The notes under the pieces: generated by a model | Told to the model about the DNA's origin: nothing | Databases searched by the model: none | Seen by the model: the letters and a program-made list of their open reading frames with translations, nothing else | Assembly (NCBI GenBank): GCA_013306675.1 | Contig: JABLUY010000104.1 | Span: forward strand, 55,121 to 119,120 | Source of the DNA: Thraustochytrium sp. TN22 | Taxonomy: Eukaryota; Sar; Bigyra; Thraustochytrida; Thraustochytriidae | Direction of reading: 5' to 3' | DNA length: 64,000 nt | In this document: piece by piece, positions 1-64,000 of the stretch | Layout of the letters: each line of letters opens with the position of its first letter | Position numbering within the stretch: position 1 is the stretch's first letter | Program-made: the position numbers and the translations under genes

Positions 1-192
1 GACGACACTTCGCGAGCGCCGTGCCCGGTCTCTCCCGAAGCGCACCTCCTGCACGACGGCGCGGCTCGTCCAGCACTTTGGCTGCTCGAGGATGTCCTTG
101 GCGTTGCCGCCCCACGTCGGCAGCAGCTCACGGTGAAAGCCGGCCTTGGCGCGCGTGGAGAAGCTCGCCTGCTTGTTGCTGCTGCCCTCCAT
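1..192 (-). CDS. 5' part of an unrecognised gene, cut by the window edge
   Basis: An open frame runs from an ATG at 190-192 (minus strand) to the left edge without a stop, giving 64 residues that begin MEGSSNKQASFSTRAKAGF and continue with two tryptophans and an Arg-rich stretch. The mixed composition (Asn, Lys, Gln, Phe, Trp) differs from the Ala/Arg/Pro shadow frames of GC-rich noncoding DNA around it, which is why I treat it as coding. The frame stays open upstream of this ATG, so the true start could lie further right. No family is recognised. It would be divergent from the gene at 1055. The coding case rests on composition only. Confidence 0.45.
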   Translation of the reverse strand, partial: MEGSSNKQASFSTRAKAGFHRELLPTWGGNAKDILEQPKCWTSRAVVQEVRFGRDRARRSRSVV

Positions 193-1054
193 CGCCCTCA
201 GCACGTGCAGGCGGCGCGGCGCGGCGCGGTGGCCGCCGCTGCAGACGCCGCCGCCGCGCCCTGGCGGGGCGGGGCGTTCGCTCCGCGTCCGCACTTGTGC
301 GCTCGCTCGAGCTCGAGCTCGACAGTGAATTCCGAGCAAGCGACGCCGACTCGCGCCAGTGCCTGCGCCCGCGCCCGAGCCTGAGCCCGACGCTGCCCCG
401 GCCCGGGCCCGCCGGCCGGCGAGGTTCTCCAGGTCCATCAGGACCGCCCTGCGCCGCAGCCGCCCGAAACCGCCGCGAACGGATCGGAAGGCAAGGCCGG
501 CCAGGCCGGCCGCCCCAACGGCGCCGGGACGGTTGTGCGCGCGGCCGTTCGCACGCGCGGCCGCCAGTCCCTATTCGTGGTACCGCAGCGGCGGTACCCG
601 CGCTGGGCGGACTCACGGATGACAAAGCTGACCAGAGAGATGGCAGAACTGATCAGCATCCGTCTCTGGCAGCGCAGACTCGCAAAGCTCGGCGGCGCGG
701 CGCGCGGGCTGCGCGGGGCGCGAGGCGCGGCGGAGGCCCCCGCGAGCCACGGCGCGGAGGCGCGGCGCACGGCCGAGCGCGGGTCCGTGTCCTGGCGTTC
801 GCAGCGCCGGACGACCCCGCGGCGACGGGTCCCGGGCCCAAGCAAGCAAGCAAGCAAGCAAGCAAGAGCGACCTGACTGTGAGACGGGTGCGCAGTGGCC
901 CGGGGAGCAACGAGCGGAGCGGCACGCCAAGCGTTGCCTGAGCGCAGGCGCGCAGGCCGGCGCAGTCCGCCATCGGGAGGAGGTCCCGCGACGTGAAGGC
1001 TGTGCGCGAGGAGCCAGGGCAGCAAGCAGGCCGGGCTCGCGGGCGGGAGCCAGG
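193..1054. other. GC-rich intergenic region between divergent genes
   Basis: No convincing gene is seen; long frames here are Arg/Ala/Pro-rich and overlap on both strands, as expected from composition alone. The region holds a short (GCGGC)n run at 211-229 and a (AGCA)n tract at 841-866. It probably contains the promoters of both flanking genes. Confidence 0.6.
841..866 (+). repeat. (AGCA)n tetranucleotide microsatellite
   Basis: About six perfect AGCA units lie 190 bases upstream of the ATG at 1055. Similar AGCN tetranucleotide tracts occur near other gene starts in this window (near 37330, 48450, 49134). Confidence 0.9.
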
Positions 1055-1996
1055 ATGGCGCAGACGATCGTGAAGCTGGTGCTGTACGGCGGGGCGCCGT
1101 TCTTCGCGACGCCCGTCAAGCCGTTCATGAACCTGCACATGGGCGCCACGTACGAGCGCGCGTACAAGCACTTTCGGCGCGACCACGACAAGCCGGCGAA
1201 CATCTTCAACCATGTGCTGTGCCTGGTGCTGCAGCTCTCGTACAACTTCGGACTGCTGAACGAGATGGATGAGAGCCTGAGCAAGGAGGGCACGCCGTAC
1301 ATCTCGCTGACGACGGCAGCGCTGTGGGGCGCCACGCTGGTGACGAACACGACGGCGCCGCTCGTGGTGAAGCTGGCCAGCGTGCTGAGCATCGCGCTCG
1401 CGTACTCGTACCGCAAGGTGTTCCGGCAGTACATCAAGCTGCTCACGACGCTCAACGCGCTGGTGCAGGCACGCGCGTTCCAGATCTTCGTTCTGAACCC
1501 GGGCGAGCCGGTTCCGTCGGGCGCCAAACAGTACCTGCAGCTGCTGGCCGCGCGGCTGGCGTTCCAGAAGATCATCGTGGAGCCGCTGCAGGGCCGGCTC
1601 AAGAGCGTGAGCGGCATCATCAGCAAGGCCGCGCTGGCCTTTGTGTGGTCCACCTCGCTGGATCCGTTCAAGGGCATCTCGCCCTTTATGATTGGGCTCA
1701 TCGGCGACCAGCTGTCCATTCTCACTAACCAGCCGTGGCTCTTCTTCTACAGTGGCGGCTTCATGGCAACGCTGTGCCAGGGCGTGGCGCACCACGAGTC
1801 GAAGCAGCCCGGAACGCTGCCTCAGCTGTCTGAGCTGCGTGACGAGCTGGCGCACACCACCTTCTTCCCTACGCTCCTGCTGCAGTCGGCGTACCAGAGC
1901 CTGACGGGCTTCGAGAAGGGCGACGTGTCGGAGGCATTTTCGGCCATGACGTCGGCCGGTTCCGCCGCCCTGTCCTCCCCGGGCGAGATCCACTGA
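1055..1996 (+). CDS. DUF962/Mpo1-like multi-pass membrane protein (putative)
   Basis: The 313-residue product has several hydrophobic segments. Near residues 43-60 it carries DHDKPANIFNHVLCLVLQL. This resembles the conserved His...Asn...His signature that opens DUF962 proteins, the family of yeast Mpo1, an ER dioxygenase that alpha-oxidises 2-hydroxy fatty acids from phytosphingosine breakdown. A second candidate His pair (VAHHESKQP) lies in the C-terminal third after a hydrophobic stretch, as in that family. The protein is longer than the usual 170-200 residues and the resemblance is distant. The gene starts at the first ATG after a GC-rich leader and is convergent with the sulfotransferase at 2435. 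It could instead be an unrelated lineage-specific membrane protein. Confidence 0.5.
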   Translation: MAQTIVKLVLYGGAPFFATPVKPFMNLHMGATYERAYKHFRRDHDKPANIFNHVLCLVLQLSYNFGLLNEMDESLSKEGTPYISLTTAALWGATLVTNTTAPLVVKLASVLSIALAYSYRKVFRQYIKLLTTLNALVQARAFQIFVLNPGEPVPSGAKQYLQLLAARLAFQKIIVEPLQGRLKSVSGIISKAALAFVWSTSLDPFKGISPFMIGLIGDQLSILTNQPWLFFYSGGFMATLCQGVAHHESKQPGTLPQLSELRDELAHTTFFPTLLLQSAYQSLTGFEKGDVSEAFSAMTSAGSAALSSPGEIH

Positions 1997-2434
1997 CAGT
2001 AACAAGAATTTTGGCACGTCATGTCACACAGTGCAAGTCAGCACGACATTCAAGCTAAACCACAAAGACCTTGCATTTGTTTCTTTGGTCGTGACTGCGA
2101 AGCCTTGCACGCCGCGTGATGACTTCAGCCGTGTCCTCAGGCGAGATGAACTGACTGCGAGTCATGTCACACAACACAGACAGCAGGGAGCCTTGTTCTG
2201 TAAGAGCACCCATACCTCTTGCTTGGAATGAGAGACCAAAACCTTTTTTTAGAAATTGAAGCTTGTTCACATCATCACACGCAGGGTGTCTGTTCTTTCG
2301 TTTTTGTTTTTCATTTTTCATTGCCGGCCAGCCCACGCATGCTTGGCGCCGCGCGCGTGAGAGGGTTCTGCACGAGCACGGGGACACAACGGGGCTCACA
2401 GCTAAGTTTTCTCATCAGAGGACGCACGCTCGGC
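1997..2434. other. 3' intergenic region between convergent genes
   Basis: This gap is less GC-rich than its surroundings, with T-runs near 2245 and 2300-2325 that probably belong to the 3' ends of the two convergent transcripts. No gene is seen. Confidence 0.6.
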
Positions 2435-3838
2435 CTACCCATCGATCTCGTCCTCGCCGGCGTCCAGACCAGCATCGGCGTCAGCGTCAGCGTCAGCGTC
2501 GACAATGGGCTCGAGTGGACCTCCGCACGGGGGCAGATGTCCGACCCTGGGTCGTGGGGACTTGGCGAGAGAGCGCTCGCGCTGCAGCGTGCCATCGCAG
2601 GGGCCCCAGCGCTCCTCGTCCCAGTAGGGTGCGAGCGTCTTGCAAAATGCCGGGATGCGGCTCTTTAGCGGCTCCTTGTGAAAGACGTTGGCTGTGGAGG
2701 TGCTGTTGCGGTGGAACTTCTCCTCGTTCTCGGCGTCGCGCAGCGCGCAGAGCACGGCGTCGGCGACGGGCTGCTGCTCATCCTGGAGCCAGGCCTTGAT
2801 GAAGGCGAAGAGGTGCACGGCCGTGGAGACGAAGTCGCGAGAGAAGTCCTCGTAGAAGAGTGTAGCGACCGGGAACTGGAGCGCGCGAGCCGCAGGCGAC
2901 TTGTCGAAAGGCGCGGCATCAATGCGGATGCGCGTGTCTTGGCCGGCGCGCTTGCGGGCGCCGCGCGTCCAGAAGATGAAGAAGTCGCGCCAGAGTTCGA
3001 CGACGCGGCGTTCCTTCTGCATGCGCTGCAAGCGCAGCAGGATGGACTGCTCCTTGGCGGCGGCCGTGTGGCTGCTACCGACGAGGCGCTGCGCCTCGGC
3101 CATGATGGCGTCAAAGGGCGCACGTGCGACGTGGATGCCGCCGCCCGCCCAGAGGTGCGGGAACACCTTGGCGTTGGTGTGGAACGGGTAGTGGCTCTTG
3201 ACGATGCGCGTGGTGGGGTGGCCCGGGTCGCGCATCTCGCCGCGGAAGCCGCCGCGCGCCAGACTGCCGTCCTTGAACATGGAGCCGGTGAAGCGGCGCG
3301 TGCCGGAGCGCACCACGGCGCGCAGCCACGTGTTGCCGGAGCCCGGGTAGCTCACCAAGTACAGCTTCTTGCGGTGCAGCTCACTGGGCGATAGCGGGCG
3401 GTAAAAGTGTGGCTGCGTGAAGCACTTGCGCGGCATGCATGTGATGGGCTTGCTCAGCTCCTGCAGCGCCTCGCGCACGAGCTCCTCGGTGCGATTGCGC
3501 AGCGCGCCCAGACGGCCGTCGTTCGTGCCGAAGCTAGCCACGAGCGCTTCCTTCTCAACCTGGGACAGCTCGATGCGGACCGCGCCCATCTTGAGGTAGT
3601 CGTCACCGTCACCATCTCCGCCGCTATCGTCGCCGCTGCCGCTGCCGTCGAAGCCCTCGCTGTCGTCGCGGCCGAAGAACCCCATGGAGGACTGCTGCAC
3701 GACCAGGGGCCCATTCTCAGACCCGCTGGCGGTAATGCCCATGAGGTTGCTCCCAGTGATGAGGATGCCTGCGCCCAGCATGGCCACCAGCACCGCCGCG
3801 AACGTCTTGTTGGACCCGTTCTCCATGGCGAGCTTCAT
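2435..3838 (-). CDS. WSCD-type sulfotransferase, type II membrane protein
   Basis: From the ATG at 3838 the product is 467 residues. A hydrophobic signal anchor at about 12-35 follows a short cytosolic tail. A linker rich in Gly, Ser and Asp (about 56-80) leads to the catalytic domain. LVSYPGSGNTWLR (161-173) is the PAPS 5'-phosphosulfate-binding loop of sulfotransferases, and HVARAPFDAI (236-245) matches the 3'-phosphate-binding strand in the form typical of WSCD proteins. It should transfer sulfate from PAPS to a glycan or glycolipid in the Golgi lumen; the acceptor cannot be predicted. The C-terminus is an acidic Asp-Ala repeat encoded by a hexanucleotide run near 2475-2505. The frame stays open upstream to 4882, but that part is low-complexity and overlaps NDUFA2 on the other strand, so 3838 is chosen. 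Confidence 0.85.
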   Translation of the reverse strand: MKLAMENGSNKTFAAVLVAMLGAGILITGSNLMGITASGSENGPLVVQQSSMGFFGRDDSEGFDGSGSGDDSGGDGDGDDYLKMGAVRIELSQVEKEALVASFGTNDGRLGALRNRTEELVREALQELSKPITCMPRKCFTQPHFYRPLSPSELHRKKLYLVSYPGSGNTWLRAVVRSGTRRFTGSMFKDGSLARGGFRGEMRDPGHPTTRIVKSHYPFHTNAKVFPHLWAGGGIHVARAPFDAIMAEAQRLVGSSHTAAAKEQSILLRLQRMQKERRVVELWRDFFIFWTRGARKRAGQDTRIRIDAAPFDKSPAARALQFPVATLFYEDFSRDFVSTAVHLFAFIKAWLQDEQQPVADAVLCALRDAENEEKFHRNSTSTANVFHKEPLKSRIPAFCKTLAPYWDEERWGPCDGTLQRERSLAKSPRPRVGHLPPCGGPLEPIVDADADADADAGLDAGEDEIDG

Positions 3839-3976
3839 TTCCTCCCAGGCCCCAGCGAGCCACCTTCGCCTCGCCTCGCCGCGTTGAAAAGCCTCGCTCC
3901 GCTGCCTGCTCCCGGCGTCGCTCCGCAACGGGTCCTCCTCCTCGAGCCGCACCTCCAAGCCAGAACTCCGCGCCAG

Positions 3977-4100
3977 GCCTGGCCAGGCCGCGCCGGGCCG
4001 GGCCGAGCCGGGCTGGGCCGAGCCTGCAGCCGCGCGCCGCGCCGCGCCGCGCCGCGCCGCGCCGCGCCGCGCCGCCGCCGCCGCCGCCGCCGCCCGCCGC
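3977..4100 (-). repeat. GGCTC/GGCCC, GGCGC and CGG repeat ladder upstream of the sulfotransferase
   Basis: Read on the sulfotransferase coding strand, the order is (CGG)n (about 4100-4071), then (GGCGC)n (about 4073-4032), then mixed GGCTC/GGCCC pentamers (about 4020-3977), then the ATG at 3838. A very similar order precedes the gene at 17528. Confidence 0.85.
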
Positions 4101-4417
4101 GAGGGAGTCGATTCTGGCAGCCAGGCGCCGCGCGACCCCGGCCGGCGGCGCCCCCGCGATAGCGTAACGATATCGGCACCGTGCACGGCTGCGCGCCGCC
4201 CTCGCCGCGGCGTGCGCTGGCTGGCGGCGGCGGGCCGAGACGGGCGGCGGACGCGGCGGCGCGGCGGCGCGCGCGCGCGGCAGTCGCGAAGGCGCGGAGC
4301 GGCGGCGAGCGGAGCGGCAGCGCGGCGGCGGCGGCGGCGGCGGTCCCTGCTCGCGGAGCGCGCGGAGCGGCGGCGCGCGGCGCGCGGCGAGAGGCGGCGG
4401 AGCGCGAGGAGGGGAGG

Positions 4418-4693
4418 ATGAGCGTGGCGACCAAGATCGCGGCGCACGCGCGCGAGCTGCGGCTGGTGTTCTGCACGTCGGGCGAGAGCAGCAAGGGCCT
4501 GCGCGAGTTCGTGAAGACGGCGTACGTGCCGCTCAAGCAGGCGAACCCGAGCTTCCCGCTGCTCGTGCGCGAGTGCGAGGGCGCCTCGCCGCGCGTCATG
4601 GCCCGCTTCGCCAAGGGCAAGGAGGAGGCCGTCAGCGTGGAGGGCATGAGCGCCAAGGACATTCAGGGTGTTGTCGAGAAGATGCTCGCCTAA
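4418..4693 (+). CDS. NDUFA2: Mitochondrial complex I subunit NDUFA2 (B8)
   Basis: The 91-residue product (MSVATKIAAHARELRLVFC...) matches the CI-B8 subunit, a thioredoxin-fold protein of the L51/S25/CI-B8 family. The pattern is an N-terminal LRLVFC strand, a Ser/Gly-rich turn with a following helix (SGESSKGLREFV), then NPSFPLLVRECEG and the PRVMARFAKGKEE region. Size agrees with human NDUFA2 (99 residues). It is an accessory subunit on the matrix arm of NADH:ubiquinone oxidoreductase and usually has no cleavable presequence. The frame is open upstream to 4181, but that part is Arg/Ala low complexity, so the ATG at 4418 is preferred. Confidence 0.93.
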   Translation: MSVATKIAAHARELRLVFCTSGESSKGLREFVKTAYVPLKQANPSFPLLVRECEGASPRVMARFAKGKEEAVSVEGMSAKDIQGVVEKMLA

Positions 4694-5009
4694 GCGTTGT
4701 GTAGGTATACACCGCGTGCCGCTCGTGCGCATGCTGCAGGCATGCATGCATCTTTCATGCGTCGTGACGCCCGTCGGGCCGAGCTTGTGCGACGGGATCA
4801 ACGCGGAGCGGGTTTGCGGCTGCGGCTCAGCAGAGCGAACCGAAGCGACTGCCTCGGAACTGATGGGCTGATGAGCTACCAAAGTAGAAAGAACTGATGA
4901 AGAAGGGAGAACTTTGATGGAGAAGGGGGGGAACCTTGACGATGTGCTTGGAGTTTGATGATGGGCATCGGGACAGAAGAGGAGCTTGAAGGCTGATGAC
5001 GAGCGAAGC

Positions 5010-5205
5010 GATGCAACAGGTGATGCAACTGGATCATACGCCGTCGCTGATGAGCGACCAAAGCAGAAAGTCTGACCGAGAGCTTGACGATGACAAGAAC
5101 GACGTGCGATGCAACAGGTGATGCAACTGGATCATACGCCGTCGCTGATGAGCGACCAAAGCAAAAAGTCTGACCGAGAGCTTGACGATGACAAGAACGA
5201 CGTGC
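5010..5205. repeat. 98-base tandem duplication
   Basis: Copy 1 at 5010-5107 and copy 2 at 5108-5205 both begin GATGCAACAGGTGATGCAAC and end GAACGACGTGC. They differ at only about one base (AAAGCAGAAAG versus AAAGCAAAAAG). A diverged, shorter relative containing GATGAGCTACCAAAGTAGAAAG lies at about 4870-4891. Confidence 0.93.
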
Positions 5206-5566
5206 AACATGGTGCTGTCGTCGCTTGCGGTGAACTGGTCATCGCACGAGGCTATATTAAAATCGTCGCACGAGATCATCGCACGAGACGGCTGCACCCA
5301 AAGAAGTTGTCGTTGCAAGGCATGGCATGCATGCGATGGGAGCAGGGCCCTCGCGCACTCCGTGTTAGGCCTACGTGAGGGAATCGTTCGCTGGAAATAA
5401 ATTGAAAAGATGGTGTGCTAGCTAGCTTGCTTGCCACGATTGGGGGCGAGCAAAGTTACAGGCGAGCCGGAGCACCTCCGGCTCGCGCTCTACCGGGAAG
5501 AAAAGAAAGAGAGTGGTGTGCGGGAAGAAGGAGGGCACGCCACAGATGCATATGTAAACTGTGTGT

Positions 5567-5672
5567 CAGCCGCGGACGAAGAACGACGCCGAGGAAATCA
5601 GTCTGTCCTCGTGTGCCAGCCGCGGACGAAGAAAGGCGCCGAGGAAATGAAATCAATCTGTCCCCGTGTGCC
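5567..5672. repeat. 50-base tandem repeat, two copies
   Basis: CAGCCGCGGACGAAGAA opens each copy, at 5567 and 5617. The second copy carries a 5-6 base insertion in the GAGGAAAT part. The array ends at the stop codon of the phosphatase gene (minus strand), so it probably lies in its 3' UTR. Confidence 0.85.
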
Positions 5673-5677
5673 AGCAA

Positions 5678-6781
5678 TTAGTCGGCCATGGGGGGCGGCG
5701 AGGAGGAGAGCTGCGGGGGTGGCAAGGCCGTGCGCCAGAAGCTGAGGTCCTCGATGCTGGAGGAGCGCTTGTGCAGACCGCGGCCCTCAGCGCCCAGCGA
5801 TGGCGGCACGGTCCCCTCGGTGTAGGCACAGTGCGCGCAGCGCGCGCCGGGCGGAAACTTGCGCAGACAGGAGCCGCAACAGCGGTGGCCGCAGGCAAAG
5901 TACGCTGCGTCGAAGTTGACCTGCAGGCACGAAGGACAAGGCAAAAAGTCGTCCATGGAGAGCGAGGGCTCGCCGCGGTGCTCCTCCTCAAACCGCAGCA
6001 GCTGGCGGATGAAGCCCATGTTGGGCGCCGACAGCGAGCGCCGCTCCTTGACGAGCGCAAGCGCCTGGCGCAGCGGCATATCCTGGTACTCGATGAGCCA
6101 GGCCAGGAGCACCGAGACGCTGCGCGAGATGCCTTTGCTGCAGTGGATGAGCAGAATCTCACCGTCACACTCGTGCTCGATGAAGCGCGTGGCGCGCGGC
6201 AGCCGGCCGGTCAATGCCTCGCAGTTGTCGTCGCTGAGCGGAACCTGCAGATAGTGGAACTCGGGGTCCTCCTGGAACGTGTTGGGCGCGCTGCGCGTGC
6301 AGTTGACAATGCAGCGGATCCCGAACTTGTCCAGCGCCTTGCGATACCTGGCGACGCGCTCCGTGCCGACGTAGATGCGGCGAGGGCCGCCGCCCGTGCA
6401 CTCCTCATTGCGCCAGACGAGCGAGATGTCCTTGTGGTCCAGCCCTTCCTCGTGCGGCAGCTCGTCCTTGGCGCCGCCCGCGGCGGCGCAACAGCTGCTG
6501 CTCAGCGTGCTGCTGCTGCCGCTGTGGTGGCTGGCGCGCCGCTCGCCGCTGCTCATGCTCTCGGCGTCTGGGTCGGCGTCTGGGTCGGCGTCCACGTCGC
6601 CCTCGCCCTCATCGCCCGGCACGCTGCAGTGGTCCTTGGTCTCCTCCGGCCCCGACGCAGCGGTCCCACCGTCAAGACCCCGGTCCGCCGCCGGCGCAAG
6701 CGTCGCCGCGGATCGCAGCTGCTCCTCCATGTCCTCCGCGCGCAGATTCACAGGGGCCAGGCCTCGCCGCGCCGCGCCCAT
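5678..6781 (-). CDS. Dual-specificity phosphatase with a C-terminal RING finger
   Basis: From the ATG at 6781 the product is 367 residues. An acidic, Ser-rich N-terminus leads to a dual-specificity phosphatase domain at about 130-265. It has RIYVGTERVA, IVNCTRSAPN, the presumed general-acid Asp pair (about 184-185), and the active site HCSKGISRS (213-221; nucleophile Cys214, Arg220), followed by AWLIEYQDMPLRQAL and NMGFIRQLLRFE. After a short linker come eight ligands in C3HC4 RING spacing: Cys282, Cys285, Cys297, His299, Cys302, Cys305, Cys315, Cys318. A RING normally recruits a ubiquitin E2, so the protein may both dephosphorylate and ubiquitylate, or target itself. The frame is open upstream to 6967 but without an ATG, so 6781 is used. 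Confidence 0.85.
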   Translation of the reverse strand: MGAARRGLAPVNLRAEDMEEQLRSAATLAPAADRGLDGGTAASGPEETKDHCSVPGDEGEGDVDADPDADPDAESMSSGERRASHHSGSSSTLSSSCCAAAGGAKDELPHEEGLDHKDISLVWRNEECTGGGPRRIYVGTERVARYRKALDKFGIRCIVNCTRSAPNTFQEDPEFHYLQVPLSDDNCEALTGRLPRATRFIEHECDGEILLIHCSKGISRSVSVLLAWLIEYQDMPLRQALALVKERRSLSAPNMGFIRQLLRFEEEHRGEPSLSMDDFLPCPSCLQVNFDAAYFACGHRCCGSCLRKFPPGARCAHCAYTEGTVPPSLGAEGRGLHKRSSSIEDLSFWRTALPPPQLSSSPPPMAD

Positions 6782-8372
6782 GGCCGGGCCCTCGCCCTCT
6801 GCCGCCGCCGCCGCTTGCTGCGTCGTCGTCGTGGTCGTCGTGGTCGTCGTGGCCGTCGTCGCCCGCGCCCGCGCCCGCGCCCGCGTCGACGCGCTGCTCG
6901 CGCGCGCTCGCTGCGTCGTCCTCGTCGGGCACAGGCGCCGGCCGGCGCCACAAATGGCCTCCGCCAACCCGCCGACGCCGCCGGCCTCTCCGGCGCCCCG
7001 AGCCTCACTCGCTTCGCCGCGCTTCGCCGCGCTTCGCCGCGCCCGGCCGCCCCGCCCCGCCCGCTTCGCCGCCGCCGCGCTCCGCCGCTCCGCCGCTTCG
7101 CCGCGCCGCCGCGCTTCGCCGCGCCCGTTCGCAGATCGAGCCGCCGCGCGCGCGAGCAGGGATGCTCTGCTCTGCTCCGTCTGCTGCTGCGGCGGTGGAC
7201 CGCGCGGCGATCGCTGGGTGGCGCGATGGGCGCCGGAGCGCTCCGGCGCGGCGCCGCGCCGCGCTGCCTGCCGCTGCCGCGCTGCCCGCCGCCGCCGCCG
7301 CCGCCGCGAGCCGAGCCGCCGCGCGCCGTCCGCGAGGCGCGCCGCGCCTGCGCAGGTGCGAGCTCCACGTGTTCAACGTGTTGGTTGATGGTTTGCTCGC
7401 TCGCGCCGCCTGCTCGCTCGCTCGTGTTCGATGGCGAGGCCCGGGACCTGCTAGAGCTAGCTAGGTGCGCGCCGCGGACCGCGTCCGGTGCGCGCCGCAC
7501 GCGCCGCGCCGCCGGTTCGCGCGCGCCGCACGCCGGCGGCGCGGGAGATTCCGGGACGCGCCGCCCGCAACGGACCCGGCTCCCGCGCCGACCCCTGCAC
7601 GGGCCCGGGTCCCTGGCGAGGCGAACGGCGAGCTGGCGGCCGGGCAGACAGACAGCGGCAGCGAGAACCGCAGGCGCGGCGCGGCGAGAAGCTTGGACAA
7701 GGCTTGTCCGAAGCCTTGTCGGCGCCGCGGTGACGGCTTGGGTCTGGCTCGGCGTGGCGCGCTTGGCCGAGCTGGCTTGGCTGCGAGGAACGCGAGACTT
7801 GGGGGTGAGGAAAGCGCGCGCGGCGCACCGGTGGACAGCACGGGCCTGTCCTGCGGCCTGATCAATGGCAGGCTTGTCCGAGTCAGAACGATTGCTGACT
7901 CCCAGGCGGCGGCGCCATCGGGCTTGGTTTGCTTGCGCGAGCTCGGATGACGCGCTCTGCGTCACTGCGTGCGCGCTGCCAGGGAGGGCGCCGCGCTGCG
8001 TCGCTTCAAGACAAGACTCGCGCTGCGAGCTCGCCGAGCTGGCTGGTGCGCGTGAGGCTGGCTGACTCTGCCGCCAACCGTGCAGCGCGTGGCGGGGCCG
8101 CTGGCTGGCCCGGCCTCTGATGCTGTGAGGACCGTGAGGTGCGCGAGCGTCCGCCATGCGGCCATGGCCAGCGACAAGCGTCACATCAGCGAGTCGCGAG
8201 CGGGCGTGAAACGCGAAGTGTTGAGAGAAACACGGAGCGGGTGGCTCGCTCGCGGAGTGGCTCGCTCGCGGAGCGCCCGCGCGGGTGGCGTACGCCGGGC
8301 AGGTGACTGACTCACACTGCTACACTGACAGGCTTTGATCTGTCTCGTCATTAAGGTCATTGGTACAGAAAG
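6782..8372. other. Long GC-rich intergenic region
   Basis: No gene is supported in these 1.6 kb. There is a GTC-type trinucleotide run at about 6815-6860, CGCGCC hexamers at about 6862-6885, and a CGCTTCGC/CCG-rich block at 7009-7130 upstream of the phosphatase. Long overlapping frames on both strands are Arg/Ala/Pro-rich and have no ATG-led domain. The right end (about 8320-8372) is the 3' flank of NPRL3. Confidence 0.55.
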
Positions 8373-11300
8373 TCAGGGCGAGGGCGCCCAAAAGGAGACG
8401 AGGTGCTCGGAGTAGGCGTCGAGCACCTCGTCAAAGGCGGCAGCGTTGATGCACTCGCGCCAGATGATCTCGCGGGAGTGGTAGCGGCCGTTAAAGTACG
8501 GCGCGAGGCGGCGGAAGAGGCGGTAGGTCTCGTTCTTTTGGGCGACGGCGTCGAGGAAGTTGAGCTGGTTGCGCTGCAGCATGTCGAGGTCCTGGCGCTG
8601 CCGCGTCGTCTGGCGGTCCAAAAACTCCGAGTGCGGCGTCGACTTGTGCATGGCGATGTCGTTGGTCTCCAGCACATGCATGTCGTCCAAGTTAACAGCC
8701 CCGGGCCGCGCCTTGAGCGAGCTTGAGGCCGAGGCCCTTGCTCGCGCCGGGCCTGCTGGCGTCCGGGTCACGACCGCGGCCCCTCCGCCGTTCTCGCCGC
8801 CTGCGACACTGTCGACGGAGGGGCCAGCGGCGGGTAGTGTCGCGTCCAGCTCGAGGAGCGGCGGCCCGCGTGAGGGCGCGCGCGAGGCGTGCAGCGGCGG
8901 CGTGCCTGAGAACTGGACGCCGGACGCGGCGTGCGAGGCCGACCCCCCATGACGGCCGGCGCTGCGCGCCGTGAACAGGTGCGCGAGCGTCTCGTCGGCG
9001 TGCGCGTTTTGCAGGCTCTGCGTGGACTGCACAGTTTGCGCAGCGAGCTGCTCGGCGGCGTTCGCCTCGTCAATGGTGGCCTGGTCCGCAGCCTGGGCGG
9101 CCGCGACTGCGCCCTCGTGGCCCGACTGGCCGAAGGACCCCACGCGCTGAGTGTCGCCGGCGTGGAAGATGTTGCGCGCGCTCCCGCCCGTGCTGCCCGC
9201 GCCGCGCGCCGGTGCCAGCAGGTAGTGGAAGCGCAGAAGCTCCACCACGAAGCCGCGCTCAAGCATCCAAACCAGCATATCCAAAAAGGTCGGGGAGTCC
9301 ACGCCCAGTGCGAGCTCTGCGGCCAGCTGCGCATCAGCCACGGAGGCTGGCTTGCCGTCCTGATCGGCGCTCGAGAAGAGTGCCAGAATGCGCACCAGCG
9401 AGATGGTCGGCAGACCCCGCGACGTGGACTCTGAGCCCGCCGCAGAGGACCTCACCTCCGGCTGGTCCGAGGTAGCCGCCGCCGCCGACGCCGCCGCCGA
9501 CGCCGCTGCTGGCGCCTCCTCGTCGACGCTCCCTGCACCTGAGAGCAGCTTCGCCCCAGCCGAAAGCGCGGCGGAAGGCGGCTCCGGGCCCAGACCAGGG
9601 GACAGTCCGGTCGACGAGCTGGAGGTCGCGGCGTTCGAGAGCGGATCCGAGCTGTGATGCAGGAGGCGTGACCCACCAAGCCGCGAAAGGGACGGGACCC
9701 CGAAGCGGCGCTGGAAGGCGAAGTGCAGCGCCGACGTGGGGTCCAAGTCGGCGCCCGGTGCCACGCGGTACACATTGCGTGGGTTCACGGTGTGCACGAC
9801 ACGCGCCTTGCGCCAGTAAACCAGGTGGGCCGCCACCCGAAAGACCTCCTCAATGGGCACGCCCAGGTCGAGCGACATGTCGCGCAAGCTGCGCAGCGGG
9901 CCATGCTGGCGCGCGTATTGCCAGATGCGGCGCACATGCGCCGTGGCGTCCGCGCGCAGCAGCGAGGCCGTGGCCGCGTCCTCGTCCGCCTGCAGCAGCA
10001 GCGCCTGATACGGTCGCAGTGGCTGCTCCGGGTGCCAAAGAGGCTGCTGCAGGGTCACGGTGAGCCCGACGTGCCCATTCAGCGAGAGCTGCACCATGCC
10101 GTGCTCCGAGAGCCCCTCGAAGACCTGACGCAGCTCCTGCGCGAGCTGGCTCTGCTCCAAGACCGCGCGGATCGAGGCATGCGCAAGCTCTACCATGCTG
10201 CGCCGCCGCATCTTGACGTGCTCGTGCTCGTGCGTGCCCATGGCCGCCTCGTTTACATCGGTGAGACCCTGCGAACGCAAGATTTCGGCGTGAAACTCGG
10301 GCGAGAGCTCGGCGCGCCGGCTGCCACGCCCCGAGGCAGCCGCCGCCTCGCCCCCTTGCGCGCTCGCGCGCCCACTTGATAGCACGTCCAACACTGTCGT
10401 CTTGGCAGCCACAAGCATCTTGCGCACTTGCTGACTGATGTAGTTGCACTGCTGCTCCTCGTACAACATGGCGTGCGCAAGCTTGATGGCCGCGCGCCGA
10501 TACATGTCGATCGACTCTGGGCTGCCCGGGTAGGTGACGCCGTAGGTTCGCGCGCCCGGCTTGACGGCCAGCTTGAAGCGCGACTGCTCCAGGATCTTCT
10601 CCGATTCCGCGTCCAGCACGAAGATCAGAGAGAACATGGCCACCTCGTGCTCACCCTCGGCGCCTCCGAGCGAGCTCATCAGGGAGTCCTTGCCGCTCAG
10701 CTCGCTCATACGGTCGCCTGCACCCGCGCCCGTGCCGGTCTCCACCACCTCGCTAGCACCAGCGCCAGCGCCAGCGCCAACACCGCCGCCGCCGCCGCCG
10801 CCGCCACCGCCGCCGCTGCTGACTCCCACGCCACTGGTGCCTGTAGCGCCGCTCGTCGCGCCCGCCAGCCCGGCGCCCGCGCTCCCGTCCGGGTCGCCCG
10901 CAGCCCCGGCAGGGGGGGCAGCGCCCGCGCCAGCCATGGCGCCAGGGCCGCCGGCCACTGCAGGGACAGCACCATTCGCGTTGGTGACGTGGCCCAGGTG
11001 GTTGCGATGCACCTGCACGGGGAAGCTGAGGAAGCGCAGGCTGTCAATGACGAGCTCCAGCATGCGGCCGCACTGCGCCTGTGTGGGCCGCAACAGCTTC
11101 GCAAACAGGTCCGGGCTCAGCCGCCAGTAGTCCTTGCTTAGGTTCGCCTTGCGCCGGGACTCGCGCCGGCTCGAGCTCAGCGCGTTGTCCGCGCCCTGGT
11201 GCTCGCGCTGCGACCGCGACGAGGGCGCCGCGGCCGCCGCGCTGCGCCGCAGTGCCTTGCGCTTGGACTTGGCGCGCCGCCCCAGGCCGGCCTCGCCGTC

Positions 11301-11447
11301 GCCGCGCCCATCCTCGTCTGCGCTGGACCCGCGCCGCCGCCTCGTCTCCGCCTTGCCGGCCTCCGCTCGCCGCGGGCCCGGGTATCTGAACGCGAGCTTC
11401 TGGCCCTTGGACGCCGCGTCCTCGACGACCAGCGCGATGCCCAGCAT
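8373..11447 (-). CDS. NPRL3/Npr3-like subunit of GATOR1
   Basis: From the ATG at 11447 the product is 1024 residues. The opening IALVVEDAASKGQKLAFRYPG is the family's first strand and FRYP motif at the usual distance from the start. The core region LSPDLFAKLLRP, FLSFPVQVH and MFSLIFVLDAESEKILEQ matches the longin-type N-terminal domain. The C-terminus (TYRLFRRLAPYFNGRYHSRE then IIWREC) matches the conserved NPRL3 end. GATOR1 is the GTPase-activating complex that turns off Rag GTPases and TORC1 when amino acids are scarce. The protein is nearly twice the human length because of Gly/Ala/Ser-rich inserts (for example 10740-10980 and 9480-9600). An in-frame ATG at 11639 would add a 64-residue poly-Ala leader. 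I prefer 11447 because it fits the family. Confidence 0.88.
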   Translation of the reverse strand: MLGIALVVEDAASKGQKLAFRYPGPRRAEAGKAETRRRRGSSADEDGRGDGEAGLGRRAKSKRKALRRSAAAAAPSSRSQREHQGADNALSSSRRESRRKANLSKDYWRLSPDLFAKLLRPTQAQCGRMLELVIDSLRFLSFPVQVHRNHLGHVTNANGAVPAVAGGPGAMAGAGAAPPAGAAGDPDGSAGAGLAGATSGATGTSGVGVSSGGGGGGGGGGGVGAGAGAGASEVVETGTGAGAGDRMSELSGKDSLMSSLGGAEGEHEVAMFSLIFVLDAESEKILEQSRFKLAVKPGARTYGVTYPGSPESIDMYRRAAIKLAHAMLYEEQQCNYISQQVRKMLVAAKTTVLDVLSSGRASAQGGEAAAASGRGSRRAELSPEFHAEILRSQGLTDVNEAAMGTHEHEHVKMRRRSMVELAHASIRAVLEQSQLAQELRQVFEGLSEHGMVQLSLNGHVGLTVTLQQPLWHPEQPLRPYQALLLQADEDAATASLLRADATAHVRRIWQYARQHGPLRSLRDMSLDLGVPIEEVFRVAAHLVYWRKARVVHTVNPRNVYRVAPGADLDPTSALHFAFQRRFGVPSLSRLGGSRLLHHSSDPLSNAATSSSSTGLSPGLGPEPPSAALSAGAKLLSGAGSVDEEAPAAASAAASAAAATSDQPEVRSSAAGSESTSRGLPTISLVRILALFSSADQDGKPASVADAQLAAELALGVDSPTFLDMLVWMLERGFVVELLRFHYLLAPARGAGSTGGSARNIFHAGDTQRVGSFGQSGHEGAVAAAQAADQATIDEANAAEQLAAQTVQSTQSLQNAHADETLAHLFTARSAGRHGGSASHAASGVQFSGTPPLHASRAPSRGPPLLELDATLPAAGPSVDSVAGGENGGGAAVVTRTPAGPARARASASSSLKARPGAVNLDDMHVLETNDIAMHKSTPHSEFLDRQTTRQRQDLDMLQRNQLNFLDAVAQKNETYRLFRRLAPYFNGRYHSREIIWRECINAAAFDEVLDAYSEHLVSFWAPSP

Positions 11448-11523
11448 CCTGCGCTCCCGCCTTGGGCGCGCGCTGCTCGCCGCTGCTGTCGCGGCCGCCG
11501 CGACCGCTGCCGCTGCTGCCGCC

Positions 11524-11554
<31 letters not shown>

Positions 11555-11808
11555 CTGCCGCTGCCGCCGCCGCCGCGGCCCCGCCCGCCGCCGCGCCGTA
11601 GTTTTCGATCTGGGCGGCGCCACGGCTCGCTGATTGCATGTAAAGAGAGAACAAGTACGACCGGGATGGGACGGACGCCAGGACTATGATGATGATGATC
11701 ATCATCCGTCCTGATCGCCGTCGAGTTCGGGTCAGAGGAAAGGACCAAAGGAGCGGCGTTCCACCAGCCAGAGCAACAGAAAGGGGACAGTCGTTCATTC
11801 ACATTCGG
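11448..11808. other. Short intergenic region with poly-Ala-like GCC repeats
   Basis: The part next to NPRL3 (about 11500-11600) is a GCC/GCT trinucleotide tract that would encode poly-Ala if the NPRL3 start at 11639 were used. A (GAT)n run sits at 11685-11705. The rest is the 3' flank of the MORN gene. Confidence 0.6.
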
Positions 11809-12552
11809 TCAAAAGTAATTACGAGGGTTGAAGACCTCCACCGGGCGGCTCTGCGGAGCGCGCGCGCGCAGCGCAGGGTCCTGCACGCCGTACGCCACGG
11901 AGCTCTCCTGCGCGACCACCGGGGCTTCCGCGGGCGTCTGCGCAATGAGCGGCTGGGCAAGCGCCGCCTGGCCGCCGTAGTCGTCGTCGAGCGCCGTGGC
12001 GACCGCAGGCACGGACGGCACGGCGCTCGCCTCCGGCGTCATGGGCTGCCCGGAGTCCACCGCCACCGCGAACGGCATCACCGCCAGGTCCGGGCTCGAC
12101 ATGCCCGGCAGCACCACCAGGCCGGAGTCGAGATGCACGGTAGCCTCACCATTGTAGGCCGTCGACTGCTGCGTCTTGGTGTCGGTGATGGTTACCTGGA
12201 GCCGGTACGTCCCGACCACGCTGTGGCCGCCGGTCAGGTTCGAGGTGGCGCGCCCCAGGCAGTTCCAGCTGCCGCTGATCACCTCGCCGTTGCTCGTCGA
12301 CAGCGTGCCCTGGCCGCAGAAGTTGTTGTCCTCGAAACCGCCGCGGTACTCGTTCCCGTTCCTGAACCGCATCGTGCCGGCGCCCTCCTGCTTGTTGTCC
12401 ACCCACTCCCCGGTGTACTCCGTGCCGTCCGTCCAGCGCATCGTGCCCTGCCCGTGCCTCTTGCCGCGTCGCAGCTGGCCGTCGTACGAGTTCCCCGACG
12501 GGTACGTCACATGCTTTGGTGCGCTCACGTTGCCCGACGACCCGTTGCCCAT
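11809..12552 (-). CDS. MORN-repeat protein with a possible N-myristoylation signal
   Basis: The 247-residue product begins MGNGSSGNV, a plausible N-myristoylation signal (Gly2, Ser6). MORN units follow at about 20-90: YDGQLRRGKRHGQGTMRW, YTGEWVDNKQEGAGTMRF, YRGGFEDNNFCGQGTL and a weaker fourth (ISGSWN). MORN repeats bind membranes or act as protein scaffolds. The central part (about 95-145) resembles a small beta domain, and the C-terminal third is Ala/Pro/Val-rich and probably disordered, ending RPVEVFNPRNYF. The ATG at 12552 is chosen because the open frame upstream is only Ala repeats. A membrane-bound scaffold is likely, but the partner is unknown. Confidence 0.85.
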   Translation of the reverse strand: MGNGSSGNVSAPKHVTYPSGNSYDGQLRRGKRHGQGTMRWTDGTEYTGEWVDNKQEGAGTMRFRNGNEYRGGFEDNNFCGQGTLSTSNGEVISGSWNCLGRATSNLTGGHSVVGTYRLQVTITDTKTQQSTAYNGEATVHLDSGLVVLPGMSSPDLAVMPFAVAVDSGQPMTPEASAVPSVPAVATALDDDYGGQAALAQPLIAQTPAEAPVVAQESSVAYGVQDPALRARAPQSRPVEVFNPRNYF

Positions 12553-12724
12553 GCTTGCCCGTCTACCCCGGCCCGACGAGCGCCGTGCACGAGCGACTCG
12601 ACCGCGTAAGACTAGTTCTCGAGCGCCCTGGCCCGCGCCTGGCCGGCCCGCCGCTGTCGCCGCCGCCGCTGCCGCCGCCGCTGCCGCCGCTGTCGCTGCC
12701 GCTGTCGCTGCCGCTGTCGCTGCC

Positions 12725-12757
<33 letters not shown>

Positions 12758-13909
12758 GCCGCCCGCGCTGAGGAACCGCGTTTGCCGCGCCGGAGTCGGC
12801 CGCGCCGCCGCTGTTGTCCAGAGAGTTGAGAGAGAGCAGAGCAGGACGCCTCCGAGGACGAGGAGCCTGAGAGCGGGGAGGAGGCCGCCGGGGTCGCCGT
12901 GGAGGACCGCGGCCTCGCGCGGGAGTAGGAACGCCAGGCGGCAGGCGGCAGGCGGCAGGCGGGGCCCATTTACGCAGAGAGCATCTTTGACTCCGATGGA
13001 TGTTTGAAGGTGTCTGGCGAAGTGCGTCCAGAAAAGTTCATGGGGTACCAGGGGTACCACAAGGTACAACCCATACTACTAACTTACCCGTACCATTGTG
13101 GTGCCACCTTGGAATGCGAGGGTTTTCATGAAAGTATCATACCCTACCGACATACAATGGTAGGCTAGCGACGCGGGCGAGACTACTTTGAAGGAACCGT
13201 ACGCCGTGTTGGCGTGCTTCGGATTGTCGGGGAGAGAAAGCCGCTAATTGACGAGTTGCTTCTACCACGGAACAGGTCAAAGAACCGAAGGATGATAAAA
13301 TGTCGCCTACGGGGGCCGGCCCGTCTGGCTGGCTGTGCAGAGCTGAATGAGCGAGGCTGAGAGAACGAACACCTTGCTCTCGAAGAAGATCGCCATGGTG
13401 GCAGTGAATCACGGTCGCAGTGGCCATGCAATGGCAGCCTGAGAGGTGCGTGTCAGGAGGTCAATGATTGTCCTGGCCCGGCTCGCTGCCGAGCCGAAAA
13501 AGGGCGCGATGATGGGGATGACGTCAGACAACACGCGCAAGGCAACCAAATCTGCTCGCCACCCGGGCGCGGCTGCGCGCGAGCGGTGGTGGTGGTGGTG
13601 GCGGCGGCGGCGGCGGCCGTGGCGGCGGCGTGCAGGGCGCGGAGACGCGCGCCCTGGCGTCGTGGAAGTCGCGAGGGGGGCGGCCACTCTCGTGGCTCTC
13701 GACGCAGCGCCGCGCGCAGGACATCCTTGTCATCGTCACCCGCGTGGACCCAGCTCAGCAGTTTGGCGGTCCTCCAGTCTCAATCTGACCTTGAGGGCCT
13801 GGGCCTCGGGGCAGCTGGAGCTCTCGAGGGGCGAAGTCTAGCTCTTGCTTAAAGAGCAAGCAAGCCCTCTTCACGCTCGCTAGCCTGCTTTCCAGTCGAG
13901 GCAGGCAGG
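12553..13909. other. Intergenic region between divergent MORN and GDPD genes
   Basis: The left part (about 12655-12770) is built from CCGCTG, TCGCTG and CCGCCG hexa/trinucleotides. A less GC-rich stretch with several GGTACC/GTACC motifs lies at 13035-13100. A (TGG)n-(CGG)n run is at about 13585-13630. No gene is recognised; the frame at 13137-13427 (minus) has no family features. Confidence 0.55.
12655..12770. repeat. CCGCTG/TCGCTG/CCG repeat tract
   Basis: Alternating CCGCCG, CCGCTG and CTGTCG units end in a pure CCG run around 12722-12752, upstream of the MORN gene start. Confidence 0.85.
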
Positions 13910-14962
13910 ATGCTCGCGCTGGTGCTCGTGGCCGCGCCCGTGGCCGTGTACGCCGCATTGCTGCTGCTGGCCAAGCTCCGGTTCCAGGCGCTCGTGGCGG
14001 AAGCCCAAAGCGCACGCAAGGCGAAGCGCGGGCTGCGGTACCGTGTGCCGGCCGCCAAGCTTTGCGGGCACCGCGGCGAGCGCGAATCGGCGCCAGAGAA
14101 CACGCTGGCGGCACTCAAGCATGCCGCCGGCTACGTCGACGCGCTAGAGTTCGACGTCTGGCTCACCAAGGACCGCAAGATCGTTCTTTTCCACGACGGC
14201 TCGCTGCAGCGAATGTGTGGCGTGGACGGCCACGTGAGCGACACGAACTACGCTGACCTACCTGCTGTGCAGCGGCGGCCCTCGGAGGGCTTTCCGCAGG
14301 GCGAGGGCTGCGAGGGCGGGCGCCCAGAGCCCATCCCACTCTTGGAAGACGTTCTGGACACCTTCGTCGACACCAAGATGGTCTTCATGGTCGAAATCAA
14401 AAAGTACGACCCGCTCCTGGCCAAGCTGCTCTTCGCCGAGCTCGACAAGCGCGGGCTTATCGCGGCGGAGCGCGTGATCTGGTTTTCGCTCGATCAGCGC
14501 ACCAACCGCATGCTCGGCGTAGTTGGCCCGGCCATCCCGCGCGTTCCCAGCGTCCCGGACGGCGTCATCGCCGTCGGGGCGCATGCGCTCGGCCTGCTCC
14601 CCTTGTTGAACCTTGACTTCGACATCTTCGCCGTGCCCTGCGACACGCCCGAGGGCCTGCTCGACTTCGTGCACCGCATACCAGTCGTTCGCTCGCTGCC
14701 CGTGCGCGCCCAGCTCTGGGTCACCTCCATTTTCTACCGCATGAAGACCGACCCGAGCCTCTTTGCCACTGTGCGCGCCCTCGGCTACCAGATTTGGATC
14801 CTCGGCATCAACTCTGACAAGAATCTCGGCTTCGCGCGCACTATCCAGGCCGACACCGTCTTCACCGACCGCCCACTATGGTTCACCAAGACCATGCAGC
14901 TCCGAGACGCCCAGGATTCTCTCTTGCCCAGGGCTCCATTTGAGACGCGCAAGCTCGCCTAG
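13910..14962 (+). CDS. Membrane-anchored glycerophosphodiester phosphodiesterase (GDPD)
   Basis: The 350-residue product has an N-terminal transmembrane helix (about 2-22) and a GDPD TIM-barrel domain. The signature CGHRGERESAPENT (52-65) gives His54, Arg55 and Glu63. LEFDVWLTKD (79-88) supplies Glu80 and Asp82, FHDGSLQR has the catalytic His95, and FMVEIKK has a further acidic ligand (Glu162). It should hydrolyse glycerophosphodiesters, or lysophospholipids as in the GDE4/GDE7 (GDPD1/3) subgroup, whose single N-terminal helix it shares. The end (IWILGINSDKNL, TVFTDRPLWF) is also typical. The start is the first ATG and immediately precedes the membrane segment. The next gene (TLC protein) is on the same strand 594 bases on and is also lipid-related, but nothing shows co-expression. 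Confidence 0.93.
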   Translation: MLALVLVAAPVAVYAALLLLAKLRFQALVAEAQSARKAKRGLRYRVPAAKLCGHRGERESAPENTLAALKHAAGYVDALEFDVWLTKDRKIVLFHDGSLQRMCGVDGHVSDTNYADLPAVQRRPSEGFPQGEGCEGGRPEPIPLLEDVLDTFVDTKMVFMVEIKKYDPLLAKLLFAELDKRGLIAAERVIWFSLDQRTNRMLGVVGPAIPRVPSVPDGVIAVGAHALGLLPLLNLDFDIFAVPCDTPEGLLDFVHRIPVVRSLPVRAQLWVTSIFYRMKTDPSLFATVRALGYQIWILGINSDKNLGFARTIQADTVFTDRPLWFTKTMQLRDAQDSLLPRAPFETRKLA

Positions 14963-15556
14963 CCAGCGAGCGCCAGCAGGTCGGGCGGCCCAGCACGTGC
15001 TGCGTTTTTGTTGTTCGAGCTTTATTGCTGGTACAGTCTGTGTGTTTATAGCGAGATCTTTGCCGAGACCTTGAGCGAGAGGGTCTCTCTGCAGCAACGG
15101 AGATAGGGTTGCAAACGATGGGAAGTGCGCCTGAGGCTTGCAGTGAAACCAGCCTCCCCTCTGCCCTGCACCGAACGTCGCCGGCAGCCGCGTGGCCGTC
15201 AACTCTGAAGCGCTTGCGCCGCTTGCAGTGGCCTTCTGCATGGGGTAATGAAACAACACATGCTCTCTTCGTGGCAGCGAAGCTTGTCAGAGCTAACGCT
15301 AACGTTGCCCATTACGCCCGGGCCGCACCAGCACGTGCCATGGACCTTCGCGCATCGACGTCGCTGGCTGCACTGACAGTGACGCTCTCGCCCGTGGCCC
15401 TGTAAAGTAGCAGCTACCAGGCCAAACCGCGGGCGGCGGCGCGCAGAGGACCGGCGAGGCAACGCGGGCGCGCGGGCTGGGCGAGCGGTGGTGAGCAGCG
15501 CCAGGCGGTGAGCTCCAGACAGCCAGGCAGCCAGGCAAGCTCTGGCAAAAGGCAGC
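14963..15556. other. Intergenic region between GDPD and the TLC-domain gene
   Basis: No gene is seen. The right end (15500-15540) has AGCCAGGCAGCCAGGC repeats just before the TLC gene start. Confidence 0.6.
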
Positions 15557-16363
15557 ATGCGCGTCGAGCTCGAGGCGAACGTGGCAGAGGTGCCCATGGG
15601 CTGGGTGGCCTTCGTGCTGGTGCTGGTGACGATTCTGGGCATGACGGCCAAGGTGGTGGATCGCGCAGCGAGTGAGGCGCAGCTGCGCAGCGCGAACGCC
15701 TTCGCGGCGGCGTACTCGTCGCTCATGTTCATGATGTCCTTCGAATGGCTTGTGCTGGGCATGGGCGGGGGCTCGCTTGAGGGGACCCGCGCGGCGCTTG
15801 TGGCGGCGCCCTGGCAGGAGTTCAGGCGCGAGGCGCCGCAGGGCCAGTGTATCTGTGTCTATATGCTGGCCTACATGGTGCAGGACGTGGTCGTGCGCGT
15901 CGTCTTTCGCGAGCTCGACCTACGCTATATCCTGCATCACCTGGCCTGCATCACCGGCCTCGTGCTGGTGCTCTTCTTCGGGCTGCACCCCATCTACTGC
16001 GTGGCGCTCTCCATCTCCGAGTTCAGCACGCCCGTTGTCTGCCTCTTCGAGATTGCGCAGGCCGAGCTCGGCGCCTTGAAGCAGTACATCATGCCCTGCG
16101 GCGTGCTCCTCAATCTGCTCTTCCCCATCCGGGTCGCGTGGTTCTCCTGGACCTTTTACCTTTTTGCGTTTGTCTTTCGCCGACGCACGCTCCTCGAACT
16201 CTCCATTGAGAACACCGGCTTTGCCTGCGTTGGTGTCCTCGTCCTCGTCAACTGGTCCTGGTACCTTGACCTCATCATCGGTAGCGTGCGCGTGCTCATG
16301 GAGGATCAAACGCCGGACGAGGTTGACACGGCCCCTGATCCCAGCGTCAAGAAGGCGCAGTGA
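15557..16363 (+). CDS. TLC (TRAM/LAG1/CLN8)-domain membrane protein
   Basis: The 268-residue product has about six or seven hydrophobic segments. The centre reads YMVQDVVVRVVF, DLRYILHHLACITGLV, then ISEFSTPVVCLFEIAQ. The HH pair followed by the S-E-F-S-T-P motif is characteristic of TLC domains in the TLCD/CLN8 branch rather than true ceramide synthases, which have a longer Lag1p motif. TLCD proteins influence membrane phospholipid composition and lipid trafficking, usually at the ER or plasma membrane. The tail (about 250-268) is hydrophilic and ends KKAQ, which could act as a weak KKXX-like ER signal; this is inference. The start is the only ATG that gives the full first membrane segment. 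Confidence 0.85.
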   Translation: MRVELEANVAEVPMGWVAFVLVLVTILGMTAKVVDRAASEAQLRSANAFAAAYSSLMFMMSFEWLVLGMGGGSLEGTRAALVAAPWQEFRREAPQGQCICVYMLAYMVQDVVVRVVFRELDLRYILHHLACITGLVLVLFFGLHPIYCVALSISEFSTPVVCLFEIAQAELGALKQYIMPCGVLLNLLFPIRVAWFSWTFYLFAFVFRRRTLLELSIENTGFACVGVLVLVNWSWYLDLIIGSVRVLMEDQTPDEVDTAPDPSVKKAQ

Positions 16364-17527
16364 TCGAGTCGGCGCCCCCCTTTCACATTTTTCTTCACTC
16401 GGCCCCGGTCCTGGCGAACGATAGCAGAGCACGCTTCGCGATCGATCCACGGCCGCCCTGCGAGCCCTCACTCATTCCACTCAGCGAGCGAGGCGAGCAC
16501 GCTAGCCAGCCAGCCAGTGAACCAGCCATCCAGCGACAGCCGCAGCAGCCACAAGCCCTGCGCAGTAGTTTCAGTCTCCTTCAGGTTCGTCCTACAAAGT
16601 ACCCATGCAAGTCCCAGAGTAAGTGCCAGTGGCACGCAAAGCATGCCCAAGCAAGTCAAGAAGATACGCATCTTTGTCTCCTTCTTTCTCTTCCTCTGCC
16701 CTGTCCTCGGCCTCCTCGAAAAGTGCAGCCTGCTAGTTGCTGTCGTGGCAGCTCCGGGCCGGCGCTCGCGGACGACGACGTTGGCGGGCCCAAGAGCAAG
16801 TCGTACCACAAGTCAAAAAGCTACCAGTAGGTAGCACGAAGCAAACAATCATTTTCCGCCGAGTCCTCCGAGCCGTCCTCCTCGAAGAGTGCAGTCTGGC
16901 ATGCGAGCTCAGCTGTCTTGGCAGATCCGGGCCGCCGCCCGCCGCCACCAGACCGGCCCTTGCCAGGAGTTTTTCCTCATGCCCACCGTCACGCTCGTCT
17001 GCATGAGTTACGACGCGGACCAGCAGAAGAGCGGGATTGCCTCGCTCTGGTCTGCCTCGCACGCGCCTCGCGCGCCATTTTGCACGCGATCTTGCACGCG
17101 CTGCAGTGGTGTTGTTCTCTTTTCTTGTTGCGTTCCTGCTACTGCCCGAGTTGCGTCACGGTCACGTTCGCCAAGCCTACGCCAGACCAACTTCGCTCGA
17201 CGCGGCAGCGCGGCGCGGCGCGGCGCGGCGCGGCGGCGCGGCAGGCGGCGTGGCGCGCCGTCTCGGCGTCCTGGCGTGGCTCGGCTCGGCTTGGCTGGCT
17301 TGGCTTGGCTCGGCGCGACGACGACCCCGGCGACACGCGCGCAGACGAACCCGGCACCCAACCATGTAGGGCTGCTCCGCAAGGTGGGCAGCGTGAACGC
17401 GGCCTCGAGGTTTCCGAGGTCGCGGCCGCAGGAGGCGACGCTCGTGGGAGACGACGGCTTCTGGGGCGAGCCCAATCCAGACGGCAAGTCGCGGAGGTAC
17501 GCGGGCAAGCCGCCGACGCCGAACAAC
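16364..17527. other. Intergenic region with repeats, upstream of the kinase gene
   Basis: No gene is supported. Two diverged copies of a segment containing CCTCCTCGAARAGTGCAG lie at about 16708-16763 and 16874-16933. Pentamer ladders occupy 17208-17314. The frame of the downstream kinase gene is open through this region, but it is Arg/Ala-rich until about 17360. Residues just before the chosen start (for example GLLRKVG and DDGFWGEPNPDGKS) look protein-like, so an upstream exon or a longer N-terminus is possible. Confidence 0.5.
17208..17314 (+). repeat. (GGCGC)n followed by (GGCTC/GGCTT)n pentamers
   Basis: On the coding strand of the downstream gene, GGCGC pentamers (17208-17240) are followed by GGCTC/GGCTT pentamers (about 17275-17314) and then by the gene start at 17528. 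This is the same order and orientation as upstream of the sulfotransferase at 3838. Confidence 0.85.
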
Positions 17528-19717
17528 ATGTCGCTGCTTGACCTTTCGTCCTGGGAGGTGCACCTGCAGCACGAGAACGTCGGGCTCTTCATCGCCTGGC
17601 TCAACACAGACGCCAGCTCTGCAGAGCGCCTACGAACCAAGGTGCAACTAGCTATCAGCAAGCTGTGCGGCATTGCTCAAAGCCAGGGCAAAGCTGAGGA
17701 AGTCGCACTGGCCAAAGAACTCCTGGACAGGGTCGATGCCGCGCAGAGCAAGAGCGTGTGGGAGTGGTTCGGCTCGGCGTTCCTTGGCGAGGTGTGGAAC
17801 TACGGGCGGGAGCGCCAAGGCACGACCGCAACGGCGGAGGAATCCCTCGGGGGCACGAGGAAGCGGCGCAGGGTCTCTTCGCAGAGTTCATCGTCCTCCT
17901 CCTCGTCGGGCGCCTCGTCGGCGCTGTCGCGGGGCGTCGGGACGCGGCAAATGACCTCCATCCCTGCCTACTTCGTCCCCACGGAGTGCGAAGAATGGCA
18001 GCTGGACGAGAACCAGGATCTCCTGCGCGTGTTCGATTTCAAGACCTACAATCAAGGGCCGCAATTCGAACCGATTCACTTTGGCGGCCGCGGCCGCGAG
18101 TCTGCGGTGGCCAAGTGGGCCTTGGATGTGGTGAAGAACGTGGCCCGGTACGGCATCAACTTCGTGGCGTGGAAGCTCAACGAGAACGTGGACGCGATGG
18201 ATGCCGATAAGGACGTGAAGATCGTCCTGGGCGGGGGCGTGGAGACTCAGCGCCGCATCGACATGCAGATCATGGCTGCTGACAACGACTCGCGCCAGAT
18301 CCTGTATGAGGGCATCAAGGCCGAGAGCAAGGAGATCAAGCGGCTGGAGAAGCTCATCGCGCAGCGTGAGGAGGAGTACGCGGCGCTGGATGGGCGCAAG
18401 CGAGGCGCCGTCGATCGTGCCGAGCTCGATCTGAGGAGGGACTTAGATCATTTACGTGCTACACTACAAGGCCCCACTGCCTCACGCGAGCGACTGGCCC
18501 GCGAGCTCCGCGAGCTGATCCGGCGGCAAACCGCGGCGGTGCTGGAGTGCAAGACGCTGGAGACGATGAGCGACGACGTCAAGGCCTGTGTGGACGAGAT
18601 CAAGGACCTCACGGAGCAGCTGTGCGGAGCACGCCAGCAACCTGGCCGCGCTGCTGCGGGTCGCAGCGACACCGATCGGGTGGTCGACCTCGGCATGACA
18701 TCGGCGCCACTCGCGCAGCTGTGCATGTCCATGGTCGGCTTCAACACCTGCTACGGCGTGCTCACAGATGGCACCGTGACGTACTTTGCGCGACGTGACG
18801 CATTCAAGCCGCGTGCGATCCAGCTGACCGCTCCGTTCCACACGGAGCCGGGCGAGGAGCGCGCAAACCCGCACGGGTGGACGCTGGGGCAGGCGTGGCT
18901 CGCCTTCAGCGCCCACAGCTTCTCAAATTTCGACGCTGGGCGCGACTTGACGCCGGACTACGAGTGGCTCAAGGACGACGTCACGCGTGCCCTCGTGATG
19001 CAGCGGATGCAGGGACAGAACATCGTCTTCTCGGGCACAGACACCAGACGCGGGAGCAGCCGAAGGAGCGGCCAAGGCTCCTCGCGGGCGACGCTGCTGC
19101 TGGGCACGGGCGACACCAACACATGGACCGTGGACTTGGGGCCCTTTTGCATGCGCGACGGCATGCGTCGGGTCCTGCAGGGGAAGGGCGTGGGCTATCC
19201 CAACATCAGGGTCGCCGACAAGCGCTGCTTCCTCAAGGCCATCTACCCGAGCGCCAGCGAGGCCGAGAGTCTGCGCAAGGAGGCCGCTGTCTACGAGGCC
19301 TTGCACGCCCTGCAGGGCGTCGCCATCCCGCGCGTGGTCTTCTATGGCAAGAGTGAGGCACTGCAGCTCTTGGGGCTCTGCACAGAGCAGGTGGGTCGCG
19401 CGATCGTGAACCTCAAGGCCTCGCAGTACGCTCGTCTCGGAGGCCGCGACACCCTGCTGCCGCGGGCCCTTGCCGCGCTGCGTGAGATCCACGACGCCGG
19501 TTACCTGCACGGCGACGTGGCGCTGCGCAACGTCGTGGTGAGCCGCCGCACGGGCGAGGTCCGCTTCGTCGACCTGGAGCGCGCCCGTGAGGCGACCAAC
19601 GACAAAGCGAAGGAGAAGGAGGTCAGCAAGCTGGAGAGGGCCTTTGACTCCTTTGTCCCGCTCGACGACAACGCCCGTGAGGAGAAGCCTGAGCCCTTCA
19701 ACCTCGTCTTTGGATGA
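17528..19717 (+). CDS. Nuclease-like/kinase-like fusion, resembling Crinkler-type or fungal nuclease-kinase proteins
   Basis: From the ATG at 17528 the product is 729 residues. An N-terminal helical region precedes a basic KRRR and Ser-rich stretch (about 110-135). A central region (about 165-250) has mixed strands. A strong coiled coil follows at about 254-367. The segment GFNTCYGVLTDGTVTYFARR (404-423) resembles the late strands of restriction-endonuclease-like domains that precede kinases in fungal and oomycete proteins. The kinase-like end has a Lys in FLKAIYPS (570), a helix-C Glu in LRKEAAVYE (585), HGDVALRNVVV (661-671; Asp663, Asn668) and VDLER (Asp682) in place of DFG. The kinase call is firm and the nuclease call tentative. 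Such fusions occur in oomycete and fungal effectors and in transposon-linked proteins; the role here is unknown. Confidence 0.65.
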   Translation: MSLLDLSSWEVHLQHENVGLFIAWLNTDASSAERLRTKVQLAISKLCGIAQSQGKAEEVALAKELLDRVDAAQSKSVWEWFGSAFLGEVWNYGRERQGTTATAEESLGGTRKRRRVSSQSSSSSSSSGASSALSRGVGTRQMTSIPAYFVPTECEEWQLDENQDLLRVFDFKTYNQGPQFEPIHFGGRGRESAVAKWALDVVKNVARYGINFVAWKLNENVDAMDADKDVKIVLGGGVETQRRIDMQIMAADNDSRQILYEGIKAESKEIKRLEKLIAQREEEYAALDGRKRGAVDRAELDLRRDLDHLRATLQGPTASRERLARELRELIRRQTAAVLECKTLETMSDDVKACVDEIKDLTEQLCGARQQPGRAAAGRSDTDRVVDLGMTSAPLAQLCMSMVGFNTCYGVLTDGTVTYFARRDAFKPRAIQLTAPFHTEPGEERANPHGWTLGQAWLAFSAHSFSNFDAGRDLTPDYEWLKDDVTRALVMQRMQGQNIVFSGTDTRRGSSRRSGQGSSRATLLLGTGDTNTWTVDLGPFCMRDGMRRVLQGKGVGYPNIRVADKRCFLKAIYPSASEAESLRKEAAVYEALHALQGVAIPRVVFYGKSEALQLLGLCTEQVGRAIVNLKASQYARLGGRDTLLPRALAALREIHDAGYLHGDVALRNVVVSRRTGEVRFVDLERAREATNDKAKEKEVSKLERAFDSFVPLDDNAREEKPEPFNLVFG

Positions 19718-20254
19718 GTCATGTCCAGGTCTCGCCCGAACGGCTGCCTGTCGGTTGATTGATACACATGCCAAAAAGATTACACTTTGCTACTGGCTAG
19801 CTAGCTAGTAGCTAGTCCTCCGGGTCTTTCCGCGCGGCCCGCCGCCCACGCGCGTGGAGGTCTTCGCGGCGGCCGGTCGTTGGCGGGAGTTGTCAAGAGC
19901 TTGACTGGGCTCACTGACTGACTGTGAGGCGAGCCTTCTCAGGCTTGGCGAGCAGAGCAGACCCAGATCGAGACGGCGACCGGCCGGCCTGCCGGTGCGG
20001 CGCTGCGCGCGTGCGGCACCATGGGCTGCCGGGAGGGTAAGTCAGGGCGGCGCGGCTCCCGCTGCGGCCGCCGCTACTACGGCTGTGCGGCCAGCGGGTG
20101 CAGCCTGAGCGGCAAGCCGCGCGGCGGAGCGACGTTCTGCTGCTCAAAATGCGAGCGAGGAGGCTCGATCGAAGCCACTGCGCGGGCGCGGGCGCGGGCA
20201 GGGGCGAGCGGGCAGGCAGGCTGACGGGTCGCACGGCGCGCAGAGCTTGAGTAC
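19718..20254. other. Intergenic region
   Basis: No gene is seen. A CTAGCTAGCTAG run lies at 19796-19815 and GCGGGC hexamers at about 20181-20220, just upstream of TMEM50. A short Cys/Gly-rich frame at 20021-20224 has no recognisable domain and is more likely leader sequence. Confidence 0.55.
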
Positions 20255-20719
20255 ATGGACGACAGACAGCGGCTACGCATCTTCAGCTGGGCGGCGGGCC
20301 TCATGTTCAGCCTGGGGTGGTGGATCTTCATCGACGCCGTCGCGCAGAACGGCTACATGCACGACCCGCTCAATGTCAAGGCGCAGCTGTGGCTGCTGGG
20401 CGTGGGCGCCACCTTGAGCTTCGTCATGCTTACGTGCATGGACTGGAGCGCGCTGTCGGCCGACGAGTACAGCCACCATGGGGGTCTCATGGTGCGGTAC
20501 CAGACGCGGGCGCTGCTCGGCTTCGCCATGGTGCTGGGCGGCTTTTGCATCGTGGCCTCCATTTATGTGCTACACAACGTGTACGTGAACAAAGTTGGCA
20601 TCGGAGGCGTGGTGCCAGACTCCATCTACCCAGGGCTCGCCATCATGTTCCAATGCCAGCTCATTTTCGGCTCCGCTTTCGTGCTCAAGCTCGGCCGCGT
20701 CAACGACGACTACCTCTAA
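20255..20719 (+). CDS. TMEM50 (UPF0220) family membrane protein
   Basis: The 154-residue product has four transmembrane segments. AAGLMFSLGWWIFIDAV near the start, RALLGFAMVLGGFCIVAS in the middle and YPGLAIMFQCQLIFGSAFV at the end, with a final FVLKLGR-type basic motif, align in order with TMEM50A/B. Yeast Vps68 is in the same family and acts in endosomal/vacuolar sorting and ESCRT function. Length is the family norm (about 158). Human TMEM50 has about 20 extra residues before the first helix. The gene is convergent with the EML gene, with only 128 bases between the stops. Confidence 0.93.
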   Translation: MDDRQRLRIFSWAAGLMFSLGWWIFIDAVAQNGYMHDPLNVKAQLWLLGVGATLSFVMLTCMDWSALSADEYSHHGGLMVRYQTRALLGFAMVLGGFCIVASIYVLHNVYVNKVGIGGVVPDSIYPGLAIMFQCQLIFGSAFVLKLGRVNDDYL

Positions 20720-20847
20720 AAGGCTGGCTGCCCTGCCAAGAGGCCACGGTGGCTGGCAACGTGCAAGGAAAGCAATGTATTTTCTGGTTTCGAGATCACG
20801 GTGCAGCAGGGACCGACCTCCTGGTCGCGAGTCTCTCTCTCTGCCTG

Positions 20848-23800
20848 TCAGCCCTTGGTCTCCTCGGCCTCCTCGTCGTTGGCAGCAGCGTCGCCAAGGC
20901 GGGCGGCGTTGGCGCCTGATAGGCGCTTGGGGTCAAGGACGAGGCGCCACTGGCAGAGCACGCGGTCCGGGCCGCCTGCCGTGAGCACGTAGTCGCGGGC
21001 CTTGGTGAAGCGCACGTTCATGACCTGCGACACATGGGCACGCGCGCGCACGTCGTGCGCGCCCTTGGTGATGGCTGGGTAGTTGAAAAGCCGCAGAAAG
21101 CCACGATCGTCGGCCGCAGCAACGAGCTTGGCGTCCGGCGCCGCGTCGCAGGCATTGTACACGGTAGCGTCCGTGACCTCGGGCCAGATGCCCTGCACGG
21201 GCCAGCACAGGCAGCACGTGGTGGTGGCCCAGTTGAGGTCCTTGAGCATGGAGGGCGAATTGACCAGGGCGCCATCCTCGACCTTGTGGAAGAGGAGATC
21301 GTAGCCGCCGCAGTTGGAGCGCACGTACTCGGAGTCCTCGGAAAAGTCAACATGTAGCACGAAGGAGTTGTGGCCCTCGCACTTGGCGCGCAACTCAAAG
21401 TTCTTGTTGACGTCGTACAGGTAGATCTTGTTGTCGTAGGAGGCGATGGCCAGCGTCTCGCCGTCCGGCGAGAACTTGGCGTCGGCGATCCAGTCCTTGG
21501 AGTCGCGCGTCTCGTGGATCAGGTCCAGGCCCTCGCGCGAGGCGCGCAGAACCATGACGACGCCGTCCTTCTTTTGGCGGCCGCGGCCCACGGTGCCGCC
21601 CAGGCCGATGCCGAGCATGGAACCGTCCGGCGACCAGCAGATGGCGCGCGTCATGCAGCCCACGTTGCGCTCGGCAATCATGCGACGCTTCGACGTGTCC
21701 CAGAGGCGCACCGTCTGGTCATCGCCTGCGGTGGCGACGAGCGTCGGGTCGGTTGGGCTCGGCGCCAGCCCGTGCAGTTCGTCCATGGCGTGGCCCTGCG
21801 AAACGAGCGTCACCGACAGGTTCGCGGTGGACAGCTCGTAGATCTCGCTGCCCTGCGTGCCCACGAGCACGACGCCGCGCACGCTGTCCCAGCACACCGA
21901 GCGCACAGGCGGACGGTGCGGCACAGGCAGCGCCTCGCTCATGTCAAAGGTGCGCACAGGCGAGAGCTTGCTATCCCACAGCTTCACAACGCCGTCCTTG
22001 CTGCCCGTGGCGATGCCCATGGGGCAGGCATGAATGGCATTCACCGAGCGGTCGTGCGCCTTGACGGACTTGATCACCTCGTGGTCCGACCACACGTATA
22101 GATGGCCCGTCACCGTACCCGTGGCCACCTTGGCGGCGGCGCCCACGCCCTCCAGCGTCGCAGCGCACAGGAGCGGCTGTACCTTGCCCTTGCGGCCAAA
22201 GATGCCGCGCCTCGGCGTTAGCACGCCGCCGTTCAGCTTCCAGAAGATGATGTGGTTCACGCCGCCCGTCGTCAGGTCCGCAGACCCCTGGAAGAGCGCA
22301 AAGAGCACCTTCTGCTGGCCGCCCATCGCCTTGGCCTGCAGCTTCGTGTCGGTCCACGTCCCCGAGTCCGATCGCCACACTAGCAGCGTGTGGTTCTCGT
22401 CTTCGCCTACCGACACGAGGCGCGAGCCGTCGGCGCTGAAGCACAGCTGCGAGGCCGCCGTCGTGTGCAGTGCCGGCAGTTTCATGACCAGCGCGCCCGT
22501 CATCGCATCCCAGATGTGCACGCGCGTCGCGCCGCCCGGGCGCCGCCGGTTCGTGCAGCTGCCCTCGCCCGTTGCCACAAACTTGCCAGACGGGTGCATG
22601 GCGAGCGAGACCACGGGCCGGCCGTCGTGGCCCATGTAGAAGCGTTGCTCGTGCAGCGCCTTGTCGTACACGATGCCGACGGCCGCCGCAAAGTACACGA
22701 TCTGCCCGTTGCAGTTGTATCGCAGGTTGTTCCGCACGTCGTGCGAGCGGTGGCCGTAGACAAAGTCCAACTCCAGGCGCACGCCCTCGGGCGCGTCCTC
22801 ACCGTGCTCCGAGGCGGACGGCGCGCCCGTGGGCGGCACCACGGCGCTGAGCCAGGGCCGTACCGCGACGAACTCGCCCTCGCCGCTGCCCTTGACGCCG
22901 TCCGGGCCGGCGCCCTTGGCCTCCAGCACAAGGTCGCTGTCGCGACCCGAGTCGCCGGCCGCCACGGCCACCTCCTCCTCGGCCAGCTCCAGGCGCCACT
23001 GCATCACGCAGCGGTCCGCGCCGCCCACCGAGATGGCGTACGCCTCGTCGCACGAAAACCGCACGTTACGCACGTCCCCGGCGTGGCCGCGGTACGTCTT
23101 GCGCCCCGCCACGGGGTCCGTGCACGGGTACCGCAGCAGGTCGAGGCGGCCGAACTCGTCCGCGCAAGCCAGCAACTTGCCCGACGCGCTGCGGTGCACC
23201 GCGTTGATCTCGGTCCGCGCCGTTGGCGGGTGCACGCCCTTGACCGGCCAGCCCAGAGGGCAGGTCCACGAGGCCCACTGCACGTCCTTGAGCGTCGACA
23301 CCGCGGGAATGTCCGTGCCGGAGTTGGCGTCAAAGTACTTGAGCTCGTACGCGCCACAGTTCGACTGCACGAACTGGCCGTCCACCGAAACGTCCAGGTG
23401 AGTCACGAAGCTGTTGTGGCCCTCGTACACGCCCTTGACGGCGTACCCGCCGCCGATGTCGTACAGGTAAACACAGTTGTCATACGAGCCCACCGCCAGG
23501 GTTGCGCCATCCGGCGAGTACTTGATGTCAGTGATCCACTGCTTCGAGTTGCGTCCCTCGTGCACCATGACCAGATCCTTTTCGTTGAAAACCACAAAGG
23601 ACCCATCCTTCTTCTGCCGGCCCTTGCCCACGCGCGCGCCCAAGCCCACCGCGATCTTGGATCCGTCCGGCGAGTACGTCACGGCGCGCGCCATCGTGTC
23701 AAGCTTCACGGACCGCAGCACCTTGTGGGAGGCAATCTCCCACACGCGCAGCGTCTGGTCGTCGCCCACCGTACAGTACTCCGGCTTGGTTGGATGCATG

Positions 23801-26800
23801 GCGAGGCCCCAGAGCTCGTGCTTGAAGTGGCCCTGAATCACCGGCACGCCGCCGTTCACGTCCGTACCGTCTGCTGCGCTGATCTCCAGAATTTCGCACG
23901 CGCGCGTTGCCACGACAATGCGGTTGTCCTCTGGGCTCCAGCACACGCTGCGGATGCTGTGTTGGCCCTGGGACACCTCAAACTGCGCCTTCATCTCGAG
24001 CCCGGGCGTCCACAGGCGAACGAAGCCGTCCTTTCCGCCGCTCACCAGGCCCTCGCCGCACGAGTACATGCATAGCACGCCGCCCTCGTGGCCCTTGACC
24101 GACTGATGCAGCGTGCGGCCGTCGAAGGCGTACAAGTGGCCGTCCGCTGTGCTCACCACAGCGCGCGTGCCGGCCCACGCGATGCTGTAAAACACCTGCA
24201 GCTTGCCCTTCTTGCCCAAGAGGCCGCGGCGCGTCACCACGTTGCGTCCGCGTAGCTCGTGGAACTTGACGTGGTTGATGCCGCACTGCACCAGGCCGAG
24301 ACCGTCCGGCCGGAAGTCGACGCCCAGCACCTTGTCCTGGCCGCCACGACACTGCACCGAGACGATGCCGTTGCGCCAGTCGTAGACTGCGATGCGGTGC
24401 TCGTCGTCCATACCGGCAGAGACGAGGCGGTCGCCGTCGCGCGAGAAGCGCAAGGCGCCCACGCCGCGCTTGTGGAAGCCAGACAGCGTCTGCACGGCCT
24501 CCATCGTCTCGCTGTCCCACACGACGATCTTGGGCTCGCGGCCCATCTGCGCCGTGGCCAGCAGCTTGCCCTCCGGATGCAGGCACATGCAGACCACCTC
24601 GTCCGTATGGTCCGTGAAGAACCGCTGCACGCCGCCGCCCTGCTTCCCGAGGATCACGCCGAGGCTCGCGGCCGGGTACGCGATATCGCCGTTGCTCAGG
24701 TACACCACCGAGTTGCGCGTCGATTGCGCGTTGCACCCGTGTACCCACTCCAGCGTCATGTCCTCCTCGGGGGCCGTCGTGTCTTCGCGGGGTGGGATGG
24801 TGGGCGCCACGGCCAGGCGCACCCACGGCCGCTCCGGCAGGGCCTCGTCGCCGCCCTCGTCGCCGCCCTCTGCCGCCGCATCCTCGCCGCCACCGCCACC
24901 GCCACCGCCGCCGCGCTTGTTGCGCAGCTCCTCGTACAGCTCCTCGCGCTCCTCGTCGGTGTCGTCCAGGTAGCCATCGTCGGCGAGTCGCGGGTCCAGC
25001 GCGGCGGCACGGTCGTCCTTGCGGTTGTAGATGGCATCGCGCACCTCATCCCTGTCCAGGATGGCGCCGTCCAGGTAGTCGAGCTCGTCCTCGCTGTCCG
25101 GATCATGTACATACATGGCCTGCTCATCGTCCTCCTCGGGGGCGGGCGCGGCCGCGGGCGCCGCATCGGTCTCTGCGCCTGCACCCTGCACCTGGCTCCC
25201 GCCGGCGCCGGCGCCGGCGCCGCCACCGACGCTCGAGCCCGCGACATCGGACTCGTGGCGCCACTGCAGCAGGCAGCGGTCGTTCTGGCCCACGGACACG
25301 GCAAAGGTGTCGTCGAAGGCGAAGCGCACGCGGCGCACGGCGCTAGCGTGGCCGCGGAATTCGTGAAAGCCTTGGGAGCTCTCCGGCACCGGGTTGCGAA
25401 AGAGGCGCAGACGGCCGACCCGGTCGCCGGCGATGATGATACGCGTCGAGTGGGCGCGGTCCACGCTGAGCACGTCGAGCGCCCCCGGCGCGCCCCACAT
25501 GCCCTTGCATGCGTAGCCTACTGGCACCGTTTGCGTGGCCCAGTCCACATCGCGCATGGTCGAGGGCTTTTTGTATTGCTCGCCAGTGTTGGCGTTCCAA
25601 AAGAGCAGGTCGCCGGCGGCGCAGTCGGATTGCAGGCACTGGTTGTCCTCGCTAAAGTCGATGTTGCGCAGCGCGCCATGGTGGCCCTTGGCCTTGCCCT
25701 TGGACGCGAAATCCTCGACGTTGTACAGGTAGATGGAGTGGTCCGATGACCCAATGGCGAGCGTGTCCCCGTCCGCGGAGAACTTGACCTCGGCGATCCA
25801 CTTCTTGGAGTCGCGCGCCTCGTGCACAATGCACAAGTCGGCCTCGTTGAGGATGACGAAGGCACCGTCCTTCTTGCTGGCACCGCCGTGCACGCCGGGC
25901 CCGGTGCCACCCAGACCGACGGCAATGAGCGAGCCGTCCGGAGCGTATGCGCAGGCGCGCGCCTTGGTGTCGAGCTTGACCATTCGCACCATGCGGCGCG
26001 TCTGCAGATCCCAGATGCGCACGGTCTGGTCGTCGCCCACAGTGCAATACTCGGGCTTGTGAGGGTGCATGGCGAGGCCGTGAAGCTCGCCAAAAAAGTG
26101 CCCGGTGCCAAGCGGACCCGGGTGCAGGTTCGAGCCGTCCTCCGCAGACATCTCGAAGATCTCGCCGGCGCGGGTGCCGACGAGGATCTTGGAGGCGTCC
26201 TCGCTGTAGCAGACGCTGGCGACGCCGGGCAGGAGGCTGCCGAGGCCGGACACGTCGAAGATTGCGCCCTGCTCAAGGTCCAGCGACCACAGGCGCACCT
26301 TGCCGTCGGCACCGCCACTGAGCAGCGCCGAGGTGTGGAAGTGCAGCGCGTTGACCGCCGAGTCATGCGCCTTGATGGTGCGCTGCAGATTACGGTTGGC
26401 GTCCCAAACGTAGAGGTGGCCGGAAAGGCTGCCGGAGATGATGCGGTTGTTCTTCGGGTGGCACGCCAGGCAGAGCATGGGCTGCGGCGCGCCAATTTTG
26501 CCGAAGACGCCCTGCTTCTGGCGCCGGTTGTTGTCCTGGTTCCAAAATGACATGTGGTTCTCGCCGCAGGTCACGAAGGCCGGCGGTGCGCCAGCCGCGG
26601 CGTCACGCGCCGGCCAACGAAAGACGCAGTCGAGCACACGGGACCGCGAGGCGGCGGCCTTGAAGATGAGCTCGCGTCGCGCCCAGTCGTAGAGCGCAAC
26701 GGTGTGCTCAGCGTCCTGGCCTACCGAGACGAGCCAGCGGCCGTCCTGCTCGGGCGAGAAAGCAAGACAACCCACGGCGCCGGTGTGCGCGCCGCGCAGC

Positions 26801-28011
26801 GTGACAATGACCTTCATCGAGGCGGCGTCCCAGACGTGGATCTTGGGCGGGTTGCCGCGCTCGCCCGTGGCCACCGTGTTGCCATCCGGGTGCAGTGCCA
26901 GGCTGCGAATTTCGTCCGTGTGGTCCAGGTTGAAGCGCTGCTCGTGCGCGTCCAGGCTGTACACGACGCCCACGCAGGCCGCGTGATACAGCAGGTCGCC
27001 GCCGGCCGTGTAGCGCAGCGTGCCGCGCGCGTGCTGCGCCGAGTAGCCGTGCACCCAGTCGAGCTGCATGGCATCTTGGTCCGGCTGCGAGGCCTTGACC
27101 GTGGGTGGCTGGGAGGGCACGGTCATGGTGGCCGTCTCCATCCAGGGCCGCGCGAGCTGCGCCGCTGCCTCGCGCTCCGCCTTGGTAGGCCTGGCCACCT
27201 TGAAACTATCTGGATCACGCGCCGGCACTTCGGGCCCGGGGCGCTCGCACGGCGCCGCCTCCTCCATGAGGACGGTCTCAAGCGTCTCGTTTGCTGCGAA
27301 GAGGTTGCGCTTGGCGGCTCGCGGCGCGGACGAAGCGGCGTCGGCACCTGCGCCAGCGCCGGCCGCGGCTGCCGCCGCCGCGGCCAGGGCCGAGGGGAAC
27401 TGCTCGAGAGCACGAAAGTCGGGCGTGTCGTCGAAGAAGGCGGTCCACGCAATGACCTCTGGCGTCGAGCAGCAGTAGTCAACAAACTCCTCGCAGGTGA
27501 TGCGCACATCCTCGGTCTTGCCGGTGCGGCGGAAGGCCTCCTTGGCGATCTGCTCGATGCGCACCTCTTCGGGCACGGGCGTCTCCTGGTCGAGCTTGCA
27601 CAAGCCGGTGGCGCATGACTTGAGCAACAGCGTGAGCTCGTCGACAGTGATCTCGCCGCTCTCATCAAAGTCGTAGCACATGAAGCAAAAACGCGCCTTG
27701 TCGCGCAGCTCCATGCCCGAGAGCATGCACAGCGTCACAAGCGCCTCGAGCGAGTCCACGAGATTGTTGCGGTCCGTGTCCAGTGCCACAAAGACCTCCT
27801 CGACGGATTTGAGGATGACCTGTTTGGGCCCGTGCATAAAGGTCGTGTTCTGCAGCGCCATGCAAATCTCCGTCAGCTCGTCCACATTGATGCCAAAGCC
27901 CTCCGCCACGTCGTTGAACGCCTCCCAGAGCAGGTACACGCCCTGCTGGTCCAAGCTCGCGAACGGCTGCGCCGCCGCGCGCAAGCGTGCCTTGCCCAGG
28001 AGCTGGCCCAT
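20848..28011 (-). CDS. EF-hand protein with three EML (HELP/WD40) modules
   Basis: The 2387-residue product begins MGQLLGKA, a possible myristoylation signal. An EF-hand region follows, with loops DTDRNNLVDSLE (about 77-88) and the canonical DFDESGEITVDE (about 113-124). After a linker come three EML modules. They start at about 314 (LDWVHGYSAQHARGTLRY), 1089 (LEWVHGCNAQSTRNSVVY) and 1750 (LDFVYGHRSHDVRNNLRY), each a HELP motif followed by about 11-13 WD40 repeats in tandem propellers. EML proteins bind microtubules through the HELP/TAPE propeller. Three modules resemble EML5/EML6, which lack EF-hands; the addition suggests calcium control and membrane attachment. Acidic linkers separate the modules (for example near 24830-25160). 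The long intact single frame shows strong selection against introns here. Confidence 0.93.
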   Translation of the reverse strand: MGQLLGKARLRAAAQPFASLDQQGVYLLWEAFNDVAEGFGINVDELTEICMALQNTTFMHGPKQVILKSVEEVFVALDTDRNNLVDSLEALVTLCMLSGMELRDKARFCFMCYDFDESGEITVDELTLLLKSCATGLCKLDQETPVPEEVRIEQIAKEAFRRTGKTEDVRITCEEFVDYCCSTPEVIAWTAFFDDTPDFRALEQFPSALAAAAAAAAGAGAGADAASSAPRAAKRNLFAANETLETVLMEEAAPCERPGPEVPARDPDSFKVARPTKAEREAAAQLARPWMETATMTVPSQPPTVKASQPDQDAMQLDWVHGYSAQHARGTLRYTAGGDLLYHAACVGVVYSLDAHEQRFNLDHTDEIRSLALHPDGNTVATGERGNPPKIHVWDAASMKVIVTLRGAHTGAVGCLAFSPEQDGRWLVSVGQDAEHTVALYDWARRELIFKAAASRSRVLDCVFRWPARDAAAGAPPAFVTCGENHMSFWNQDNNRRQKQGVFGKIGAPQPMLCLACHPKNNRIISGSLSGHLYVWDANRNLQRTIKAHDSAVNALHFHTSALLSGGADGKVRLWSLDLEQGAIFDVSGLGSLLPGVASVCYSEDASKILVGTRAGEIFEMSAEDGSNLHPGPLGTGHFFGELHGLAMHPHKPEYCTVGDDQTVRIWDLQTRRMVRMVKLDTKARACAYAPDGSLIAVGLGGTGPGVHGGASKKDGAFVILNEADLCIVHEARDSKKWIAEVKFSADGDTLAIGSSDHSIYLYNVEDFASKGKAKGHHGALRNIDFSEDNQCLQSDCAAGDLLFWNANTGEQYKKPSTMRDVDWATQTVPVGYACKGMWGAPGALDVLSVDRAHSTRIIIAGDRVGRLRLFRNPVPESSQGFHEFRGHASAVRRVRFAFDDTFAVSVGQNDRCLLQWRHESDVAGSSVGGGAGAGAGGSQVQGAGAETDAAPAAAPAPEEDDEQAMYVHDPDSEDELDYLDGAILDRDEVRDAIYNRKDDRAAALDPRLADDGYLDDTDEEREELYEELRNKRGGGGGGGGGEDAAAEGGDEGGDEALPERPWVRLAVAPTIPPREDTTAPEEDMTLEWVHGCNAQSTRNSVVYLSNGDIAYPAASLGVILGKQGGGVQRFFTDHTDEVVCMCLHPEGKLLATAQMGREPKIVVWDSETMEAVQTLSGFHKRGVGALRFSRDGDRLVSAGMDDEHRIAVYDWRNGIVSVQCRGGQDKVLGVDFRPDGLGLVQCGINHVKFHELRGRNVVTRRGLLGKKGKLQVFYSIAWAGTRAVVSTADGHLYAFDGRTLHQSVKGHEGGVLCMYSCGEGLVSGGKDGFVRLWTPGLEMKAQFEVSQGQHSIRSVCWSPEDNRIVVATRACEILEISAADGTDVNGGVPVIQGHFKHELWGLAMHPTKPEYCTVGDDQTLRVWEIASHKVLRSVKLDTMARAVTYSPDGSKIAVGLGARVGKGRQKKDGSFVVFNEKDLVMVHEGRNSKQWITDIKYSPDGATLAVGSYDNCVYLYDIGGGYAVKGVYEGHNSFVTHLDVSVDGQFVQSNCGAYELKYFDANSGTDIPAVSTLKDVQWASWTCPLGWPVKGVHPPTARTEINAVHRSASGKLLACADEFGRLDLLRYPCTDPVAGRKTYRGHAGDVRNVRFSCDEAYAISVGGADRCVMQWRLELAEEEVAVAAGDSGRDSDLVLEAKGAGPDGVKGSGEGEFVAVRPWLSAVVPPTGAPSASEHGEDAPEGVRLELDFVYGHRSHDVRNNLRYNCNGQIVYFAAAVGIVYDKALHEQRFYMGHDGRPVVSLAMHPSGKFVATGEGSCTNRRRPGGATRVHIWDAMTGALVMKLPALHTTAASQLCFSADGSRLVSVGEDENHTLLVWRSDSGTWTDTKLQAKAMGGQQKVLFALFQGSADLTTGGVNHIIFWKLNGGVLTPRRGIFGRKGKVQPLLCAATLEGVGAAAKVATGTVTGHLYVWSDHEVIKSVKAHDRSVNAIHACPMGIATGSKDGVVKLWDSKLSPVRTFDMSEALPVPHRPPVRSVCWDSVRGVVLVGTQGSEIYELSTANLSVTLVSQGHAMDELHGLAPSPTDPTLVATAGDDQTVRLWDTSKRRMIAERNVGCMTRAICWSPDGSMLGIGLGGTVGRGRQKKDGVVMVLRASREGLDLIHETRDSKDWIADAKFSPDGETLAIASYDNKIYLYDVNKNFELRAKCEGHNSFVLHVDFSEDSEYVRSNCGGYDLLFHKVEDGALVNSPSMLKDLNWATTTCCLCWPVQGIWPEVTDATVYNACDAAPDAKLVAAADDRGFLRLFNYPAITKGAHDVRARAHVSQVMNVRFTKARDYVLTAGGPDRVLCQWRLVLDPKRLSGANAARLGDAAANDEEAEETKG

Positions 28012-28671
28012 GCTCCTCCTTGCGCGAGCGCGAGCGCGAGCGCGAGCACCAGCGCGAGCGCCAACCTCTTCTTTGACGGGCTCCGCGACAATCTGCTCGC
28101 CGGCTCGTCAGCTCGCCAGCTCGCCAGGCTGTCGCGGTCGCGCCGCCCCGGCGCCGGCGCCTCACGCCCCGGCTCCCGACCTGCCTGGCGCCGCGCGCCG
28201 CGTACTTGGCCGCCACGACCACCGCGCCAGACCCGTTACGGCCACCTGGTGCCCATGTGATCAACTCCAGGGCCACAACGTCTGCCTTCTTCTTTCCTCC
28301 TCAGGCTTTGCTCATGCTGCCAGTGGGGCAGGCTCGCTCTAAGCCAGCTAGCTAGCTAGCGAGCAACTCACTGTCAGTTCGGAGGAAGATCCCGTGTGAC
28401 GAGGAGGACGGCAGCCAGGAGGACAGCAAGAGGCCCGCAGGGTCGATAAAGAACAACAGCAGCAGCAATCACAACAACAACAACAGAAGAGATGGATTTT
28501 TTTCGAGGATGAATGGGCGAGTGAACGAAGGATGCATGGGGCGCGTTCGCCTCCTTTTCAATCCCTCGCTCGTTGCGACACAGGGGGGGGTGGGAAGGGG
28601 CGGGGAAAGAGGAAAGCCTCGTGGACGTGGGTAGGGGATCAACAAAGGCGAGAAGGGATCAGGTATCGGGA
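28012..28671. other. Intergenic region upstream of the EML gene
   Basis: GCGCGA hexamers (about 28022-28056) lie just upstream of the EML start. An AGCTAGCTAGCTAG run is at 28344-28359 and a CAACAGCAGCAG/CAACAA run at about 28449-28483. No gene is seen. Confidence 0.6.
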
Positions 28672-30171
28672 TCAGGTATCGTACTTCTCAACGCGGAAGA
28701 TCTTGCCCGAGGTGACGGACTTGAGCTGCGAGGTGGTGGCGGCGGCCTCGACGGCGCGGTCCGGGTCCTTGATCTGCAAAAGCTCGGCGATCTCGTCGTC
28801 GATGATGTCGATCTGCTCCTGCAGGTGAGCAATGTGGGTCGTCTTGACCTCGAGCTTGGTCTCGAGCTTGAGCAGCGTGGAGCGCAGGTCTTCGACGAAC
28901 ATGTCGAGCAGCTCGCGGTCTAGCATGACCTGCTCCGCGTCAGTATTGTCCGGCGGCGGGGCGCGCGGCTCAGGCGGCGGCGGGATGACCCAGGGCACGT
29001 CCTTGGCAGTCACGAAACGGTCCGTGGAGTGCATCGAGTTGCGCTGGCCCGAGCGCTGGCTCGTGGCGTACAGCTTCGCCAGCCGCGTGACGCCCTTGGA
29101 CAGCACGTTGGTGGCACGCACCTTGGACACCTGCTTCTTGAGCGGCGGAGGCCGAAAGGCCGACGCCGGCGGCGGCGCGTTGGGCGCATAAGGCGCTCCG
29201 GCCCCACCGGCGCCGGAGGAGTCCTCCTCCTCGCTGTCGGGCGGCCCGTTCAACGAATGCGATCGCGAGGAGAGGGACGGTGGCACGCGAATGGGCCGGT
29301 ACGAGTGGCGGCCGAGGCTGAGACGCATGTGCGAGCGCACGTAGCCTGAGGCGCGCTCGCGCGGCGGCGGCTCCAGCGGCGGCGCCGGCTCTTCCAGCGG
29401 CGGAGGTGGCGGCCAGTACACGGGGCCGTTGCTGCGCGCGCCATGGTGCGTCTCCGCAGTCGCGCCCACCGTCACAAAGAGCGTGGCGGCAGGAAGCTCG
29501 TCGTCCGGATTCTCGCCGTCCTCTTCCTCGCGGCCCGTTGCAGACATGCCATGGAACTCGTGCTTGATGAGCGCCACGTCCGCCGTGCCCTTGCGGCGCG
29601 CCTTCATGTGCTTCTTCTTCCTGCCGTCAGCGCCAAAGTCGCCCATGAACTTGACGCCGTAGTTTTCGCCGCTCGTCAACAGCTCGAGCTCCGCCTCGCT
29701 GAGCAGCTCCGCCACCGACAGCTGGCTCGGCGGCACGTTGCCCGTGATACTAAGGTAGCGCAGGTCGCCTTCGGTGCGCAGCCGCGACGAGCCGTCGCGC
29801 ATGATGCGCGGCCGCATCGTGGACTCATCGTCCGAGTCCGAGTCTGACTCCGAGTCGGAGTCGTACTCGGCCGCGAACATGAAGCCCTCCTGCTCGTCCC
29901 ACGAGTCGACCTCCTCCTCGGAGCCCAGGCGGTTGCTCAGGCCGCGCAGCAGCGCTTCGGCCGGGTTCTTGAAGTAGAACTCAAGGGCACCCGGGTCCGC
30001 GCCGCTTGACACCGCGGCGTCGCGCTCCTGCGACGCCACGCGCTCCCCGGTGCTCTGCGCGCCGCGCTGCCGGTTGCGCCGCCGCTGGCTGCGCCGCTTC
30101 TTTTGCTTGTTCTTGCTGTCATCGTCCTTGACGGACTGGATCGCCTTGTCCAGCTCCAAGCCCAGGTCCAT
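28672..30171 (-). CDS. Unrecognised 499-residue protein with C-terminal coiled coil
   Basis: The product opens MDLGLELDKAIQSVKDDD, followed by a strongly basic patch (about 20-40, KKRRSQRRRNRQRG) that could act as a nuclear localisation signal. An acidic Ser/Asp stretch encoded near 29830-29870 follows, then a Pro-rich middle (PPPPPLEEPAPPLEPPP, encoded near 29350-29410). The C-terminal 90 residues hold a coiled coil containing LDRELLDMFVEDLRSTLLKL and IAHLQEQIDIIDDEIAELLQ. No domain family is recognised. Composition and the ATG in good position make it a convincing gene; function is unknown. Its coding strand has a (GGCGC)n run about 180 bases upstream. Confidence 0.75.
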   Translation of the reverse strand: MDLGLELDKAIQSVKDDDSKNKQKKRRSQRRRNRQRGAQSTGERVASQERDAAVSSGADPGALEFYFKNPAEALLRGLSNRLGSEEEVDSWDEQEGFMFAAEYDSDSESDSDSDDESTMRPRIMRDGSSRLRTEGDLRYLSITGNVPPSQLSVAELLSEAELELLTSGENYGVKFMGDFGADGRKKKHMKARRKGTADVALIKHEFHGMSATGREEEDGENPDDELPAATLFVTVGATAETHHGARSNGPVYWPPPPPLEEPAPPLEPPPRERASGYVRSHMRLSLGRHSYRPIRVPPSLSSRSHSLNGPPDSEEEDSSGAGGAGAPYAPNAPPPASAFRPPPLKKQVSKVRATNVLSKGVTRLAKLYATSQRSGQRNSMHSTDRFVTAKDVPWVIPPPPEPRAPPPDNTDAEQVMLDRELLDMFVEDLRSTLLKLETKLEVKTTHIAHLQEQIDIIDDEIAELLQIKDPDRAVEAAATTSQLKSVTSGKIFRVEKYDT

Positions 30172-30521
30172 GTTGCCTCCGGCTCTGCTTGCTTTCCAGC
30201 TTTTCGTGGTCCCTCTCGTAGCCGGCTAGCTCGCCCGGGTCCCTCGCCGCGCCCTGCTTGTGCGTCGCTCGCTCACGGTCCTGGCGCGCAGAGACGCAGA
30301 GGCGCGGGGCACTTGGCGGGCGGGGGCGACCGCGCTTTGCGCGCGCGCGCCGCGCCGCGCCGCGCCGCGCCGCCGCGCGAGCTGGGGCGGGCCCTGACCA
30401 CGCGCGTGCCGTACGGCGCGTGCGTGCACCCCGGATTCACGCCTCCTCGAGCGCCTCGCGGGCGCGGGCGCGGGCGCGGGCGCCTCGGGGCCGAGCGCGC
30501 CGTGGCCTGCGCGGCCCTCGC

Positions 30522-30560
<39 letters not shown>

Positions 30561-31906
30561 GCGCGCAGGAGGAGTCTGCCCGCGGTATTCGGAGCGGCGA
30601 GGCGGCGTGGCGAGGTCTCCAGCCCAGCCGGGCGCAGACGCGCAGCCTACCCCTCCCGGGTGGGGGGTGCACGCAGGCGGTCCCCGCCGGAGGGGGGCTC
30701 AGAGGGACGTCTTTGGGCGACTGTGCAAGCGGTGCGTCACTTGCGCGGTGTGGACTGTGCAAGTCAAGGCGGCAGCGTCTAACTACAAGCTGCCTACTTG
30801 ACTGACTGTGAATGACTTTCAATCAAGTGCGCCAGCCAGCCAGCTGTGCCGGCCACGGAGCCCCTCGAGAGACACTCCTCGGCCCGGAGCGTCAAGCAAG
30901 CTCAGGCTGAGCACTCTCGGTTGGGCCAGTGCGTGGTAAGACTCACTGATCGACTCAGACTCGGAGAGGTCGGGTGTTGCCTGCCAGCTGGTCGGATGGC
31001 CGCGAATGAGGAGCGGAAGCCATGCTGGATGTGAGTCACGAACGTTGGAGATGAGCAAGGGTGGTCACGAACGCATTGCGGAGTCCCAGGCCAGCAGGCG
31101 GATGCATTGATGCAAGCAAGTCCGCACTCGGCTACACGCTGCGCCAGAAGGTCCTAGTCGGCGGCACGGCCAACAGTTTCGTCCAGGTTGACTTGGGTGC
31201 GGAGGGCAACTTGAAGAGCGCCATGCTTGCCACACAAGCGCCGCGGTCTTGCCCGCCGTTGCTAGTTCACTCGCGAGACAGGGCGTCCCACTCCTGGGCG
31301 TGGCCCAACTTGCAGCCAGCCGTGGCCGGCCGCGCGCTTGGAATTGCGCATTCGCTCTCACAGTCAGGCAGGCTGTCACGACTAGAGAACGAGAAAGCGA
31401 ACCAGGCGCGCGCCCGGTTAGAGCCACTCCGAGGCGGACGAATTCGGAGGGGGTGGGGCGGCCAGTGGGGAGGGGCGCTGCGCGGGGCAGCGGGGCGGGG
31501 CGGGGCACAGGCTCGAAGCAGGACGTGGAGCTGTCCCTCTTGCGCGTTGGGCAAGGCACGCAGGGAGAGGTTCATTCGTGACGGACGGCCAACACCAGGG
31601 CGGCCAGTGCGTGCAGCACGTTGAAGAAGTCGGAGGTCTCTGCTTTGCTGCTTATCTCCTTGCTCGCTCGCTTGCTTGGCTTCCTGTCTGCCTATCCCTG
31701 CTGGCGCAGAGCGGCGACGGTAGCGTCGCGGCGTGGAGGCGGCAGCGAGGTCGCGGCGAAGGCGCGGGCAGCGCGCGCGGCCGCGCACGGTCGAGCTCCG
31801 GCACAGCGTGCAGTCAGGCAAGGCCAGTCCGGAGACGGAGGAGACGCGCTGACCGGAGGCGGCTGGACTCGCGTCAGCCCTCGCTCCCCTTCTCCTCGTC
31901 ATCACC
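30172..31906. other. Long intergenic region between divergent genes
   Basis: No gene is recognised in these 1.7 kb. It has (GCCGC)n at 30350-30377, GCGGGC hexamers at 30465-30487, a CCG run at about 30527-30557, and GGGGC pentamers at about 31483-31508. Less GC-rich segments near 30780-31260 show no domain in any frame. Confidence 0.5.
30350..30377 (-). repeat. (GGCGC)n pentamer run upstream of the gene at 30171
   Basis: About five GGCGC units on the coding strand of the minus-strand gene that starts at 30171. Confidence 0.8.
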
Positions 31907-32743
31907 ATGGAGGAGACAACGGAGTCGCTCCTGATGCCGATGGAGTTCCTGCAGCCCATCGAAGCGATCCAGCCCATTAACCTGGTGCACGAGCACAGCG
32001 TTGCGACGGCCTCAGCTCCTTCGTCGGCGGCGGCTGCAGCCGCGGCGGTGCCGGGGCGGTCAACGAGCGCCGACGACAGCGAGGAGCTGCCGGCGCCGCC
32101 GCGACTCGCCAACACGCCGCCCGCGACTCCGGGCGCCGGCGCGGCGTCACCTAACCCGGCCATGATGGCCGGGTCGCCCGTGCCCGGGTCGTCGTCGCCC
32201 ATGAGGCCCGGCGTCTTCCGCGACGCGGGTCGGCAGAGCAGTGTGCGCATTGCCACCGGCGCGGAGGCGGAGGCCGGCTGCTACCTGACCTTTGACCCAG
32301 TCAGCGAGGGCACCCTCTTCTTGAACTGGAGCGAGACGCACGTGGCGGACGCAGTGGCCTTCTTCCGGCCCGGCAAGCCGGTGGCCAAGTTCAAGTACAA
32401 GCAGAACGGCGGCAAGAGCGAGCTCATCCGCAATCTGCGCGGAGGTACCGGCAAGGGCATGAAGCGCTACTACCAGGGCTGGACGCAGTTTGTCAAGCTG
32501 GCGCGCGACAACCAGGCCGAGCTCGTCGTTTGGAACAAGCGAAACGACGTCGGCGTTTACTATCTCGACAAGGCGAACGCTGTCTGCACGCTTGAAAGCA
32601 GCCGCCCCATTGACACGGCCCTCATCCATGCGGTGGCCGTCATGGGCCCGGGAAACGCCACTTTTTCTGGCGTCAACACTATGACGCGCGACTACTTCGC
32701 CGGCACCGGCAACCGCGAGGGCGCTGCTCTTCTTTTCAACTGA
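31907..32743 (+). CDS. Unrecognised 278-residue protein with a compact C-terminal domain
   Basis: The start is MEETTESLLMPMEFLQPIEA, followed by a low-complexity Ala/Pro/Ser region (about 35-105). The C-terminal 165 residues (from about GCYLTFDPVSEGTLFLNW) look like a folded beta-rich domain, with VAFFRPGKPVAKFKYKQNGG, YYQGWTQFVKLARDNQAELV, VWNKRNDVGVYYLD and an end rich in Gly/Asn/Thr. No family is recognised. Codon use matches neighbouring genes and the ATG follows a leader. It is convergent with the NCKAP1 gene, 274 bases between stops. It is probably a lineage-specific protein. Confidence 0.75.
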   Translation: MEETTESLLMPMEFLQPIEAIQPINLVHEHSVATASAPSSAAAAAAAVPGRSTSADDSEELPAPPRLANTPPATPGAGAASPNPAMMAGSPVPGSSSPMRPGVFRDAGRQSSVRIATGAEAEAGCYLTFDPVSEGTLFLNWSETHVADAVAFFRPGKPVAKFKYKQNGGKSELIRNLRGGTGKGMKRYYQGWTQFVKLARDNQAELVVWNKRNDVGVYYLDKANAVCTLESSRPIDTALIHAVAVMGPGNATFSGVNTMTRDYFAGTGNREGAALLFN

Positions 32744-33017
32744 TTATGCAACTGCAAGAGCCTCTGTAGTCTGTGTCACCCTTGTCCCGACCTTACTGAT
32801 ACCCAAGCGTACGCCGCGATGGATCATGGATGGCGAAGCAAGCGCACACTTGAGAGAAACACAACAGAAGGAAACGCTCTCCCATAGAACACCGGGTTAC
32901 GTTAGTTTGCCACGCCGAGGCTCCGAGTCGGCCGCGATTCTCGTACTTTTGACCTGGTGCCGAACTGTGTCTCTAAGAAAACTAAAACTGGTAAGATGAC
33001 TCCTAGTCTGCAATTGG

Positions 33018-36000
33018 CTAGGTGGCGACCGCAAATCCTTCAGAAGGGGCGAAATGCGCTGCACCGTCAACGCCTGCAAAACGCTCCCACGCCTTGGACT
33101 CTGCCACGACGAAGCGCGAGTACGCCGCCGCCGTCGCGTAGGGCTTCTTGGCTAAGGAGCACTCGCCAGCAGGTAGCAAAGCGGCGCCCGAGCCACCATC
33201 CATGGCGTCCGACGCAACCTCCATGTAGTAGTGCACGCCTTCCGGGACCCACATTTGCGACATGCGCGAGGCATGAGCGTGCAGATGGACCCAGGCGACG
33301 GCATCCAGGTGAGCACGCATGGCCCGGCGCAGATCCGCATCGACCTGAGCAGGCTCGCGCTGCGCAGGGGCGGCGAAGAGGACCCCAAGCACGCGACGAA
33401 GGGCGCCCGGGACGACGTGGAGATTATTAGCCAAGGCGCCAAGGCGGCGTACAGGGTCGGCGGACCGCCACGCCGGCGTGCATAGCGAGGCAGCCACCAG
33501 GTAGGGCAACAGACGCCAGAGGTCGAGGTCGCTCGTGGGAACGTCCGCGAGCGCCGCGGCGAGGTGGTCTGCGCCCGTGCGCGCCGGCCGCTCAGCACCG
33601 GTCGCCTCGAGGTGAACGGAGCGCAGCATGTCACAAAGCTCGAGCGCGTGCCCGGCGGTGACGAGCGCCGCCAGGCCGGCGCAGAGGTCGTCGCCGTGCT
33701 GCGCATAAAAGATATGAGCGAGCGGCCATAGGCGCCGCGAGTCGTCCTTCGCCACGGCGCCGCGCAGATCGTCCAGCGGCTGACGGGCTTTGCGCAGTGA
33801 CTCGAAGACCCTGCCGACCTGCGTGGTGACTACCGCTAGAAGGTGGCGCTCCACGACGCGCAAACCGCGGGCGCCAAGGAGCGTGGCGAGCGCCACCATC
33901 TCGGCGTGGCCGAGCCACTGCTCGGCGTCGATGGCGCTAAGCCCCATGAGCGAGGTCAGACGCTTGGAGTGGCGCAACTTTTGCACGAGCTCCCCGGGCG
34001 TCACGAAGCCGCCGCGGCAGGCCGAGAGCACAATACCCGGCACGCCAAGGCCTGTGGCCTGCATCGTCCAGGCCGGCGAGCTCGTGCAGCGACCGGGCGA
34101 GACCTTGAGCACGATGCCGTCCTTGCGCGGTGAGGTGCAGGTATCGGCGTTCACGCCGGTAGCACGCGCCTTGGACCTGCGCCGGGGGCTCTGGATCACG
34201 AATTGGGCTTCCCGGTGCTGGTGCTGGTGCTGCTGCACAGAGGACGCTGTGGGCGAGGGCAGGCCCACGCCGTCATGACGGTCGGCTGGGCGCACGGAGA
34301 AGGAGGCGGACGAGGAGGACAAGGCGGACGAGGAGGCGCCCGGTTGCTGCACGAAGGCACCTCCATCGCTCGCCGTGGCAAGCATGTTCTCCACGAAGTG
34401 CACGAGCCAGCCGGCAAACGTCTCGCTCAGGGTCGGCCACGAGTCGGAGGCGCGCACTGCGGTCCCGGCAGCGGGCTGGCGGCCCGGCGACCTAGGTCTG
34501 CGCGAGCGACCACGACTTGAGCCGCTGCCGTCGCTGCCGTCGCCGCCTACGGAGACGCCGCCGTCCCCGTCTAGGTTCTGGGACGCCGCCGCGCGATGCG
34601 CGCGCAGGTGCGCGGCGCTGGCCAGGCGCAGCGTCTCGCGCGGAACGCCGTTCATGGCGCCAAGAAAGGCCTCCCGCGTGCCGCCGCCATGCTCAAAGAG
34701 CACGCAGCGCACGATGTGCGTGTGGTCGAGGTCTGCGTAGTCGGCAGCGATTGCGAGAACCTCGTGTGCCGCTCGGATGCGGCGCAGCGCCTCGGAGGGC
34801 CGCTGCACGATGTCTCCATTCTTGCTGAAGAAGAGCGAATCCTCGACGCAGCGCGTGAACCAGCGCGCGAGCAGGTTCCGCACGTACTCGCGCGGCACGA
34901 GCTCGCGGTCCCAAATGACAATTGTAGGCGGCGTGTTGGCGACCAGGCCCTGGATAGTCTTCAGAAGGCAGTCCTGGACGTTCTTGAGCTCGGCGATGAC
35001 CGTCATGTTCTCTAGGCGGCTCTCGGCACCTGGGAAGAACTCCTTGCTGCGCCACTTTGCACCGGCGGCGATGCGCATCGCGCGGCCCTTGCTCGAGGCC
35101 GAAGCCGCGGTCGAGGGCGAGGACGGCGAGGACGACGGGGGCGACCTGGGCCCACCGGATGAGCCCATGGCGGCTGCGGTCACGGCCGCAAGCGCTGGAC
35201 CACCACCGCCGCCGCTGCCGCCGCCGCCACCACCACCAGGGCCGCTCGAGGTCGAGCTGCCGCGCCGACGCAGGGTCTTCATGGCGGCCGGGGGCTCCAG
35301 CGGGTCGGCCAGCACACGCAAGCGCGTCTCGAGCGCCGTGGACAGCCAGCCGTCAGCACGGTTCATGATGGCGCGCATGCGGCCATTGGCCGCCTGAATG
35401 GCCTGGTCCGAGGCCTGGCTCGCCTCTTCTGGGTTGAAGCGATGCAGCACGTGCACGGTGTCCTGGAGCACCTTGACAAAGGCAAAGACGGAGTCCAACT
35501 GCCGCCCCGCCGCGAGCGCGTCCTCAAGGGTGCGGTCCACGGAAGCGCCGAAGAAGAGGAGGTCACGCAGCGAGGAGACCTCACTAAGCATCCCGTACAG
35601 GTCCTCGACCAAGCGCGTATGCTGCGAGACAGCCACGACGCAGTTCATGGCGTCCACTTCCCAGCGGCCGCCCAGGGGCGACTTGGCTGCGTACAGCTTA
35701 AGCAGTGCCACCTCTGCCTGGTTGCAGAGCGCCTGCACGGCGCCGCCCGCATCCTCCGAGTCGGGGTCCGCTGGCGCCGAGGTGAGCTGCGCGCGCAGCG
35801 AGGCGAGGCGCGCTAAGGCCTCATCATCCTGCGCGGCGGCCGGCGCGCCCTGCAGCAGAGCGTCCAGATCGGCCACATCCATGCCGCGCAGGCACTCGGA
35901 ATGGTAGGAGCAAATAAAGAACTCGTTGGCCGCGACCAGGTCGGCCAGCTCCAGGTGTAGCGAGAGCAGCTTGCCCACGGTCACGTCACGGTACCGCGCG

Positions 36001-37292
36001 GCTTCCGTGCGGCCGCCGGAGCGAAGGCCGCTGCCCGTGCGGAGCGACTCGGGCGCGTGCCGCACGTAGGCGAGAATCTCGGCCCGCGAGAGCGCAAGCG
36101 CCGCCAGCACGACCGGCGCCTTGGGGCCGAGCAGCGCGCGATTGCTGCGGAGGCTCGCCAGCGTGCGTGAGAGGTTCACCATGAGGTAGTCGCGCAGCTG
36201 GCCGTGGCGCGGCGCAAAGCTGAACCAGGCCTCGGCGAGCGCTTCTTCGGCAAGTTTGCGCGGCTTGACCAGCGCCGGCCCGGCAAAGATGCACTGGAAG
36301 AGGTCATCCACCGGCATGGTGAGGTCTCGGTATACGTGCACGACACAGGCCTGCGTGAGCGCCACGCGCAGCAGGTGCTTGAGCGCGTCGTCCGCCTCGG
36401 TACTGGCAACGGCCTGCGGACTGCAAGCAAGGCCGAGGCAAATCCATGCGTGCGCCTCCTCCTTGGCGAAGCACGGCAGGCAGGCGCGCAGGTCGGCGGG
36501 GTCTTCGACGGACCCGCTGCCGGCGGGGGACGAAGGCGCCCCGTACGCGGCGTTGAGCGCCGCGCTGCTTCCCGTCTCGAGCAGCCCCTGGTTTGCCATG
36601 GATTGCGGTCGGCACAATGCCAGGTAGGCTGGCGCGAGCGCGAGCAAGGCGCTCTTGACGGCGGCTGCCACGGTGGGCGTCTCGGCCAGCTCGCTCTGCA
36701 CCAGGCGCATCGGATCGTCGCCCAGGGCCAATAGGTATTCCGCTAGCTTCTCATAGCGACGGTGGTCGCGCTCGTCTTCCCGTGGGTCGGCGTCCGAAGA
36801 GAGGAAGTGGATGTGCGTCGCGTTGCGGTAGAGCGCCGTAACCAGCTTCCTGTCCTTGATGGCTGCCAGCTGCACCTGAACCTGCGCGAACTTGGTGAGC
36901 AACCGCAGGTAGGCTGCGACGACCTGCGAGATGCTCGCAAAGGGCGGGAGCGCCGTGAAGAAGCTGGCGCCGTGCGCCAGCAGCGCCAGCGCGTTGCGCT
37001 TGAATTTTAAGACGTTCAGCATCGTCAAGAAAGCATCACGCAGTTCCGCGCGGATCTCCTCAGACCCCTTGACGAACTTGTGCGCCTTCTTGTCGCGTCC
37101 AATCCTGCCGTGCGGGAACTTTTTCTCCAGCATGCGGCGGAACTTCTCGTACTTGGGGCTTGCCAACGCGCTCGGCCTCGCCGTGGGAGACGCCAGGACC
37201 CTCGCGAGATGGTGCAGCCTCGCCTGGAGTCCCTCGGCCACGTCATGCAGCACCAGCAACCGCGCTACGAACTCCGCGTCGCCTTGCGCCAT
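33018..37292 (-). CDS. NCKAP1/HEM (Nap1) subunit of the SCAR/WAVE complex
   Basis: From the ATG at 37292 the product is 1424 residues. Several stretches align with NCKAP1 in order: the N-terminal helices (LTMLNVLKFKRNALALL), CVVAVSQHTRLVEDLYGML (about 550), TIVIWDRELVPREYVRNLL (about 790) and LTSLMGLSAIDAEQW (about 1111). The WAVE complex relays Rac signals to Arp2/3 to build branched actin; NCKAP1 forms its backbone with CYFIP. Human NCKAP1 is about 1128 residues. The excess comes from two low-complexity inserts, Gly/Ser-rich at about 670-750 and Ser-rich at about 907-1050. The open frame upstream to 38081 crosses repeat DNA and is ignored. Confidence 0.88.
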   Translation of the reverse strand: MAQGDAEFVARLLVLHDVAEGLQARLHHLARVLASPTARPSALASPKYEKFRRMLEKKFPHGRIGRDKKAHKFVKGSEEIRAELRDAFLTMLNVLKFKRNALALLAHGASFFTALPPFASISQVVAAYLRLLTKFAQVQVQLAAIKDRKLVTALYRNATHIHFLSSDADPREDERDHRRYEKLAEYLLALGDDPMRLVQSELAETPTVAAAVKSALLALAPAYLALCRPQSMANQGLLETGSSAALNAAYGAPSSPAGSGSVEDPADLRACLPCFAKEEAHAWICLGLACSPQAVASTEADDALKHLLRVALTQACVVHVYRDLTMPVDDLFQCIFAGPALVKPRKLAEEALAEAWFSFAPRHGQLRDYLMVNLSRTLASLRSNRALLGPKAPVVLAALALSRAEILAYVRHAPESLRTGSGLRSGGRTEAARYRDVTVGKLLSLHLELADLVAANEFFICSYHSECLRGMDVADLDALLQGAPAAAQDDEALARLASLRAQLTSAPADPDSEDAGGAVQALCNQAEVALLKLYAAKSPLGGRWEVDAMNCVVAVSQHTRLVEDLYGMLSEVSSLRDLLFFGASVDRTLEDALAAGRQLDSVFAFVKVLQDTVHVLHRFNPEEASQASDQAIQAANGRMRAIMNRADGWLSTALETRLRVLADPLEPPAAMKTLRRRGSSTSSGPGGGGGGGSGGGGGPALAAVTAAAMGSSGGPRSPPSSSPSSPSTAASASSKGRAMRIAAGAKWRSKEFFPGAESRLENMTVIAELKNVQDCLLKTIQGLVANTPPTIVIWDRELVPREYVRNLLARWFTRCVEDSLFFSKNGDIVQRPSEALRRIRAAHEVLAIAADYADLDHTHIVRCVLFEHGGGTREAFLGAMNGVPRETLRLASAAHLRAHRAAASQNLDGDGGVSVGGDGSDGSGSSRGRSRRPRSPGRQPAAGTAVRASDSWPTLSETFAGWLVHFVENMLATASDGGAFVQQPGASSSALSSSSASFSVRPADRHDGVGLPSPTASSVQQHQHQHREAQFVIQSPRRRSKARATGVNADTCTSPRKDGIVLKVSPGRCTSSPAWTMQATGLGVPGIVLSACRGGFVTPGELVQKLRHSKRLTSLMGLSAIDAEQWLGHAEMVALATLLGARGLRVVERHLLAVVTTQVGRVFESLRKARQPLDDLRGAVAKDDSRRLWPLAHIFYAQHGDDLCAGLAALVTAGHALELCDMLRSVHLEATGAERPARTGADHLAAALADVPTSDLDLWRLLPYLVAASLCTPAWRSADPVRRLGALANNLHVVPGALRRVLGVLFAAPAQREPAQVDADLRRAMRAHLDAVAWVHLHAHASRMSQMWVPEGVHYYMEVASDAMDGGSGAALLPAGECSLAKKPYATAAAYSRFVVAESKAWERFAGVDGAAHFAPSEGFAVAT

Positions 37293-37327
37293 GGCGCTCC
37301 TGCTAGCTTCTTGGCTTGCGACCTCGC

Positions 37328-37444
37328 TAGCTAGAGCTAGCAAGGAAGCGAGCAAGCGAGCGAGCAAGCGAGCGAGCCCAGGCTGAGCCCGAGCTTCACC
37401 TGACGCGCCGCGCCGCGCCGCGCCGCGCCGCGCCGCGCCGTGTC

Positions 37445-37482
<38 letters not shown>
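37328..37482 (-). repeat. AGCN tetramers, (GGCGC)n pentamers and CGG run upstream of NCKAP1
   Basis: On the NCKAP1 coding strand the order is (CGG)n at 37482-37447, (GGCGC)n at 37440-37404, then (GCTN)n at 37378-37328, then the ATG at 37292. Confidence 0.85.
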
Positions 37483-37994
37483 CTCGCACTGCACTGCCCG
37501 TACCGCGCAGCACAGCGCCCGAGTCCGCGCCGCAGAGTCCCGCACGCCGCGACGCCGCCCTCGAGTCGGACCACGCGAGCGCAAGTGGGACTGGGACGCA
37601 GACGCGGGTTCCCACTTGGTCGAAAAGCGAACCACTCGGCATGCTCGACTCCGACAAACGAAGCAAGCGCGCGTGGGCGGCTGGGCCGGGACACGGGGTG
37701 GGTAGCAAACAACGCTGCGCGTCCGAGCTGGGCCCGTCGGCGGCAGTGCCGGGTCGAGACTGGGTCAACGAAACGCGCAAAGCGCGACACATGGCGACCT
37801 TGGGGCGTATTTTGGGCGGGGGTAGGGGGGGGGGGGTAACCCTCGTGGGGCAAGGTGCACATCGGTGCACTCGCTCGCTTGCGAGGACGTCGGAATGAAC
37901 TATTCTGAGACGTGTGGAAGTTATGATGAATTGAGGAAAGCGACTGTGGTGATGCGGCAGACTCATGACGATGATGATGATGATGGGGGGATGA

Positions 37995-38300
37995 GGAGAT
38001 CGACGGGCGTCTCGACGGGAAAACCTTGACGGAAGCCTCGGAGTCAGCTTCCGACGGAAGCATCTCCACGGAGATTTCCACGAGGGTTGGCGACGCAAGC
38101 CTCGGCGAAAGTCATTGTCGAAAGCCTCTTCAATTCTAAGAGATCGACGGAAGCCACGAGGAATAAATTCACGCAAGCCGCAACGAAATGATCGACGAAT
38201 GCCTTTTTTTTTTTAAGATCGACGAATGCCTCAAAGGGACGGATTTCGACGCAAGCCTTGAGGAAAAGGATCGAAGAAAACCTCGATGGAAGCTTCGACG
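37995..38300. repeat. Degenerate minisatellite built on GACGNAAGCCTC
   Basis: More than ten imperfect copies of a roughly 20-30 base unit with a core like GACGGAAGCCTC, GACGCAAGCCTC or GACGAATGCCTC are spread through the segment, with variable spacers and a T10-11 run near 38203-38213. Confidence 0.75.
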
Positions 38301-38390
38301 AAAATCCCCGCACAGAAATGGTCTTGTCCTCGCAGTTGGATTTATGTAGTGTTCTTTCAGGGTACACGAAGCTGGCCTTTGCAGGAGTCA

Positions 38391-39857
38391 TCAGAGGAGG
38401 CCCTGACGTTTCAGGTCAAAATATGTCTTGCGGTCCATGACATTTCCGTCGGCGTCTTCAAACTGCTCCTGGTCGCGAGAGAAGGACTCTTGGTCGAGCG
38501 AAGTCTTGAGCTTGGCGTAGAGCGCGCGCGCCTCGTCGATCTTGGAGATGTCATGAAAGTGCGCGGTGTTGGGAATACCGAGGACGTTCATGCCGTGGGC
38601 GTGACGCCAGTCCTTGAAGTGACGCTCGTACGCCTGGCGCCCGCGGTAGGTGTAATTGCCGCAGATTTCGCAGGTGTACTCGACGTTGAGCCCGTAGAGC
38701 TTGTAGAGCCAGTACGGGATGGGCTTTCCGTCCCAATCGAGCGGGAGGTTTAAAGGGTTGACCTCCCCACGGTCATTGGCGTCCTCGTCCTCGTATAAGG
38801 CGTCGTGATCGTCGTCCTCGCCGGCCTCGCGGCGTGCCTCGGCCTCCTCCTCTTGTTTGAGCTCTTCGTAGGTCTGTGTCTGCTTGCGCGTGATGAAGGA
38901 GCGCGTGGCGTCGATAAAGTCGGCCAGGCTTTCCACAAGGAACTGGACGAGCGCCTCGAGGCGGGCAACCTCGTAGGCGTCGAAGAGGCGCGCCTTACGC
39001 CAGGTCTTGGCCAGCTTGGCGTCGTCCGCGGGCGGCTCGGCATTGGGCAGGTGCATCGGGTGCGCCAGCACAAGCTTGAGGCGATCGGCGCGCTGCGCCG
39101 GTGCGCCGCCGGACTTGGCGCCGCGCATGAGCAGCTCCTTGGAGAGCGCGGCTGGGTCCAGCTTGGCGAGCGCCTCGTCGTCGGAGGGCTGCAAGTCGCG
39201 CCGCTCCCATCCCGCCACGGCGCCCTTGCGCCACGCCGCGTCAAAGCGCGCCTCAACGGCGGCCATGTCCAGGAAGACGAGCGCCTGTGCGCGCCGGTGG
39301 AAGCCCTCCAGGTAGACGCGCAGTGCCTGCAGGTAGTCAGCATAGGCGCGCTGCGCCTTGACTTGCTGCGTGTCGAGGTCAGAGAAGTTGGATAGGCGGC
39401 CCAAGTAGTCCGTGTAGGAGAGCTTCTCGTCGACGCCGCGCAGGTTGACAAAGGCGTGGAAAAGCTCATGCATGTCCAGGTACTTGCCGTGGCGCTCCTC
39501 GCCGCTCCACTGCGGCGGGTCGGCCGCGCGCGCGCGGCATGCCGCCATCACGTCGCCCTGGCCGCTCGCCTCCGGGTGGCGCGCGTAGAAGTCCTGCAGC
39601 GCGCGCTTCTCCATGAAGAAGCCCTGCATGTCCTCCTCGCGGATGCGCGCCGCCTCGGCCTCCACGGCCTCGCCGCGCTCCTGCCACGCGCGCGCGTCCC
39701 CCGCGCTCGCGCCGCATGCCTCCGCCAGCGCCGCCACGCGGAAGTCCTCGTTCACGCGTGCCAGCCGCCCGCCCGCGCCGCGCTTGCGCTGCAGCGCCTC
39801 CGCCATCGCGCGCTCCAGCCCCTCCAGCTCCTCCACCGCCGCCCGCGCGCGCTCCAT
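38391..39857 (-). CDS. SF3A3: Splicing factor 3A subunit 3 (SF3a60/Prp9)
   Basis: The 488-residue product (human 501) aligns throughout. It starts with the conserved helical region, has KYLDMHELFHAFVNL and DYLGRLSNF (SF3a60-binding and N-terminal region), a SAP-like segment LLMRGAKSGGAPAQRADRL, the acidic/charged middle, then PLDWDGKPIPYWLYKLYGL. The C2H2 zinc finger YTCEICGNYTYRGRQAYERH (about 392-411) with FKDWRHAHGM is diagnostic. It is part of the SF3a complex of the U2 snRNP, needed for branch-point recognition. Its presence shows that splicing exists in this organism even though the genes in this window are uninterrupted. The upstream open frame to 40007 is poly-Ser/Gly and is ignored in favour of the ATG at 39857. 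Confidence 0.95.
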   Translation of the reverse strand: MERARAAVEELEGLERAMAEALQRKRGAGGRLARVNEDFRVAALAEACGASAGDARAWQERGEAVEAEAARIREEDMQGFFMEKRALQDFYARHPEASGQGDVMAACRARAADPPQWSGEERHGKYLDMHELFHAFVNLRGVDEKLSYTDYLGRLSNFSDLDTQQVKAQRAYADYLQALRVYLEGFHRRAQALVFLDMAAVEARFDAAWRKGAVAGWERRDLQPSDDEALAKLDPAALSKELLMRGAKSGGAPAQRADRLKLVLAHPMHLPNAEPPADDAKLAKTWRKARLFDAYEVARLEALVQFLVESLADFIDATRSFITRKQTQTYEELKQEEEAEARREAGEDDDHDALYEDEDANDRGEVNPLNLPLDWDGKPIPYWLYKLYGLNVEYTCEICGNYTYRGRQAYERHFKDWRHAHGMNVLGIPNTAHFHDISKIDEARALYAKLKTSLDQESFSRDQEQFEDADGNVMDRKTYFDLKRQGLL

Positions 39858-39868
39858 CGCGCTCCCGC

Positions 39869-39907
<39 letters not shown>

Positions 39908-40494
39908 CGCCGCGCCGCTGCGCCGGGCCGACCTTGGAGGTCTGCTCGTACGCCGCCAACCACCCGCACGTGCGGGGCTCCAAGGCGGGCTCGGACGCGG
40001 CCAACAACGACGACGACGACGACGACGACGACGATGGCGACGACGACGACGATGACTACAACCTGGCCGCGGCGCTCTGTCTCGCTTCGCCTCGCAGGTC
40101 AGCAGCGGGAGAAGGAAACGCCGAGGCCGACGGGCTCGTCCACGACGGCCACGGCGACGGTGCTGGCGTCCTCGTCGTCCTCGTCCTCGTCGTCCTCGTC
40201 GTCGGCAAGGAAGCAAAGCAAAGCAAAGCAAAGACGTTCGTGGCGCTCGAGCGGGCGCAAAGAAAGCGTGGTCGGAGACTCTCACGCACGCAATGCGTGC
40301 GCAGGTGCTCGCGACGGCAGCCAGCTCGCGCGCGCAGAGGCGCGCTCGTTCACGCGGCGGCTCTGCGCCGCGCTGACCTGCACAGGGAGCTGGAGGAGCT
40401 GCGCATGCCGCGCATGCTGCGCGTGCTGCAGCAGACCTGCAAGACTGGCAAGGCGGAGCCGTGGGCGCCGGGCCGGGCCGCGCGCGCAGGGAGG
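39858..40494. other. Bidirectional promoter region between SF3A3 and ATP10
   Basis: This head-to-head spacer holds a CCG run at about 39871-39905, a (GAC)n run at about 40008-40052, a TCGTCC run at about 40160-40200, and AAGCAAAGCA repeats at about 40207-40230. No separate gene is supported. Confidence 0.6.
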
Positions 40495-41346
40495 ATGCTG
40501 GCGGCGGCAGCGCTGGCGCGCGCGCCGCTGCGCGCGCCGCTGCGTCTGCGGCGCAGCGGGCGCCTGGCGAGCGGCGGTGGCCATGGTGGCCGTGGTGGCC
40601 ATGGTGGCTGGCGAGCGGCGAGCAGCGGCGGCGCGCGCGGCAGCGGCAGCAGTGGCGAGGAGGGCGAGGGCGCGGGCAAGAAGCAGCAGCCTGAGCAGGA
40701 CGATCGCAATGAGGCCAAGATGGAGCGGCACCGCGAGCTCATCGGCGAGCTGCGCAAGCACAGAGAGTCGAACCTGATGTCGCAGCTGCGGCAGATCACG
40801 CGCACCACGGACATGAAGGTCTTCGAGGCGGACGAGTCGCCCGTGCCGCGTGAGCTGGCGGAGCGCTTGCCGCTGCTGGAGCTCACCACGCTGACGGGCA
40901 CGCCGGTCTCCGTCCCGCGCGATAACTGCGTCACGCTCTTGCTGCTCTCCTTCAACCAACACGGCTTCCAGCAGCTGCCGTCTTGGCGCGAGCCCGTCGA
41001 GCGCAACCTGCAGGCCAGCATCACGCAGCACAGGAACCGCAAGCAGCGCTCGCTTCAGATCGTGACGGCCTCGGTCGTGGAAAATCGTTTTTACATTGCG
41101 CTGCGCGGCATCATCGGCAGGGCCTTTGAGCGCGCCGTCGACGATCGCCACGCCGACAGCACCGCAGCGTTCTACGGCGACTTCTCCACGTGGAAGCCGG
41201 CGCTCGGCATCAAGAATCGCATCGTTGGCTACGCCTTCCTCATCGACCCCGAGGGCCTCGTGCGTTGGCGCGGCTGCGCCGAGTGCTCTTTCCAGGAGAG
41301 CGTGCAGCTCATCCGCTCGCTCGAGCTCCTGCTCCGCGAGAAGTGA
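40495..41346 (+). CDS. ATP10-like mitochondrial ATP synthase assembly factor
   Basis: From the ATG at 40495 the product is 283 residues. It begins MLAAAALARAPLRAPLRLRR, a typical Arg/Ala/Leu mitochondrial presequence. The body has LTTLTGTPVSVPRDNCVTLLLLSF, an SFNQHGFQQLPSWREPVE helix and the C-terminal NRIVGYAFLIDPEGLVRWRG (about 242-261), which is the conserved Atp10 end. In yeast Atp10 helps insert subunit 6 into the Fo ring of ATP synthase. The frame is open upstream to 39613, but only low-complexity residues are encoded there. A start at an upstream ATG (for example 40405) would only lengthen the presequence. Confidence 0.85.
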   Translation: MLAAAALARAPLRAPLRLRRSGRLASGGGHGGRGGHGGWRAASSGGARGSGSSGEEGEGAGKKQQPEQDDRNEAKMERHRELIGELRKHRESNLMSQLRQITRTTDMKVFEADESPVPRELAERLPLLELTTLTGTPVSVPRDNCVTLLLLSFNQHGFQQLPSWREPVERNLQASITQHRNRKQRSLQIVTASVVENRFYIALRGIIGRAFERAVDDRHADSTAAFYGDFSTWKPALGIKNRIVGYAFLIDPEGLVRWRGCAECSFQESVQLIRSLELLLREK

Positions 41347-41625
41347 GCGGACACGTGAACGAGAACGTGAATGATGGAGCATGCATGCGCGCCGCGCACG
41401 CGTGCGCCGCACCAGGACGTGGCCACGGGCGCTGGGCGGCTGCCGGGGTGAAGACCGCTGGCACTCCGCTTGGGGCTCGATGGACTCTTTTGCATTGCTG
41501 GTAGTAGCTCACGTGAGCGATTGTGATCTTTGCCGCCGGACAAAGGCGTTGGTTTCCCCTCTCCATTGCATCCACCATCATCTTGAGCTTGACAGTGAGG
41601 CACAAAGTAGGGGCCTTGCTGGATG

Positions 41626-42087
41626 TCATGAGGCGTCCAGGTCCATGGCTGCTAGCGTCTCGCCAATGCGCGACGGCGCCGGCCCTGGGCACCACTCCTG
41701 GTGGAACTCGCGCCGCGACACCGCGATGAGGCCCTCGCAGCGGCTGCACATGAACGAGGAGCCGTCCCGGGCCGCGTCCCTCAGGAGCGCCGAGTCACCG
41801 CGTTCCTTGAGCACGCTGCTTCGGCGTTCCAGCACCAGAAGCACCTCGTGCACCACCTGCTCTGACTTTCCCTGGAGCAGCTCCGCGCGCCGCGGGTCAT
41901 CCACGTGCAGCGCGCCCAGCGCATTGGCCAGGGCCTCCACCTCCCCGACGCCGCCACCCATGCTGGCCGACAGCGGCATGCCCGCGTTGCTCGTGTACTC
42001 TAGCGCGCCAGCTCCTGGCGTTGCGTCCGGGCCCTTGCCACCGCCGCCCGCAACGCCCGCCCCCCGCCCGACGCAGCCTGCGTCCAT
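41626..42087 (-). CDS. Small protein with a UBZ4-like C2HC zinc finger
   Basis: From the ATG at 42087 the product is 153 residues. A Gly-rich start leads to a helical segment (VEALANALGALHVDDPRRAEL and VVHEVLLVLERRSSVL) and then CSRCEGLIAVSRREFHQEWC near residue 120-140. The spacing Cys-x2-Cys-x11-His-x3-Cys equals the UBZ4 ubiquitin-binding finger of RAD18. No other domain is visible. The frame continues upstream to 42339 but without family features, so the start is uncertain. It is convergent with ATP10. Confidence 0.6.
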   Translation of the reverse strand: MDAGCVGRGAGVAGGGGKGPDATPGAGALEYTSNAGMPLSASMGGGVGEVEALANALGALHVDDPRRAELLQGKSEQVVHEVLLVLERRSSVLKERGDSALLRDAARDGSSFMCSRCEGLIAVSRREFHQEWCPGPAPSRIGETLAAMDLDAS

Positions 42088-42479
42088 CGCGGGCCTCGGT
42101 GGTGGTGGTTTGCGAGCTCCGCCTCGGGGTCGGGACGTGAACGTCACGGTGGCAGGGAGGGGCCCAGCCTGCTCCCTGGCATGGACGAGCAGCAGTGTAG
42201 TTTGCGAGCTCTGCCTGGCACTCGGGCTGCAAGGCCAGGGCGAGCAGCAGCGAGCGGCAGCGTCAGAGTGGTGCTTGGTCCTCTCTAACTTAGTACCAAA
42301 GCTAACTTCGAGAGAACTGTGGTCTGTGAAAGCAAGCAAGCAAAGCGCCTACTGGAATCAGGCCTCGGCTTGCTTGTGTTGGGTTGCAAGCTCCGCCTCG
42401 GAGCTGAGATGCAAGCCTGCATGAACTCTTCTTCTTCTCATGCGCAACCTCAGGCTTTCAACACTGCTAATAACGATGA
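42088..42479. other. Intergenic region
   Basis: No gene is seen. The part up to 42339 is open in the frame of the zinc-finger gene and could hold an N-terminal extension. A TCTTCTTCTTCT run is at 42428-42440. Confidence 0.55.
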
Positions 42480-43223
42480 TCAGAGCCAACCCTGTTCGTG
42501 GAGCTCATTGCGGACCTCGGCAATGGCCATCTGTACAGAGAGCTTGCAAAGATTGCGGCTAACAATGTTGTCGCCGCCAAATTGGTCGACCAGAGGCGGT
42601 ATCTTGCAGAGGAGTTTCGCTCGGGTGCTGTCGTCGGACATGAAAAGCACCGCCGCTGCGAGGAGAAGCGCTAGGCAGAGGAGGACGACGACCGTCGCAC
42701 AGGCGAACCGGAGCACAGCGAGGAACGGATTGCGCGCGAATGGCGGCGTACTCTGAATCTTCTGGCCACCGCAATCGTTGCCATCGCTGCTGCCGCTCCT
42801 GCTGGTGCTGCTCTTGCTGGTGCTGCTGCTCTTGCGCGTCGTAGCAGCGATGGCTCGAAGCGTTTTGTGCAAGGCGGTCCCCGGGCCAAGCTCCTCGGCA
42901 GCGCGGAAGAGCGCTCGCAGCCCGGCGCTGTCGAGCTTCGCGGCTGGCGCCTTCTGGCGTGCCTCCTTGATCATGTCCCTGCGTGCGGCGCGCACGGCCT
43001 CGCGCAGCTCGTCCCGCTTCAGGCCGGTCTTCTCGACGAGCCCGAGATAGTACACAGCCTCGCTGTCCACGGCGCCCTTCTCCTGCAGCGCGTCGAACGC
43101 CGCGTCGGCGTCCCCGTCCGTGAGGCCCTTGCTCTTCCGCGGCGCGGGCGTCCTGGACCTGGCGCTTCGCTTCGGGTTTCCGCCTGCGCCCTGGCGCCCG
43201 CCCGAGCGGCCTTCGCGCGCCAT
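42480..43223 (-). CDS. Unrecognised single-pass membrane protein
   Basis: The 247-residue product opens with a basic region (MAREGRSGGRQGAGGNPKRS) and a helical, charged segment (about 35-120, containing DADAAFDALQEKGAVDSEAV and LKRDELREAVRAARRDMIKE). A Ser-rich linker follows (about 128-150). One membrane helix, FLAVLRFACATVVVLLCLAL, lies at about 165-195, and about 50 residues follow it (TRAKLLCKIPPLVDQFGGD...). The orientation cannot be determined. A (GGCGC)n run lies immediately upstream of the ATG at 43223. No family is recognised. Confidence 0.7.
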   Translation of the reverse strand: MAREGRSGGRQGAGGNPKRSARSRTPAPRKSKGLTDGDADAAFDALQEKGAVDSEAVYYLGLVEKTGLKRDELREAVRAARRDMIKEARQKAPAAKLDSAGLRALFRAAEELGPGTALHKTLRAIAATTRKSSSTSKSSTSRSGSSDGNDCGGQKIQSTPPFARNPFLAVLRFACATVVVLLCLALLLAAAVLFMSDDSTRAKLLCKIPPLVDQFGGDNIVSRNLCKLSVQMAIAEVRNELHEQGWL

Positions 43224-43692
43224 GCCTTGGCTTTCCCCTCGCGCCGCGCCGCGCCGCGCCGCGCCGCGCCCCGCGCCTGGCGACCGGCCGTCAGCGCTGC
43301 CTGCGCGGCGTCCCGGCGCCGCTCCGCCCGCGCGCCGCGCTCCTCGCGCGCTCCCGCGAGGCCGACTGCCTCGCGGCGCCCGCCGCGCTCGCCGCCTCGG
43401 CCGTCATGGCCGCCGCCACGGCGCTCATGACCGAGGCCGGGCACGAGGGATGCCAGGCGCCCGGCCGCGGCGGCGGCGGCGGCGGCGGCGGGCAGCGCGC
43501 AGCCCGGGCGCGCGCGCGGCGGCGGGCGTCGGCATGGACGGACTCCCGCGGAGCCCCATGGGATGACTGAGATGATCGATGAATGATGGATGGATGGATG
43601 GATGGATGGACTGTGAGAACAGCGCGGCGCAGTCCGCCAAGGGCGAGGCCGCGGCGCGCACGCGAGCAGGCGGCGGGCGCGGCGCGCGGAGG
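43224..43692. other. Divergent promoter region, membrane protein gene and riboflavin kinase
   Basis: This 469-base spacer holds the (GGCGC)n run, a CGG run at about 43468-43492, and a GGAT/GATG tetranucleotide run (43583-43609). No gene is seen. Confidence 0.6.
43240..43271 (-). repeat. (GGCGC)n pentamer run upstream of the gene at 43223
   Basis: About six GGCGC units on the coding strand, starting 17 bases before the ATG. The region 43224-43692 around it is the spacer between divergent genes and also holds a GATG tetranucleotide run (about 43583-43609). Confidence 0.85.
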
Positions 43693-44259
43693 ATGCAGCA
43701 GGCAGGGCTGTTCGCCGCCGGCGCGGCCGGCGCGCTGCTGGTGGTGCGGCGGTCGTTCGCGCGGAGGCTGGGCGGCGCGGCGACGCCGACTCACACTGCG
43801 AAGCACTACACGGCGGCGGACGCGGAGGACGTGGCGCCGCCGCTCGTGCTGCGCGGCGAGGTGGTGCGAGGGTTCGGGCGCGGGGGCAAGCTGCTGGGCT
43901 GCCCGACGGCCAACATCGACGAGAAGGCCGTGGGTGACGCGCTGGCGGCCTTCGGCACGGGCGTGTACTACGGCTGGGCGAAGCTGGACGGCAACGTGTA
44001 CAAGATGGTGACGTCCATCGGCTGGAACCCGTACTTTAAGAACGACAAGAAGACGGTGGAGCCGCACATCTTGCACGACTTCACCAGCGACTTTTACGGC
44101 AAGATGCTCTCCATCGTGGTCTGCGCCAAGATCCGCCCAGAGCTCGACTTTGACTCCATGGACAGCCTGGTCGCCGCCATTGAGAACGACAAGCAAATTG
44201 CGCTCACCTGCCTTGACGACCCCAAGTACGCCAAGCTCAAGGACCTCTTGGACAAGTGA
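43693..44259 (+). CDS. Riboflavin kinase
   Basis: The 188-residue product has an N-terminal hydrophobic/basic leader (about 1-25, LFAAGAAGALLVVRRSFARR). The kinase core follows: RGEVVRGFGRGGKLLGCPTAN (about 55-75), GTGVYYGWAKL, and VTSIGWNPYFKNDKKTVEPH (about 106-125). The PTAN motif binds ATP-Mg and the Asn-Pro-Tyr-Phe region binds riboflavin. It makes FMN from riboflavin and ATP. It lacks the FAD synthetase or haloacid phosphatase domain fused to the enzyme in bacteria or plants, so it is the monofunctional eukaryotic form. The leader could direct it to mitochondria or a membrane. It is convergent with the phosphodiesterase gene, 169 bases apart. Confidence 0.93.
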   Translation: MQQAGLFAAGAAGALLVVRRSFARRLGGAATPTHTAKHYTAADAEDVAPPLVLRGEVVRGFGRGGKLLGCPTANIDEKAVGDALAAFGTGVYYGWAKLDGNVYKMVTSIGWNPYFKNDKKTVEPHILHDFTSDFYGKMLSIVVCAKIRPELDFDSMDSLVAAIENDKQIALTCLDDPKYAKLKDLLDK

Positions 44260-44428
44260 ATAAACAATCGAGCCTTTTTCTTCGACTCCGCTGAGATCGC
44301 GCAGTGGTGCGCAGTGGTCACCCCTGGCACCTTTCATCAAAGACTCGCAACAAATCATCATCATCATACAACAGAAAGAGCGTCGACGCCACCGCCGCCG
44401 GCGGCCCCAGCCTAACCTGCTTGCCCGA

Positions 44429-47146
44429 TCAGGTGATGCAGCGCGTGTGAACGACGCTGAGGAGGAAACCGGGGTTGCCCTTGAAGAACTCGCGCAGGCC
44501 CTTTGCGGGGATCATGAGGCAGGTAGTAGTGTCGAGCGCTCGAACATCGAGCTCGTGCGCGCCTCCCTCGAGGACGGCGTCGGCCTCAAGAATCAGGGCG
44601 CCGCGCAGATAGGTGTTGTTGCCGCTGAAGCTGTAGCGCGCCGAGTTGCGGCGCGAGCGCTTGGTCTTGGCGCTGTCAGGGCTGCTCGCAGTGCTGCGAC
44701 TGGCGAGCGAGGACACTGAACCGTTGGGCTGCGTCACGTTGCGCTTGAAGCTGTCGTCGAGCATGAGCTGGGGGTCGAAGCAGCTGACGCGGCCAGACTC
44801 GATGAGGCAGGCGTAGTCGATCGGCGTACCGGCCCTCCACACTTCTTCGCCCTCCGCGAAGGTGCGCCTCTCAAAGATGGTCTCGAGCTGGGTTTTCTGG
44901 GACTCGGTGAGCATGCGCAGGAGGGTGTTGGCGCCGATGGTGGCCCAGCTCCCGCTCTGGCGCATCTCCACGAGCTTATCCATGCGCTGGATGACGTCCG
45001 TCCCCTGGAGCATCCAGTGGAAGTCGCGGCGCTCGAACTTGAGCAGCTTGACGTCCACGATCGCATAAATGTCTGCGGTGCGCAGCGCGTTCCCCGCAAT
45101 GAGCGCCTGCTCACCGAAGTAATCTCCTGCATAGTATGTCTTGACAGTGGCGTTCTTTCGAGCTGCGGTTGTCGCCTCGGGGACCGTCGTCCCGTGGCCG
45201 GACCCGGGGCTCTCCGCGCAGTCGTTGGCGGCGTTGCAGCCCTTCTCCTCCTCTTCGTCGCGCTCCTGCGCATCGCCACAGCCGCCACTGCTCGGCCCAC
45301 CAGCGGCATCAGAGCCCTCCATGATGGAGCTCGGGCTGCCGGCGACCGTGGTCCCGGTGACGCTGGTCCCGGCGTTTCCGTCGCAGCTGATGCTGCCGTT
45401 GCTGTTGCTGCTGTTGCCACTGCTGGTGCTGCTGCTGGTGCCGCTCGGGATGGCAGTGGTTGGGGCCTCGGGCCCGCACATCGTACTATGCGAAACGCGC
45501 ACCTCGCAGCGGCCCGACATGACCGCATAGAAGGAGTTACCAGACTCACCCTTGCGAACGATGCAAGTGCCGGCAGAGAGCTCCTCGACCTTGCAAAAGG
45601 AGAGTACATCCGAAGCGTGCTTGATGGTGAGGTGCGCGAAGAGCGGGATGGATGCAACGAGGTCGAGGATCTCGAGCGCGCGCGAGTTGGGCGGCTCCTC
45701 AACGCCCTCGACTGTGATGGTGTGCTCAACCCCCGGGATGGCGGCGCGCAGCCCAGAGCCGGGCGGAATCTTCTCGAGCGCTGCGTGCACGACGTAGAGA
45801 CGCTGCTTGACATCGTCCGGAAGCGCGCTGAGGGTCTCCATGGGCGTGTGGATAGGTGGCACGCCGGCCTCGTGCAGAATAAGGTCGCTGTGCCACGGGA
45901 AGTCGAGCAGGGCGTCACGGCGACCGGGCGTGAGGACGCCGTCCACGCAGAGCTGCTTGATGCGCGCCGGGTCATTCATGTGGTCCGCCGAGAAGACGAT
46001 GCTCCGTCCGCCGAAAAAGGCCTCGAATCCTACGCACGGGATGGAGTGCAAACTGTAGAAGAACTTGAGGTAGCCGCCGCGACACTTGACCTCATCGCCG
46101 ATATGCACAGGCCGGAAGGCGAAGACGCTGCTGAGAAAGTCCTCGTCCAGGCCCGAAAGCGCCGCGTACTTGCGCAGAAAGCAGCCGTGGATGGTGGGCG
46201 TCGTCATGAGCGTGACCTTGCCTTCCTGCAAGATCTTTTGAAAGGTGCCCGCGTCGTGGTCGGCGTGACAGTGGGTCACGATGACCGCGTCGATCAGCGA
46301 GGGCGCGATGTTGTTTTCTTGCAGCAGCACCGAGGAATTGGGCGGCGGGTCAACCATGAGGCCCCGCCGGTTGATCCATAGCACGTAACCCGAGGTGGAA
46401 CCCTTCGGATCGAAGCCGTGCGAACTTCCCAGCACGGTGACGCCAAAGACAGGCGGCTTGAAAAGCGCAGCGGCTGGCGCCGCCTCCAGCCGAGGCACGT
46501 GTGGAATACGCACGCGCTGCTCGACGCTGGCAATTTCGTTGCCGCCCGAGTCGAAGACGTGGTAGCGCTGCGCCTCGGGCGAGTGCCAGATCTCCACGAA
46601 AGACGAGCCGTCATCGCTGCTCAGGCGGACCCGGCCCGTATCCTCGTTGAACACAGCGAAAGTCAGCAGCAGGTCCACGGTGATGAGCTTGTCTCCAAAG
46701 TGGCGAAAGTACTCGAGCTCCTTGTTCAGGTCCGGTCGCATGTGTTTCGGGTAGTCCGGCGCGAAGTCCACCTCTGGGTCCCACTCGCGCGGGCCAAGAA
46801 GCGTCTCCTGAAAGACATTCTGTATCCGCGTCTTGACGTCCTCGTCTTTGACCACCAGGCACACGCGCTTGCCGTTCTTGAAGAAGAAGTTGCAGTACGC
46901 GGGGAACTCGAACTCAGCCACGTTAACGCCCTGGCTCGGGCCAAACTTCTTCACGAAGCGCTCGGGCGGTACCACGAAGAAGGCCGGGATGCCCAAGCCA
47001 AGCACCATGCTGTCCTTGATGGTCTCGGGCGGGATGCCAAACTGAATCGGCCCGATCTCCGTCATGACAATCTTGCCCCCGCGCGGCAGGTCGAAGACCA
47101 CCTGCTGCGCCATGCCGCTGCCGGCATCTTGCGCGGCCTCGTTCAT
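44429..47146 (-). CDS. Metallo-beta-lactamase-type phosphodiesterase with two cyclic-nucleotide-binding domains
   Basis: The 905-residue product has a metallo-beta-lactamase-fold domain at about 235-460. Its metal site is THCHADHDAG (His292, His294, Asp296, His297), with likely further ligands His367, Asp388 and His433. A cNMP-binding domain follows at about 492-715. Its phosphate-binding cassette YFGEQALIAGNALRTADIYA (676-695) keeps the FGE and the Arg that binds the cyclic phosphate. A second cNBD-like domain (about 738-890) has no FGE or Arg. A Ser/Gly/Asn-rich insert of about 115 residues (552-667) splits the first cNBD. The arrangement matches Dictyostelium GbpA/GbpB, phosphodiesterases stimulated by cyclic nucleotides. 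It probably hydrolyses cAMP or cGMP under allosteric control. Confidence 0.85.
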   Translation of the reverse strand: MNEAAQDAGSGMAQQVVFDLPRGGKIVMTEIGPIQFGIPPETIKDSMVLGLGIPAFFVVPPERFVKKFGPSQGVNVAEFEFPAYCNFFFKNGKRVCLVVKDEDVKTRIQNVFQETLLGPREWDPEVDFAPDYPKHMRPDLNKELEYFRHFGDKLITVDLLLTFAVFNEDTGRVRLSSDDGSSFVEIWHSPEAQRYHVFDSGGNEIASVEQRVRIPHVPRLEAAPAAALFKPPVFGVTVLGSSHGFDPKGSTSGYVLWINRRGLMVDPPPNSSVLLQENNIAPSLIDAVIVTHCHADHDAGTFQKILQEGKVTLMTTPTIHGCFLRKYAALSGLDEDFLSSVFAFRPVHIGDEVKCRGGYLKFFYSLHSIPCVGFEAFFGGRSIVFSADHMNDPARIKQLCVDGVLTPGRRDALLDFPWHSDLILHEAGVPPIHTPMETLSALPDDVKQRLYVVHAALEKIPPGSGLRAAIPGVEHTITVEGVEEPPNSRALEILDLVASIPLFAHLTIKHASDVLSFCKVEELSAGTCIVRKGESGNSFYAVMSGRCEVRVSHSTMCGPEAPTTAIPSGTSSSTSSGNSSNSNGSISCDGNAGTSVTGTTVAGSPSSIMEGSDAAGGPSSGGCGDAQERDEEEEKGCNAANDCAESPGSGHGTTVPEATTAARKNATVKTYYAGDYFGEQALIAGNALRTADIYAIVDVKLLKFERRDFHWMLQGTDVIQRMDKLVEMRQSGSWATIGANTLLRMLTESQKTQLETIFERRTFAEGEEVWRAGTPIDYACLIESGRVSCFDPQLMLDDSFKRNVTQPNGSVSSLASRSTASSPDSAKTKRSRRNSARYSFSGNNTYLRGALILEADAVLEGGAHELDVRALDTTTCLMIPAKGLREFFKGNPGFLLSVVHTRCIT

Positions 47147-48525
47147 GACGGCGCCCCGCGTCGCAGCGCGCCGCTGCGTGCCGCGGCTGCCGCCGACGCT
47201 GCCGCCGCCGCCGCCGCAGTCTCTGCCGCGGACTGTCTGTCGCGCGCCGATTTCCGCGCGCCGATTTCCGCGCGCCTCGAGGAGCGCTCCGCAGCGCGCT
47301 CCTCACCTCTGCACGCGCGAAGCTCCACGCGCACGCTCGCACGCGCCAGGCCTTGGACGCGGCCGTGCAGCACCTCGAAGTGCGAGCTCCACTCCAAGTC
47401 CAACTCGCTCCGGTGCTCCCCTAGCCAGCCAGCTATATGCTGGCCACCCCTCGACGCACGACACGCTCGAGAGGCCTGCACGCTCCGCGCTCCCCTCCGC
47501 GGTGCAGCAGCACTGCGCACTGCTCCGCGCGAGCAGCTTGGGGGCTGTCGCCGCTGCTCCAGCGCCGCAGCGCCGCCGCCCTTTTCCTCTCCTCGCCTCG
47601 CCTGGGTGGCTGGCTGGCTGACGCCTCGCGCGCACGACCGATGCGTTGCGTTACGCACGCAGGACAGCAACACTTGAGCAGAGCTGTGCGTTGACTTCCT
47701 CTTCCTTTCCCCTCCCCGCCCCAAGGACCTGCCAATGCTGCGGGTGCCGAGGCCCCGCCTGGAACCGCGCAGCGTCAAGGCAGCCAGGTTGGCTGCCTGC
47801 CTGCAGCTCACCGGCTCGGTGTCTCCATGCGTGCTCGCCTCGCCGCCGCTGCAGCGGCGCGATGGCCTCGGCGGGCGGCAGCCGGCGACCTTCATCTCGT
47901 CGCGTCTAAAACGGTGTGTACCACCCTGACCACTGCACGAAACACGGCGCACCCCCGCCGCTGCCCCCTTTCGGCAGTGGACACCGGCGACCCGAGTAGA
48001 GCGGGCTTCGCCTGGTGGGGGGCACGTTCGACCTTGCGCAATGCCCTCAACGGAATGGAATGGCCCGACTTGGAGACAGCAATTCTTTACTTCTTGCCTA
48101 ACGCAGCGTCGAAGGAGGGCGCATTAACGTTAGCGCAGCCGCATTAGCGCAGCGACGAAGGAGGGCGCACCGAGCTTGCCATAAAGGTTTACGAGTAAGC
48201 GAAGGGGGTCTTCGGGCTCGCACTGCACGCGCGCCGGGGTACCGTGCAGTGCGAGATGGCCGGCTACGCTTTGAAGATCACGGAGCGGGAAAGAGGGAAG
48301 GGCCCGTGCTGAGCTTGACAGCCTCTGAGTCCGGGAGAGGGAGGGCTCGCTCGTTTTTGAGCGACGCGAGGCGAGGCGAGGCGAGGCGAGGCGAGGCGAG
48401 GCGAAGCGAGCGGCGGTAAACCTGCAAAGAAGCGCAGAGCGAGCAAGCGCTAGCGGGCGAGCGAGCGAGCGAGCGAGCAAGCAAGCGCCCAGGCGAGCAG
48501 CTTCCAGCGCATCCAGGCCGTCAGG
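47147..48525. other. Intergenic region upstream of the phosphodiesterase
   Basis: No gene is supported in 1.4 kb. Frames on both strands are Arg/Ala/Ser-rich. The right end carries (GGCGA)n at 48362-48406 and (GAGC)n at about 48450-48482, upstream of the small gene at 48526. Confidence 0.55.
48362..48482 (+). repeat. (GGCGA)n pentamers followed by (GAGC)n tetramers
   Basis: Seven or so GGCGA units (48367-48402) and then a GAGC run (about 48452-48478) precede the ATG at 48526, all on its coding strand. Confidence 0.88.
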
Positions 48526-48750
48526 ATGAACAGTGAGGTCATCGGCGGCCCGCCCGAGGGCGCTTACGCCTCGCAGAGTGTCTCGGACGCTGTGCGGAAC
48601 CGCAGCAAGGGCGCCATCAAGCGTCTGCGTACGCGCGTTTCCAACGCCATGATCAGCCGCAAGAAGCTCGAGGCCAAGCTCGACAAGTCCCGCTACGTCT
48701 TCGAGGAGGGCGGCCAGCCTCCCGCGCGCCGCGACTCCTGGTCGGCGTGA
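48526..48750 (+). CDS. Small basic protein, 74 residues, unrecognised
   Basis: The product has a Ser/Gln-rich start (MNSEVIGGPPEGAYASQSVS) followed by a basic, probably helical stretch (DAVRNRSKGAIKRLRTRVSN, SRKKLEAKLDKSRYVFEEGG) and a short tail. Residue mix differs from local shadow frames, and pentamer and tetramer tracts lie upstream as before other genes here. It may be the first exon of a longer gene, but no obvious continuation is seen. No family is recognised. Confidence 0.55.
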   Translation: MNSEVIGGPPEGAYASQSVSDAVRNRSKGAIKRLRTRVSNAMISRKKLEAKLDKSRYVFEEGGQPPARRDSWSA

Positions 48751-49174
48751 GGCGTGCCCCGTTCCTTCGGCGCCGCTTGGAGCTTCGCGTCGGCCACATG
48801 CACGAGCAGCAGCATCTTTTAGACTATGACAATCATCTTGACGACTATAACTTACGCATTCGACCTCAGGTGGCCAGGCTCGATGAAGGTGAGCTTTGGC
48901 GGCCGCCTCGGAGGCGATGTTGTGATCTCTCCTCTCTCTCTCTCTCCCCATCTTTTCTCGTCCCTGTCTCTTGTGGCTGCCATAGCTTCGCTGCGGCGCC
49001 GCCGAGGTCAGACCTTCTACGCTCGCGTGCAGACGCTCGCTCGAGAGCGGGCGGCAGGTGTGGCGTAGGCAGCGTGCAGTGGTCCGCGCGTAGCCGTCGG
49101 CGCTGTCGTGCAGTGAGACGTTCCTCGCGCTCAAGCTAGCTAGCTAGCTAGCTAGCTAGAGCTTGGTGGAGATC
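48751..49174. other. Intergenic region upstream of the PLP homeostasis gene
   Basis: A TC-rich run (CTCTCTCTCTCTC) lies at about 48929-48948 and a pure (GCTA)n run at 49134-49159. No gene is seen. Confidence 0.6.
49134..49159 (+). repeat. (AGCT)n/(GCTA)n microsatellite directly before a gene start
   Basis: Six units of AGCTAGCT end 15 bases before the ATG at 49175. The repeat is self-complementary. Confidence 0.92.
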
Positions 49175-50062
49175 ATGAGCGCGGCGGCGTCGGGATCAGG
49201 GGTGGCCGCGGCGCTGCGCAGCGTGCGCGGGCGCATCACCGAGCTGTGCGGGCAGCTGGGACGCGCGGAGCCAACGCTGGTGGCGGTGAGCAAGACGAAG
49301 CCAGACGAGATGGTAGTGGAGGCGTACGAGGCCGGGCAGCGGCACTTCGGCGAGAACTACGTGCAGGAGCTGTGCGGCAAGGCGCCCAATCTGCCTTCCG
49401 ACATCAAGTGGCACTTCATCGGTATGCTGCAGAGCAACAAGGCGAAGCAGGTCGCGTCGCTGCCCAACTTGTACATGGTGGAGAGCGTGCATTCGGTGAA
49501 GCTTGCGAATCAGCTCAACAAGAACGTGCCGGAGGACCGCCCCGAGAAGCTGCGCGTGCTGGTGCAGGTCAACACGAGTGGGGAGGACAGCAAGAGCGGC
49601 GTGGAGCCCACAGAGTGTGTGGGCCTCGTCTCGCACGTGCTTAAGGAGTGCTCTAACCTGCAATTCGCCGGGCTTATGACCATTGGCCGTCTCGGCGACA
49701 TCTCGCCGGAGTGCTTCGACCTGCTGTGCAAGTGCAAGGAGGACGTTCTGGCCGCGCACCCGGAGCTCAAGGACATGCCGTTTGAGATGTCTATGGGCAT
49801 GAGCAATGACTACGATATCGCTATCAAGCACGGCTCCACGAGCGTCCGCGTCGGAAGCAGCATCTTCGGGTCGCGCTCGTACGAGCCCGGTAAGAGCCCG
49901 GAGGAGGTGCTCAAGGCCCGCCAGGAAGAGGAGGCCGCAAAGAAGGAAGCCGCTCCGACCGAGGCCGGCGCTAGCACGGCCGGCGCGACCGCCGAGGCAG
50001 ACGCATCCAAGCCCGAGGCCGCGACACCGCCGCCGCCTGCCGCTTCGTCTTCCTCCTCATGA
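49175..50062 (+). CDS. Pyridoxal phosphate homeostasis protein (PLPBP/YggS family)
   Basis: The 295-residue product starts MSAAASGSGV. The PLP-binding lysine is in LVAVSKTKP (Lys40), followed by AGQRHFGENYVQE, KWHFIGMLQSNKAK, VQVNTSGEDSKSGV, GLMTIGR and FEMSMGMSNDYDIAI with SVRVGSSIFGSR, all family motifs in order. It is a fold-type III PLP carrier that buffers free PLP and has no known catalytic reaction. The last 45-50 residues (Ala/Glu/Pro/Ser-rich, from about 250) are not part of the fold and are unusual for the family. No ATG lies in frame shortly upstream, so 49175 is the start. Confidence 0.95.
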   Translation: MSAAASGSGVAAALRSVRGRITELCGQLGRAEPTLVAVSKTKPDEMVVEAYEAGQRHFGENYVQELCGKAPNLPSDIKWHFIGMLQSNKAKQVASLPNLYMVESVHSVKLANQLNKNVPEDRPEKLRVLVQVNTSGEDSKSGVEPTECVGLVSHVLKECSNLQFAGLMTIGRLGDISPECFDLLCKCKEDVLAAHPELKDMPFEMSMGMSNDYDIAIKHGSTSVRVGSSIFGSRSYEPGKSPEEVLKARQEEEAAKKEAAPTEAGASTAGATAEADASKPEAATPPPPAASSSSS

Positions 50063-50227
50063 AGTGCACACGAAGCAAAGCCATAGCGAAACGTCACGGT
50101 GCAGTGTGCGGTGCTGTGACATGAAAACAGAAGAAGAACACAGATCGGAAAGGTCGGGTTGTTGCTACTTGTACGATCGTCGGGCGCCTCAGGGCGGGTG
50201 AAGTTATGCGCGCCCAGAGGGAGCTTA

Positions 50228-52273
50228 CTACATGTCGAGCTGGTCCCAGGAGCCGAGCTGAGACGCCTTGGCAGGCTTGCCCTTGCCCTTGGGGCCCTTT
50301 TCAACCTTTTTGAGCTTGGCAATGGTCGCGTTCATGCGCGACTTCTTCGCGGATGAAGCCTTGTCGGCATTGCGCTGCCGCTTCGCGCGCGGCCGCTTGC
50401 CGGCGGCCTTGCTGCCGGCAGCCTGCTGCTTGCCGCGCTTGCCAGCGGCAGCGGCAGGGCCCTTGGACTCCTCCTCCTCCTCCTCCTCCACCTCCTCGTT
50501 GTCTTCCTGCTCGCCGTCGTCGCCCTCGCCGTTGCCAGCCTCCTCGCCCTCGTCGATGCCCTCGTTGTCGTCGGCCTCCACACTGCCGGCATCCTCGTCG
50601 TCCTCGTCATTGTCCTGCTCGGTAATGAAACCGAACTCCTTCTGCGGGAGAAGCGAGAAGTCCTGGACCGGCAGCTGAATACGCTTGGCCAAGTTGTCAC
50701 CATCAGCCTCGTCGTCCTCGTCGTCTTCGTCGTCCTCGTCGTCGTCCTCCAGCGCCTCCGCGCGCTTCTTCTTGCCAACGGCGACCGCCGAGGAAGAGGA
50801 AGAGGAAGAGGAAGAGGAGCTGGAGACGGCCACGGTCTTGCCAGCAGCGGCGACGGCCTGGCCCTCCTCGCCGTCGTCCTCGCCGCCCGAGGAGGCAGGC
50901 GGGGGCACAAAGTAGGGGATACGGCCACGCTGCAGATCGTAGATGACCCTTTGCGCGATGCTGCGAATGTCGGGCTCGCCCTTCTTGAGCAGACGGCCGC
51001 GCTTGTAGGCGAGCTGCGAGAGGAAGTCTTCGGCGTCGACCCAGGAGTCGATGCCATAAGTGCGGCGGATGTACTCGGGCTGCACGCGGTCGAGCATGAA
51101 AGGGATATAGTCGTCGGGGCTTTCGAGGCGCTCCGCGCGGACGACGCCCTTGAAGACGACCTCGGCCTCGCTGTCCTCGTTCGGGTAGACGATGCCGGGG
51201 CAGTCAATGAGGAAGACACGCTTGAAGAGCGTAATGTACTGCCAGACTTTGGTCTCGCCCGGGATGGGCGCCACCTTGCACACGTTCTTGGAGCGCAGCG
51301 TGTTGATGATGGAGCTCTTACCAGCGTTCGGGTAGCCGATGAAGCCGACGCTAATCTGCTTCTTCTCGGGGTGCAGAAGCGCGAACTGGCGCAGGAGCTG
51401 GATGAGTGCGCCCTTGCCAAAGGGCTTGGTCATGTTGGCGTGGAAGGCCAGCGTCGGGTACTCCTCGGAGAGAATGCGCACCCAGCGGCGCGTGACCCAA
51501 GTCGGCACGAGGTCGACCTTGTTGAGCACAAAGATGAGGTGCTTGTGCGTCTTCTCCTTGCGCAGATAGGTCTCGACGCGCTTGGACCGCGTGCCGAGAG
51601 GGTCGCGCACATCGAGGACCTGGATGACCACGTCACTACAGTCAAGAACCTTGTAGAGCTCCTGCCAGATGCGCTTGCTCTGGCCCTTCTCAAAGACCTT
51701 CTCGCGCATGGCGATGGCGCCGCCGCGCGCGTCCAGGCCGGCGCCGCCCGCCTCGGCCTCCTCCATGGCCGTCTCGAAGGAGGACGCCTTCTTGTTGGCG
51801 TCCTCGACCAGGCCGCTGAGCGAGGCGGCCGAGAGCTTGGCCCGCTTGCGCTGCCGCTTCGGGCCGAAGACGCTCTCGTAGCTCTCAGAGGACAGCAGGT
51901 GCATGCGCGCCTCCTTCTTGGAGTCCGTGAGCAGACTCATGGGCAGGCGCCGCTGGTTGAGCACGACCGTATACGGGTCGGCGACCTTCTCGGCCATCTG
52001 CTCGCGGAAGTTCTCCAGCTCCTTCTGCCCCACCACGCGCGTGTTACCGAACCAGCGCCGGTTGGGCGCAATGCGCGACATCTTCTCCATGGGCTTGTTG
52101 CCCGTGCGGTTCCTGCTCATGAAGTCGCCGCCCACGATGCGGCCCTGCTTGTTGCGAATCGGCGCGCCGCCCCGGTACATGTTGAGCCGCTTGATCGTCG
52201 CCTTGGACCGCCCGCCATTGCCCTTGCCCGGCGCCTTGCGGTCCGGGTTCGACGACGACTGGCTGCGCCCCAT
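50228..52273 (-). CDS. Nucleolar GTP-binding protein 2 (NOG2/GNL2)
   Basis: The 681-residue product begins with the conserved NOG2 N-terminus ([40 protein letters not shown]). The GTPase motifs are in circularly permuted order: NKVD in [10 protein letters not shown] (about 250), then P-loop [11 protein letters not shown] (about 309), IPGETKV, and DCPG in [10 protein letters not shown] (about 355). This order defines the YlqF/YawG GTPases. In yeast Nog2 joins the pre-60S particle in the nucleus and controls its export. The C-terminal 200 residues are acidic and then Lys/Arg-rich. The ATG at 52273 gives the family start; the frame upstream is unrelated. Confidence 0.95.
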
Positions 52274-53126
52274 GATGCCTTGCGCGCCGTGCGCGCCCCG
52301 CCCCCACGCGAGGCGACTTTCTCTCTGCCCTGCTGCAACGCAGACAGCGGCCGCCTCGCTCCACCGCCGCACGCCGCCCCGCCCCGCTCGCTCCCGCCGC
52401 CCGACCGCCGCCGCGCGCGCGACGGACACGAGAAAGTAGTTCTGCGGCGCCACCACCGGTTCTGAGCCAACCAGGACTGGGCCGCTTTCACGCGAGTTGG
52501 GCCGCTTCGGTTGGGCCGGGCGCCGCCCGCCGCTGCGATCAATAGACCGCTTAGATCCGTTATGGCGAAGTCACGCTCGGGCCGAGACGGCCACGGGTGA
52601 CATGGGGCACTGCATGCACAGGCTGCCTGTCAGGCGACTCACAAGTCGTGGCACGTTAGCTAGCTAACTAGCCTGAGTTGCGACGACGCCGGGTTCAAGT
52701 ATTGGCAGTGAGTCGCGCGCACGTGCAAGCGGGCAGCCATCTTTTCCGCGCGGCCAGGCTGTGAGAGAGGAGTGCATTGCGCCGCGAGCCGTGCAACTCT
52801 GAACTAGGCCTAGGTTAGGCCTAGCTAGGCTAAGGCCTAACTGTGAATTAGTTTAAGCGACCTGAGAAGGATACAAGCGGAAAGGTGGCTTGAGAGGATA
52901 GGTGGAGCGGGCGAGCAGGAGGGAGAACGAGAAGACCCCGGCTCGCGCGGCTCGGCGGCCCGGCGCTGAAGAGCGCTGAAGAGGCTCGTTGCCGACCAGG
53001 GACTCGCGGCTCGGCCCGGCGTAGAGTTGCAAAGGCTCGCGGCCAGCAGTCGGTCTCGCGCTCAGCATAACAAAAAGTGCCCACCGCCGCCGCCCGCCGT
53101 TGGCTCGCGTGCACAGCTAGCTCACG
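52274..53126. other. Divergent promoter region
   Basis: No gene is seen between GNL2 and the gene at 53127. A palindromic cluster of TAGGCCTA elements is at 52802-52842, GTTAGCTAGCTAAC at 52656-52669, and an AGCTAGCT motif lies 6 bases before the ATG at 53127. Confidence 0.6.
52802..52842. promoter_or_regulatory. Palindromic cluster of TAGGCCTA elements (putative regulatory)
   Basis: Three AGGCCT palindromes and one CTAGCTAG-like centre occur within about 40 bases. GTTAGGCCT and AGGCCTAAC form a perfect inverted repeat with 9-base arms and a 10-base spacer. Position in a divergent promoter suggests a protein-binding site, but no factor is known. Confidence 0.45.
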
Positions 53127-54254
53127 ATGGCAGCCGTGAGGCGCGAGGGCGAGGCGCAGGAGCTGACGCAGGAAGGGCGGCTGAAGAAGTCTTGGCGCTT
53201 CTACAGACGCACGGGCGCGCTGTGGACGGACCCATACCACCTGCACGAGCGCGAACGCAAGTGGAGCGAGCGACCAGACTTGGATGCCAGATATGAGGCA
53301 CACCTGGAGCGCGTGAAGCGCGGGGAGGAAGCCGAGGAGCGCACTCGCATCCTTCAAGAGAAACAGCGTGCTCGCAAGATCCGGGCGAGGCTGCACTTGC
53401 GGCAGGTGGAGAACGCGGACGCGGAGGGCCGCGAGCCGCCCCGAACGGAGCGCGACGGTAGGCATGACAGCGCGCGACGCATCCTGCGCGACAAGCGCCA
53501 GCGCGCACCAGAGCACTCGCACAAATTGAAGACGGGCGAGCACTGCCGCGCCGAGGGCTTTCTGTGGAGCAGTCTCAAGCACGTGCCGCAGAGCCGGCTG
53601 CACCTGGTGCTAAATGAGCACATTATTAGCAAGGATCGCAAGGCGTTGGATGCCATCGACAGGCGGCTTGAGGCGGAGCGGGCACAGCACGAGGAGCGCG
53701 CGCGGCTTGCGCAGGACCGCATCCACGCCCTGCAACGCGGCTTCCAAGCGCAGCAGGACGCCAACGACCGGCGTAACTCCAAGGCGGGCTTGCCTTCGCC
53801 GCCGCGCCGCCGCGCCACAGTTCCAGCCTCTCGCGACGCACGTCCACGGTCCGCCGTGCCGCGCCTTGGACCGCCCGCAGGCCTTTCCAAGGGCGCGCTC
53901 GTGATGGAGAAGAGCGGGCTCTTGCACGTCGACACGGTGTCCTGCAGCAGACTCGGGGACTATGCCGCGGCGGAGGAGCGGAGGCGGCCTTCCGTGGGCG
54001 GCGCGCGCGCCATGGTGCAGGCGGCGACGCCCCGCGTGGTCTTCGCCTCGGTGTCGCCCTCGCTCGACGGCGAGGACTCCTCCATCGTCTTCGACACGGC
54101 GACAGAGGATGCGACGAGCACGACTTCAACCTTGTCGAACGCGCCCTTGGGACCTGGGACATCCCTGTGCGACCCCGCGGTGGTCCGCCATGAGATCGAG
54201 GCCTTTGAGGACCACCTGCGCGGCCTCCCGGGCCTGAAGCCCTTCTACATGTAA
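53127..54254 (+). CDS. Unrecognised charged, coiled-coil-like protein, 375 residues
   Basis: The N-terminal part has KKSWRFYRRTGALWTDPYHL (about 20-39), followed by a strongly charged helical stretch (about 55-130), then FLWSSLKHVPQSRLHLVLNE (about 143-162) and another helix (SKDRKALDAIDRRLEAERAQ). The C-terminal half is Pro/Arg/Ser-rich, ending EIEAFEDHLRGLPGLKPFYM. No domain is recognised. The pattern (short aromatic motif, then long charged helices) is seen in many axonemal and cytoskeletal proteins, but this is only an impression. The ATG follows an AGCTAGCT motif. Confidence 0.75.
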   Translation: MAAVRREGEAQELTQEGRLKKSWRFYRRTGALWTDPYHLHERERKWSERPDLDARYEAHLERVKRGEEAEERTRILQEKQRARKIRARLHLRQVENADAEGREPPRTERDGRHDSARRILRDKRQRAPEHSHKLKTGEHCRAEGFLWSSLKHVPQSRLHLVLNEHIISKDRKALDAIDRRLEAERAQHEERARLAQDRIHALQRGFQAQQDANDRRNSKAGLPSPPRRRATVPASRDARPRSAVPRLGPPAGLSKGALVMEKSGLLHVDTVSCSRLGDYAAAEERRRPSVGGARAMVQAATPRVVFASVSPSLDGEDSSIVFDTATEDATSTTSTLSNAPLGPGTSLCDPAVVRHEIEAFEDHLRGLPGLKPFYM

Positions 54255-54576
54255 GCAGTTGCCAACAAACAAACTTCCGTCTCACGCGCTGTAGAAACTA
54301 CTGCTCAGCTAGCTCAAGTTGCGCGCCGCGGGAAAGAGAGCAATGTGAGGAGATGAGGGAGAAAGAGAATATGGGGGGGGGGGGGGGGGAGGGGGGGACG
54401 GGAATGGAGCGCGCTCGAAGTGTGGCCCTCGACGGCGCGCGTAGGGATGGAGGAGAAAATGAAAAAGGTGTCAGGGGACATGCAGCCTGGGTCAAGAAAG
54501 GCCCGGTACTGCGGCGCAGACGGGGCTAGCCCACCCGCCCGCTCGCCGGCACCGTGGCCCGCTCGCCGGTCGGCGC
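54255..54576. other. Convergent 3' region with a long G run
   Basis: A 17-G homopolymer (54373-54389) is followed by one A and seven more G (to 54397). No gene is seen. Confidence 0.7.
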
Positions 54577-54942
54577 TTAGGCACCGTGCACCACGATGTG
54601 CGAGCGGTCGATGATCTCCTCGTCGACGAGGAACTTGACGACGCCCTGACGGTGGTCACCCTGGAGCTGGATAATCTCGCCGAAGTCGTCGTCGTTCACC
54701 ACGGCGCCGTTGCACTTGAAGGACTTCTTGAGCGCCTTGCAGATGCGCTTGAGGTCGAGGTCGTCAGCCAGGCCGGTGATGGTGAGAATGCACTTGCGCC
54801 GGCTGCGCTGCTGCAGACGGATGTGCACCTTCTCGATCGTCTGGGTGCCGCCCTGCGCCTCCGCGAAGGCATCGCGCTTGTCGAGGCGGCTCGCGTCGAA
54901 GCTCATAAAGTCATCGTTCGCCTGCGTGTCCGTGGCCGACAT
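54577..54942 (-). CDS. Translation initiation factor eIF1 (SUI1)
   Basis: The 121-residue product has an N-terminal DDFMSFDASRLDKRDAFAEA tail and the SUI1 domain: VHIRLQQRSRRKCILTITGL, DDLDLKRICKALKKSFKCNG, then a loop and IIQLQGDHRQGVVKFLVDEE. Length and sequence agree with eukaryotic eIF1 (113 residues in human). It binds the 40S subunit and enforces AUG selection. Confidence 0.97.
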   Translation of the reverse strand: MSATDTQANDDFMSFDASRLDKRDAFAEAQGGTQTIEKVHIRLQQRSRRKCILTITGLADDLDLKRICKALKKSFKCNGAVVNDDDFGEIIQLQGDHRQGVVKFLVDEEIIDRSHIVVHGA

Positions 54943-55649
54943 GGTGCCTGGGTGGGCTCTTGTTGCTGTCTCCGAAGCTGCTGCTCGTCTGCGTTTGTGT
55001 CGCCGTCAGTCCCCCGCCCAAAACGCCGCCACCGCCGCCGCGGCCGCCACCGCGACCGCGCACTCTCCCCCTTTTTTTCGTGACGATCCGATTCGAAAAT
55101 CGAGCGCCGCCGCTGCCGCCGCCGCCGCCGCGCGCACCGCGCAGCGTAGCGCTGCGCTGGCGGCCACCGCTCCCGCCGCCGCCGCCGCCGCCGCCGCCGC
55201 GCCGCGCGCACGTACCTCTCGTCAACCGAGTCTGCCGTCGCGGCGGCCGTGATGAGCGGCGCCGGCGCCACCCCGGTTGGGCCGCGCGATAGGCCGGTTT
55301 GCCGCCGACGCGCGACGTCCCGCGGCTGGGCTGGCCGGGCAGCGCGACGTCGACCATGGCCAGCGAGGGCATCAGCCGGGGAGTTGCCGTCAGCGATTGC
55401 AGGAAAACTTGGAGGAGAAAGAGGCTACTATTTCGTTCATCCCGGCGCGGCGATGCGCGAGGTCGTCTACAATATTATCAGGGTGGGCGAGCACGGCGCT
55501 CGTCTCGTCGACTCTCGTGTTAGCACGATGCGCGAGAGTACCGTGGCGCACGTGCAGAGAGGCGCAATGAGGCGCAGAGAGGTGCAGAGAGAGAGAGATT
55601 TTGGCTCGGCAGGTCTGCGCGGTGAGGTGCTTCGTTCGCACATCGACAT
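54943..55649. other. Intergenic region upstream of eIF1
   Basis: CCG-type runs lie at 55017-55050, 55105-55135 and 55175-55205. The rest up to 55649 is the 3' flank of the acyltransferase gene. No gene is supported. Confidence 0.6.
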
Positions 55650-56798
55650 TTAGCTCGCGCGCTCCTCGTGGGAGACAGCCTCGCTGCCGTCGTCGTCGTT
55701 TGGCGACGGGGAGTTGAGGTCCGAGGGGTCAAGCGTGAGCACGCGGGAGAAGTCCGGCTCGACGGAGGCGAGCTCCGGGTCGAGGTCGAAGTTGGGGAGG
55801 ACATTGCGGAGATGCTCGATGGCCTTGTAGACCTCGTACATGAGGTCCTCGACGGACTTGCCAGTGCTCTCGATGGGCTCGCCAAAGTGGATGTGAATGT
55901 CGGCGGTGCTGAGCAGCAGGCTCGGGGTGCTGACCTTGGAAGTGAGGTCCATGGGCCAGCCGCCCTGGTTGCCCCACTGGCCGACCGGAATGATGGGCAC
56001 GCCAGTCTCGATGGCGAGCTGGAAGAAGCCCTTCTTAAAGGGCATGAGGTCACCGCGCTTGCTGATGGAGCCCTCGGGAAAGACGGTGAGGCCGATGTCC
56101 ATCTCGAGATACTCCTGCGCTTGCGCCATGAGCTCGTCGAGCGTGCCGGTACGCGTGCGCCAGCGGCCGAGCTTCTTGTCCTTGACAAAGTGCACGGGCA
56201 TGTCGCCCGAATTAGAGAGCGCCTTGCCGGCGACCGGGATGTTCCACAGGTCGGCCTTGCCAACGTACTTGGTCTCGACGGGCCTCTGCGCGGCCGAGAG
56301 CACGAACGGGTCAATGTACGAAAGGTGGTTGGCCATGTAGATGGCGGCCTTGGGAAGCTCCTCGAGCGGCACGTCCGCATGCACGGTGACGCTCCAGAAC
56401 GGGTTCAGGTCCACCACTGCCACGGCCATGGAGTGGCGCAGCGCCTTGCCCAGGGTGATGAGGCGCTCGCGCCTGCTCATCTTCTCATGTTTCTCGCGGT
56501 TTTGGTCCACGCGGTCCAGCACGAACTGCAGGGCGTACACGAAGAGAAAGCCGAGCGCCAGCGCGATGAAGATCCACACCGTAAGAAACACGCGCCCCAC
56601 CGGCTTGGCCACCTTGCCCACGGCCTCCATATCCGGCAGCGCCAGCTCCCCCATGTCGGCGCTGCGCCGCTTCGACGAGCGCCGCTTCGACGAGGTCCGC
56701 TTGCTCGACCGCCGCTTGCTCGACCGCCGCTTGCTCGCCGAGAGCCCCAGGCTCTGCGCCAGCTCGTCCACCCACGCCGGCTGCTCGAAGTCCATCAT
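55650..56798 (-). CDS. PlsC-family acyltransferase (probable 1-acylglycerol-3-phosphate acyltransferase)
   Basis: The 382-residue product has five near-identical KRRSS-type pentapeptides at residues 23-46, a membrane helix at about 66-95, and a PlsC domain. The motifs are NHLSYID (157-163; His158 and Asp163 catalytic), KADLWNIPVAGKAL, and FPEGSISKRG (240-249, acyl acceptor binding), followed by VPIIPVGQWG. The enzyme adds an acyl chain to lysophosphatidic acid (or a related lysolipid) at the ER. The basic/Ser repeat before the membrane helix would be a good target for basophilic or SR-type kinases, or for anionic lipid binding; this is inference. (GGCAC)n pentamers immediately precede the ATG on the coding strand. 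Confidence 0.88.
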   Translation of the reverse strand: MMDFEQPAWVDELAQSLGLSASKRRSSKRRSSKRTSSKRRSSKRRSADMGELALPDMEAVGKVAKPVGRVFLTVWIFIALALGFLFVYALQFVLDRVDQNREKHEKMSRRERLITLGKALRHSMAVAVVDLNPFWSVTVHADVPLEELPKAAIYMANHLSYIDPFVLSAAQRPVETKYVGKADLWNIPVAGKALSNSGDMPVHFVKDKKLGRWRTRTGTLDELMAQAQEYLEMDIGLTVFPEGSISKRGDLMPFKKGFFQLAIETGVPIIPVGQWGNQGGWPMDLTSKVSTPSLLLSTADIHIHFGEPIESTGKSVEDLMYEVYKAIEHLRNVLPNFDLDPELASVEPDFSRVLTLDPSDLNSPSPNDDDGSEAVSHEERAS

Positions 56799-56800
56799 CG

Positions 56801-56823
56801 TGCCGTGCCGTGCCGTGCCGTGC
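56801..56823 (-). repeat. (GGCAC)n pentamers immediately before the acyltransferase ATG
   Basis: Four TGCCG units on the plus strand, GGCAC on the coding strand, 3 bases before the ATG at 56798. Confidence 0.9.
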
Positions 56824-57828
56824 GCGTCGCAGCGCCGCGAGTAACTAGCTAGAGCGAGAGCGAGATCGGGTTCTGCCGCTGGCCGCTGACGGGGCCGGCG
56901 TCGGGTCCACCGTCGACGAGATCGCGGCCTGCGCGGCGCGCGCGCCTCCAGAGCGACCCTGCACCTTCTTCCACCAATGTAAGTTTGTCGTCAGACTTTG
57001 TCTCCTTGGTCTCTCCGCGCTACCTCGCTGTCGCGCACCCTGGCTGCTTCGCCGCGCGCGCGCGCCGCGCGTCAAGACTCGCGGCCGCGCGTGCCGCCGC
57101 TGCACGGCGCCTGAGAGCGAGGCGGAGCACTTCGCCGGAGCAGCGCAGCTCGAGCGAGCGCCGCCGCCGCCGCCAAGCCCCGGCCGCCAAGGCCCGGCCG
57201 CCCGCCGCGCGCCATTGCGGCCCTGCCGCCCGCCGCCGCCGCCGAGCACGCCGGTTTCGAGGTTGTGGTTGGCAAGCAAACCGGGGCCGGGCGCCGGCGG
57301 CCGGGTCCGCTGCGGGCGCGCCGCGGATCTGACGGGCGGGTGCTGCCACAGGACCGGGCGCGGCCGGCGTGAAAGCGACCCGGCCGGCATCGACATCGAC
57401 AAGTCCGTGCTCGGCATCGGCTTCAAATTAGTCGTGCTTCTGCGATGTGCTTTTTAGCTAACGAGGCTTTGCTTAGGCCAGCCGCGGCCATGGCTCGCGA
57501 GGAGCACACACAACTTGAAGGCCTGAGCAGCGAGGGCGGGCAAGCAGACCTGGAAGGCGAGATGCTGCTGCACGGTTGCTCGGTCGGGGCCGGAGCCGCA
57601 GCGCAATCGATCGTTTCGCTCGGTTCCAGCGCGAGCGAGTGCAAGCGGGAGAGCGAGCCGAACGAGCGAGCCATGCTACTTAGCCGTGGCAGCCGTGGCG
57701 CGCCGTGGCCAGCTGTGTACGTACGGTACCCAGGCCCTGAGGTCCTGCCCTCGTAAGTTGCGCGTCTCGTCTTGCAATCATTGCGAAGAGAACTTGTTTC
57801 TGCGAGTCGCGAGCGACCAGGAGCCGCT

Positions 57829-57903
57829 CTTCAACTTGAAGTTCAACTTCTAGAAAAGGTTCAAGTTCAACTCGAACTTGAACTAGAACACTTCAAGTTG
57901 AAG
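57829..57903. repeat. Nested inverted repeat (hairpin-forming)
   Basis: CTTCAACTTGAAG (57829-57841) and CTTCAAGTTGAAG (57891-57903) are perfect reverse complements with a 49-base spacer. Inside it GTTCAAGTT (57859-57867) and AACTTGAAC (57875-57883) form a second pair. The AT-rich hairpin stands out against the GC-rich flanks. Confidence 0.88.
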
Positions 57904-58108
57904 TAAGTAACTAAGTTCGCCCTGCTGTTAAGTGCAGGGGCAGTGTTACCAGCTGCTGCTGCCATTGGACCCGCCCCGGGACCAGGACCCGGCCACCGGG
58001 AGTGCCAGTGGCTCGGTTTCGCCGAGCAGACCGTCGTTCTCGCCGACTCTCTGCCACCTCCTTTTCAAGCAAAGTTTGCGGTGCTGGTTTTCTGTCCGAG
58101 CTACACAT

Positions 58109-61100
58109 TTAGAAGCTGTCGTCATCATCGGGGTCTTCGTTGTCATCGCGAGCGGCGTCGCGCTCGTCCTGCAAACTCCAGCGGGCGTCCTCCTGGGCCC
58201 AGGCGGCACGAAAGGTCTCGAACTTGAAGATGTCAGTCTCGGCGCGTGTGATGCGTACGCCAGCCGGGAACGTGTAGTTGGCCTCGGCAGGCAGGTCGCG
58301 CGCGGAGAGGCTGGACCAGAGCACCTCAAGCACGAGGTCACGCGCGGCCTTGCGCTCGCGAGCTCCCACTACCCTGGCAGCGACGGTGCGCTCTGTGACG
58401 AAGACCTCACGGGACCCTCCTTGGCGAGAGCGGCTGCCGCCGGCGTGACCGTGGCCCGTGGCATCCGCACCGGTGGACGAGGACAGGCTCTGCTGCGAGA
58501 GCGAGGACTGAGGGCGCCGCTGGCGCCCGCGACGCAAGGAGGCCGCGAGTTTCGCTTCGCTCTCAAAGACGCGCTCCGAGAAGAGGATGATGTCGCCGAG
58601 GACCACATCGCCCGTGCTGCAGTCGATCTTGAAGAAGCGCGCCGCATTCGCGCGAGAGGCGCGCCGCTCTATGGTGTCGCGCGCAGTCGTGGTGGCACTC
58701 TGCGCCGGTAGCGAGGGCGCCGAGGCAAGGCGTTCGGCATTGAGCGCCTTGACGCGGAGCCGGTAGACGGAGCAGGCCTCAAGGCCCGACACAAGCGCAA
58801 ACGAGTCCTTGCCGTCGTAGACGACAACCCAGGAGCGCTCATCCGCCGGAACTGGGCCGCGCGGCTTCACGCGCGTTGCGGCCTCGGAAGCGGCGAAGTC
58901 GGCAGCCGCCTCGCTCTCATCCGGGAGGCGCTCCACCAGCATGGCCTCCAGCACAAAGCGGTCTGCGCCGCCGACGCCCGGGTACCACTTGACCCTAAAG
59001 TGGCGCGGGCCGGCCTCGACGACCACAGGCTGACGCGGCGTCTCGGGCGCCGTGAATACGACGAGCTCCGGCGACGGCGTAGAGAGCGTGCGGCGCAGCT
59101 CGCACTGCAGCGCGTAGACGTGGCGCGTGTTGGGCGCCAGGCCGGTCAGGCGCGCCTCGGTTTTGGTGCCCCTGTACACGGCGCGCCAGGCGGCGCCCTG
59201 AGCGGGGCGGCGCTTCGTTTTCCTACCATTGGCGTCGTCGTCGCAACCGCCGCCGCCGCCGCCGCCACCACCACCACCATCACCACCACTGTTGCTGCGG
59301 CGCACGCGGTGCAGCAGCACAAAGGTCATCTCCGCGCTTCGCCACCAGCGTGCAAACTCCGTGTACGATACGTGGCCGTCACCGTTGGTATCAAGCTCCT
59401 CGCGCGCCTCTGCAAAGGACGGACCAGAGCTGCGCAGGCCAAGGTCCGCGAAGAGCTCCGCAAGCTCGTGCGCGTCCATGAGGCCGTCCGCATTCTGGTC
59501 GTACCGCATGAAGGTTTTGCGCAGCGTGGCATCCGAGACGCCACCTTTTGTCTCCATGTGCGGGTCCTGTGCCCACTCGCCCACGAGCTTGGTCCAGGAC
59601 TCGCGCTTGGCGTCCAGGGCCTCTTTGGCGCGCGACTTGCGGCTCAGAAGCTCCAGGTCCGGCCGTGTCCATGCCAGCGAGACAGCGTCCGTGGTCGCGT
59701 CTTTGATCATGCGCGGCGCGGGCGGTGCGACGGCTGGCAAATGCACCAGGAGGGCGGCACCCATGCGGCTAGCCACTCCATCTGCCTCGTCCAATGCCAG
59801 CAGGCGGAACTGGTGCGCCGACCCAGGCTCCAGTCCTGTCAGCGTGCACCGCGGCTCCGAGCCGCGGTACACCACTTCGTACACTTCCAGATGCGTCACA
59901 GGTTCGCTGAGCGCGCCGACCGAGGCGAGCGTACCCGCCTCGTCCAGGCCGTGCTGCTGCTGCTGCTGTTGCTGCTGCTGTGAAAGCTGCTGCTGCTGTG
60001 AAAGCTGCTGCTGCTGTGAAAGCTGCGCGGCCTTGCGACCGCCAGCCCTGGCAGAGGCCGGTCGCTGAGTCTTGCGCGGCAAGAGCACGCGAAGCGCGGG
60101 CTTCTCCTGGGCGTCGCGCGCCGGCATCGGAAGCTCGACGTAGTACGGCCGCGGGACATCGGCCAGCGCGCTGGTATCATCATTATCGCCGCCATCTGCA
60201 ACGGCGCGACTCAGGTGCCAGTCAGAGCCCCGCAGCACGGAGACGACCACATCGTCGGCCGACCGCTTGGAGCTGAGCGCGCCCTCGCGCTTGAAGTCCA
60301 CCTCCTCGTCCGCCACACAGCGGCACAGCATGTACGTGAGGCCGAGGCCCACGCGGGTCTGCGCGCCCGCCGCGGCGTCGTTGGTTGCCCCGTGTGCGCG
60401 AAGCACGAGCGCCTTGAGCGCGGGCCATGCGAGTTTGCCCTCGCCGGGCTGCAGCGCCTCAAGCGCCTCCAGCAAGGTGGCCCCGGCAGCCGTGGCCGGC
60501 GCCGGCAGGTCCTCGAGCGCCTTATGCAGCTGCGCGTGGTGCGTCTCGAGGGCGTCCAGAAAGGTCTCCGGGTCGAGTGCGCCGGAGCCGTCCACGTCGA
60601 GCGCGCGAAAGACGTCGCGCAGTTCGCGCAGAAGCGCCTTGGCCGTGGGCGCGCCGTCGCCCCAGGCCAACGTGAGCGTGGTGGGCGCAAGCGAGCGGAT
60701 CACAGGCAGCGGCGGCGCGCGCGGCGCCGTGAGAAAGGAAGCGTACGTGAAGGGTGAAGCACCATACCCGTTGAAGGCGCGCAGGCGGAAGTGGTAGCGG
60801 ACGCCGGCATCAAGCCCGCGCACGAGGAATTCGCCGGCCTGGCCCTTGCCGCTGGCCGCCGACGGTGGGTCTCTAAAGACCTCCTTGTACTCGTGGCGGC
60901 GGTGCGCCTTGCTGCCCTCGCGGCCGCACGTCTCCAGGACGTAAAACGTCGGGAAGACGCTGCCTTCGCTGGGGCGCCACTGCAGGAGCAGGCGCGACTG
61001 GCGCTCCGCCTCGGCCAGCCCATGCACCGGACCGAGCGCCAGGACAGGTGCGAGCGGCGGCTCGCCCTGCGACTGCATTGCAAGCGTGCGCGCGATCTCG

Positions 61101-63484
61101 CGGTTCGTCTCGGCGAGGTTGTCGAGGCCCTCGAGCGCCGTGAGCCGGTCCTGCAGCGTCCAGCGGGACACCTCGCAGGCCGTTGGCGTGGGCTTGGCGA
61201 AGTCGCCAGCGCGGCGCTCGCCGCTACGCACGAGGCGGCGCGCGCGGCGCTCAAGGTCCGGCAGCGGCACGCGCACCCAGCCCTTCTTGACCCTTCCGGA
61301 GCGTAGGCGCAAGGGCAGTGTGCGAACAAGCGCGCCGTTTGCTCCCGAGGCTGCCGCTGCGTCCTCCTCGTTGTCCTCCTGGTCTTCGTCCTGCGAGTAC
61401 GCATCCTCGCCGTCGCCGTCGCCGCCCTGCTCGGCCGTCACAGCCGGCCGCACGTCGTACGCGCTCGTGAGCCCGGTCACGTGGCAGCAGGCCTCCCAGC
61501 TGCAGAGCTCGCCGGCGCGCAGCGTGAGCAGGGCATCGCCGCGCGCGCCGGGGCGGGGGTCGTAGCCGGTGAATCGCAGGAACTCTTTGCGCGAGATCTT
61601 GCCGTTGCCGTCCTGGTCAAAGAGCGTGGTGAGGATGCGCACCTCGTGCGGTTGCACAGCGAGGCCGGCGTCCTGCATCATGCGGCGGAATCGACGCGGG
61701 CCGAGCTCCAGCGCACCCTCGAGCTGGCGGCGCTCGTCGGCCGTGGCGTCCGAGACGTCGCGGCCGTCGCTGGACATCATGCGGCGCAGCTCGCGTTCCA
61801 CGGCCATGTCGAAGATGGCCGCGAAGTCGGTGCCTGGGCGGTTCAGGAACTTGAGCAGCACCGCGTGCACCGTGGACGACGGGTTGCAAGTGTCGCAGAC
61901 ATTGGGCGGGAGCGAGTCCCAGGTCGCCTTGCAGTGCGCCGCAGACCGGTAGCCGGCAGACCACTTGGAGAATTCTGCAAGAAGCGTGGCGTCCACGGCC
62001 TTGAGCTGCTCGCCCACATAGCGCCAGTGCGCCTCGTCCGTGGCGGCGCCCTCGCCGCTCGTGCCGGGTTTGTCGATGTGCGCGAGGCTCTCGAGCGCAC
62101 GCGCACGCAAGTCCTTCTGCGCAGCCCACTCTCTGTACGACTCGGCCGCCTTTTCCTCGCGCTGGCGCACGAGCTCGCGGATGCGGTCGCGTTTGGTCGG
62201 CGCGGCGCGCGCCGCGCGGTAGTCTTCCGGAAGCGGGTCCCCGTCCTCATCGCGAAAATTCTCCTTGAAGAGGTGGCCGTCGCGCGCCAGTGCCTCGCGC
62301 GCGGCCTCCAGGTCCTTGCGGTTTGTCGCGTATGCGTAGCGCTGCTTGCCGCCGCCGCCGCCGCCGCCGCCACTGCTGCGCGTGGCGGCTTCGATGCTGT
62401 GCTTGGCCGAGGCCGGCCCACCACGCGTGCGCACTGCTTTGGGCGGGCCGACGCTAAAGTCCATGCGGGCGAGCTCCTTCTCGTCGCGGTACAGCAACTT
62501 CTTGCGCCTGCGAAAGGCCTCTGAGGAGGCGGAGGAGGAGCCGGCGGCCCCGTCGCGATTTTCCGCGTCGCTGTCATCGCTCTCGCTCGCCTCGGGCAGG
62601 CGTACGCGCATGCGGTCCTTCTTGGCGACGAAGCCCTGGTGCACCTGGCTCGCGTACTCGCGGTCCTCGCGCTTGCGGTTCTCCACGACGGTTGCGCGGT
62701 GCGCGACGTCCTGCTCGACCCAGCGCGCCAGCTTGCCCAAGCCCATTGAGCTCAGTGCGCGCTTCTCCGCGGCCGCCAGCGGCAGGTCGGTCTGGGCCGT
62801 GGCGACATCCAGGCGCTCGTACACGGCGGCCTGCGCGCGCGCGAACTCCGCCTGCAGCAGGCGGTGATAGATCTTATTGTACTTGGCCGTGTCCGGGTTG
62901 TGCAAGTTGCGCTTGTCGTGCGCCGCCTGCTTGGCGCGCGGCGCCGTGTACTTGAGGCTTGGAATGATGAAGTCGCCCTCACGGTCCATTTGCTCCGCGT
63001 ACTCACTCATGACTTCGCGCGCGCTGGCTGAGAAGGTACGCGCGAGAGCCGTGTCCACGGGCACGTTCTCGAACTCGTGGCCGGCCTGCTTCGACCAGCG
63101 ATAGAACTCGCTCTGCAGCGTGCGCCGCTTGCGCAGCTCGTCACGACTCACATTATGCGCCGGCTCGCGGTCGCACGGCAGGCCGTCGTAGCCGTCCTGC
63201 TTGTACACGCCGCGCAGGCAGTCCACCGCGCTCACCGCCACGGCCACCTCAAACCAACGCGCCGGGTCGGCGCACCGTTCCTCGGCATCCAGCTGGTCCA
63301 ACAGCTGCACGGCGCGCTCGAAGCTGTCCTTGTGCTGCAGCCACGCCTCGAACTTGCGCTGGCTTAGCTCGCGCCGCGCAGACTCGCGCGCCCTCGCGCG
63401 CCGCGCCTCCTGCTCCACGGAGAACCGCCGGTCATCATCCTCACGCTCCTTTTGCTCGAGCCACGCCGCGTGCGACAGCTTCAT
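58109..63484 (-). CDS. Large EF-hand/fibronectin type III protein with EF-hands inside FN3 domains
   Basis: The 1791-residue product starts with about 300 charged helical residues. An EF-hand (DQDGNGKISRKE, about 623) precedes a Cys-containing segment. FN3-like domains follow at about 810-925, 930-1230, 1255-1470 and 1475-1590. The second is split after TLTLAWGDG (Trp941) by an EF-hand region (DVDGSGALDPET, about 961). The third is split after VSLAWTRPD (Trp1272) by an EF-hand pair (DQNADGLMDAHE about 1328, DTNGDGHVSYTE about 1364). Each resumes with a VYRG strand and the GLxPG/YxFRLLA-type core (about 1204 and 1433). A Gln-rich repeat (LSQQQQ units, encoded at 59950-60020) sits in the first insert. 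There is no signal peptide, so it is probably intracellular. Calcium could change FN3 packing; the role is unknown. Confidence 0.85.
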   Translation of the reverse strand: MKLSHAAWLEQKEREDDDRRFSVEQEARRARARESARRELSQRKFEAWLQHKDSFERAVQLLDQLDAEERCADPARWFEVAVAVSAVDCLRGVYKQDGYDGLPCDREPAHNVSRDELRKRRTLQSEFYRWSKQAGHEFENVPVDTALARTFSASAREVMSEYAEQMDREGDFIIPSLKYTAPRAKQAAHDKRNLHNPDTAKYNKIYHRLLQAEFARAQAAVYERLDVATAQTDLPLAAAEKRALSSMGLGKLARWVEQDVAHRATVVENRKREDREYASQVHQGFVAKKDRMRVRLPEASESDDSDAENRDGAAGSSSASSEAFRRRKKLLYRDEKELARMDFSVGPPKAVRTRGGPASAKHSIEAATRSSGGGGGGGGKQRYAYATNRKDLEAAREALARDGHLFKENFRDEDGDPLPEDYRAARAAPTKRDRIRELVRQREEKAAESYREWAAQKDLRARALESLAHIDKPGTSGEGAATDEAHWRYVGEQLKAVDATLLAEFSKWSAGYRSAAHCKATWDSLPPNVCDTCNPSSTVHAVLLKFLNRPGTDFAAIFDMAVERELRRMMSSDGRDVSDATADERRQLEGALELGPRRFRRMMQDAGLAVQPHEVRILTTLFDQDGNGKISRKEFLRFTGYDPRPGARGDALLTLRAGELCSWEACCHVTGLTSAYDVRPAVTAEQGGDGDGEDAYSQDEDQEDNEEDAAAASGANGALVRTLPLRLRSGRVKKGWVRVPLPDLERRARRLVRSGERRAGDFAKPTPTACEVSRWTLQDRLTALEGLDNLAETNREIARTLAMQSQGEPPLAPVLALGPVHGLAEAERQSRLLLQWRPSEGSVFPTFYVLETCGREGSKAHRRHEYKEVFRDPPSAASGKGQAGEFLVRGLDAGVRYHFRLRAFNGYGASPFTYASFLTAPRAPPLPVIRSLAPTTLTLAWGDGAPTAKALLRELRDVFRALDVDGSGALDPETFLDALETHHAQLHKALEDLPAPATAAGATLLEALEALQPGEGKLAWPALKALVLRAHGATNDAAAGAQTRVGLGLTYMLCRCVADEEVDFKREGALSSKRSADDVVVSVLRGSDWHLSRAVADGGDNDDTSALADVPRPYYVELPMPARDAQEKPALRVLLPRKTQRPASARAGGRKAAQLSQQQQLSQQQQLSQQQQQQQQQHGLDEAGTLASVGALSEPVTHLEVYEVVYRGSEPRCTLTGLEPGSAHQFRLLALDEADGVASRMGAALLVHLPAVAPPAPRMIKDATTDAVSLAWTRPDLELLSRKSRAKEALDAKRESWTKLVGEWAQDPHMETKGGVSDATLRKTFMRYDQNADGLMDAHELAELFADLGLRSSGPSFAEAREELDTNGDGHVSYTEFARWWRSAEMTFVLLHRVRRSNSGGDGGGGGGGGGGGCDDDANGRKTKRRPAQGAAWRAVYRGTKTEARLTGLAPNTRHVYALQCELRRTLSTPSPELVVFTAPETPRQPVVVEAGPRHFRVKWYPGVGGADRFVLEAMLVERLPDESEAAADFAASEAATRVKPRGPVPADERSWVVVYDGKDSFALVSGLEACSVYRLRVKALNAERLASAPSLPAQSATTTARDTIERRASRANAARFFKIDCSTGDVVLGDIILFSERVFESEAKLAASLRRGRQRRPQSSLSQQSLSSSTGADATGHGHAGGSRSRQGGSREVFVTERTVAARVVGARERKAARDLVLEVLWSSLSARDLPAEANYTFPAGVRITRAETDIFKFETFRAAWAQEDARWSLQDERDAARDDNEDPDDDDSF
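59950..60022 (-). repeat. 18-base coding repeat giving LSQQQQ units
   Basis: CTGCTGCTGCTGTGAAAG units repeat near-perfectly and extend a pure CTG/TTG run on the plus strand; they encode Gln-rich LSQQQQ repeats in the FN3/EF-hand protein. Confidence 0.88.
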
Positions 63485-64000
63485 CGCTCGCTGTCGCTTG
63501 AGCGCGCAAGCACGAGCGCGAGGGCGACCACGGGTGCGTGAGTTTGCGCTTCGATTCGAGTCCCTTCACGGCGACGCACGGCGACCACCGTCGCACGAGT
63601 TTGCGCTTCGATTCAAGCCCCTCGAATGCGCACGTGCGCTCCGGTGGGTCAGCCTCTGCCTTTACGTCGTCCTCGCCGATCCTGTGGCTACTTGCGCTCT
63701 CAACTCCGCCGTGCAGACCTCCAGCAAGACTCGCATTCTGCTCCAGTTACCGTTGGGAACGCGGGGCAATGCGCCCCTGTTGCGCGCAGCTTGAGCTTGA
63801 AGAGGAGACCGGAGGCAAAGTTTTTTATAATAAGAAAAGAAGGGGTTCGCATGGTGCCCTCCTTCGCGCTCAGCAAGGTTAATAAAAAAGAAGCCCCGCT
63901 TCGGCTTTGAAGACTCGACTCGACTCGACTCGACCCGACTCGACGCGACTCGGCTCGACTCGACTCGACTCGACTCGACTCGACTCGACTCGACTCGACT
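63485..64000. other. 5' flank of the FN3/EF-hand gene with a pentanucleotide array at the window edge
   Basis: No gene is seen. Two copies of GAGTTTGCGCTTCGATTC (63541 and 63598) lie 57 bases apart. The last 90 bases are the (CGACT)n array. Confidence 0.65.
63907..64000. repeat. (CGACT)n pentanucleotide array running off the window
   Basis: Units of CGACT (GAGTC on the other strand), with a few variants (CCGACT, CGCGACT, CGGCT) in the first 45 bases, become perfect from about 63955 to the edge. The full length cannot be seen. Confidence 0.93.

Follow-up and report, generated by a model that had tools for sequence, protein, structure and literature searches.

A single intronless gene (58109..63484 and, like every feature of it given below, on the minus strand) lies near one end of the window, the 64,000-nucleotide stretch of Thraustochytrium sp. 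TN22 DNA analysed here. The source organism is a thraustochytrid, a single-celled marine protist. The gene encodes a protein of 1791 aa, whose predicted start coincides with the start in its homologues, and which contains four FN3 domains and two EF-hand pairs nested in the second and third of them. A 5-bp tandem array (GACTC, 17.8 copies) lies upstream of the gene at 63912-64000. By Pfam, the neighbours at 49163-56798 comprise Ala_racemase_N (plus strand), an NGP1NT/MMR_HSR1 GTPase, SUI1 and an acyltransferase (all minus strand), and a plus-strand open reading frame at 53127-54254 has no Pfam match.

The N-terminal region (residues 1-560; 61805..63484) is charged and, by eye, carries repeated F/W..WL..K segments. 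Its match to CCDC34 (PF13904) reaches 21.5 bits against a cut-off of 35, so membership was rejected, and a search against PDB sequences returned no relative (best E 0.71). It is followed by a separate EF-hand region (residues 594-640; 61565..61705) with a canonical loop at 623-634 (DQDGNGKISRKE). This loop is canonical in 12 of the 12 proteins scored; P0015, which stands outside that table, lacks the position-12 acid by eye, giving 12 of 13 if it is counted. At the other end of the protein, a conserved C-terminal region (residues 1613-1780; 58145..58648) shows the family-wide blocks GD.ILF.ERV, ERTVAARV and EVLWS, in that order, and matches no clear Pfam family (weakly DUF7699, 18.1 bits against a cut-off of 27).

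The best relative, and the sole close named one, is a protein of the thraustochytrid Hondaea fermentalgiana annotated as 'Calmodulin', with 62% identity across residues 800-1640. Calmodulin itself is a small protein of about 149 residues with two EF pairs; we rejected calmodulin membership for a protein of 1791 aa with FN3 and other regions, and the automatic name conceals the true architecture of the Hondaea homologue. A profile search recovered eight family relatives at E 3.8e-173 or better (P0002-P0005 and P0007-P0010), and four more, of shorter length (P0013-P0016), came from a third search, among them P0013 from the oomycete Pythium insidiosum. The Hondaea and Pythium relatives together place the family in at least two stramenopile groups; since the searches scored the 7985-7991 candidates sharing most words, relatives beyond stramenopiles are possible. 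Six further matches (P0006, P0011, P0012 and P0017-P0019) extend over 5-11% of the query; they contain FN3-, Ig- or EF-type domains without the family's full set. Among the shorter relatives, P0014 stops within insert 1, P0015 ahead of the FN3 region and P0016 shortly into unit 3. The gene model of P0013, followed by eye, runs from a unit-1-like strand B through EF pair 1 and EF pair 2 to the strand C of unit 3, an order that probably reflects missed exons; otherwise it would be one FN3 domain with four EF-hands in its BC loop. Because this model is without unit-1 strands C to G, the FN3 parts of unit 2 and unit-3 strands A and B, we used P0013 for its loop sequences alone.

Four FN3 units are clear in the alignment of nine proteins, the window protein included. 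The protein passes the FN3 profile PF00041 (41.4 bits against a cut-off of 25), and the passing stretch is unit 1, so units 2-4 are placed by alignment and models. Unit 1 (residues 811-921; 60722..61054) and unit 4 (residues 1483-1600; 58685..59038) are free of inserts, with BC spans of 9 and 8. Unit 2 begins with strands A and B (residues 922-942, ending TLTLAWG; 60659..60721), continues beyond insert 1 with strand C (residues 1049-1061, LTYMLCRC; 60302..60340) and is completed by strands C' to G (residues 1198-1252, starting EVYEVVYRG; 59729..59893). Unit 3 is likewise divided into strands A and B (residues 1253-1273, ending VSLAWT; 59666..59728) and, beyond insert 2, strands C to G (residues 1386-1482, MTFVLLHR and then WRAVYRG; 59039..59329). 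Measured from the conserved Trp of strand B up to where strand C begins, units 1-4 of the window protein have spans of 9, 108, 114 and 8 residues; those of P0010, which is about 30% identical, are 8, 117, 99 and 8, and the unit-2 span of P0016 is 118. Insert 1 ranges from 91 to 119 residues across the nine proteins, and insert 2 from 92 to 112. As the spans are long in units 2 and 3 alone, the B-C loop holds an insert in these two adjacent domains, and the units on either side leave it empty.

These results bear out the first-pass annotation, made from the letters of the DNA, in its central claim that two FN3 domains are interrupted after the Trp strand at the same point: the break is the B-C loop of units 2 and 3 alike, on which the sequence, eight aligned relatives with the same split and the predicted models agree, and the four-unit alignment places the EF inserts in this one loop and finds it unfilled in units 1 and 4. 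The models predict one FN3 sandwich across each split, with no complete FN3 domain outside the EF segments. They were built from nine sequences (mean pLDDT 71.2 and 68.5, pTM 0.56 and 0.52), and the placement of each EF pair relative to its sandwich is accordingly unreliable. Alignment and models support the view that each split beta sandwich is completed by the strands flanking its EF pair. Two details of the first-pass annotation need correction. It had the domains resume at a VYRG strand; they resume at strand C (LTYMLCRC and MTFVLLHR), and VYRG belongs to strand C'. It had also described an EF-hand region of about 250 residues in unit 2, which in fact comprises three parts: an EF pair (about 106 residues), strand C and a second insert (about 135 residues).

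This second insert of unit 2, between strands C and C' (residues 1062-1197; 59894..60301), includes a polyglutamine stretch and is mostly modelled at low confidence. It is present in seven proteins (P0001-P0005, P0007 and P0008, the window protein among them), which we group on this common feature and call, as a label of this analysis, the window's type. P0009, P0010 and P0016 lack it, strand C' coming soon after strand C in them, and comparison with these three separates EF pair, strand C and later insert, leading us to reject a single 250-residue EF insert. The polyglutamine is encoded in this species by an array of 18-bp units at 59970-60026; conserved blocks such as EKPAL/S are also seen in the insert.

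The two EF pairs differ in their calcium ligands. Insert 1 (residues 943-1048; 60341..60658) is a degenerate EF-hand pair. Its first loop (residues 963-974, DVDGSGALDPET; 60563-60598) lacks the position-12 acid, Thr taking its place in the window protein, and the ligand set is therefore incomplete. The loop is complete in none of the seven window's-type proteins, the window protein included; for P0007 and P0008, which have gaps or extra residues in the loop columns, 'incomplete' is read from the ligand table together with the absent pattern match. It is canonical in 5 of 12 proteins, namely the more distant ones that cover it (P0009, P0010, P0013, P0014 and P0016), although the scored loops of P0013, P0014 and P0016 were drawn from pattern matches and are canonical by selection. 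The second loop matches the ligand pattern in no protein scanned; it begins with Glu in P0009, P0010, P0013 and P0016. On this unrooted comparison of loops, parsimony favours an insert 1 that originally had a single calcium site and lost it in the window's lineage; alternatively, the site may have been gained in the other lineage.

Insert 2 (residues 1274-1385; 59330..59665) consists of a low-confidence linker followed by a canonical EF-hand pair, which matches PF13499 at E 9.9e-21 with its best stretch at 1320-1381. Its loops (residues 1329-1340 and 1365-1376; 59465-59500 and 59357-59392) are canonical in 10/10 and 9/10 proteins, respectively, P0008 failing the second. EF pair 2 and the separate EF-hand (590-640) thus keep complete sets of calcium ligands, with which EF pair 2 may bind calcium. 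The suggestion that each sandwich is calcium-responsive therefore narrows to one of the two: with the first loop of EF pair 1 incomplete in 7/7 window's-type proteins and EF pair 2 canonical, it is unsupported for domain 2 in proteins of the window's type and stands, as a prediction from loop sequence, for domain 3 only.

The inserts also differ in how the models join them to the sandwich. In insert 1, the first EF helix is predicted to start about 7 residues past strand B, and the exit is a low-confidence stretch (1035-1047). In insert 2, the entry is of low confidence (1280-1314), and the last helix stops 4 residues short of strand C; this exit helix carries Trp1380, which is invariant in the nine-protein alignment. 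Despite its low pLDDT, the entry stretch has a predicted helical structure, and the five closest sequences conserve it; it could therefore be ordered and offer less slack than pLDDT implies.

We next compare the family with FN3 and EF-hand proteins of the same genome, tallies of which are lower bounds. A paralogue (L009; contig C450, 63500-73400) has an open frame of 2514 aa. Searched as a single sequence, it shows six collinear matches to the family profile (315.5 bits, E 3.4e-98). Its BC spans are 9, 58, 38 and 8, long in exactly units 2 and 3. Pfam detects no EF-hand stretch in these long loops and places the EF-hand stretches of this protein in its N-terminal extension. Unit 3 of the paralogue retains, by eye, a short stretch like that preceding the EF pair (PRETFRRWTAQD vs RESWTKLVGEWAQD), and the simpler reading is that the paralogue lost its EF pairs. 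An un-nested arrangement is found in a 575-aa protein (L010; contig C118), where FN3 comes first, EF pairs follow in tandem, and the FN3 match is uninterrupted.

The shared insertion point had been taken to suggest duplication of a composite FN3-EF unit, a proposal with which the data are compatible and which they do not single out. Profiles of whole units 2 and 3 align in one piece over 161 columns (E 3.2e-16; these profiles and the tree below took 7 of the 9 aligned proteins, P0002 and P0003 being dropped as near-copies). With the inserts removed, units 2 and 3 match at E 5e-12, units 3 and 4 at 9.1e-11 and units 2 and 4 at 2.2e-10, and pairs involving unit 1 are weaker (E 2.2e-9 to 2e-5). 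Insert 1 matches insert 2 at E 1.6e-10, and insert 2 matches the separate EF-hand just as closely, at E 3.3e-11. Among single EF-hands, compared over seven proteins, mean similarity is 29.4 between the first EF-hands of the two inserts, 27.9 between the second ones, and 30.8 between the separate EF-hand and the second EF-hand of insert 2. A tree of the stripped FN3 units has no preference among the four pairings tested, all of which have AU p values of 0.488-0.521. Together with the unlike joins of the two inserts to their sandwiches, these results are compatible both with a duplication whose copies then diverged and with two independent insertions.

Taken together, sequence and models support the nesting, and the alignments support the conservation and the ligand pattern. 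The reading we favour, and consider moderately probable, is that of a stramenopile FN3 scaffold in which EF pair 2 is a displayed calcium-binding lobe and EF pair 1 is independent of calcium. The protein would be a cytosolic scaffold, plausibly cytoskeletal or flagellar, presenting EF pair 2 as a calmodulin-like lobe on an FN3 loop. Since the last helix of EF pair 2 is predicted to run nearly straight into strand C, calcium binding would turn this exit helix and may expose a target-binding face beside the sandwich. Next to strand B, a linker some 35 residues long in insert 2 could take up the motion, and the exit helix, with Trp1380, would couple the lobe to strand C and hence to the face of the sandwich. 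EF pair 1 may now serve as a calcium-independent spacer or docking module. The scaffold, flagellar and docking roles are leads only, drawn from the below-cut-off CCDC34 match at the N terminus and from a report that downy mildews without zoospores are depleted in EF-hand domains as a class, along with flagellar domains (PMC6264045). The accessible part of that report does not contain 'fibronectin' or name the family described here. The main text of a flagellar proteome (PMC3471859) contains none of 'EF-hand', 'calcium' or 'fibronectin' and one match to 'calmodulin'.

Three other explanations have to be weighed against the displayed lobe. The split could be only apparent: the FN3 domains would be complete beyond the EF segments, between which and their neighbours the EF pairs would be ordinary linker domains. 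Pfam calls no fn3 stretch over units 2 and 3, an outcome that would fit this reading and equally a real split, since 100 intervening residues should make a profile match escape detection; and two strands in the C-C' insert, PYYVELP and ALRVLLP, could rival the assigned strand C of unit 2. P0009, P0010 and P0016, however, pass closely from strand C to C' with no rival strand between, the models make one sandwich across each split, and the tandem FN3 and EF-hand protein of contig C118 shows what an uninterrupted FN3 match looks like. We regard this explanation as very improbable.

If the split is real, calcium on an EF pair might act as a strain switch, changing how far apart strands B and C lie and so directly loosening or tightening the FN3 sandwich. 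In favour of this, each EF pair is anchored at its two ends to core strands, B and C, of a single sandwich, and the conserved entry of insert 2 may be less slack than its pLDDT implies. However, each insert has a low-confidence side (1280-1314 in one, 1035-1047 in the other) that should absorb strain, as should the freedom of insert 1 to vary from 91 to 119 residues across nine proteins, and the first loop of EF pair 1 is incomplete in 7/7 window's-type proteins. Because each EF pair is closely joined to its sandwich on one side only in the models, a strain switch is not the simplest reading, and we hold it to be unlikely. Much the same low weight goes to the view that the EF pairs are vestigial, decaying ornaments of an older calcium sensor on a protein in which the FN3 scaffold is what matters. 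Decay is indeed visible in the degenerate EF pair 1, in the loss of the second loop of insert 2 by P0008, and perhaps in the paralogue, whose long spans (58 and 38) fall precisely in units 2 and 3 and contain no reported EF-hand. What argues against it is that the insert-2 loops keep all scored ligands in 10/10 and 9/10 proteins through divergence to about 30% identity.

A more speculative reading, which we put forward tentatively as possible rather than probable, concerns a stramenopile ancestor: two successive FN3 domains, each holding in its BC loop an EF pair with at least one working site, would have formed a two-sensor calcium-gated scaffold, of which the window's lineage silenced the first sensor and the paralogue shed both, keeping the loops. 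If true, this would be a natural family of calcium-sensing beta sandwiches, with FN3 interfaces gated by calcium.

FN3 and EF-hand are classic domains, and nested domains are already known. A full-text literature search, outside which most subscription papers lie, turned up no report of an EF pair occurring naturally within a loop of FN3, and among the structure matches listed, none is titled as an FN3 domain with an EF-hand inside. The units resemble FN3 (PF00041) in the B-strand Trp, the strand order, the superposition of the models on FN3 and the Pfam match of unit 1; they differ in that 2 of the 4 hold domains of about 100 residues in the BC loop, unit 2 having the C-C' insert as well. Insert 2 resembles an EF-hand pair or calmodulin lobe (PF13499) in its paired loops with canonical ligands and in Foldseek matches to calmodulin at 22-31% identity, whereas both ends are tethered here within another domain and insert 1 is degenerate. 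The paralogue shares the order of the profile segments and, again confined to units 2 and 3, the long BC spans; it differs in having no EF-hand reported in these loops and EF-hand matches in its N-terminal extension. A family common to a thraustochytrid and an oomycete suggests that the nested layout is old, the oomycete showing only the side from EF pair to strand C. A canonical-loop sensor, a degenerate one and a loop without a detected sensor form a natural series in which to examine whether the domain that hosts such a calcium sensor is regulated by it. The closest counterpart we found is engineered: EF61_dIG8-CC, as described in the accessible part of its report (PMC9530121), has an EF-hand motif grafted in a hairpin of a de novo immunoglobulin domain, a thermostable scaffold that binds Tb in competition with Ca. 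Both place an EF-hand in a loop of an Ig-like beta sandwich; the man-made protein has a single minimal loop in a C-terminal hairpin, and the family here a natural EF pair in the BC loop. Designers graft sensors into the loops of Ig-like scaffolds, and the protists described here show the same layout.
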